DNA of 39,444 nucleotides from contig JABDGZ010000015.1 in NCBI GenBank assembly GCA_013285735.1, positions 1 to 39,444 on the forward strand, written 5' to 3'. Made by a program: the position numbers and the translations under genes. The stretch comes from Candidatus Omnitrophota bacterium (lineage in GTDB: Bacteria > Omnitrophota > Gorgyraeia > Zapsychrales > Fredricksoniimonadaceae). The notes below the pieces were generated by a model. That model was not told where the DNA came from and did not search any database. It saw only the letters and a list, made by a program, of their open reading frames with translations. Positions 1-39,444 of the stretch are shown one piece after another. Position 1 is the first letter of the stretch. Every line of letters begins with the position of its first letter.

Positions 1-915
1 TCCGACGGTCTGAGTAAGAGGAAATTGTTGAATAGGACCACGCTTCGCGTGCTTGAGAGTAAATGTTTCTTGGCCCCAATCAATATCTTCTAAACGTAAC
101 TGTTTAACCTCGCTTTCTCGAAATCCATAAATAACCAATAATAAAATGATGGCGCGATCACGAATATTTATAGGATGATTTTCTTCCGTCGTCTTGAGAA
201 GAAGCTTAATTTCTTCCAAAGAAGGGCCTGATGGAAGATTTTCATGCTTATATATTCGAGGAGCGTGCATAGAATTTGCTATCCCTTGACGGCACCAGCC
301 TTTACTCTCTGAAAAGCGAAAAAAACATCGTAAAACTAGGCAGCGCCTATTTATGGTTTTCCGAGAAAGAATTCCTTTTTTGAGTTCTTTAATTTGTAAA
401 TCATCAATGAGAGCAGGAGTGGCCTCTTTAAGAAACTGCCTAAGGTTTACTTCAAGTTGATTGAAAAAATTTTCTAATATATAACAATTATGAAGAATTG
501 TTTGCTCTGATAAACCCTTTTCATTTCGCATGTGTTCTACATAATCTGTTATCTGTGACGGAAGTGGCTGTTTTGAATCTTCCATTCGCCCTAAAAATTT
601 AAGCCAATCCCTGGCATGTGAACAAAATCGGTCTTTTGATGAAAGATGATCATTTTTACCAGTAAAACGTTGCAGTTCTAGACGCGTCCAGCGTTTTGCA
701 ACATTATCGAGTTCTTTATATGTGATAATCCGATCATCTGGCTGAAGATCAAGGTACTTAATACTAATCAGTAAATGTTGGGCAATTTCACAAAGGAACG
801 GATTAGGCGTCCCATTTGCTGCGCGGTATTTAAGATAACGTAGACGCTCTTCCAAAAGTGGAGCAATAAAATGACGATTTATGACCCAATGTCGTTTGAA
901 AAGTTGATTGAACAT
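1..915 (-). CDS. Tyrosine recombinase / phage integrase family protein (C-terminus runs off the left edge)
   Basis: Not in the ORF track. Reverse complement from ATG at 915 stays open to base 1: MFNQLFKRHWVINRHFIAPLLEERLRYLKYR...SKGWCRQGIANSMHAPRIYKHENLPSGPSLEEIKLLLKTTEENHPINIRDRAIILLLVIYGFRESEVKQLRLEDIDWGQETFTLKHAKRG. The 'RDRAIILLLVIYGFRESEVKQLRLEDIDW' segment is typical of XerC/D-like recombinases, with the first catalytic Arg in GFRESEV. Confidence 0.88.
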   Translation of the reverse strand, partial: MFNQLFKRHWVINRHFIAPLLEERLRYLKYRAANGTPNPFLCEIAQHLLISIKYLDLQPDDRIITYKELDNVAKRWTRLELQRFTGKNDHLSSKDRFCSHARDWLKFLGRMEDSKQPLPSQITDYVEHMRNEKGLSEQTILHNCYILENFFNQLEVNLRQFLKEATPALIDDLQIKELKKGILSRKTINRRCLVLRCFFRFSESKGWCRQGIANSMHAPRIYKHENLPSGPSLEEIKLLLKTTEENHPINIRDRAIILLLVIYGFRESEVKQLRLEDIDWGQETFTLKHAKRGPIQQFPLTQTVG

Positions 916-1018
916 AGTGACTCTCCTCTAGGTTGATGGTTGTTGATTTAAAATAAGGAAAAACCAATTGATGAAGAATATAGATCAGCAGGGGAGAGAG
1001 ATTAAAAAGCGTTTTTTA

Positions 1019-1225
1019 TCAATGAGTTTGTAATGCAGTATTTTGATTCAATTCTAGAAATTGAGTAAGACTTTTTAGCGGCTGAATAGTAATGCTCCCA
1101 ATTGTCAAGCCAGGGGCGTTTTGCCATTGGGCAAGCTGGGCTGAATCTATGTGAAATTTAATCCCTATACCCCCGTTTTGGATTGTTAAAGGTGTTCTTT
1201 GGGCTGTAAAATCAATACCGCCGCG
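1019..1225 (-). other. Conserved C-terminal 'GGID' module of G1
   Basis: GGIDFTAQRTPLTIQNGGIGIKFHIDSAQLAQWQNAPGLTIGSITIQPLKSLTQFLELNQN. Confidence 0.8.
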
Positions 1226-4200
1226 CATCGCATGGTCTCTGCCATGGGCCATATCTCTTTTAAGAGCCTCAATTGAATCTCTTACATCAAGCATAATATC
1301 CCCGCTCGGCCTAACTTGATGCAAATCAACAAAAATACCACCGTCTAAATATTTAGCTTGTTCAATAAGACTGCCGTTTTGAGCCATTAATTGATAGGCT
1401 TCCCTAGGTATCTCTTGTCCGGGGTGGTCTTCTAACCATTTGTTACTTAATCTGCTAAAATATTTTAAAACAAAATAAACACTATGCTCATCTTCTCCTA
1501 ATTCCAGCTTCCATCTTAACCAAGGTTGAATTCCAGGATTTCGTGATAACATTGATGAAAAATCGGGATTTTTAGCTAATCTTTCATATGTCTCGGGAAA
1601 AAAATCTCCATACGACAACATACGATATAAAATCGAATCTTTCATTTCACCTCCTTCAGGGATAGTTTGATAAGAAAACACATCTAGAATATATGGTGCT
1701 TTTAAAATATTGAAATTGAAACGGCTTTCGTACCCATATAACTGTTCAAACACGGAAAGCTGGTCATTGATCTCTTGAGTGGTAAGATGATTAGCCTCAG
1801 CAGATGAGGCCATATAGGACCTTAAACTAGGTTCGATGTGCGCATGGAAACCTAAGGCAGATTCTAAATTTAAAATTTGATCAGCAGTTGCAATAAGTTC
1901 TGCCCTTTCCCTATTATCATTATGAGAATGCTGCCCCCTTAAAGATAGCCATCTGCTATTTAAAATTCCAACATAATGTTCCATATTCAGCCCACCTCTT
2001 ATAAATTTTAAAGCGGGAGCATTATGATCAGCATCCACATGGGATAACGTTATGATTTGAGGGTGATCTCTTGGATCTATAACTATAGAATGGTTAAGTT
2101 CTTCAACAGCCATAGCTCCGACATGGTCAGAAACTACTTCTGGTTCTGAATTATTTTGAGCAGAGAATTTACCATGATTATAAGCAAAATCTTGTATACC
2201 AAAAAAAGTTGCAATTTTAAGAGCTTTAGGTAAATAATCCATATCAGTGCTGTGAAAATTCCCTTTATTTTCTCTAAGTTTCCCAAACATATCCATCACC
2301 GTCCAAGTTTTTGAGGCATCCGTAAGGCTATCATAGGTCAATTCATGCGAAAGTTCGGTATACGTTTTTAAACGTACATAGATTGATGGCAAAAAAACAC
2401 CCCACAGATGATAGAAATCATGGCTGAGATCGGCAATTTTAATCCCTGTACGTTGTCCCTTAGGAATACTATCATTTCCTTCTGCGTCCACCGGACGCCA
2501 AAATATCACCGGCCTGCCTTGATCATCAACCTTGTTGGCTCCACTCGAATTAAGGGTATACGTTAAGAAGCTTGGTTGAAAATGATTCCACACATAATAT
2601 GTCCCTACTTGTCCATCCATGGCCCAAGGGCTTCCTACTATCCCTTCCGGGTTTCTGGCAACGGATTTAAACAAATGACTGATCGAGGCAATAACATTGA
2701 AAAGGTCAACTTCTTTTAGGTTCGAACTCTCTGCATATTTAAATGCCTGATGTATCAATTCTGCCTGGGTGATCCTGTGGGCATGGGGATTTTGGAATGA
2801 AGTCATTTCCTGCACCCATTGCAAAAGCAGCCCTGCGTTATTATTGACATAGTACGATTGTTTTCCGGCATCTCCAGATAAATAATGACTTATTAAACCT
2901 TCCACATCACCTATGTTAACTTGTTTTTTATCAGGCAAGGTTACCGCGTAACCTTTTTTATGATATTCATCGACTGTTTGAAAAATGGCATGATAAAAAC
3001 CGTCTATGGCCTGCTGGCGGGTAAAGGCTACCGCTTCATATGGAGCTACCGGGACTCTAGGTGCTGTAATTAAAGGCCCTAAAAACACGCTTTGCGAAAT
3101 CCTGGAATTTGAGGAGTATTGTACGACATTTAATGCTCGCGTCATTTCTCCGTATAATTGACGCATCCGTTCGGACTGTACAACAGCCCTTTTATCTATA
3201 ATCGTTTTTAACCATTTCCCACTTTCTATATCTTGAAAATTGTCCATTAATTTTTCATAAAAAATGGCAAAAATTTGCTGGCGGATACCAGGCTTTAACT
3301 GGGAAAAATGTTGTGAAAATTCCTGCATTTGTTCAACAGGGATCTCAGATAAATAACGATAGGTTAATGCTGGTCTAGTACGTAAACCATTGAATAAATT
3401 ATTTGAATCGTCAACTGAAAGCATCCTAAGAAGGCTAGGTGTCACTACAGCTGATACAGGTTGGTTTTGAGGATACTCGGCAAATAAATTTTGCCAAAAA
3501 AACCTGTCTGCTGTTTTCGTTTTTAACGCTTCTTGGATCCTTTGTTGCTGTGAAAATACTGTTGATGGTTGGAATGTATTCCCATCAAATTCAGTAATAC
3601 GACCGTTTTGAAAAACAATTTCCGGCTCGGTGATAGGCCGCGAAAAAGAATGTCTTAAAGATACATCATATCCCCAACGCATCCAAATATAGATACCTAA
3701 CACTGACGCGACGAGTACAACAGCACTTACTTTAATTACCTTTTTGGCACGTCTTTTGAATTTCGATTCTGGCTTCTTTTCACCTTTTTTAAAAGGATTG
3801 ACTTGCGCTGCAATCAATCTCAAGTTACCTTTTATCATATCCAGCGGGCTAATCATGGCCTCATCGGTGGTCTCATTTAGAGGAACTATTAGTTGCAATC
3901 CGCCTGAAAAATATTTCCTTGGGATTATTTCTTGAGTTATGGGATCTTGCTCTTCTTTAATGTAGTTATAAACACCCTTTTTAAAAGCTTTCAAATACTC
4001 CTTATATAGCCCCTCAACATCATTCCTGAAATGTATACCTGCTCTTAGAGGAATTATAGTAGAAGTGTATTGGACTCCTGCCACCTTGTTTTTGTCTGCG
4101 TATATTTCATCCAAAATACTGTCTTTGATTTTCTTTTTGTACCATGTCGCTAAAATAAGAGAATTATAAACTTGTCGTAGTGAGACGAAATTCTTGTCTT

Positions 4201-4957
4201 CGTTAATTTCCTTAGTAAGTTCGGGGATGACAATTTCGCGAACAACTTGACTGCCTAATTGACTCGTCCCCGTGATTTGGGTTTGGTTTGATTGAATGCC
4301 TTCGTGCTTGACTAATGAAAGATAATCTTGCTCTAACATGACTTTGAGTTTGCTTTCAACCACATAGGCTGCCCCTATTTTAGCATTCTCATAAACAACT
4401 GCCTTCTCAGGAACTATCCATACTTTGTTAAATGTGTTAACCGGTATATTTGTTGTCCCATATCTTTGAAATGCTTCTTCGTAAATACGCTTCCAAAATT
4501 TCTTTCCAATTTCGTCTTCAGGATAAATCAAAGATGCTGTTATCTGTTTGAGCATATAATCTTCGGCTAATAGATCTCTGCCCATTTCCGTTAAACCAAA
4601 ACTTTGAGGAATTATACGGTCTTTTTCATAAGGTGAAAGATTGACCCATAAATCTCTTTCAGGAATGGTTAGAGATGCCAGGAAATATTTGATTAACTTT
4701 CTTGATTCATTTTTGAGTTGATCATTATTTAATTCACCATCGCCTTTATCAAGAATAAAGTCAAAGCGAAAGGGGTTATCAGGATGAACTTTAATACCTT
4801 TAAGGATTGGAGGATCAAATGGAGGACTTAGATGAACCATTACTCCAGGAGCTGGCAAATGGTAATCTTGAGCATAGATAGGCATTGGGCCTATAATACC
4901 CGTTATCAAAAAACTTAGCAAAGTTAGGAAAGCCAATGGGGCTCTCGTCATGGTCAT
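1019..4957 (-). CDS. Giant modular secreted/membrane protein G1 (1312 aa): conserved N-module, one TM, unknown His-rich middle, conserved C-module
   Basis: ORF track. Signal peptide MTMTRAPLAFLTLLSFLITGIIGPMPIYAQ. N-module shared with the 14227-18540 and 26276-29269 ORFs. TM segment VIKVSAVVLVASVLGIYIWM. C-terminal GGIDFTAQ...GIKFHIDSAQLAQWQNAPGLTIGSITIQPLKSLTQFLEL. Confidence 0.9.
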   Translation of the reverse strand: MTMTRAPLAFLTLLSFLITGIIGPMPIYAQDYHLPAPGVMVHLSPPFDPPILKGIKVHPDNPFRFDFILDKGDGELNNDQLKNESRKLIKYFLASLTIPERDLWVNLSPYEKDRIIPQSFGLTEMGRDLLAEDYMLKQITASLIYPEDEIGKKFWKRIYEEAFQRYGTTNIPVNTFNKVWIVPEKAVVYENAKIGAAYVVESKLKVMLEQDYLSLVKHEGIQSNQTQITGTSQLGSQVVREIVIPELTKEINEDKNFVSLRQVYNSLILATWYKKKIKDSILDEIYADKNKVAGVQYTSTIIPLRAGIHFRNDVEGLYKEYLKAFKKGVYNYIKEEQDPITQEIIPRKYFSGGLQLIVPLNETTDEAMISPLDMIKGNLRLIAAQVNPFKKGEKKPESKFKRRAKKVIKVSAVVLVASVLGIYIWMRWGYDVSLRHSFSRPITEPEIVFQNGRITEFDGNTFQPSTVFSQQQRIQEALKTKTADRFFWQNLFAEYPQNQPVSAVVTPSLLRMLSVDDSNNLFNGLRTRPALTYRYLSEIPVEQMQEFSQHFSQLKPGIRQQIFAIFYEKLMDNFQDIESGKWLKTIIDKRAVVQSERMRQLYGEMTRALNVVQYSSNSRISQSVFLGPLITAPRVPVAPYEAVAFTRQQAIDGFYHAIFQTVDEYHKKGYAVTLPDKKQVNIGDVEGLISHYLSGDAGKQSYYVNNNAGLLLQWVQEMTSFQNPHAHRITQAELIHQAFKYAESSNLKEVDLFNVIASISHLFKSVARNPEGIVGSPWAMDGQVGTYYVWNHFQPSFLTYTLNSSGANKVDDQGRPVIFWRPVDAEGNDSIPKGQRTGIKIADLSHDFYHLWGVFLPSIYVRLKTYTELSHELTYDSLTDASKTWTVMDMFGKLRENKGNFHSTDMDYLPKALKIATFFGIQDFAYNHGKFSAQNNSEPEVVSDHVGAMAVEELNHSIVIDPRDHPQIITLSHVDADHNAPALKFIRGGLNMEHYVGILNSRWLSLRGQHSHNDNRERAELIATADQILNLESALGFHAHIEPSLRSYMASSAEANHLTTQEINDQLSVFEQLYGYESRFNFNILKAPYILDVFSYQTIPEGGEMKDSILYRMLSYGDFFPETYERLAKNPDFSSMLSRNPGIQPWLRWKLELGEDEHSVYFVLKYFSRLSNKWLEDHPGQEIPREAYQLMAQNGSLIEQAKYLDGGIFVDLHQVRPSGDIMLDVRDSIEALKRDMAHGRDHAMRGGIDFTAQRTPLTIQNGGIGIKFHIDSAQLAQWQNAPGLTIGSITIQPLKSLTQFLELNQNTALQTH
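3900..4957 (-). other. Conserved N-terminal module of G1 (approximate limits)
   Basis: LPAPGVMVHLSPPFDPPILKGIKVHPDNPFRFDFILDKGD...LIKYFLASLTIP..LWVNLSPYEKDRIIP...EIIPRKYFSGG aligns by eye with G2 and G3. Confidence 0.85.
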
Positions 4958-5266
4958 ACCTCTCCACTAAAGTATACAATCTATATAAGTGTTTTGGTAG
5001 GTATCCCGAGGGCTTTTAGGGTAGCGTTTTCTTTAGGATTTATCGTCGGAAATTAAAAGACACATATAAAATCACACAAAATACTTTAAGAATTACAATC
5101 TGGAAATCTGGAAAGCTTGTAGACAAGTAGTTTTGCTGGTATCTTTAATGAAACAATAAAAACCGAGGCTTTTGAAAATTATGTGGTGTAGAATTGAAGA
5201 AAATCACTATTTTACACAGTAAAAACTGAATTATGCCACATAACTATGAACGCCACATAAAGAAAT

Positions 5267-5286
5267 TTATGTTGTGCACAACATAA
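5267..5286. repeat. 20-bp perfect palindrome TTATGTTGTGCACAACATAA (operator-like)
   Basis: Read directly; the sequence equals its reverse complement. Nearby copies of TTATGTGG/CCACATAA at 5181-5188, 5236-5243 and 5253-5260. Confidence 0.8.
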
Positions 5287-5292
5287 GACTCA

Positions 5293-5874
5293 TTATTCAT
5301 CATTTAATCCCTTCCCATCAAGAATTTGCTGCATGCATTTTTCTATCCTTGTTTCCCTGGTTTTGGATTGTTTGGGAGCGGAAAAATGGAGAATGTACGC
5401 CCTCTGCCGTCCTGGCGTCAGGGCTTCAAATGCAGTTTTTAACTTAGGGGTTTTATCTAATTTACTTTTAAATTCTTCAGGCATGCTGAATTCTGAAGTT
5501 GTTTTCAGAATCACTTTTAAACCGGCTTTTTCTACTTTAATGGCTTGATCAATATAGGCCTTCAAGACGGATTTCATCTGAATAATTTCTTGAACATTGG
5601 TAAAACGAATTTGACGTGCTGCCTGCACATTCTTTGTTTGTTGAATTAGAATTTTCTTGGGATCATTTAACAAGACCCCTTTAAAAAATAAGAGCGCACA
5701 ATATTCTTTGAACGTATGGATTAAAACTATATTACTATTCTCGAAAGTATAACAAGGACAGCCCCACTTCAATTCTTCGGTCAGTCCACAGCCAAGAACA
5801 ATCGTTCTCAATCGCTTTAATTCTTCCTGCCACTTTTTAGCTTTAGTAAAATAAAAATCAACCTTGGGATTCAT
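5293..5874 (-). CDS. YdeI/DUF1801-like family protein
   Basis: ORF 5293..5931 with a more likely start at MNPKVDFYF (5874). 'LKWGCPCYTFENSNIVLIHTFKEYCALLFFKGVLLNDP' and 'EALTPGRQRAYILHFSAPKQSKTRETRIEKCMQQILDGKGLN' match the YdeI/DUF1801 pattern. Confidence 0.8.
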   Translation of the reverse strand: MNPKVDFYFTKAKKWQEELKRLRTIVLGCGLTEELKWGCPCYTFENSNIVLIHTFKEYCALLFFKGVLLNDPKKILIQQTKNVQAARQIRFTNVQEIIQMKSVLKAYIDQAIKVEKAGLKVILKTTSEFSMPEEFKSKLDKTPKLKTAFEALTPGRQRAYILHFSAPKQSKTRETRIEKCMQQILDGKGLNDE

Positions 5875-7009
5875 TGATTGATCCTCCAAAATAAATTGAG
5901 TATACCAGTACTGCAGCCAAGAATGAACCAAAAACTGCCGCTAATAATGCCGGCAACATGGATGACCAAAGAAAAGTGCTTACGCCTGAAAGCAATGGGC
6001 CTATCAATTGGCCGACGGCAAAGCCTGTTGTTAACAGGCCCGTCATGCTCTGAAGATGGTGCGGAGATAATTGGACACCCAAACGAAAGGTCAATTGCAT
6101 GGTTACCATAAATGAACCACCCACTAATAAAGCCCCTATCAAAAGACCTCCAACTCCGGACCACATCGAACAAGCTAATATACCAATGCCTTGAATACAA
6201 AAAGTCGCGGCCAACCAACGTTCTGGACGCTTTATATTCTTTTGTGCCGATAAAAATAACATACCCATCACTGCCGATAAACCAAACAAAGGCCAGAATA
6301 AATCAGCTACTAGTGCATTAGAGAATTGATCTTTAGCTAATTTAGATAAAAAAGTCGCCGGTAATATGTAGGCAAGACCATATAACAGATAACTGAATCC
6401 TAAACGATACATGCTGCCATTTAAATGAAAACTCTCATCTTTAGGTGTTTCAGGCAAGGCACTTGGAAGATTCTTATGAATGATCCATGAAGCACATAAA
6501 GCCACCACACCATAGACAAACCAATTCAAAGCAGCTGACGCATGCCCATAGTCTAATCCTAGGGCAATTATTCCTGTGATAAATATCCCCACCGCTGGCC
6601 CTGCGAAAGCATATGTTCGTAAGGTATGCTCGTCCCGTAAATGTTTCTGAAACCATGTTGAAATTAAAACCAGGGTCCAGGCACTGGCTATGCCAGCTGT
6701 AAATCGCAATAGTAAATTCACATAAAAACCAGCAGCACCAGTAGGCATAAATGCAGTTAACAGTAAAATAACCGCACTCCCCCACAATCCGCATTTCAAA
6801 CGAAGAATCAAATGACGTTTAGCCTGAATTGTTTCTATCGCACCCAGCAGATAGCCCAAAAAATTTGCAGCCGCAAGCCATGATGCCTGGGTCAAGGTAA
6901 TCTGCCCTTCATTAATCATATGAGGCAGCTGAGGCGTTAAGGCAAAGCGGCCAAAACCCATAGCCACAATCAAACAAGCCATTCCTGTAAAAGCAATTCT
7001 ATGTTTCAT
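5858..7009 (-). CDS. YbfB/YjiJ-family MFS transporter
   Basis: ORF track, 383 aa, many TM helices. N-terminus 'GMACLIVAMGFGRFALTPQLPHMINEGQITLTQASWLAAANFLGYLLGA' is typical of the family. Confidence 0.85.
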   Translation of the reverse strand: MKHRIAFTGMACLIVAMGFGRFALTPQLPHMINEGQITLTQASWLAAANFLGYLLGAIETIQAKRHLILRLKCGLWGSAVILLLTAFMPTGAAGFYVNLLLRFTAGIASAWTLVLISTWFQKHLRDEHTLRTYAFAGPAVGIFITGIIALGLDYGHASAALNWFVYGVVALCASWIIHKNLPSALPETPKDESFHLNGSMYRLGFSYLLYGLAYILPATFLSKLAKDQFSNALVADLFWPLFGLSAVMGMLFLSAQKNIKRPERWLAATFCIQGIGILACSMWSGVGGLLIGALLVGGSFMVTMQLTFRLGVQLSPHHLQSMTGLLTTGFAVGQLIGPLLSGVSTFLWSSMLPALLAAVFGSFLAAVLVYSIYFGGSINESQG

Positions 7010-7608
7010 GATGACAATTCCTTAAACGCTGGATGCTTCTTGATCAGCTTTAAGGCTTGCTTAATCAGAGTTTTTCCAGGTTCCATCCTATGCCAGGGAC
7101 TAGCACCCGACGGATGTGCTAAAGGAATTATATCAAAAGTGTGACCTTCATAAGTCACTTCAAATTGCCTGCCTATCACATCTATTAATTTATCAAATTG
7201 GAGGAATTGCTGGATGGCTAATTTTCCGACAGGTATTACAAGCGCAGGATTTAATATATCAAGTTCTCGCTTGAACCACTGGGAACAGTTTTTGACTTCT
7301 TGAGGGTTGGGGGACCTATCACCGCCTTTGGGCTCCTTGCCTGGGAAACAACGGCATACAGCAGCCATATAGATCGATGAACGGAAATGCCCCTCATCCA
7401 TACCTGTCCCCTCTTTAAACCACTGGAAAAGAGTTTTACCTGCTGTCCATGCAAATGGACGGCCAAGTTTTGGCTCTTTATCTCCTGGGGCTTGACCAAC
7501 AAGGATAACACGGCTGACAACAGGGCCGCCACTTACCACCGGCGGGTTCATTTTGGGGCATAAACGGCAGGCCCGCAATTCTTCAATATGCTTGACGAGT
7601 TTTTGCAT
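7006..7608 (-). CDS. Uracil-DNA glycosylase superfamily protein (family 4/5-like, Fe-S)
   Basis: ACRLCPK, VGQAPGDKEPKLGRPFAWTAGK, AVCRCFPGKEPKGGDRSPNPQEVKNC, AHPSGAS motifs. Confidence 0.88.
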   Translation of the reverse strand: MQKLVKHIEELRACRLCPKMNPPVVSGGPVVSRVILVGQAPGDKEPKLGRPFAWTAGKTLFQWFKEGTGMDEGHFRSSIYMAAVCRCFPGKEPKGGDRSPNPQEVKNCSQWFKRELDILNPALVIPVGKLAIQQFLQFDKLIDVIGRQFEVTYEGHTFDIIPLAHPSGASPWHRMEPGKTLIKQALKLIKKHPAFKELSS

Positions 7609-7611
7609 GGC

Positions 7612-7842
7612 TTAGTTGGGAACGTTCTTAGATTTATAGACAACGACTTGCGGTTGTTGAGGCCTGTAGGCTTTTTGTACCTCTATATGACTGCGTAAGA
7701 CAGTCAACTTGGACTTACACCGCTCATCACCTTTTTCTAAATCAAAAAGCACGACACGATCTTCGGTCCGTATGCCAACCACTGTGTAAAGTTGGCCATC
7801 ATCTTTAAGCATAACCATGTCGCCAACAATGTATTCAGCCAT
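7612..7842 (-). CDS. Small hypothetical protein (76 aa)
   Basis: ORF track, MAEYIVGDMVMLKDDGQLYTVVGIRTEDRVVLFDLEKGDERC; compact gene neighbourhood. Confidence 0.6.
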   Translation of the reverse strand: MAEYIVGDMVMLKDDGQLYTVVGIRTEDRVVLFDLEKGDERCKSKLTVLRSHIEVQKAYRPQQPQVVVYKSKNVPN

Positions 7843-7877
7843 AATATAGTATCCGATAGTAATTAATTTTTGGTTTA

Positions 7878-9089
7878 TTAAATTTTGGGAGCCTTTTGAC
7901 GCCTAATAAAAAAATATAAGACCGGCCCCAATGGAACAAATAGAATTACAAATAGCCAAAGCATACCAGATGCACTGTCGCTTGAACAGTCAATCAACAT
8001 CCATACCCAAAAACAAAAATATAAAAGACCTAGAATTATCCATATCGGACCTTGAAATCTTACACCTTCTTCATACCTCACAAATGCTTTAAATATTCCA
8101 TCAACATGATTGCCTTGATTATCCTTAAAATCGATTACCCCTTGAATTCTTCCATCATGAATTTCTCCCAAAGAAAGGTCTAGGCTATACTCACCAGGTA
8201 TGTAATTTTTTGACTCAGGAAAATCATTTCCCATAGCCTTTCGGTTCATATCAACCGATATGCTGGTGACTGGAGTTCCATTCATTTCATCTATTGGAGC
8301 ATCAGGCGTTATATATAGATGTATATTCTTTAAAGACACCAATGAAGCATGCCATAATGTAAAATTAACCTCTAAATCAGGTGAGTATTCTTTGCCTTGT
8401 ATAAAACTTAAAGAATCGCCTCTGTGTCCATGTTCGAATACCACTTTGTCAAAATTAAAAAATTGTCCATGAAAATATCCAAACACAGGAGCGGAAATCG
8501 GCTTGAAATCAGTATTCGAGGACGCTGATGCCGCTGCCGCTAAAGCTTCTTTTCTATTTTTATATCCTTCTATAGTTTTTTGGGTATCTGGATCTGGACT
8601 TATTCCCATATCAAGGGCTTTGTCATAGTTAATAACAGCCTCGTCTTTTTTATCTTCATTATATTGCACAAGAGCAAGATTGTAATACGCCTCAGCTTTA
8701 GGACTAATAGCAATAGCAGCCAAAAGCTTTTGTTCGCTGGTTATATAATCATTTTTAGCAAAAGCATCCGTGAATTCTTTAAATAATCGATGGTATTGAC
8801 CTTCTTGAGAGTTATCTGGAGATTGTATTTGTGCTGGAGTCGAAATTTCTTTTTGATTACTTACCTCTTTAGGAATAAAGGGTAGTCCGTCAATATCCCT
8901 AATCTCATCAAAATAATAGGTGATTCTACCCAGACCACCATCGATATCGACCTTAATGCTCTTAGCATTCCTTTCGATGATCTTGCCTTCAATCACCCGA
9001 CCATCGTTTAAATCGATAGTTTCTGCGAAAGCCTTTGGCAGAAAAAATGTAAGTATAAAAATAAACCCTAAAACTAAAGGATTGGACAT
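7878..9089 (-). CDS. Secreted/membrane TPR-containing protein with C-terminal PLDc_N-like double-TM segment
   Basis: ORF 7878..9164; start placed at MSNPLVLGFIFILTFFLPKAFAE (9089). One TPR (KAEAYYNLALVQYNEDKKDEAVINYDKALDMG). C-terminal WIILGLLYFCFWVWMLIDCSSDSASGMLWLFVILFVPLGPVLYFFIRRQK. Confidence 0.7.
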   Translation of the reverse strand: MSNPLVLGFIFILTFFLPKAFAETIDLNDGRVIEGKIIERNAKSIKVDIDGGLGRITYYFDEIRDIDGLPFIPKEVSNQKEISTPAQIQSPDNSQEGQYHRLFKEFTDAFAKNDYITSEQKLLAAIAISPKAEAYYNLALVQYNEDKKDEAVINYDKALDMGISPDPDTQKTIEGYKNRKEALAAAASASSNTDFKPISAPVFGYFHGQFFNFDKVVFEHGHRGDSLSFIQGKEYSPDLEVNFTLWHASLVSLKNIHLYITPDAPIDEMNGTPVTSISVDMNRKAMGNDFPESKNYIPGEYSLDLSLGEIHDGRIQGVIDFKDNQGNHVDGIFKAFVRYEEGVRFQGPIWIILGLLYFCFWVWMLIDCSSDSASGMLWLFVILFVPLGPVLYFFIRRQKAPKI

Positions 9090-9105
9090 ATTAGAATATG
9101 CGGCG

Positions 9106-9552
9106 TTACTGTGGCTGAGGACTTTCTTGCTCTTGAAACATATAAAATTCTTTCTCTTGTCCATTATCCATCATAAATTTTTCTACCCCTACAAAATAAG
9201 CCCATTGGCTGACAGGCTTCAAAATCCTATAATCTTTTTTGCTTTTAAAAAAAACAGTGGTCGCCTCTGGATTTTGTAAACCTGATTTTGATCCGATAAT
9301 AAAATAACCATCATCCCTTTTTTGTTTTACTTGATAGTTGGAGAGCGAATACAGCACGCAGTATTGTGGGAAGTCAGCTGTTATCATGACATCAAGCAAT
9401 GCGCCGCCATCCTTAAAATTTGCTTTATCGTATTTTAAACATTGTTGGTCAAAAGGAAATTCTTGGTCTTGGGCTTTGGCTTGAAATGGGAATGATGCGG
9501 AAAATATGAAAATCAAAAATATGGAATGAATCTTTTTAAACATATTAAACAT
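9106..9552 (-). CDS. Hypothetical secreted protein
   Basis: ORF track, 148 aa with signal peptide FKKIHSIFLIFIFSASFPFQAKAQ. Confidence 0.6.
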   Translation of the reverse strand: MFNMFKKIHSIFLIFIFSASFPFQAKAQDQEFPFDQQCLKYDKANFKDGGALLDVMITADFPQYCVLYSLSNYQVKQKRDDGYFIIGSKSGLQNPEATTVFFKSKKDYRILKPVSQWAYFVGVEKFMMDNGQEKEFYMFQEQESPQPQ

Positions 9553-10075
9553 TAACTTTTAATATTAATTTTTCAAGGATGAGGCTTAAAATACCGACCA
9601 AGGCACCTAACAGAAAACCAACCATCACATCACTAGGATAGTGAACTCCAAGATACAGACGCGACAGTCCCATCAAAAGTCCCATCATCAGAATCATGAT
9701 TCTTGCCTTAGGAAAGTGATAGCCTAAAACAATAACCATGGCCATAGCCATGGTGGCATGGCCTGAAGGCATGGAAAACCCATGAGGCGTAATCACCGCT
9801 GTTAATCCCTTCACCGTTAGAAAAGGCCTGGGGCGATGAAAATAATCCTTTAGGATATTAAAGAAAAAGAAAGCTCCATTCCAGGCTAAAACGTATGAAA
9901 TAACCGGTATTTTTAATTTTTTATCTTTCAGGTAAAAGTAGACGATCAGAAGGACAGCAATGATGTCCCAAAATTCCAGCTTTATAAAAAGGCTAAAGAA
10001 TAAAGTTAATGGCTCACAGCGAATGCTTTGAAAAAAGAAAAGAATACGTTCATCCAGATGTTGAATGATTGTCAT
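9545..10075 (-). CDS. PAP2-family phosphatase
   Basis: KDYFHRPRPF ... SMPSGHATMAMAM ... SRLYLGVHYPSDVMVG: the three PAP2 motifs. Confidence 0.93.
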   Translation of the reverse strand: MTIIQHLDERILFFFQSIRCEPLTLFFSLFIKLEFWDIIAVLLIVYFYLKDKKLKIPVISYVLAWNGAFFFFNILKDYFHRPRPFLTVKGLTAVITPHGFSMPSGHATMAMAMVIVLGYHFPKARIMILMMGLLMGLSRLYLGVHYPSDVMVGFLLGALVGILSLILEKLILKVNV

Positions 10076-10078
10076 TTT

Positions 10079-11143
10079 TTATTTCCCCAATGCTTGCTTA
10101 AGCTGATTAATCAAATCTGGTTTTATAAAAATTCCTAATTCTTGGGCCCTAGTTATATCTGCCCAGGATTTATTATATTCTTTGCTAAGAAAGTAACAAT
10201 TGCCACGGGCGCGAAAAGCATTTCCGTAATTAGGATTTAATCCAATAGCCGTAGTTTCATCTGCAATGGCTTGGGCATAGTTATGCTGCTTTTTATAACA
10301 AAGCCCGCGCCTGAAATATAATCTTGCATCAGTAGGATTTATTTGAATAGCTTGAGTTAAATCTTCGATGCTTTTGGGAATATTACCTGAGTCTTTGATC
10401 GAAATGATTAAATCAGACTTAACAGGAAACCCTAATTCTCCTGCTTTATTAACATCTGCCATAGCCTTAATAGGATCGTTCAGTTTATAATATGCAATCC
10501 CACGACTGTAATACGCCTCAGCCATCACTGGGCAGATTTCAATAGCCTTGCTGTATTCCACAATGGCTTGGGCATCATTATTGTGGTGCATGTCATTAAG
10601 ACCCTGTTGAAAAACAGGCCTTGCACCTTCAAGCAAAGCAGCTTGCTGGATCATATTGATGAATGAAGAACTATCCGTTGATGCTAATTGGTCTGCTTTA
10701 AGAAAATCAGCTATAGCTTCATTAAATTCTTTCAATTCATAGTAAGCTGCCCCCCGGTTGCGATACACCGCTGACAATCCGGGATATATTTCAATGGCCG
10801 TGGTGTATTCTACGATGGCTTGAGCATAGTTCTTCTGCTGTAGAGCAACATTTCCAAGCTGATAATACACGTAGGCTTCATGCCTGGCTGAATTCATTGA
10901 TCCAGAAATACCAAAATGGAGAAATACCATTTCTTCTCTATGCCCAAATCCCCAAATTCTTTTTAATTCCCTATCTTCGTTTCTCCTAAATTCTCTTTCC
11001 CTGGATCTATTAAAATTAGATATTTCCCGATCATAATTCCAATGCCTGAAAGAACTGTTGCCATGGCTTGAAAACCCACTAGCATAAACAGAAGAAACAC
11101 TTAAAAATATCACACAGATCAAGATTAGCATTTTTAATATCAT
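10079..11143 (-). CDS. Secreted TPR-repeat protein
   Basis: ORF 10079..11182; start placed at MILKMLILICVIFLSVSSVYA (11143). Repeats such as AYVYYQLGNVALQQKNYAQAIVEYTTAIEIYPG. Confidence 0.85.
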   Translation of the reverse strand: MILKMLILICVIFLSVSSVYASGFSSHGNSSFRHWNYDREISNFNRSREREFRRNEDRELKRIWGFGHREEMVFLHFGISGSMNSARHEAYVYYQLGNVALQQKNYAQAIVEYTTAIEIYPGLSAVYRNRGAAYYELKEFNEAIADFLKADQLASTDSSSFINMIQQAALLEGARPVFQQGLNDMHHNNDAQAIVEYSKAIEICPVMAEAYYSRGIAYYKLNDPIKAMADVNKAGELGFPVKSDLIISIKDSGNIPKSIEDLTQAIQINPTDARLYFRRGLCYKKQHNYAQAIADETTAIGLNPNYGNAFRARGNCYFLSKEYNKSWADITRAQELGIFIKPDLINQLKQALGK

Positions 11144-11157
11144 TGAATTTACCTTAA

Positions 11158-11991
11158 TTAAATTTTGTGTTTTCCCATCCACGCCAGATAGTCAAGTACA
11201 TCATCCAGTTCTTGATCGGATAATGTGCCGTTAAAGCCAGGCATTTTGCTTCTGGCCCTAAAGGAACTTGGGCTTCCTATGAATTCTTTTAAAAATTTTC
11301 TATCTTCATATTCCAATATATTCTTGGGCACATTCAATTCAGGACCTACCACTCCTCCTTGTAGATTGATGGAATGACAGGCCATGCAGTTTTGCGTAAA
11401 GACCTTATACCCTCGTGTGACTGATTCGCTTTTGTCATTGCTGTCAGGAAATAGCTTTTGCTGGGCTTCGTCAGACTTGCCGATTGAAATTTCAACCATC
11501 TGATAAGGCCAAGGTAATTTAACACTGGGCGTTACATCTTCCAAAGCAGTTTGCCAAACCAGATAATACGGCCCTGGAGAAATCCACTCCTTGCCTTGCG
11601 GTATCTTCTCCCATCCTTCTTCCTTGTCCAAATCTTCGATAGCTACAAAAGCCTTAGCACCGGATTGTACGACATCTGCCACTGCTACGCTGGCTTTATA
11701 CCCATCCAAGGCAGTGAAGGTCCAGACAGTATTAGGATCAGGATGTCCTACTCCTGCCAAAGCAAGAATATCTGAAAGCCAGTAACCTGCGTAACGCTTA
11801 TGTTTCTTATAAACAGGGTCTAGCACCACAATCGAATCCAGGTGAAGCGCTCGAAAACCATTTTCAGTGATAACATATTTATTTGAGCCCTGGACAATGG
11901 TCAGATCCGTACTGGCTGCCTTGGCATAACCATGAGATACAATGACGAAAAATGTAATGATGCACAAGGTTCTGAAATATTTTAATGACAT
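11158..11991 (-). CDS. Cytochrome c family protein with N-terminal oxidoreductase/molybdopterin-like domain
   Basis: ORF 11158..12081; start placed at MSLKYFRTLCIITFFVIVSHGYAKA (11991). GYKVFTQNCMACHSINLQGG (CxxCH) and KMPGFNGTLSDQELDDVLDYLAWM. Confidence 0.82.
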   Translation of the reverse strand: MSLKYFRTLCIITFFVIVSHGYAKAASTDLTIVQGSNKYVITENGFRALHLDSIVVLDPVYKKHKRYAGYWLSDILALAGVGHPDPNTVWTFTALDGYKASVAVADVVQSGAKAFVAIEDLDKEEGWEKIPQGKEWISPGPYYLVWQTALEDVTPSVKLPWPYQMVEISIGKSDEAQQKLFPDSNDKSESVTRGYKVFTQNCMACHSINLQGGVVGPELNVPKNILEYEDRKFLKEFIGSPSSFRARSKMPGFNGTLSDQELDDVLDYLAWMGKHKI

Positions 11992-12075
11992 GTTAGACCC
12001 AAAGCATTGGAAAGAATTTAGGACACATTGAATTAAAAGTCTGATAATATATAGATTATACTTTAAGAGGCCATT

Positions 12076-12498
12076 ATGCAAAATAGATTTAAAAAGATAC
12101 TTTTGTTTTCAGCATTTTCTATGCTGATAATAGGAACATCCTACGGGGATGGGGGTTGGGATTATTATGGAAGCGGCCGAGACCATCCTCTTTCAGCGTA
12201 CGTCGACCGAAGAAATTATGTTGGACCTGCTGATTATGCGCAAATTGCGCCAGATTATATTGATGGGCCTCTTGTTCTTACGAATGCGAATACACCTGCT
12301 CCTGTTATGACGCCCATTGCCAACATTCCTTTGACACAAGCTAATGAATTTACTGTTACTATCCCTAATACACATGGTGGTTTTAATGCCGTGGTTATCA
12401 AGAGAGCTAGCGATGGGAGTGGTTTTATAGGCCCTCAGGGAGAATATTACCCCGAATTCCCTAAAGTTTTTCAACTACAAATGAAGTACGGGGATTAA
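12076..12498 (+). CDS. Hypothetical secreted protein (only convincing plus-strand gene)
   Basis: ORF track, 140 aa. Signal peptide MQNRFKKILLFSAFSMLIIGTSYG; C-terminal GSGFIGPQGEYYPEFPKVFQLQMKYGD. Divergent from the cytochrome gene and convergent with KTSC. Confidence 0.7.
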   Translation: MQNRFKKILLFSAFSMLIIGTSYGDGGWDYYGSGRDHPLSAYVDRRNYVGPADYAQIAPDYIDGPLVLTNANTPAPVMTPIANIPLTQANEFTVTIPNTHGGFNAVVIKRASDGSGFIGPQGEYYPEFPKVFQLQMKYGD

Positions 12499-12710
12499 TA
12501 TACTTCAGTATGCCTGTATTTATCTGTGATTTCATCTGCAAGATAAATATCTTTTGAAGGAGCTCGCATTAAGCGAGCATGGATAATTTTAGGGACACCT
12601 TGATAAATATATTTCTCCGTAGATACAAAGTTGACATGCAATCTCTTACTTCCTGGTTCATATCCAATAGCTTGAATAGTCGCTGAGCCTACATTAATCA
12701 TTTCTAGCAT
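12495..12710 (-). CDS. KTSC-domain protein
   Basis: Internal start MLEMINVGSATIQAIGYEPGSKRLHVNFVSTEKYIYQGVPKIIHARLMRAPSKDIYLADEITDKYRHTEVY matches the KTSC pattern. The longer 12917 start overlaps the next gene. Confidence 0.8.
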   Translation of the reverse strand: MLEMINVGSATIQAIGYEPGSKRLHVNFVSTEKYIYQGVPKIIHARLMRAPSKDIYLADEITDKYRHTEVY

Positions 12711-13008
12711 TAGCTTGGTCCTCTTTATGTTTACGCAAAGGTTCACATTTAACCCATGCTGCTTGAGGCGCTGTTGATGGCTTTTTTTCCATCTTACCGC
12801 GATTGCGGATAATAAGGCCGTCAAGAAAACGCCGTAACAACTGGTCCCCGCAAGGCATATAGTTTTTATGCTCTTCTGTACGAAAAATAGCAGAAAGCTC
12901 TGAGGGCGTTGTCTCAAATTCGGCTAATTTTAAAATATCGACAATATCGGTATCACGCAGTTTGAGCGCCACCCGAAGTTTTTTCATGATGTCATTATTA
13001 TTGATCAT
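12694..13008 (-). CDS. DUF1456 (YehS-like) family protein
   Basis: MINNNDIMKKLRVALKLRDTDIVDILKLAEFETTPSELSAIFRTEEHKNYMPCGDQLLRRFLDGLIIRNRGK resembles YehS repeats. Confidence 0.82.
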   Translation of the reverse strand: MINNNDIMKKLRVALKLRDTDIVDILKLAEFETTPSELSAIFRTEEHKNYMPCGDQLLRRFLDGLIIRNRGKMEKKPSTAPQAAWVKCEPLRKHKEDQANARND

Positions 13009-13240
13009 TCTCTCCTCGATCCTTGGGCTTTAAATAGCAATATAGATTCTCAACCTTCTCCCTGGCCCATGGTGTACGGCGCAAAAAAGTCAGGCTCGAT
13101 TTGATGCTGGGATTCTTAGCAAAACAGTTAATTTTTATCCGGCTGTACAAGCCTTCCCAGCCATGCTTTGCAAGCAGGCGGGTCAGGATAACTTCGAGAG
13201 TTACCCCATGAAGGATATCTTTTTGACTGTCATCAGGCAT
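12998..13240 (-). CDS. VF530/DUF2132-family protein
   Basis: DILHGVTLEVILTRLLAKHGWEGLYSRIKINCFAKNPSIKSSLTFLRRTPWAREKVENLY; start placed at MPDDSQKD (13240). Confidence 0.88.
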   Translation of the reverse strand: MPDDSQKDILHGVTLEVILTRLLAKHGWEGLYSRIKINCFAKNPSIKSSLTFLRRTPWAREKVENLYCYLKPKDRGENDQ

Positions 13241-13259
13241 AGGTTTATTATACCACAAA

Positions 13260-13988
13260 TCACCCTTTTTTAATCGCGCCAAAGGCGACGAAACAGGAAT
13301 TCTTATGCAATATCTCCACCTCGGAAAAACCCGACTGGCGCAGCAAATCCAGCTGAAAAGTCACGGGTCTTGGAGTATCTTCTTTGTCGATATAAGCAAA
13401 AACTTTTTCCCTATAAGCGACTCCACCCATTGATTCCAGATATTTGCCGTAACGTTCCCACATGATTTCCTGCATCGATTGATTTTCATGGGCAACAAAA
13501 TCGGCAATCCAGATGCTGCCACCAGGCGCTGTCAGTCTGTATAACTTCCTAAACGTATCTTCCCAATCCTGGGTCTCACGCAAATGATGCAAGACCATGG
13601 CCGCCAGGATAATGTCATAGTGACCTTCTGGCAGATTGACAATTCTTATATCCTCCTGAAACAATCGCACTTCTCCACTATTAACAGCTGCTATTCTCTG
13701 CCTGGCACGTTCCAGCATAGGCCGGCTTAAATCAACCATATCACAGTCTAAAGGATTGATCATTTGCAACAATTTTAAAGTGTTATTACCAGCACCACAG
13801 CCGACATCCAATATTCTTTTGGCATGAGGCGTTGCTGTTTTTGCAGCCTGGGTGATCAAATCCATCACCAGCGGCGCATCCATCGTTGCCTGCTGACCTG
13901 TGATCAGATTTGAAAAACGTTCGACATCGCGATCGAAACGTTCCTGGATTTCTGTCAGGGTTGATTTCTGGTTCATGGGCGTATGCAT
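13260..13988 (-). CDS. Class I SAM-dependent methyltransferase
   Basis: RILDVGCGAGNNTLKLLQ, DMVDLSRPMLERARQRI, YDIILAAMVLHHLRE, PGGSIWIADF. Confidence 0.9.
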   Translation of the reverse strand: MHTPMNQKSTLTEIQERFDRDVERFSNLITGQQATMDAPLVMDLITQAAKTATPHAKRILDVGCGAGNNTLKLLQMINPLDCDMVDLSRPMLERARQRIAAVNSGEVRLFQEDIRIVNLPEGHYDIILAAMVLHHLRETQDWEDTFRKLYRLTAPGGSIWIADFVAHENQSMQEIMWERYGKYLESMGGVAYREKVFAYIDKEDTPRPVTFQLDLLRQSGFSEVEILHKNSCFVAFGAIKKG

Positions 13989-14020
13989 CTTTCTCTCCTT
14001 TTGTTGTGTTGTACAAACAG

Positions 14021-14056
14021 AAACGCCACCGGGACCTTGAGGATCTGGTGGCGTTT
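14021..14056 (-). terminator. Strong hairpin, likely intrinsic terminator/attenuator
   Basis: Perfect 10-bp stem AAACGCCACC/GGTGGCGTTT (14021-14030 with 14047-14056) with a 16-nt loop; T-rich on the downstream side in both orientations. Confidence 0.65.
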
Positions 14057-14094
14057 ATATTCTTTTTACTTCTACTTCTCTTTGATCTATTTAA

Positions 14095-14181
14095 CTAAGC
14101 ACACCCTCCCAGGCCATTGTCTACTACATGTAGAATGGCTACGACTGCTTTGAGGATATTTACTTGGTTTTGTTTGATCAT
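14095..14181 (-). CDS. Possible 28-aa small ORF (MIKQNQVNILKAVVAILHVVDNGLGGCA)
   Basis: ATG at 14181, TAG ending at 14095. A TTGACA-N18-TATAAA promoter lies immediately upstream on the same strand and the 14021-14056 hairpin lies immediately downstream. Confidence 0.35.
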   Translation of the reverse strand: MIKQNQVNILKAVVAILHVVDNGLGGCA

Positions 14182-14190
14182 GATATTTTA

Positions 14191-14220
14191 TTTATACCAT
14201 ATTTTTAGAGAAATTGTCAA
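14191..14220 (-). promoter_or_regulatory. Sigma70-like promoter TTGACA-18-TATAAA
   Basis: Minus strand: TTGACA (14215-14220), 18-nt spacer, TATAAA (14191-14196), just downstream of the G2 stop codon. Confidence 0.55.
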
Positions 14221-14226
14221 GACTGT

Positions 14227-14420
14227 TTATACAGGTACTTTGAAACCCATTAGAGACATGATATTAAAAACAGGTGTGATTTTAAAAATCACCGGCCTGA
14301 CTCCTGAAAAATCACCGCGTCTAAACTGGGCGATCAGTCTCGGGTCGAAACGCATGTTGATAGTTTGACCATCAACATCCATTTTCATATTTTTGGAATT
14401 AAGGTCGATACCACCGTCTG
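14227..14420 (-). other. Divergent C-terminal 'GGID' module of G2
   Basis: GGIDLNSKNMKMDVDGQTINMRFDPRLIAQFRRGDFSGVRPVIFKITPVFNIMSLMGFKVPV. Confidence 0.65.
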
Positions 14421-17400
14421 CAGGCTGTATTGTCTGGCGCACAGCTGGTACTAATGCCGCCAAAGCAAGGGTACCAAGAACAAGCACTTTAACAACTCCA
14501 TTCATAGCGACATCAGTTTTTGCCGTTTGAGCAAAATCTTGTCTATACTGTTTAACTTGTTCACGTAATTCTGCCGCTAATTTTCCCATGGTTCTAAGAC
14601 CACTTGACAAATTATTGTATTGAATTCCAAAATTATGTTCAGTTGTAAAAAACTGAATGTTGCTATTACCAAATAAAATTCTAATGATGGTTTTTAGAAC
14701 GTCTGGAGTAGTTGCATCTCCCAAACGAAGCATATTCGGGTAAAGTGCGGTAGCCATTTCTTCACGATTACCGGCAGAAACAATTTGAAAACTATTTACT
14801 GCTTGTTCAACAAGATCCAAAGCTGAGCTATAATCCACAACAGAAAACTCACCTAAAGACTTACCCGCGCTATCTGTGATATTAATTTTCGCATCACTTG
14901 GGATAGTACCATTCATCGCTTCGTCACGATGAATAGAATTTGGATTAACTGAAATATTTCTAGAAGCAAGAGTAAATATAACAACTTGTGTCGGAGGCAT
15001 ATTGGGGTCTACCCAATCTAAGAGAGGAACATCCTGATATTTATAGCCAACCTTTACTCTAATACGTTTAACTTGACCACGTTCATCTAATTCATATCTA
15101 GCTTCTTGCCTTTTAGTAGCAGCAGGCCGTGCTCTTAATCCTCTAGGTAAACTCACCTTCTCACCTGAAGCTGCCGCAAGTATTTGAGCCCTTTCAAGAA
15201 CTTGGTCTCTGGCGCTGACTTCACTGCTCCTTGCCTGTTCTCTGTGATTAGATGTGCGGCTTACAAAAAATTTCTCCCCAGCACTTTGAAAACTTGCCAA
15301 CCTTTCTACAGCATTCTTGTATGCTATTTTAGAAACACCAACTGCATCTAACGTCGGTACATCTTTATTGGAAAGAGCATGACTTGAATTTTCCAAATAA
15401 CTAAGAGTCCGCTGTGCTTCCCTGCGTTGTTCTTCAGTTAAACTCGGGTCTAGTATCATTTGTACTAATTTTGTTGCTAATCGTTTTTTAAAACTGGATC
15501 TTATGTCTGAAACAATTTGCCATTGTGCGAGTTGACACATTATCTCGAGCACATACCTGAGACCTTCGCCATTTCTTAACTTTTTTAAGTCGAAAATCAT
15601 TTCCTTCAATTTAACAGCATCAGTTTTAATCAACGTACTGTTCCCCACCCAAAAACTTATCTGTTCAGATGGAGGTTGAGTTGAAGAATATTTTGATAAG
15701 CTTCCCAACACTGTGCTATTTACCTCAGGAACTACATTACCCCTTATTTTAATCCTTCTTACTTCAGCAGTTTGCGTTACCATTAAAGACTTAATCAAAC
15801 CATCTACAGTTCTGCTATCAATCAAATTTGCTACCGTCATCGCCACGTCATTAAATTCTATACCATCAGCTTGAAAGTCCTCCCTGAGACGATCTGATAG
15901 TTCTTGTAATTCTGGCCCTCCTCCTAAAAGATGGTAGGTTTGTTGAACTAATTCAGCAATTTGCTTAGGTGAAGGTTTATATTGATTTCCTAGTACTATA
16001 ACTTTTCTTCCATCAACCCACTTAGCAGTCAAGGTTTCTCCCTCACCCACCACAACCCTTATATTAAAAGGATACTGCTCATCATCAAGATATTCATTAA
16101 TTGTAGATTCGGTGACGGATTGGGTTACGCGTACCTGCTCTGTTCTGGCTTTTGCTAAATAATCCTCGACATCATGATCTCCAAAATAGATTCTTGAAAG
16201 ATTGTCACCCTCATCGCCTAATTTAACAAGAATGGTCGCTAATAATTTCGGCAAACCTGGATCGGTAATATCGCCTTGTCTTATCCCAACGATATCATAC
16301 AAAATTTCTAATTTTTCCTTGTTTATAGCACCTCGTCGAATTAATCCATAAAGAATACCAAAACTATTTACTCCCTTTTCATCTTTTAACGTGCGATTTT
16401 TGATCATGTAATCAACAAGCTCTTTTTGTCTAACACTCAGTAATGTTCCAGTTTCAGGTGTATATTTATCAAAGAAATGGGCCAAGGCTGCCCCAATCCC
16501 TCCTCCAATACCTACTGGAATAAGATTTGACGCCAATCGTAAAGCCAAATGCTGTTGCTCAAGCCACTGATGGTAACCAGGAATATCTTGATTAAATGGT
16601 TTTAAAGTAGCTAATGCAGCAATTGTAAAAAAGACTGGCCAATCAGTCTTATTGAAGAAAAAATTTCTCTTTGGATTACCAACATCATTCTCAACCTTAA
16701 TTAATTCCTCATCTTCAATCCCTGTACCATTTTTTATGGCATTCTCAGTAGCCGCAATTAATTGATCCCCCATGCGTTCATACCCTCGAATACCACCACC
16801 TATCTTAGTCCCTGTAATAATTTCAATTAAATTGAATAATATATTACTAGTGTCCAAACGAGGATCATGAAATTCGCCAAGAGCAATCCCTGAGGCTATA
16901 ATCGTTACCACACCTCCAATATGCCAAAGATCGTTACGAAATTTCTTGTAGTATTTGAGTTTCTCTTCAAGCGTCCTTGCATTCTTACCATTTCTATAAT
17001 CTTTCATACTGTTGACAATACCAATGGCCAAGGCAGCAATCCCTGCAGTATGTGCCGCACTTGACAAGACACGAGGAGATGTCAATATTTGCATCAATTC
17101 TGCGATCATCGCATCGTCTTCAGGATCCATATTCTCAGGTATTCCCCAAGATGCTAATTCTTGCGTAGCTGCCTGTTCGAACTCCTGGGATTTTGTAATA
17201 TTCATGGAGTGACCAGCAACGATAATGACTTGAGGATTTGTTGTCATAGAAACTGATAAACCATGAGCTATCAAAGAACCTACTACCTGACTGCTTGTTG
17301 AACCATTGGCTAAGGTCAAAACTTGTGTAAATGAAGTTGTAACTGCAACGGGAGATTTTACTGTTTGAGCCATTGGTGTTCCTGCTGTAACCCAATACGT

Positions 17401-18540
17401 TGGTTCAGACAACGAAAAGGTTGCAGGAAATTTTTTCACGTCGTCATCGTCAAAATTTCTAGTATCTGTTTCAATTTCTTCAGCATTTATCTTTAGCCCA
17501 CCCGAGAAATATTTCCTTGGGATGGTCTGACCATTTTGAATATCTTCCTTAATATAGTTAAAGACCCCTTTTTTGTAGGCTTTCAAATATTGTTGATAAA
17601 TGAAGTTGGCATCCATTTTATGGATTCCCGCCTGCGCGGGAATGACAAGGTTGGAGATCTTAGACTTATTACTGTAAACTTGATTTAAAAGAGCTTCTTT
17701 GAGATTTTTCTTATACCATGCAGCTAAAATCATCGAATGAAAAATTTGGCGGAGATTGGCAAAGTTTTTGCCGGTGTTGACTTCTTGTTCAAGTTGAGGA
17801 AGAACTATCTCTTTAATAATTTGAGAAGCAACTGAATGAGTCGTGTTCTGGATTCCCGCTTTCGCGGGAATGACATTGTTGATACCGGAATGTTTTTGAA
17901 GTGACAAGTAATCTTCTTCTAACATTACTTTCAAATGGCTGGCTACTACAAAAGCGGTGTTGTCGTGGACATAGACCTTGGCTTTATCGGCTACTATCCA
18001 TACCTTATTAAAGGTATTTACAGGGATTTCGCTCGTTCCAAATTGCTCTTGGGTTTTGGCATACACCTTATTCCAAAATTCACGACCTAAATTCTTCTCG
18101 GGATATATTAAAGAAGCTGTTAATTGCTTTAAGATATAGTCCTCTGCCAGCATATCACGGCCCATTTCAGTTTGGCCTAATTGGTCAGGGATAATCCGAT
18201 CCTTCTCATAAGGACTTAAGTTAACCCACAAATTATCTTCAGGGATGGTCAAAGAAGCTAAAAAATATTTAATTAACTTCTCAGATTCAGCCTTTAACTG
18301 TGGGTCACTGGCAGAAAGGCCTGAATTTCCACTATCGACTAAAAAATCAAAAAGAATTGGATTTTCAGGATGGACCCGTAAGCCTTTGACGATTACAGGG
18401 ACATACGCAGGGGTCAAATTGATCATGGTTCCAGGTGTCGGCAAACCTAAAACGGAATCAGCATGAGCTTGAGGCAGAGAGCCTAAGCTTGTTAAAAAGA
18501 AGCTAACAATAACGCTCAAACTTAAAATTTTCTTAAACAT
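14227..18540 (-). CDS. Giant modular secreted/membrane protein G2 (1437 aa), multi-TM middle
   Basis: ORF track. Signal peptide MFKKILSLSVIVSFFLTSLGSLPQAHA; N-module LPTPGTMINLTPAYVPVIVKGLRVHPENP...IPRKYFSGG; several hydrophobic segments (e.g. LWHIGGVVTIIASGIALGEF, DWPVFFTIAALATL); divergent C-module GGIDLNSKNMKMDV...INMRFDPRLIAQF. AAGGAG upstream of the ATG. Confidence 0.9.
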   Translation of the reverse strand: MFKKILSLSVIVSFFLTSLGSLPQAHADSVLGLPTPGTMINLTPAYVPVIVKGLRVHPENPILFDFLVDSGNSGLSASDPQLKAESEKLIKYFLASLTIPEDNLWVNLSPYEKDRIIPDQLGQTEMGRDMLAEDYILKQLTASLIYPEKNLGREFWNKVYAKTQEQFGTSEIPVNTFNKVWIVADKAKVYVHDNTAFVVASHLKVMLEEDYLSLQKHSGINNVIPAKAGIQNTTHSVASQIIKEIVLPQLEQEVNTGKNFANLRQIFHSMILAAWYKKNLKEALLNQVYSNKSKISNLVIPAQAGIHKMDANFIYQQYLKAYKKGVFNYIKEDIQNGQTIPRKYFSGGLKINAEEIETDTRNFDDDDVKKFPATFSLSEPTYWVTAGTPMAQTVKSPVAVTTSFTQVLTLANGSTSSQVVGSLIAHGLSVSMTTNPQVIIVAGHSMNITKSQEFEQAATQELASWGIPENMDPEDDAMIAELMQILTSPRVLSSAAHTAGIAALAIGIVNSMKDYRNGKNARTLEEKLKYYKKFRNDLWHIGGVVTIIASGIALGEFHDPRLDTSNILFNLIEIITGTKIGGGIRGYERMGDQLIAATENAIKNGTGIEDEELIKVENDVGNPKRNFFFNKTDWPVFFTIAALATLKPFNQDIPGYHQWLEQQHLALRLASNLIPVGIGGGIGAALAHFFDKYTPETGTLLSVRQKELVDYMIKNRTLKDEKGVNSFGILYGLIRRGAINKEKLEILYDIVGIRQGDITDPGLPKLLATILVKLGDEGDNLSRIYFGDHDVEDYLAKARTEQVRVTQSVTESTINEYLDDEQYPFNIRVVVGEGETLTAKWVDGRKVIVLGNQYKPSPKQIAELVQQTYHLLGGGPELQELSDRLREDFQADGIEFNDVAMTVANLIDSRTVDGLIKSLMVTQTAEVRRIKIRGNVVPEVNSTVLGSLSKYSSTQPPSEQISFWVGNSTLIKTDAVKLKEMIFDLKKLRNGEGLRYVLEIMCQLAQWQIVSDIRSSFKKRLATKLVQMILDPSLTEEQRREAQRTLSYLENSSHALSNKDVPTLDAVGVSKIAYKNAVERLASFQSAGEKFFVSRTSNHREQARSSEVSARDQVLERAQILAAASGEKVSLPRGLRARPAATKRQEARYELDERGQVKRIRVKVGYKYQDVPLLDWVDPNMPPTQVVIFTLASRNISVNPNSIHRDEAMNGTIPSDAKINITDSAGKSLGEFSVVDYSSALDLVEQAVNSFQIVSAGNREEMATALYPNMLRLGDATTPDVLKTIIRILFGNSNIQFFTTEHNFGIQYNNLSSGLRTMGKLAAELREQVKQYRQDFAQTAKTDVAMNGVVKVLVLGTLALAALVPAVRQTIQPADGGIDLNSKNMKMDVDGQTINMRFDPRLIAQFRRGDFSGVRPVIFKITPVFNIMSLMGFKVPV
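17621..17646. repeat. Palindromic dispersed repeat TGGATTCCCGCCTGCGCGGGAATGAC inside G2 (encodes VIPAQAGIH)
   Basis: Matches 24 of 26 positions with the copy at 17849-17874; ATTCCCGC...GCGGGAAT palindrome. Confidence 0.9.
17849..17874. repeat. Palindromic dispersed repeat TGGATTCCCGCTTTCGCGGGAATGAC inside G2 (encodes VIPAKAGIQ)
   Basis: Same 26-bp palindromic unit as 17621-17646. Confidence 0.9.
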
Positions 18541-18765
18541 GACAAAGGCTCCTTAGGTTTCAAATCTTTTTGGAGAATCTCTAGACGAATTAATTTATGA
18601 AAGGAATAATAACATTCAAAGAAAGCGCTAACTTAGAAAGGATAACATATATTGCGAGAATTGCAAGTTAGGCAGGCTAAAAATATATTGTATAACTTGT
18701 TTAATAACAAATAGTTATAAATATCGTAAAAAATACTCTAATTTTTTCTAAAAAATCCACCCTCT

Positions 18766-20481
18766 TTATAGCTTAACCTGTGAGACTTCCGCAGACAGAT
18801 CCGGCTGGCCAGGGTCTATATTAATTGATTTTCTATAATCAGACATCGCTTGAAGTAGATTTCCTTGGGCTAAATAGAATTTAGCCCGATCATTATACGC
18901 ATCCACATACAAGGGATTAAGCTCAATGGCTTTATTATAATCTGACAGGGCTTGCGGATAATTATGCTGCAAAAAAAAGGCTAGGCCGCGGTGATAATAG
19001 ACCTTTTCATAATATGGATTAATAGCAATAGCTTTATCATATTCAGCAATAGCCTTAACAAAATTGCCCTGTTTAGCATAGATAAGGCCACGGTCATCGA
19101 ATGGATATATAAATTCAGAAGTTATTGCAATGGCTTTATTATAATCTGACATGGCTTGTACCAAATTACCCTGGTTATAATACGCCCAACCACGATTGAT
19201 ATAGGGCCTTGCTTTATGAGGAGATTTTTGCAGCACATCCTCCCATAAAACAATTTCATTTTTCCAAATTTTATTTCTTTGATAGGTCAAAAAAGAATTA
19301 AAGGCGATAATCAACGATAGGACTATAAGCATCATTTTAAGATTATTTTTTCCAAATAAATAATAAGCGCCACTAACCAAAAACATGCAATACCCCACCA
19401 TTGGCAAATAAAGCCTGTGTTCAAAAATGACATCTGATTGCGGTAAAATACTTGATTCAGGTAAAAGGGTCAGGAAAAACCAAAATATAGAAAATGAAAT
19501 CAGCCTGTATTTTGAAAACATACGTTTGGCAAAATAAAGCATCGCTGCCAAGAATAAAAAACTAGCTGCGACGGGTATTTCAAAAAAATTCTTAAAAACA
19601 GGATAATCATAATCTAAATTCAAATTAAAAGGCAAAATAAGCAATCTAATATAGGTGATCATGACCCTGAATTGAGTCAGAAGATAATCTAGGGGCGTTA
19701 TACCCCCTTGCCCCCCTACTATAGAATGAAGCTCTTGAAACCTGGTTGACTTGGTCAACACCATTGTTTGGGGAATAATAAACAAAATCAGCCAAAGCGG
19801 ATAAAATTGAAGCCAATCGATATCTTTCTTGAGTTTTATGAAACTAATCTCATAAAGTACAATCATTAATGGCAGGGTTATGGCATTCTCTTTAGTAAAC
19901 ATTGCCAGGACAGCTATTATTAATGAAAGAATATAATAAATTCTCTCCGTTTCTGGTTTAAGGGCCAGCCTTGATTTTATATAGAAGCATAAAGACGCCA
20001 GATAAAAGAAAGCAGACAAAGAAGCTGCCCTCTGCCAAATATAGGTTACTGCTTCAATTTGAACCGGATGGCTTACAAATATCAACCCTGCCAATAAGGC
20101 AATAATATCGCAATAACGGGCAATTTTTTCTTCCTTCATGACTGGAGTTAAAAAAGTCAATCGAACCAGCCACCAGACCAAGATGGCTGTCCCAATATGA
20201 ATTGTCATATTAAAAAGATGATAATCAAACACATTGAGCTTGGAAAAATGATAATTAAAGGCTATTGAGAGAAAGGTAATAAAACGACAGGGACAGACAT
20301 TCCAGATATCAAGCAGATGATGGATATTTCTGATGGCAAAATTATTAACTATATAGGCGTCATCATCAAAGTGAAACGAACAAAAAAAGGTATTGGAATA
20401 AACAATACCCCCTAAAGCCACGATAGCCAATATTGAAAGCACCTTAATATGTAATGACTTCAAAACTAAATTCACTTTCAA
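18766..20481 (-). CDS. Polytopic membrane protein with C-terminal TPRs (TMTC / mannosyltransferase-like)
   Basis: FHFDDDAYIVNNFAIRN, NVFDYHLFNMTIHIGTAILVWWL, SHPVQIEAVTYIWQRAASLSAFFYL, EHRLYLPMVGYCMF, then four TPRs (e.g. ARPYINRGWAYYNQGNLVQAMSDYNKAIAI). Confidence 0.82.
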   Translation of the reverse strand: MKVNLVLKSLHIKVLSILAIVALGGIVYSNTFFCSFHFDDDAYIVNNFAIRNIHHLLDIWNVCPCRFITFLSIAFNYHFSKLNVFDYHLFNMTIHIGTAILVWWLVRLTFLTPVMKEEKIARYCDIIALLAGLIFVSHPVQIEAVTYIWQRAASLSAFFYLASLCFYIKSRLALKPETERIYYILSLIIAVLAMFTKENAITLPLMIVLYEISFIKLKKDIDWLQFYPLWLILFIIPQTMVLTKSTRFQELHSIVGGQGGITPLDYLLTQFRVMITYIRLLILPFNLNLDYDYPVFKNFFEIPVAASFLFLAAMLYFAKRMFSKYRLISFSIFWFFLTLLPESSILPQSDVIFEHRLYLPMVGYCMFLVSGAYYLFGKNNLKMMLIVLSLIIAFNSFLTYQRNKIWKNEIVLWEDVLQKSPHKARPYINRGWAYYNQGNLVQAMSDYNKAIAITSEFIYPFDDRGLIYAKQGNFVKAIAEYDKAIAINPYYEKVYYHRGLAFFLQHNYPQALSDYNKAIELNPLYVDAYNDRAKFYLAQGNLLQAMSDYRKSINIDPGQPDLSAEVSQVKL

Positions 20482-21338
20482 TTAGGATTTCCTGTAGCGA
20501 TAAAATTGACGATCCGCTCGCCGGATTTATCTCCCTTACGATCCAAATAGGAAATAACTCCTTCATGCGTCCTGCCCTGTGCGGGCAGCACGGCAACAGT
20601 ATCACCAGTTTCTCTTAATTTCTTTGCAAACTGCTCCGTATAATATCTTCCGCCTGGATGAAAGGTGTAGACCAGCAAGAACGGCGGGTAATGACTGTCT
20701 TTGTGCACCAACAGTGTCGGCGAGAACTCAGCAGCGTGAGCGCCAAAGGCAACGACCCACATTCCCAATAGCGCTGGTTGTAAGACAATAAAAAAACTGT
20801 GTATTTGTGAAGCAGCATTATACCCTGCACCATCGAGGCCGATGACCCCGGCTATATCTGCATTGCTTCTGCCATACGGTTTAAGGTAGTGCGGATCAAC
20901 AGTTACCAATGACACGGTATTCCCACCCGACGACCATCCCATCAGATAGAGCTGTTTAGGGTCGCCGCCATAACTGGGACCATTGCGCACCATCCAGTCC
21001 ACAGCACCAGCCACATCCTCAGCAGCCTTGCCAGCCCCTGCTCCCAGGCGATAATCCGTCGAGGCAAGAATAAAACCATGGCGCCGGGCCAAATCCGGCA
21101 ATTCGTTAACATCGCTCTTATCAAAAAGGGTCCAGGCACCGCCATGCACATAAAGCAGCATGGGGGCCTTCTGCAAACCTGCTTGAGGATAAATATCCAA
21201 ACGCTGATAATTATGAGGCCCAAAGGACATTTCTTTGGCACCCGGTGGTGAAGCAAGAGCTTGTAAGGGTATTGTTGCTGCGGCTACGATAAAAGCCATC
21301 AAAAAAACCAACGCACGCTTGTAAAGAAAATTTGCCAT
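20478..21338 (-). CDS. Alpha/beta hydrolase (esterase-like)
   Basis: LLYVHGGAWTLF (oxyanion HGG), LYLMGWSSGGNTVSLV (nucleophile elbow), signal peptide. Confidence 0.85.
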   Translation of the reverse strand: MANFLYKRALVFLMAFIVAAATIPLQALASPPGAKEMSFGPHNYQRLDIYPQAGLQKAPMLLYVHGGAWTLFDKSDVNELPDLARRHGFILASTDYRLGAGAGKAAEDVAGAVDWMVRNGPSYGGDPKQLYLMGWSSGGNTVSLVTVDPHYLKPYGRSNADIAGVIGLDGAGYNAASQIHSFFIVLQPALLGMWVVAFGAHAAEFSPTLLVHKDSHYPPFLLVYTFHPGGRYYTEQFAKKLRETGDTVAVLPAQGRTHEGVISYLDRKGDKSGERIVNFIATGNPN

Positions 21339-21381
21339 ATTTTCTATCTCATTATTAATTAGTATTAAGTCTCACTAATAT

Positions 21382-21666
21382 TTAAATAAATTGCAGACCG
21401 CAAACAATGCACTCAACCTTGCCCTTCATCACTTTCTGATACCATCTCATAATAGCTTTTTTAGGGCCAAAGGGTAATTGCTTGCCCATCAATGGTTCTA
21501 TGTTAAAAATACATTCATCCGGAGGATCAAAAGACGTATCTGTTATTAATTTAACACCATTCGTGCTTATATCTAATACAATGCCTTCACCTGAAGCCCC
21601 GCCTTCAACGCTCCAGCGTACAGGTAAATCATCCTTAATCCGAAAATGTTGACGGCCTCCAGACAT
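21382..21666 (-). CDS. PilZ-domain protein
   Basis: RQHFRIKDDLPVRWSVEGGASGEGIVLDISTNGVKLITDTSF. Confidence 0.7.
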   Translation of the reverse strand: MSGGRQHFRIKDDLPVRWSVEGGASGEGIVLDISTNGVKLITDTSFDPPDECIFNIEPLMGKQLPFGPKKAIMRWYQKVMKGKVECIVCGLQFI

Positions 21667-21671
21667 AACCT

Positions 21672-22088
21672 TTACCTCTTTTTATTTTTCTTAACTGCCG
21701 GTTTCTTTTTTACCGTGACAGCCTTCTTCTTTGCCTTAACTGATGGCTTGGGGGTATTACTTTCTTTAATGATTGGCGCTTGAGGCAATACAATCTCACG
21801 AGGTTTATCTTCAAGCTTTATCCCTGACATGCTGATCACTTTTCGACGAGAAAAACAGTCTTTGCAATATACTGGACGGTCTGCGCTCGGTTTAAAGGGA
21901 ATGGTGCATTCTTTTTTACAATCAGCGCAAATTGCTGTATGCATCATCCTTTCCTTAATAACCGGCTTGGGGACGGGTTTAATTTCTGGCAAAGATCGAT
22001 GGATTAACGTATCCACCTTTTTATCAAGCGCAATAAGCTGCGTTTGTATTTTATTAATTAAATTCAGGACATCTATTTCATTTTTCAT
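21672..22088 (-). CDS. CxxC-x17-CxxC zinc-binding domain protein with basic tail
   Basis: HTAICADCKKECTIPFKPSADRPVYCKDCFSRRK; Lys-rich C-terminus. Confidence 0.75.
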   Translation of the reverse strand: MKNEIDVLNLINKIQTQLIALDKKVDTLIHRSLPEIKPVPKPVIKERMMHTAICADCKKECTIPFKPSADRPVYCKDCFSRRKVISMSGIKLEDKPREIVLPQAPIIKESNTPKPSVKAKKKAVTVKKKPAVKKNKKR

Positions 22089-22108
22089 TTTTCTCCTTTT
22101 ATTATTCC

Positions 22109-22642
22109 CTAATCCCTATATTTCTTAGCCTTAAGAATATTAATAATGGTAGGATTTACCGTGCCCCCTAATTGCTGTATTTTAATGACGTCCTTCCAGG
22201 CCCTGTCACCATTACCTACTTTAAAATAAGCGCTCATCCGGCTATAGTAAAATTTTATATTTTTAGGATCTAGCTCAATGGCATTGCTATAGTCAAAAAT
22301 GGCTTGGGTATATTTTTTCCTATAAAAATAGGCTATGCCGCGCACATGATAGGCTGCTGCATAGTTTGGATCAATTTCTATGGCCTTATCAAGATCAGCA
22401 ATGGCTAATTTATATTTTCTTATTTCAATATAAACATAACCTCTATTGTAATAGGCATCTGCATAATCAGGATTGGCCTTAAGAGCTTTTGTGTAGTAAG
22501 CAATGGCCTCTTTATATTTTTCCTGCTTACCGCTCACATTGCCTAAATGCACGTATTCTTCTGAAGTTTCTGCACGAACAGTTGTCAAATTTAAAAGCAG
22601 CAAACTAAAGAAGACACCCAAAATTAAATAGCCTTTCTTCAT
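22109..22642 (-). CDS. Secreted TPR-repeat protein
   Basis: Signal peptide plus three TPRs (YADAYYNRGYVYIEIRKYKLAIADLDKAIEIDPN). Confidence 0.88.
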   Translation of the reverse strand: MKKGYLILGVFFSLLLLNLTTVRAETSEEYVHLGNVSGKQEKYKEAIAYYTKALKANPDYADAYYNRGYVYIEIRKYKLAIADLDKAIEIDPNYAAAYHVRGIAYFYRKKYTQAIFDYSNAIELDPKNIKFYYSRMSAYFKVGNGDRAWKDVIKIQQLGGTVNPTIINILKAKKYRD

Positions 22643-22660
22643 CCATTACTCCTTATCCTA

Positions 22661-23416
22661 TTAAAACCCCAGAGCGTAAACACGGCTGTATTTTTTTATC
22701 AAGAATCTTAATGGAAAAATTAAAAAACCACCCAAACCCACCATCAATACGCCTACCAATGCCCTGGAATGAACCCATTGTTCTAAAGAAAAAGTGAAAT
22801 TAAAAAACGGATTTGGCAACCATCCAGGCTTACTGCATGCTAACCAATAATTGAACAGATAGGTTGGACATTCGCTAAAAACACAAATATTATCGAATGG
22901 GCTGCGCAGGTAAAATTGAAGCTTGCTGATTTCTTTCTTTTCGTGCAATACACAAAGGATTTTCTTAATATAAAATCGATGCTGAATAATCCCTTTATAC
23001 AAACCTATGGTGGAGGTGCATAACAACCAAAAAAGCCAGCCCTGCGTTAAGGAAGTTTTACCTATCAATATGAGATAAAGCCCGCTGGTGATCGTCATAA
23101 TACCTGCCGACGGAGCTATATAATGGGTCAGGATATAGCGAATCATAAATATTCTTTGAAAAAGAGATTCGTCTTTTATTATCCTGTCTTGATCCCGCGT
23201 CTTAAACAGACACCATCCATTGAGACTAAGTTCCGGGATTTCAAAAAATAGGCCTAGAGTCAGGAAGCTAATATAATGAATCAATAAACCAACTTTAAAA
23301 GACGGATTGACCCCAAAAACAGGAATGAAAACTATTCCACTGATCAACAGAAACGTTAGCGGAATAATGACCTCTGACTTGTTTAAAATTGAATTTTCTT
23401 TAAATGATATCATCAA
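22661..23416 (-). CDS. Hypothetical polytopic membrane protein
   Basis: ORF track, 251 aa with several hydrophobic segments; no family recognised. Confidence 0.6.
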   Translation of the reverse strand: MMISFKENSILNKSEVIIPLTFLLISGIVFIPVFGVNPSFKVGLLIHYISFLTLGLFFEIPELSLNGWCLFKTRDQDRIIKDESLFQRIFMIRYILTHYIAPSAGIMTITSGLYLILIGKTSLTQGWLFWLLCTSTIGLYKGIIQHRFYIKKILCVLHEKKEISKLQFYLRSPFDNICVFSECPTYLFNYWLACSKPGWLPNPFFNFTFSLEQWVHSRALVGVLMVGLGGFLIFPLRFLIKKYSRVYALGF

Positions 23417-23838
23417 TTACTTCTAATTAATTCAGCTAATTTTTGTATATCCTTATCTATTTCATTTTTTGTAAATGCCTCTGTACTTCCATTGACCAAG
23501 TCAATGCGGGTTCTTCCCACGCCGACATTGGTGTATTTTAAAATGATCCTATACGCATGTGCATGTGCCTTATCAACTAACAAGGCATTCCCAAAATCAA
23601 TATCTTTGACAAGGACCAAATACCCTTGGGCAGGATTAGAATATAAAATCTTATTATAACCAACAGTACTTAACTGCTGATTGACTATATCCTTTAGCGT
23701 CTCCAAATCACCTTCTTTAACAATCACCACACTATGCCTGGCAGCAACGGATTCGTTGTAGGCGTTAATATACTTATTAGTGGTAGACGCACAACCCATT
23801 ATCCCTACAGATAAACATAGCAAGAGCAGCCTATTCAT
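23413..23838 (-). CDS. Hypothetical lipoprotein
   Basis: MNRLLLLCLSVGIMGCAS lipobox; 141 aa. Confidence 0.65.
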   Translation of the reverse strand: MNRLLLLCLSVGIMGCASTTNKYINAYNESVAARHSVVIVKEGDLETLKDIVNQQLSTVGYNKILYSNPAQGYLVLVKDIDFGNALLVDKAHAHAYRIILKYTNVGVGRTRIDLVNGSTEAFTKNEIDKDIQKLAELIRSN

Positions 23839-23860
23839 AAAATTCTCAACTTTCTTTTTC

Positions 23861-24625
23861 TTACGCCGGTGTTTTCACATTTCCCAGTGTACGGTTGAAC
23901 AAGTCAAAAAGTTTATTCCAATGCCGTTTAAGCGCAACTCCATTATATGCAGGCAGGTCAGCCATTGTAAATCCGTGGGCAGCACCGCTATAAAGTTCCG
24001 CCTCATACCGAAGACCAGCCTGGTCCAAGGCCTTGCGCAGGCGTTCTATCTGCTCAGGCGGCATATTTTTATCATTATCTGCGTGAGCAATATAAACTTG
24101 GGCTTTAATCTGACTAAGAAGTAAGTGCGGACTGTTAGGCGTATCTGTTGCCAGATTACCTGCATGAAAACTGGCGGCCGCAGCGATTCGATCAGGATAA
24201 GCGGCAGCAGCCCGTATCGCTAATCCACCGCCCATGCAATAACCTGTAACGCCAATTTTACCTGGCAGCACTTGTTTTTGTTGGGCTAGAAAATCAAGAA
24301 ACACGGCTGTATCCCGTATTCCAAATTCAGGATTATAACTCTGAAACAAAGGCATGAGCTGTTTAGCTGCCTCAGGCATATCCTCAGGGCGTATTGGAAA
24401 TTTTAAATCCACCATCGGGGAACGTCGGACACGGTAAAACAAATTTGGCAAAAGAACATAATACCCATGAGAGGCAATTTCTTTTGCCATTGCATAAAGG
24501 TAATCTCTCAACCCAAAAGCATCCATCAAAAACAAAACAGCAGGATACGGGCCGTTGCCTTCCGGATGGGCGATAAAAACATCGCAATCACCATCCTGAG
24601 TTTTTATATCTATGTTTAAAGCCAT
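23861..24625 (-). CDS. Dienelactone hydrolase family protein
   Basis: AVLFLMDAFGLRDYLYAMAKEIASHGYYVLLPNLFYR, KIGVTGYCMGGGLAIRAAA, YSGAAHGFTMAD. Confidence 0.92.
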   Translation of the reverse strand: MALNIDIKTQDGDCDVFIAHPEGNGPYPAVLFLMDAFGLRDYLYAMAKEIASHGYYVLLPNLFYRVRRSPMVDLKFPIRPEDMPEAAKQLMPLFQSYNPEFGIRDTAVFLDFLAQQKQVLPGKIGVTGYCMGGGLAIRAAAAYPDRIAAAASFHAGNLATDTPNSPHLLLSQIKAQVYIAHADNDKNMPPEQIERLRKALDQAGLRYEAELYSGAAHGFTMADLPAYNGVALKRHWNKLFDLFNRTLGNVKTPA

Positions 24626-25011
24626 GATTTTGATTTATTAATAATGCTTTCAAGTATCTCTCCAGCATTACTTTTACCACTCAAATAACCTACACGTACG
24701 TCGATCCTGGTACCATTTCCGTCAATAGGCCGCAAATCAACCCAGACCTGTTTGCCTGCTGGATCTTTGGCCAAAATTTGGATAACATCAGGAGCATCGG
24801 TTTCTTTATAAACAACTATACTCATGTCCCCTAGAGCAGCTTTAGTTGATTTAGCTACCTTGATAATCGGGACATTAATCTCCTGGGTAACTTTGTCAGA
24901 AAGCCACTTGGCAGTTCCAGCACCTGCAGCTCCTGCCGCTAAAAATATGCACCCACTAAAATTAGCAACAGCGACTAATAATACAATCATCATCAATAAT
25001 TTTCTAAACAT
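24616..25011 (-). CDS. DUF3568-like lipoprotein
   Basis: LLVAVANFSGCIFLAAGAAGAGTAKWLSDKVTQEINVPIIKVAKSTKAAL...RIDVRVGYLSGKSNAGEILESI. Confidence 0.65.
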   Translation of the reverse strand: MFRKLLMMIVLLVAVANFSGCIFLAAGAAGAGTAKWLSDKVTQEINVPIIKVAKSTKAALGDMSIVVYKETDAPDVIQILAKDPAGKQVWVDLRPIDGNGTRIDVRVGYLSGKSNAGEILESIINKSKSWL

Positions 25012-25029
25012 ATTTATCTCCCCTAAGCT

Positions 25030-25395
25030 TTATTGAGTTGGCGGTAACACAGTAAACACAACTGCCTGGCCCGAACAAGCATATCTTCCCCACCCTACAT
25101 AAACCATCCTGACCATGATCACTGCATTAGCACCCATCGCTTTTGCATTACTTGACATGATCTTGATCGGCCTTAAAGAAGCATCAGCAGTATCATCAAA
25201 ATAAGTTGCTGTATATTCCGCAGAAACAGGCCCCACATAACGATAGCTGTATTGTGAAGGTGGAATGCCCTTATATAATGGCACGCCTTCTTCTTTAATA
25301 AATTCTCTTAGATCAGACATCTGATTATAGTTTAACGTATTACATCCACTCACACAAAACACGCCCATCAAAAGTAAAAATACACGCATTTTCAT
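25030..25395 (-). CDS. Hypothetical lipoprotein
   Basis: MKMRVFLLLMGVFCVSGCNTL lipobox, 121 aa. Confidence 0.62.
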   Translation of the reverse strand: MKMRVFLLLMGVFCVSGCNTLNYNQMSDLREFIKEEGVPLYKGIPPSQYSYRYVGPVSAEYTATYFDDTADASLRPIKIMSSNAKAMGANAVIMVRMVYVGWGRYACSGQAVVFTVLPPTQ

Positions 25396-25472
25396 TTGAG
25401 TAAACCTCCAATATGATGTTTATTTTGAACGTTTTTGTATTTTAACACGAAAGGATAAACTTTTTAAAATAT

Positions 25473-26285
25473 TTAAGATAAACCTAAAAACTTCCGCAGA
25501 TTCACGACTGGCTGGATATTAATGATCACCGGAACAAATCCTGGGGCATTTTTTAATTGGGCAAGCATGGCAGAGTCAAGATGGAACTTAATACCTTCTC
25601 CGAATTCTCCTGTCGAGGCCCCTGTTTTCACCTGTAAATGCATCTGTGCCGGAGTTAGGTCGATACCACCGTTTTCTAATTGAGCATGCATCATCTTATC
25701 ACGACTCACTCCTGCATCATTTATTGGATTTGCAGCATCAACTGCTTCTTTAAATAATCTATAAAAATTATTCTTACCTCTTTCAAATTCAATGTAGCCA
25801 TGACTTATTCCATTAAATCCTCTCAACCTCAACATAGCGTTAACAATGTTCATAATCAACGCATTGTTTACATTACTCGGACCAAAAGGAAGATCCCTTA
25901 TCGTTTCGTAATAATAGCTCACTATACTCTCGACAATCTCTTCCCTTGTAGCATCTGGGGATAATTTGATGCAATCAGAAAATTTAACAAAACTGGTGGA
26001 TAATCTTTCTTCTCTAAACTCCTTGGTCATGTCGCGCATCCCTGCCACTACTTCAGAAACCCACTCTTTCTTTTCCTTAACCCCATAATACTTTTTTTCA
26101 CCACTTTTACTATATCCCATGTATACAGTTTCTTGATCTGGCGTACCAATCAATTGCACCCTATGCACAGCATTTAAAAAATCCCGATATTCCTCCTCAT
26201 TGATTCCCTCAGTGATAGCTTTATGAATAAAGGCTAAGATACGTTCTCTCACAGCCAATTGATTCAAATAATAATTCACCTGCAC
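25473..26285 (-). CDS. C-terminal part of giant modular protein G3, separated by an apparent frameshift
   Basis: GTG-start ORF with no evident SD and no signal peptide, overlapping the end of the 26276-29269 ORF by 10 bp in another frame. Ends in the shared C-module GGIDLTPAQMHLQVK...GIKFHLDSAMLAQLKNAPGFVPVIINIQPVVNLRKFLGLS. Confidence 0.75.
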   Translation of the reverse strand: MQVNYYLNQLAVRERILAFIHKAITEGINEEEYRDFLNAVHRVQLIGTPDQETVYMGYSKSGEKKYYGVKEKKEWVSEVVAGMRDMTKEFREERLSTSFVKFSDCIKLSPDATREEIVESIVSYYYETIRDLPFGPSNVNNALIMNIVNAMLRLRGFNGISHGYIEFERGKNNFYRLFKEAVDAANPINDAGVSRDKMMHAQLENGGIDLTPAQMHLQVKTGASTGEFGEGIKFHLDSAMLAQLKNAPGFVPVIINIQPVVNLRKFLGLS

Positions 26286-29269
26286 CTGAGTATCTGCCCT
26301 TCGACATCATCACTAGGATCACGAACGGTCTCTAATCCAGGTATTTTAGCGGCATTCAACCAATGCAAATACTCTCTCCATATAGAGTCTTTGGGCAAGT
26401 CATTCATTAATCTATTTGTAAAATCAATTAACCTTTGTTGTGCTGTTTCAATAAGTATTCTATTTTGTGTACGTACTTTGATATTGGGATCTCTTGATGT
26501 TAAAGCACGGTCACTATCTGACTCCTTTGAAAGCTGTGCGGCATCCAGTAAATTTAAGGGTATTCTCGCTACAGGGATTTTAAACGTTACGGAATCATCC
26601 GGATCTCCTATTTCTTCTACATAAGCTTCGATTCCTATTTTCTTAAATAAATCAAGATAAAAATCTCTCTCTTGGGAATCTACATTCATTGTCACAAAGG
26701 ATACTTCACCCGGACGACGAGCCCAATAATTCAAAAAAAACCTTACCATAAACTCTTCAATTTCTCTAGATTCGGGGCCTGGAGAAACTCCCAAAATTCC
26801 TAAATGACCGCATTTAGTCCCTTTATAATCAGCTGCCGTCGTTCTTATTTTTCCAACGACTTGACCCGAGGTGGTAACAAACACATACCACCCATCGTGA
26901 TGTTCATAACGCCCCTCTCTAAATATATTTTCTAAATCACGACTTATAATGCGTTCCGGATTCGTTTCCAAACCTATACTATAAATTTGTTTATAAAGCT
27001 CGAATCTCTCAGCAGGATTTAAATCAACGGCAATGTCCCGAGGGGACAATACATACCCCCTATCTTTTAATTTAACTAAATTTCTCACATCGCCAATCAA
27101 ATTCCTAAAACTAATCAGACCCTTAATTCTACTTGCCAATGCCGCCGCTGCATCATCCATCATCGCATGATCCTTTGCTTGATCAGCGAATTGAGCAGCA
27201 TCTAAATTGATATACCGAGGATTCAAACTAGCATCACTGTCTCCTTCTGGCAGCCTTTCAATTTCCACAATTTGCCCATAAAATCTCAATCTAATGTTTA
27301 CATGGTAATGGTCACGTAAATATTCTTCAAAAGCCCGGACTTCTGCTTCGAATCTATAGGTATCTGATTCCTGAAGTATAGATTTATTCGTATCTTTCTT
27401 CATTTCCGGCATAAAAGGTGAAAGGGTCATGTGATCCACCAATAATTTTCCAGTTGGCTTTAAAGCTTTTATTAATTTAAGAATTAACGCAAGGTAAGCA
27501 TTTTCAGTACTGCTATCAAGGGCAATATAGGAATAATACAAAGAATTTGTTGATACAATCAAATCAACCTGATTTTCACCATACTCCAAATCCTGAAAAC
27601 TACCTACAAAACCTTTTACATTCGTATTATCAGGAATAATGACATCATAAATATATTTATTTCTAATAATTTTATGAAACCTAAGTATTTTTTTTAGTAT
27701 TGGATCAGTGACATCTGTATCACTGACGTACTGTTGCTGGTTTTTTGCAGCAGCATTAATTACTTGCGAGTCTCGGTCAACAACAGTCAGGTCAAGGCTT
27801 CCTGTTCTTTCAAAACTTAGCGCCCCCATCATTTCTATTGTTTGGGGCGAAGAATCAACATCTTCCAATACTCCTGCTCCTAACATAACAACCCTTATTC
27901 GTTTTTCAGAAGTAAGTAGATTATAGATGGATAATAATTTATTTAGGCCTTTCATCCTCATTGGTTTAGTATACGTTGAAGGCAAGTCTTGGGGAGGATT
28001 TCGTTCCTCATAACCTGGATTTAACGCTCGTAATATATCCCCATAATGCCCCCCTTCCATGTCTATTTCGCTGGTAATCACAGCCAGACCACTCTCTTCA
28101 CCAAAATCATGGGGGGCAGATTCCGTCACTTCCATCGCTCTGTCTATTTTAAATAAAGCCGCTCCACCAGAAAAATACTTCCTTGGAATGGGTTGTTGAG
28201 TTAACGTATCAATATCTTCTTTGATGTAGTTAAAAGCGCCTTTTTTGAAGGCTTGCAGATAGCGTTGATAAATTTTCTCTGTGTTAATAGTACTGCTCTC
28301 ATACCCGACACCAGCTACTTTTTTCTTGTCCGCATAAACTTGTGCCAGGATGCTATCCTTGATTTTATTTTTGTACCAGGCGGCTAATATGAGGCTGTTG
28401 TAGACTTGGCGAAGCTGGGCAAAATTCTTGTTTTCGTTGACTTCCTTGGTGAGCGCGGGGATGACGATTTCTCTCACAATTTGAGAGCCGAGGGCGCTTA
28501 CATCAGAATTGGTTGTTCTTTTAGAGATTGCCGCGTCGCCTACGGCTCCTCGCAATGACGGAGAAGTGTTTTTTTCCAACGATAAATAATCCTGTTCAAG
28601 CATTACCTTCAGTTTACTTTCAACAATATACGCTGTACCTGTTTTGGAATTTTCATAGACAACGGCTTTTTCAGGGACAATCCAAACTTTATTAAACGTA
28701 TTAACAGGTATGTTCGTTGTTCCAAACTTTTTCTCTGCTTCTTCATAAATCCTATGCCAAAACTTTTTACCTATCGCGTCCTCAGGATAAATTAATGATG
28801 CTGTTATTTGCTTGAGCATGTAATCTTCTGCTAACAGGTCACGTCCCATTTCCGTTAACCCAAAGCTTTGAGGGATGATTCTATTTTTTTCGTACGGTGA
28901 AAGATTGACCCATAGGTCGCTTTCTGGAATTGTTAAAGAGGCAAGGAAGTATTTGATGAGGCGGGTGGATTCAATTTTTAGCCCTTCGGGCGTTTGTTCT
29001 TGTTGAGATCCTTCGCTACGCTCAGGATGACGGTTGTCCTTATCACCTTTATCTAAAATAAATTCAAAACGAAATGGATTATCTGTGTGGACCTTAATTC
29101 CTTTAAGTATCGGGGGATTAAACGCAGGGCTTAGACGAACCATCACGCCAGGTGCCGGCAAATGAAATTCCTGGGCTTGGGCTAAAGGTTGGGGCCCAAA
29201 CGTATTGGCCAAAAATGCAAAAATAAGACAAAGAGCTATAATAGCTCTTAAATTTAAATGCTCTCTCAT
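26276..29269 (-). CDS. N-terminal part of giant modular protein G3: N-module, methyltransferase-like domain, GNAT-like domain
   Basis: Signal peptide plus N-module up to IPRKYFSGG. IRVVMLGAGVLEDVD / LDLTVVDRDSQVI / VDLIVSTNSLYY / LKPTGKLLVDH resembles class I SAM methyltransferases. YVFVTTSGQVVGKIRTTAAD...LGILGVSPGPESREIEEFMVRFFLNYWARR is GNAT-like. Lacks a C-module in frame. Confidence 0.8.
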   Translation of the reverse strand: MREHLNLRAIIALCLIFAFLANTFGPQPLAQAQEFHLPAPGVMVRLSPAFNPPILKGIKVHTDNPFRFEFILDKGDKDNRHPERSEGSQQEQTPEGLKIESTRLIKYFLASLTIPESDLWVNLSPYEKNRIIPQSFGLTEMGRDLLAEDYMLKQITASLIYPEDAIGKKFWHRIYEEAEKKFGTTNIPVNTFNKVWIVPEKAVVYENSKTGTAYIVESKLKVMLEQDYLSLEKNTSPSLRGAVGDAAISKRTTNSDVSALGSQIVREIVIPALTKEVNENKNFAQLRQVYNSLILAAWYKNKIKDSILAQVYADKKKVAGVGYESSTINTEKIYQRYLQAFKKGAFNYIKEDIDTLTQQPIPRKYFSGGAALFKIDRAMEVTESAPHDFGEESGLAVITSEIDMEGGHYGDILRALNPGYEERNPPQDLPSTYTKPMRMKGLNKLLSIYNLLTSEKRIRVVMLGAGVLEDVDSSPQTIEMMGALSFERTGSLDLTVVDRDSQVINAAAKNQQQYVSDTDVTDPILKKILRFHKIIRNKYIYDVIIPDNTNVKGFVGSFQDLEYGENQVDLIVSTNSLYYSYIALDSSTENAYLALILKLIKALKPTGKLLVDHMTLSPFMPEMKKDTNKSILQESDTYRFEAEVRAFEEYLRDHYHVNIRLRFYGQIVEIERLPEGDSDASLNPRYINLDAAQFADQAKDHAMMDDAAAALASRIKGLISFRNLIGDVRNLVKLKDRGYVLSPRDIAVDLNPAERFELYKQIYSIGLETNPERIISRDLENIFREGRYEHHDGWYVFVTTSGQVVGKIRTTAADYKGTKCGHLGILGVSPGPESREIEEFMVRFFLNYWARRPGEVSFVTMNVDSQERDFYLDLFKKIGIEAYVEEIGDPDDSVTFKIPVARIPLNLLDAAQLSKESDSDRALTSRDPNIKVRTQNRILIETAQQRLIDFTNRLMNDLPKDSIWREYLHWLNAAKIPGLETVRDPSDDVEGQILRCR
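28524..28562. repeat. Dispersed repeat AGATTGCCGCGTCGCCTACGGCTCCTCGCAATGACGG inside G3 (encodes SPSLRGAVGDAAIS)
   Basis: Recognisable dispersed palindromic repeat type (TCATTGCGAGGAGCCGTAGGCGACGCGGCAATCT on the coding strand). Confidence 0.7.
29006..29032. repeat. Dispersed repeat GATCCTTCGCTACGCTCAGGATGACG inside G3 (encodes HPERSEGS)
   Basis: Recognisable dispersed repeat type (CGTCATCCTGAGCGTAGCGAAGGATC on the coding strand). Confidence 0.75.
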
Positions 29270-29365
29270 ATATAAAGTATGCCCTATTTTCTTGGATTAG
29301 GCCACTTTTTGTGGTGTGGATATGACGAAGTTAATCCTGGGGAAGTAACGCTTGGAAAGCGGTAC

Positions 29366-29941
29366 TTATTCCTTCTTTTCTACCGGCTGGGCCTCTTTAA
29401 AACCACCCTCACCGCTCTGGCTCCATAAATGCTTGAATTGCTTCGTGTACTTCTGGGCAAGATCTTTATCTGTTATCACCAATAAATTTTCGGCATTTTT
29501 CTTCTCAGCGCTAATAGTCCAGTTAAATGAACCTGTCAAGACCACCTGATCATCGATAACTGCAAACTTGTCATGCATCAAACCAGGACCCATATGAAAT
29601 TTAACATTGACTCCTTTATTGATCAGGTATCTGCTCTTTGAAAAATGATCTTTCATTTGAGCGGCATCCAAAGTAATCTTAATCTTTACCTCCCGCTTTT
29701 TAGCATCAACTAAGGCTTGGGCTATTTCTCTCGAGGTTAACGCATACATCGCTATATCAATAGACTTATGCGCGTTACCAATTTCTTTAATGACAACTTC
29801 CTGGCAACCCCCATTAGGAGAAAAATAAACCTTTGTTTCAGCATAAACCAGCGACGTGGTGCAAATCAGCACGAAGAACATTAACCCTTTTAAAATATTT
29901 TTCATCAATTTGATCCCCTTTTTAGTTATATTAATTCCCAA
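29366..29941 (-). CDS. Secreted phospholipase D-like nuclease
   Basis: Signal peptide, single HKD motif MHDKFAVIDDQVVLTGSFNWT, KSIDIAMYALTSREIAQAL. Confidence 0.9.
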   Translation of the reverse strand: MGINITKKGIKLMKNILKGLMFFVLICTTSLVYAETKVYFSPNGGCQEVVIKEIGNAHKSIDIAMYALTSREIAQALVDAKKREVKIKITLDAAQMKDHFSKSRYLINKGVNVKFHMGPGLMHDKFAVIDDQVVLTGSFNWTISAEKKNAENLLVITDKDLAQKYTKQFKHLWSQSGEGGFKEAQPVEKKE

Positions 29942-30168
29942 ACGCTTTTTGAAGTGGCTTTAGCATTTTTTAACACGCCTTTTGCGCGCAATTGTGTTGC
30001 TGCCCAAAGGATGTCCTCATGCCATGTAAAATGAAGATTCCCGCTATTCATCAAATCGCTTTTATGATGTTCCCATATATGCTCACGGACTTGTAAAATC
30101 TTGGCCGAACCCTTTAGGTCCTTTAGAGCCTCAACAATCCAATCGCAAAGATCTTTCCTGGTTTTCAT
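29926..30168 (-). CDS. Small winged-helix-like hypothetical protein
   Basis: ORF track, 80 aa; LKGSAKILQVREHIWEHH...DILWAATQLRAKGVLKNAKATSKSVWEL resembles Mrr-N-type winged helices. Confidence 0.6.
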   Translation of the reverse strand: MKTRKDLCDWIVEALKDLKGSAKILQVREHIWEHHKSDLMNSGNLHFTWHEDILWAATQLRAKGVLKNAKATSKSVWELI

Positions 30169-30407
30169 ATTTTATTTTTCTGATCGTTCAAGTAACGAAA
30201 CCTGGGGACAAGTTTATCATCCACCGATACCTGCTCTTTAAACATAGCCAATGGCCTTACCCAAAGCGTCCCTTCAGGAAAATCACCTTTATAAAGCGCT
30301 TTATAAATCACCATTGCTTCGCCTGTTTCGGTATGCATCGCCACATCAATCACTTCGTAACGTTTGCCTTTAAAATGCTCGTATAAACCTTTTTGAATGT
30401 GATTCAT
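30165..30407 (-). CDS. DUF1653-domain protein
   Basis: GLYEHFKGKRYEVIDVAMHTETGEAMVIYKALYKGDFPEGTLWVRPLAMFKEQV. Confidence 0.88.
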   Translation of the reverse strand: MNHIQKGLYEHFKGKRYEVIDVAMHTETGEAMVIYKALYKGDFPEGTLWVRPLAMFKEQVSVDDKLVPRFRYLNDQKNKI

Positions 30408-30748
30408 ATCGCAAGTTTTTGCATAAGCTTCTTAATGCATTTCAAAGAACTATCATCTATTTTAGTAAAATAAACCACAAAGCCTTCACCTGGCACTATA
30501 CGGGAAATGCAAGCCGTCCCTTCGACCAATAAATTCGACTCAGTGGGTGCATTTTGAATGGTAATGCCAATTTCATCATTAACTTTCAAATAAACATTAT
30601 ATTTAATCTTCACAAAAGCACTGGTCAAAGAAAGATCTTTAAGCTGCCCTTTGAGGGTTATCTGTGAACCAACACTGATCGTGACTGGCAACTCCAGACT
30701 AACACGCGGCTGGCCGCGTTGATCGCTGCTTCCTACTGGATATGACAT
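30404..30748 (-). CDS. PilZ-domain protein
   Basis: GQPRVSLELPVTISVGSQITLKGQLKDLSLTSAFVKIKYNVYLKVNDEIGITI. Confidence 0.7.
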   Translation of the reverse strand: MSYPVGSSDQRGQPRVSLELPVTISVGSQITLKGQLKDLSLTSAFVKIKYNVYLKVNDEIGITIQNAPTESNLLVEGTACISRIVPGEGFVVYFTKIDDSSLKCIKKLMQKLAI

Positions 30749-30758
30749 AAATTCCCCT

Positions 30759-31502
30759 TTAGTAACGCACAGACATTAAGCAAAGCCCATAACTCGGGGC
30801 TGTTCTTGGCGCTAAAATACGCTCTTTAGACTTAAGTAGTTTTAAAACACTACCTGGCTGAATTCGTCCGCTTCCAACCGCAATCAAGGCTCCTGTGATA
30901 TTACGCACCATCTTATATAAAAACCCGTCGGATGTGATTGAAATATGGATCAAATCCCCTTCTTTAGCAATCTTCAAACTTGTTATCGTCCTTACTGTAT
31001 TCTTGATCCTTGAACGCTGTGAGGCGGATTGAAATGATTTAAAATCATGCGTTCCTTTTAAATCATTGGCTGCTTTACGCATCGCCGGCAAATTTAATTT
31101 ATGAGGATAAAAATACGCCCTGTCCCTCCATAACGCTGACGGGTAAGAACGGTTTAATAAGGTATAACGATACGTCTTACTTTTAACATCCCTCTGCGCG
31201 TGAAAATCTAAAGGAACTTCTGATACCTTGACGACCGACAAATCCCTGTCTAAAAAAGAATTCAACGCCTTGTGGATCAATGCTGGTTCTATATCGGTAT
31301 CAACTTTAAAATGGGCTGTTTGCCCTAGAGCATGCACGCCGCTATCCGTACGGCCGGATGCCTGGCAATGAATTTTCTTTTTAAAAATTCTCTCTAACTT
31401 TTCTTCAAGATGATTTTGGATAGTCCGCAAACCCTCTGCCTGCGTTTGCCAACCGGAAAAACCAATACCATCATATTCCAAAATTAATTTAAAATTTCGC
31501 AA
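30759..31502 (-). CDS. truA: tRNA pseudouridine(38-40) synthase TruA
   Basis: LEYDGIGFSGWQTQAEGLRTIQ, CQASGRTDSGVHALGQTAHF, YKMVRNITGALIAVGSGR. Confidence 0.95.
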   Translation of the reverse strand: MRNFKLILEYDGIGFSGWQTQAEGLRTIQNHLEEKLERIFKKKIHCQASGRTDSGVHALGQTAHFKVDTDIEPALIHKALNSFLDRDLSVVKVSEVPLDFHAQRDVKSKTYRYTLLNRSYPSALWRDRAYFYPHKLNLPAMRKAANDLKGTHDFKSFQSASQRSRIKNTVRTITSLKIAKEGDLIHISITSDGFLYKMVRNITGALIAVGSGRIQPGSVLKLLKSKERILAPRTAPSYGLCLMSVRY

Positions 31503-31533
31503 TATTCCCTATTCCTTGGTCGTCAAAGGTTTG

Positions 31534-31881
31534 CTACCGTGCGTAATCATCTTGGATGCGGATAATGTCTTCTTCTGATAAATGCTTGCCACAAGCAACT
31601 TCTATAAATACCAAAGAACCCTCTCCTGTATTTCCAATCCGATGGACTGCTCCAAGGGGAATATCGACCACGACCCCAGGGCTAACAAGAATTTCCTTAG
31701 CATCAACAATGGCTAATCCTTGACCTGCCACGATAATCCATTTTTCAGATCTATGCTGGTGTTTTTGTAAACTTAAACGGCCTTGTGGGTTAACTTCAAC
31801 ACGCTTAACCCAAACACCATCTTCCTGATAGAATTTTTGATATTTGCCCCAAGGACGGGTAGATTCTTCTAAAAATTGCAT
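31534..31881 (-). CDS. Mannose-6-phosphate isomerase type II-like cupin
   Basis: RPWGKYQKFYQEDGVWVKRVEVNPQGRLSLQKHQHRSEKWIIVAGQGLAIVDAKEILVSPGVVVDIPLGAVHRIGN. Confidence 0.88.
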   Translation of the reverse strand: MQFLEESTRPWGKYQKFYQEDGVWVKRVEVNPQGRLSLQKHQHRSEKWIIVAGQGLAIVDAKEILVSPGVVVDIPLGAVHRIGNTGEGSLVFIEVACGKHLSEEDIIRIQDDYAR

Positions 31882-31930
31882 ATACTAAGAATAACAAAAA
31901 GATTAATAAAAAGAAAGCGTTCGCAAAAAA

Positions 31931-33190
31931 TTATATAAAAAAATCTTTAATGGCTTTTTGAAGGGCATCAAGATCCCTTTGAGTATGCACCGTAGAAACA
32001 AACAAAGCTTCTAAATCAGCTGGCGGCCAGTAGATACCACGACGCAACAGATGATGGAATAATTTAGCATAAAGCTTATCTGAAGAAGCATTTTTGGCGT
32101 CCGTGTAATTATAGACAGGCGCTGAACGAAAACGAAGACTGATCATGCTTTTATAATTGACCAGATGGGCTTCGGCATTTGCTTCTTTTAAAATCATGTT
32201 GGTATTTGCAACAAACTCATCACAAATGACATTAAGTTTCCTATATGCCTGCGGCGTCAAATTCTTTAAAGTCGCTAAACCTGCCTGCATAACAATAGGA
32301 TTGCCTGAAAATGTACCTGCCTGATAAATTCCACCCAAAGGTGATAAATGCTTCATGATGTCACTCCTGCCGCCATAGGCACCCACCGGAAAGCCTCCAC
32401 CAATAATTTTTCCAAGACAAGTAAGGCCTGGGATAATTCCCAAATCAGCCTGGGCACAGCCCAAATTAGAACGAAAACCACTCATCACCTCGTCAAAAAT
32501 CAGCACAATATTATATTTCTTAGTTAAAGCGCGCAGGTTTTTAAGAAAATCCTTATTAGGATTAATAATACCCATATTACCTGGCACTGGCTCTAAAATA
32601 ACGCAGGCAATATCAGCGTGATGACGTTCTAGGGTATTAGCTAATATTTGCGTATCATTAAACGGCAGGCTCATTGTATCCTGAATATGAGCAGATGGGA
32701 TTCCCTGACTCGATGAAGACGCTAAAAAAGAAACACCTGAACCTGCCATGGCCAAAAGATCATCACTATGGCCATGATAACAACCATCGAATTTAACAAT
32801 TTTATTGCGTTTGGTAAATCCACGTGCGAGACGGATAGCACTCATCGTGGCTTCTGTCCCTGAATTAACAAAACGCACCATGTCTATCGACGGAACATGT
32901 TTAACAATAAACTGGGCGATTTCGATTTCAGGCTTGGTCGTCGTGCCATAACTGACACCATTTTTGACAGCTTTTTGCACAGTTTTAACTACATCTTGAT
33001 GGGCATGCCCTAAGATTAAAGCTCCCCACGAAAGGCAGTAATCAGTGTACTCATGAGCATTATCATCAAAAAGTTTAGTACCGCGTCCTCGCTCCATCAC
33101 CAATGGATTACCACCCACGGCATTAAAAGCACGAACGGGGCTATTTACGCCGCCGACCATAATTTTTTGAGCTTGCTTTATTGAAGCCAT
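31931..33190 (-). CDS. hemL: Glutamate-1-semialdehyde 2,1-aminomutase
   Basis: MVGGVNSPVRAFNAVGG, RFVNSGTEATMSAIRLARGFT, GCYHGHSDDLLAMAGSG, CLGKIIGGGFPVGAYGG. Confidence 0.95.
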   Translation of the reverse strand: MASIKQAQKIMVGGVNSPVRAFNAVGGNPLVMERGRGTKLFDDNAHEYTDYCLSWGALILGHAHQDVVKTVQKAVKNGVSYGTTTKPEIEIAQFIVKHVPSIDMVRFVNSGTEATMSAIRLARGFTKRNKIVKFDGCYHGHSDDLLAMAGSGVSFLASSSSQGIPSAHIQDTMSLPFNDTQILANTLERHHADIACVILEPVPGNMGIINPNKDFLKNLRALTKKYNIVLIFDEVMSGFRSNLGCAQADLGIIPGLTCLGKIIGGGFPVGAYGGRSDIMKHLSPLGGIYQAGTFSGNPIVMQAGLATLKNLTPQAYRKLNVICDEFVANTNMILKEANAEAHLVNYKSMISLRFRSAPVYNYTDAKNASSDKLYAKLFHHLLRRGIYWPPADLEALFVSTVHTQRDLDALQKAIKDFFI

Positions 33191-34140
33191 TTAAGCGCAT
33201 CCTTGGCGTGGTAGGAAATAATAATATCTGCTCCGGCGCGCTTGATAGAAATCAATGTTTCCAAGACAATCGCTTTTTCATCAACCCATCCGTTTTGAGC
33301 AGCAGCCTTAATCATAGAGTATTCGCCGCTGACGTTATAGCCAACGATAGGCACATTTAATTCCCGACGAAGATTGGATACAATGTCTAAATAGGCTAAG
33401 ACCGGCTTGACCATAACCATATCAGCGCCATCTTCAACATCCCGCCTGGCTTCTTTAAGCGCTTCACGGCTATTGGCTGGGTCCATCTGATAGGTTTTAC
33501 GATCCCCAAATCCTGGCGCTGAATGCGCAGCATCACGGAAAGGGCCATAATACGCGGATGAATATTTAACCGCATAGGATAGGATACCCACGTCTTCAAA
33601 ATGTTCTTTATTAAGCGCTTGGCGTATCGCAGACACACGAAAATCCATCATATCGGACGGAGCAATCATATCAGCCCCTGCTTGCGCATGTACTAAAGCC
33701 ATTTTAGCAAGGATTGGTAATGTTTTATCGTTACTGATTTTCTGGCCTTCAACAATGCCGCAATGGCCATGACTCATATACGCACATAAGCACACATCTG
33801 TTACTATCAGAAATTGTGGGAAATGTTTCTTTATGGCTTTGATAGCTGCAACCACCGGAGAGCTCGTAGCATAAGCATACTTGCCGGTATTATCTTTATG
33901 ATGAGATACCCCAAACAATACTCCACCCCTGCCACCTGCACGGACATAGGTTTCGATTTCTTTAATTAATAGATCCACCGAATAACGAAATATTCCTGGC
34001 ATACTTGATATTGCTTCTTTTTTGTTCTTTCCGTCGATCACAAAAAAAGGCTGGAGCAAATCGTACGCGGTAAAATTTGTTTCGCGGACAAAATTTCTAA
34101 TTGTTGGAGTAAGTCTTAATCTACGATAACGATGTGGCAT
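33178..34140 (-). CDS. hemB: Delta-aminolevulinic acid dehydratase (porphobilinogen synthase), Zn-type
   Basis: VTDVCLCAYMSHGHCGIVEG (Zn cysteines), AVKYSSAYYGPFRDAAHSAPGFGDRKTYQMDPAN, ADMVMVKPVLAYLD. Confidence 0.95.
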   Translation of the reverse strand: MPHRYRRLRLTPTIRNFVRETNFTAYDLLQPFFVIDGKNKKEAISSMPGIFRYSVDLLIKEIETYVRAGGRGGVLFGVSHHKDNTGKYAYATSSPVVAAIKAIKKHFPQFLIVTDVCLCAYMSHGHCGIVEGQKISNDKTLPILAKMALVHAQAGADMIAPSDMMDFRVSAIRQALNKEHFEDVGILSYAVKYSSAYYGPFRDAAHSAPGFGDRKTYQMDPANSREALKEARRDVEDGADMVMVKPVLAYLDIVSNLRRELNVPIVGYNVSGEYSMIKAAAQNGWVDEKAIVLETLISIKRAGADIIISYHAKDALKWLQ

Positions 34141-36145
34141 TGGGATAACCTGCTTCTTGTAATGTTTTTAAAGTCACCGGACCCTTGGCTAAAATCCGCC
34201 ATGAGCCGGGTATTTTACCATAATCCAAAAGAAAATTCTTCACTGTTGAAGGGCTGCTGAAAATAACACCGTCAATAGGTACAGATGGCAAATCACGCTT
34301 GGGAGGCTTGATGTTTTCATAAATGGTCACCGCCCTTACAATAGCCCCTACGCCTGTTAAAGCTTCCTTTAAAAACGGGTTAGGCAAAGAGGAGCGCGGC
34401 AATAAAATACGTTTTCCTTTTAAATCCAGCTGTTGGACCATAGCCTTAAACAACCCTTCTCCTGTTTCATCCTGGGAGACGATGGCCGGTTGGATAGAAT
34501 ACCCTTCCAAAGCCTTTTGGGTCTGACGCCCGATCACGGCAAAAATCTTTCGCCGGGCCATATCGTTGTGGGATGAGGCAGCAATTGCTTTAAAAAAATA
34601 TTCCCCGGCATACCAGCTGGTCAATGCAATAATATCCGCAGCTTCAAACGCTTGCAGTAAGTCTTTTTGCTGGGCTTTATCCATCATAGCCGGTTTGATA
34701 TCAATCATCGGCCAGGAGATAATATTCCCCAAATGCTGGTATAAACCAGGATGAGTACCGCAATGCAAAAAAGTTTTCTTCCGGATTGGTTTATAAGATT
34801 CAACTGTTTTTCCAACCACAATCAGCGCCGGAGGTTTCAAATCCTTGGCCAAAGCTTCTATTGTCGAAAGGGTACCCTTGACTATCTGTTCCTGGGGCTT
34901 GGTGCCATTGGCAATAATCATCACAGGCGCTTCTTTAGACCACCCAGCTTTTTGTAAAGATTCAATAATGATATTTAATTTAGTCAGACCCATTAAGAAA
35001 ACAAGCGTGTCTGCCTGGGGGATTGCCACAGATTTAGGATGAGCCTTGTCTTCATCTTCTTCATGGCCGCTGACAAAGGCAACGGATGAAGCCACTCCTC
35101 TTGCAGTTAAAGGAATTCCCAAGGAAGAAGGAATGCCCGTTGCTGAACTGACGCCAGGGATGATTTCAACGTCGATGTGATATGAACGTAAATATTGAAA
35201 CTCATCTGCCCCGCGGCCAAAAATTAACGGGTCTCCCCCTTTTAGACGAACAACATTTTTACCTGCAATGGCTTTATCTTTAAGCCTTCTTGAAAGCTCC
35301 TCCTGGGCCAGTGAATGTTCGCCTTTGCGTTTGCCGACGTAAATATGTTCTGCCTTGGAGGCATATTTTAAAAGACTTGTATCAAGTAAATAGTCATAAA
35401 AAACACAATCAGCATCTTCAAGGGCTTTAACTCCTTTAAGGGTTATTAGCTCAGGATCACCTGGACCAGCACCCACTAGAATGACCTTGCCGTATTGTCG
35501 ACGAACATCAATCACACTCAATAAATCAGCTAATTCCCGATCATTGCGACGACCGACCACCGCCAACTGCCCCTGCAACGGCATCCCTTCCCAGGGAAAG
35601 ATATCTTTAATCTCTGCTTCCAGCCCCAAACGCTTAAGAGCGCAGACAGCCACCACAATACCGTCTACCTTTGATTCTTTAATTAATTGTAAACGCTCGT
35701 TAATGGTCCCGCGAATATTGACGATCGTGACATCAGGACGTAGTTGAAGGATTTGTTTTTGACGCAAAACACTGCTAGTACCAACTCTCGCCTGCGGCGG
35801 CAAATCTTTCCAATGCACAGGCCCAACCCAGGCATCCCGATCATCCATTCCTTGAGTTAGGGCAAAAATCTTTAAACCTTCATTTAAATTTTGAGGTAAA
35901 TCTTTGGCGCTATGGATAGCAACGTCGGCTTTACCTTCAAGAATGGCGCGATCAATCGTATCGGTAAAAAAGTCATCGCTACTGCTCGTTAAAGGAGTGA
36001 CCTTATCCTTATCGCCGGTAGTTTCAATCTTTAAAACTTCATAATCAAGCACGCACCCCTGGGCTTTCAATTCACGGATAATTTCGTCAACTTGGGCCAA
36101 GGCCAACGGGCTTGAACGGGAAGCTATTTTAACAGGTAAATTCAT
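34121..36145 (-). CDS. Fused HemC-like (domain 3 missing) / uroporphyrinogen-III C-methyltransferase / uroporphyrinogen-III synthase
   Basis: HemC-like IASRSSPLALAQVDEI, DVAIHSAKDLP, VGTSSVLRQKQILQLRPDVTIVNIRGTINERL; SUMT VILVGAGPGDPELITLKGVKAL, VVRLKGGDPLIFGRGADE; C-terminal HemD-like GVIFSSPSTVKNFLLDYG. Confidence 0.92.
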   Translation of the reverse strand: MNLPVKIASRSSPLALAQVDEIIRELKAQGCVLDYEVLKIETTGDKDKVTPLTSSSDDFFTDTIDRAILEGKADVAIHSAKDLPQNLNEGLKIFALTQGMDDRDAWVGPVHWKDLPPQARVGTSSVLRQKQILQLRPDVTIVNIRGTINERLQLIKESKVDGIVVAVCALKRLGLEAEIKDIFPWEGMPLQGQLAVVGRRNDRELADLLSVIDVRRQYGKVILVGAGPGDPELITLKGVKALEDADCVFYDYLLDTSLLKYASKAEHIYVGKRKGEHSLAQEELSRRLKDKAIAGKNVVRLKGGDPLIFGRGADEFQYLRSYHIDVEIIPGVSSATGIPSSLGIPLTARGVASSVAFVSGHEEDEDKAHPKSVAIPQADTLVFLMGLTKLNIIIESLQKAGWSKEAPVMIIANGTKPQEQIVKGTLSTIEALAKDLKPPALIVVGKTVESYKPIRKKTFLHCGTHPGLYQHLGNIISWPMIDIKPAMMDKAQQKDLLQAFEAADIIALTSWYAGEYFFKAIAASSHNDMARRKIFAVIGRQTQKALEGYSIQPAIVSQDETGEGLFKAMVQQLDLKGKRILLPRSSLPNPFLKEALTGVGAIVRAVTIYENIKPPKRDLPSVPIDGVIFSSPSTVKNFLLDYGKIPGSWRILAKGPVTLKTLQEAGYPNATSLS

Positions 36146-36153
36146 GGGGCTTA

Positions 36154-39100
36154 TTATACATTCAATCCTAAAAATCCTGAAAGGCTTTTAAGCGGTTTAA
36201 TTGTAATTCTGCCAACTGTAAAACCACGGGAGTTTTGAAGCTGTCGCAGCATGGCAGGAGTAATATGAAATTTAATACCGCCCACGAGTGTCCCCATCGG
36301 GGATCCAGTTTTAATTTGGACATTCATATTTGCAGCAGTTAAATCGATACCACCAGTTCCTGTTACCAAAGCCTTATCCTCCTTGACTGGTTTAGCAGTA
36401 TTCCCTTCCCACTCATAAAATGTTGATCCTAAACAAGTACTTTTCAAGCGTTTTACCAATTGCTGCCGTTGTGTCAAATCAGCAAATCCAATTAGATAAA
36501 TATCTTGATCCATTACTCTATCTCCTAAATTCTTTACTTGGGCAGCAGCACCCAAAGCTGAATTCTTTCTACCCAAACCAAGTTCTTGAAGAGCTATATA
36601 ATCGGCTATTTCCTTTGGCGTGGTAAGAAAAGGAGGCACATTAACAGTTTGAGTTTGATTCTTAAGTAAGGTTGAAGCTGCTGTGTATTCATCATTAATA
36701 GCGTTAAATAAATTTTTAGCAAGCCCTATAGGCGTTCTACCCCCCACTTTAATTGCCTTGACCGAACCTTCAGGCGTAATTAAATAAACTTTTCCAAGTT
36801 TGTAATCACCCTCAGTCCCAGTACGCGTCTTATGAAATAATGCCTTGAGTGAATAAACAAGACTCAAAACCGTTTCTTCAGGGGATTTTACCAATTCGGT
36901 TAAATTAATAACAAAACTTGCATCAATCTCTTTATTAGCAACAGTCTCGTTTGTAATCAATTCGCCTCTTTTGGCCGATACCTTCCAGTTAATTGAACGC
37001 CTACTATCTCCAACTACATATGGACGCAAATTCACAACTTGATCTCCTGGACCTTTAGTCCTGGATCTATTACCGTTATGCTGTTGAGAAAAAACTTTTG
37101 ACCTATGTACTGTTGCCTTCGGCGTTTTTATAATTAAATCCAATGCTTTTTCTTGCAAACCTTCAAGTGTTAAAGCCTCTTGTTTGGTTTGTTGATCTTG
37201 GTGAATTGGATGACTGTTCCCAGGAGTTTCCAATACCTTGGAAACTCTTGCCATATATGTTTCAAAATCCTCACCAGATCTTGGCACAAAAGCTCTTTTC
37301 ATGGCCTGTCTGTCTCTAAACAACTTTGGATCAACCGCGACCGACAACAGTCTTTCTCGGGCAGAAATGATTGCCTGAGGGGAATGAGCAGGTAAGGCCA
37401 AAACTAAATCGACTAAGGCATTTTGCTGCTCATCCATTTCCAATCTTAGAGCGTCTAATTCCTGTTCATTTTTATCAGTAATACCTCCTAAAATAAGGCT
37501 TTGAGTTATTTCTTTTGCCCCTTTAATACCTCCAAACCCTTTGCCTTTAAACAAAGGATTTTTATCCCACATCTCATTAAAAGTATCTAAACCTGAAGCC
37601 CCCTTAACAATACGTTTGTCTTTTCTTAGGTAGTCAAGTTTCTTACTGGCAACAAAGAACACCACCGCTAATAAAACAAACCAAGCAACCCCATCATGAC
37701 TATCCTGAATTATAGATTCCACCAAAGAAAACGACGCAGTAGGAATATTATTAAAACTATGCGGCAGCTTATTTAACTCGTCATTAACTTTATTCCATCG
37801 ACCGAATGTATCCCAATCTGTCTTTAAATATACCCAATTATGCATTGAAACCCTGGGCAGCCAATACAAAGGATTGGGGTTATGCCGCATTTCCACATCA
37901 AAAGGAAGCGTTTGATTTGGCAGCTGCTTATGAATAAAAGCTAACGCTTGTCCAACATCTGCCTCTGAAGGGATACGTGATGGCATCGGCAAAACAACCG
38001 AGAAGCAGTCTCTGACATCTTTTAATTCATTTTCATATTTCTCCAATCTCCTAAGCCACAAACGTGATAAAACACTTTTAATAGCACCATTAATAACTTG
38101 TGCTTCATTATTAGAATAGTTGTAGTGCAAAGGAGATAAAAACACAGCCGCTAATTCAGGATCAAGAAATCTTTGCGACGCAAGGTTCTTTTCATAAGAA
38201 TCCAATATATTCAATAACTGCTCTTTTGTTAACCCGATATTAGGAACAGCCTCGGCAGATCGAAGCGTTTCTTTCATAAGGTCTGCCATCAAATACCTAA
38301 GTCCGTACCGTGTTAATACCTCATAAAGATCATTCATTTTACTTCTTGCGTGCTCACTATCAAGCTTTGCCACGGTGTTGGCAATGCCTGCGGATATAAC
38401 AGACATATTGCCGCGGAATACTTTTTCCACTTCTTCCGGATTTGCATAACGTCCATTTGCACGATTTCTATTTTCATAACTTTGGTTTTCATCTTGTTTC
38501 ATTGCTTCAATAAGATACCAGAATTTCTCCTCCACATTATCCAATGAACTGCCATTAAAATCTTTCAACAGCAGATCCACTCTTTCAGGCGGAATATCTG
38601 ATAAACTTGCTCCTAAAAGATTACTAACATCCTTTGACGCATGAGGCAAATTTAGATGCCCTAACTCCAAACTAGCAATTCGTGTTCCATAAGGATACGG
38701 CGGTCTTGCAATCATCCATTCCTCAGGAGAATTCGGAGTTCTAGTAAATACCACCATAACAGTGCCATTATCTAAACTATAAGCTCCAAATTCATGAAAT
38801 TTTTGACCTTCAATACCTAATTGAATAGCAATGGGTCCTGTTGCTTTTAGATTATGTTTTGTTGCATCCATATAAACTACAATATAATTATTTCGATCTT
38901 CAATGCCATTTGTTTTCATAAATACAGGGCTACCAACATCCCAAAGATTAAGCTTGCCTGACCACTCTGCATCACCCAAATGATGGATACTAGCCCATGG
39001 TCCCTGAAAAAAATGCCCTGCTTCTCGATCTTTAAAGGAAGTACCAATCTTTTGCCCTAAGACATACCATTTATTATCATCAAATAATCTAAAATCCTGA

Positions 39101-39444
39101 AGATAACCTACCCGTAACTGTACTCCTAACAATGCCTCGACAGAGTGCGTAGTTCCTGAAAGATCCCGTGAAAAGATAACAATACTTTTACCTTCGCGTA
39201 TTATACATGATCCATTTTCGTTCCTTTGTACATCCCCCGGTGAAGTAGTTGGAAATGATTTTAAGGACTTCAAAGCTTCTTCATCTGTGCCAACCCATCT
39301 ATAGCTCATCTTTCCGTTTGAATCATGTTGCCCAATCCTCATAACAAATTTTTCACTTTTCTTGTCCAAAAAGATCGGAAGATCTATGTGATCAAATTCA
39401 AGAGGAACACCTTTGACATATTGCTGTCCCAATACCTTGGTCCA
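36154..39444 (-). CDS. Giant modular protein G4 (N-terminus off the right edge): TM segment, DUF58-like domain, C-module
   Basis: ORF 36154..39432 uses a TTG codon and the frame stays open to base 39444 (WTKV-LGQQYVKG), so the gene is truncated. TM GVAWFVLLAVVFFVASKKL. DUF58-like GPGDQVVNLRPYVVGDSRRSINWKVSAKRGELITNETVANKEIDASFVINLT. C-module GGIDLTAANMNVQIK...GIKFHITPAMLRQLQNSRGFTVGRITIKPLKSLSGFLGLNV. Confidence 0.88.
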   Translation of the reverse strand, partial: WTKVLGQQYVKGVPLEFDHIDLPIFLDKKSEKFVMRIGQHDSNGKMSYRWVGTDEEALKSLKSFPTTSPGDVQRNENGSCIIREGKSIVIFSRDLSGTTHSVEALLGVQLRVGYLQDFRLFDDNKWYVLGQKIGTSFKDREAGHFFQGPWASIHHLGDAEWSGKLNLWDVGSPVFMKTNGIEDRNNYIVVYMDATKHNLKATGPIAIQLGIEGQKFHEFGAYSLDNGTVMVVFTRTPNSPEEWMIARPPYPYGTRIASLELGHLNLPHASKDVSNLLGASLSDIPPERVDLLLKDFNGSSLDNVEEKFWYLIEAMKQDENQSYENRNRANGRYANPEEVEKVFRGNMSVISAGIANTVAKLDSEHARSKMNDLYEVLTRYGLRYLMADLMKETLRSAEAVPNIGLTKEQLLNILDSYEKNLASQRFLDPELAAVFLSPLHYNYSNNEAQVINGAIKSVLSRLWLRRLEKYENELKDVRDCFSVVLPMPSRIPSEADVGQALAFIHKQLPNQTLPFDVEMRHNPNPLYWLPRVSMHNWVYLKTDWDTFGRWNKVNDELNKLPHSFNNIPTASFSLVESIIQDSHDGVAWFVLLAVVFFVASKKLDYLRKDKRIVKGASGLDTFNEMWDKNPLFKGKGFGGIKGAKEITQSLILGGITDKNEQELDALRLEMDEQQNALVDLVLALPAHSPQAIISARERLLSVAVDPKLFRDRQAMKRAFVPRSGEDFETYMARVSKVLETPGNSHPIHQDQQTKQEALTLEGLQEKALDLIIKTPKATVHRSKVFSQQHNGNRSRTKGPGDQVVNLRPYVVGDSRRSINWKVSAKRGELITNETVANKEIDASFVINLTELVKSPEETVLSLVYSLKALFHKTRTGTEGDYKLGKVYLITPEGSVKAIKVGGRTPIGLAKNLFNAINDEYTAASTLLKNQTQTVNVPPFLTTPKEIADYIALQELGLGRKNSALGAAAQVKNLGDRVMDQDIYLIGFADLTQRQQLVKRLKSTCLGSTFYEWEGNTAKPVKEDKALVTGTGGIDLTAANMNVQIKTGSPMGTLVGGIKFHITPAMLRQLQNSRGFTVGRITIKPLKSLSGFLGLNV

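What the first reader, a model, noticed from the sequence alone, without database searches (positions are those of the whole stretch)
17621..17874. Two in-frame palindromic repeats (VIPAQAGIH / VIPAKAGIQ) inside the G2 N-module
TGGATTCCCGC(CTG/TTT)CGCGGGAATGAC occurs at 17621-17646 and 17849-17874. Each interrupts the conserved N-module exactly at a variable linker (after 'SKISNL' and after 'LQKHSGINN'), keeps the frame, and adds a short peptide. VIPAKAGIQ-type peptides are familiar as translations of dispersed intergenic palindromes. Two copies within one module suggest these repeats diversify the linkers of this family.
Basis: partly seen in the sequence, partly recalled or inferred. Interest (0 to 1): 0.72.

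Follow-up and report, generated by a model that had tools for sequence, protein, structure and literature searches.

The report
Mobile DNA palindromes in protein loops
Two copies of a short mobile DNA palindrome (a REP element) sit in frame inside flexible loops of a predicted secreted Omnitrophota protein, and across some 40 sister genes the same three loops have repeatedly taken up whatever short repeat is abundant in that genome, so repeat DNA is being turned into protein sequence at fixed places.

Summary
The genome, related to Omnitrophota MAGs, holds 96 copies. By anatomy the repeat is a CGTC-1 REP, the class that includes Neisseria dRS3 and Rickettsia RPE-6. In-frame intragenic copies of this class are known already; here it also sits in mutS, uvrD/pcrA, purL, priA, coaX, menF and queA.

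What is new is the pattern in this gene family. Seventeen of 96 copies lie in 43 N-modules (about 2.5% of the genome), only at three loops between secondary-structure elements, all reading VIPAxAGIx. The 28 loaded loops in four related genomes need up to 26 changes on the module tree. The same loops also hold unrelated repeats: one expanded only in sister species G005 (64 copies there, 0-2 in seven other genomes) fills its loops. Genomes poor in repeats have short loops.

Best reading: recurrent capture of selfish palindromes at three permissive loops, possibly with copying between paralogues. No target duplication or dedicated transposase was found.

The parts
14227..18540 (-). host gene, 1437 aa, predicted signal peptide followed by the N-module and a C-terminal part without known family
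   Evidence: ORF and translation; no Pfam or NCBIfam family; signal peptide judged by eye from the N-terminus
17489..18423 (-). N-module as aligned and modelled (residues 40 to about 350)
   Evidence: alignment A1 and AlphaFold2 model
17849..17874 (+). REP copy 1, in linker II; read on the minus strand as VIPAKAGIQ
   Evidence: loop 178-193 of the model, pLDDT under 50 at 181-187
17621..17646 (+). REP copy 2, in linker III; read on the minus strand as VIPAQAGIH
   Evidence: loop 258-271 of the model
29000..29026 (-). linker I of a second N-module gene (26276-29269): PERSEGSQQ, a different dispersed repeat
   Evidence: 26-nt identical DNA outside modules; coordinates
28508..28561 (-). linker II of the same gene: PSLRGAVGDAAISKRTTN, a repeat-like peptide
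   Evidence: one 16-nt match outside modules only; weaker case; coordinates
4032..4057 (-). linker III of a third N-module gene (1019-4957): IIPLRAGIH, perhaps a decayed REP copy
   Evidence: 16 of 26 bases match the REP; best of 2,000 random 26-mers of the gene was 14; suggestive only

Best explanation
The two inserts are copies of a CGTC-1-type REP: an 8-bp stem, a 4-nt loop, a 5' TGTC tag and a 3' CCA tail, about 27 nt long. It is a short non-autonomous palindromic element dispersed through this Omnitrophota genome. Copies land, or are copied, into DNA; those in coding sequence persist only where the frame stays open and about 9 extra residues do little harm. The N-module family offers three loops (I between strand and helix, II and III between helices) in 40 or more paralogous, probably secreted proteins. 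These loops act as recurrent acceptors for this REP and for other short repeats active in each lineage, so repeat DNA becomes linker sequence. Shown: the element is dispersed, insertions are in frame, they are restricted to three loops, they recur, and the repeat content is lineage-specific. Inferred: that new insertion plus selection against disruption is the main driver, with some exchange of linkers between paralogues. Unknown: the mobilising enzyme and any benefit to the protein.
For: 96 dispersed copies. Insertion proven by empty orthologues of mutS and uvrD/pcrA. Of 95 copies in 558 kb, 16 are inside modules, all in one orientation and frame; one more in the other modules. Repeat k-mers sit at linkers I, II and III and almost nowhere else in the module. 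The 17 module copies against 2.5% of the genome: p = 3e-10. 28 REP-loaded linkers need 9 + 11 + 6 changes on a tree built without linker columns, and flanks are near random in identity while the core is identical. Other repeats occupy the same loops; a repeat with 64 copies in G005 and 0-2 elsewhere fills G005 loops. All three linkers are loops in the model.
Against: No transposase of the Y1 family in this genome (genome only 71% complete) and no REP beside four Y1 genes of relatives. No clean target duplication. Linkers hold about 2.9 copies per kb against an assumed 0.3-0.6 per kb of intergenic DNA, more than plain tolerance predicts. Some junctions recur in several modules and a G002 cassette is found almost only in modules, which points to copying between paralogues.
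Confidence: 0.6

Rival explanations
1. The repeats spread through the family mainly by gene conversion or recombination of linker cassettes between paralogues. Only a few primary insertions occurred; shared repeats help the recombination.
For: Three modules of two species share the same linker III junction and seven share the linker I junction before QEQL. In G002 four of five copies of a cassette are in module linkers. One constant frame in the genus fits copying.
Against: Left flanks are near random (median identity 0.33) and right flanks 0.40. Three sites and at least about 16 distinct right-hand junctions need many primary events. The same element also inserted singly in core genes. REP-poor genomes with many modules carry none.
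Confidence: 0.25
2. Positive selection: loop variation in these surface or secreted proteins is useful, for example against phages, predators or partners, so insertions in the loops are kept above neutral expectation.
For: Linker density of the REP exceeds the assumed intergenic density several-fold. Several unrelated repeats end up at the same loops. The family is large and has a predicted signal peptide.
Against: No function, partner or expression is known for the module; Pfam, NCBIfam and fold searches gave none. The same element also sits in mutS, purL and priA, where variation has no obvious use. Intergenic density was assumed from rough ORF calls.
Confidence: 0.12
3. The peptides are an old conserved part of the module, not insertions.
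For: Several modules share the peptide at the same loop.
Against: 31 of 43 modules in this genome and all modules read from G002, G003, G006 and G012 lack it; only 8 of 80 loci from other Omnitrophota records hold any copy in 1.4-4 kb; the DNA matches more than 80 non-module copies.
Confidence: 0.01
4. Assembly artefact: the repeat joined unrelated contigs.
For: The genome is a fragmented assembly (69 contigs) and repeats cause misjoins.
Against: The ORF and the conserved module continue on both sides of each insert, in frame, in many genes and in four separate assemblies.
Confidence: 0.02

Closest known systems
CGTC-1 REP family (Neisseria dRS3, Rickettsia conorii RPE-6; Di Nocera et al. 2013, PMC3733652)
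   Same: 8-bp stem starting with A-T pairs, 4-nt loop, CCA tail, TGTC as an allowed form of the CGTC tag, head-to-head heterodimers, intragenic copies, no dedicated transposase; intragenic copies in repair genes
   Different: Found in Omnitrophota, not among the five phyla of that paper. Dimers are a minority. Intragenic copies are concentrated in one large paralogous family at three homologous loops, where other repeats also land; that paper describes scattered genes.
Rickettsia palindromic elements (RPE), reviewed in PMC2229807
   Same: Palindromic DNA inserted in frame into conserved protein genes, giving added peptide, apparently neutral or slightly harmful
   Different: RPE of that review are 105-146 bp; here about 27 nt. 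RPE hit unrelated genes singly; here one family is hit again and again at fixed loops, with different repeats in different species.
GTAG REP with RAYT transposase
   Same: Short tagged palindrome, single units and inverted pairs, dispersed
   Different: Tag is TGTC, not GTAG; no Y1 transposase found in this genome and no REP beside four of the Y1 genes of relatives.

Membership tests
CGTC-1 REP | 8-bp stem beginning with two A-T pairs, 4-nt loop | tested here: met
   ATTCCCGC/GCGGGAAT with loop GAAA; folds as stated, z = -4.8; definition
[quoted passage not shown]
   TGTC in 80 of 84 copies, CGTC in 4; variant allowed by the paper
CGTC-1 REP | short unpaired tail, mostly CCA | tested here: met
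   tail CCA in nearly all copies
CGTC-1 REP | head-to-head dimers predominate | tested here: inconclusive
   six head-to-head heterodimers with 47-bp offset, but most copies are single, some with half of the dimer spacer
CGTC-1 REP | no associated dedicated transposase | tested here: met
   no Y1_Tnp in G000; none of four examined in relatives has the REP within about 1.5 kb; genome 71% complete
RPE-like coding palindrome (works like) | in-frame insertion into conserved genes whose orthologues lack it | tested here: met
   mutS, uvrD/pcrA and purL against orthologues of related genomes
RPE-like coding palindrome (works like) | the inserted peptide is present in the made protein | not testable with these tools
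   needs proteomics
GTAG REP / RAYT | GTAG tag at one end | tested here: not met
   tag is TGTC
MITE | terminal inverted repeats with target-site duplication | tested here: inconclusive
   dimers have inverted ends; no duplication could be defined at three filled/empty sites

The most novel reading that the evidence does not exclude
A large secreted-protein family of Omnitrophota keeps three exposed loops as acceptors for mobile palindromic repeats, so that each lineage's current repeats are recycled into fast-changing surface sequence: selfish DNA used as a general supply for loop diversification, through insertion and exchange between paralogues.
Probability: 0.2. Interest if true: 0.8.

Novelty: new variant of a known kind. 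Interest (0 to 1): 0.52.

Why it matters
Insertion of palindromic repeats into proteins is known as a scattered, tolerated event. Here it is concentrated and repeated: one gene family with 40 or more members per genome, three homologous loops, several unrelated repeats, and different repeats in different species. That is a replicated natural experiment for the open question of whether coding palindromes are only tolerated or help to make new protein sequence, and for how REPs without a known transposase move.

Tried and rejected
One region request failed for being one base too long. A transposase was sought with PF01797: none in this genome, none beside the REP in relatives. In some searches one of my REP patterns was one base short; both checks were repeated at the right length. 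Pfam, NCBIfam, PDB-fold and viral-fold searches gave no identity for the N-module. Paper searches for the peptide and for REPs in Omnitrophota found nothing relevant. Most apparent CDS copies near ORF starts were set aside as false 5' extensions. One universal reading frame was considered and dropped: two loci of another Omnitrophota genome carry a reverse-orientation copy at linker II. Some of the k-mer marks in the linker II region are native IVIPEL sequence with low counts, not repeats.

Full report
Observation. The pattern occurs twice in the window, at the coordinates given, with no mismatch and no matches in shuffles. Both copies are inside the minus-strand ORF 14227-18540 and are read in frame as VIPAKAGIQ (linker II) and VIPAQAGIH (linker III). 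The genome holding the window (G000, 1.84 Mb, 70.9% complete) has 81 exact copies and 96 with up to three mismatches; the reversed control has none. Titles of the nearest N-module homologues name Candidatus Omnitrophota almost without exception; the window's own record is not named, so the phylum is inferred.

What the element is. The conserved unit is TGTCATTCCCGCGAAAGCGGGAATCCA; T precedes GTC in 80 of 84 copies. It folds as an 8-bp stem with a 4-nt loop (z = -4.8). Six head-to-head heterodimers pair it with a GGATCCCC form 47 bp away; a 73-nt dimer folds with z = -9.3. These features match the published CGTC-1 REP definition, which allows TGTC tags and includes dRS3 and RPE-6 (PMC3733652). 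That paper lists CGTC repeats in five phyla, without Omnitrophota, reports intragenic REPs, many in replication and repair genes, and finds no dedicated transposase.

Insertion in ordinary genes. The same element is in frame in mutS, uvrD/pcrA, purL, priA, coaX, a menF-like gene, queA and a short-chain dehydrogenase gene (families confirmed). Orthologues of mutS and uvrD/pcrA in related genomes lack it at that spot, with net differences of 21 and 36 nt. In purL the difference is 21 nt against most relatives, and sister species G001 carries its own copy in the same loop in another frame. These are therefore insertions, and in core genes the frames are mixed (HSRESGNP, SFPRKRES, VIPAxAGIx).

Concentration in the N-module family. 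A degenerate pattern for the PRKYFSGG motif found 44 places in G000; 43 modules were extracted. Of 95 copies in 558 kb of stretches, 16 lie inside modules, all on the opposite strand and all in the VIPAxAGIx frame; one more was found in the remaining modules. A map of dispersed-repeat k-mers on the module alignment marks 60, 112 and 53 residues at linkers I, II and III, 5 in the tail and none of about 9,000 elsewhere. The chance that 17 of 96 copies fall in about 2.5% of the genome is 3e-10. Linkers hold about 2.9 copies per kb against an assumed 0.3-0.6 per kb of intergenic DNA (the range rests on coding fractions of about 0.88-0.94).

Structure. An AlphaFold2 model from 63 modules (mean pLDDT 77.7) puts linker I between strand 21-30 and helix 41-59, linker II at 178-193 (pLDDT below 50 at 181-187) between two helices, and linker III at 258-271 between two helices. 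Fold searches gave nothing significant, so the function of the module is unknown.

Recurrence. In 136 modules from eight genomes the element is in 28 linkers, all in the same forward frame, plus one reverse arm of a dimer. On a tree made without linker columns these need 9, 11 and 6 changes at the three sites. Flanks are near random (median identity 0.33 left, 0.40 right, 1.00 for the core), although some junctions recur. The number of separate events therefore lies between about 16 (my grouping of right-hand junctions, by eye) and 26. Frame use of 28/28 differs from 3/9 in core genes (p = 4e-5). It is not universal: two loci of another Omnitrophota genome carry the reverse orientation at linker II.

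Other repeats at the same loops. Linkers also carry VIASEAKQS, VILSEAKNL, HSERSEESQ, SSPNALIGDP and other peptides whose DNA matches copies outside modules. At linker I different repeats sit directly before the same native QEQL sequence. G005 linkers carry a repeat with 64 copies in G005 and 0-2 in the other seven genomes searched. G002, which has no copy of the REP, has long linkers II with a cassette found five times, four of them in modules. G003, G006 and G012, poor in the REP, have linkers near base length, but only 5-15 modules of each were read. Both other N-module genes of this window also have repeat-like linkers, one clearly and one only weakly supported.

Reading. The data fit recurrent capture of short palindromic elements at three permissive loops of an expanded, probably secreted family, with other coding insertions mostly removed by selection, and probably some exchange of linkers between paralogues. 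Plain tolerance alone does not easily explain why linkers hold several times more copies per kb than intergenic DNA is assumed to hold; selection for variable loops, targeting and exchange all remain open. Neither the enzyme nor a benefit is known.

Verdict. The element and its in-frame insertion are a known kind. The concentration in one gene family, the exact loops and the species-specific repeat content make it a new variant, worth following in close strains.

Noticed in passing
window 1019-4957, 14227-18540, 26276-29269 (all minus strand): Three N-module genes lie in this one window; the genome has about 44 by motif count. The module has no Pfam, NCBIfam or PDB-fold match.
   Followed up: partly
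L061 (mutS), L078 (uvrD/pcrA), L076 (priA): REP copies in frame in three DNA repair or replication genes, echoing the published bias of intragenic REPs to such genes.
   Followed up: partly
L076:13922-15721 (priA): The priA gene holds two different in-frame repeats: SFPRKRES from the REP and a VIASAAKQS repeat further on.
   Followed up: no
L022:1307-2737 (-), menF-like gene: A whole REP dimer is in frame, adding VIPAEAGIQ ... LDPRFRGDD before the chorismate-binding domain.
   Followed up: no
G000 contig C17 (L014, L015): Thirteen exact REP copies in 33.5 kb, all in the same orientation; elsewhere the orientations are mixed.
   Followed up: no
G005 module linkers (for example L184-L220) and G005 genome-wide: A repeat AAAGAGGGGGTTAGGGGGAGTT, with 64 copies in G005 and 0-2 in seven other genomes, fills module linkers, often as an inverted pair.
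   Followed up: partly
G002 module linkers II (for example L173, L177, L180): A cassette with GGGGACAT...GTGTCCCC palindrome occurs five times in G002, four of them at linker II: a sign of copying between paralogues.
   Followed up: partly
L254, L279, L239, L301: Modules of other Omnitrophota genomes carry other repeat-like peptides at linker II (VDSRLRGND, PPLVGGARGGG, GAPLVGAR), so the pattern may be wider than this genus.
   Followed up: no
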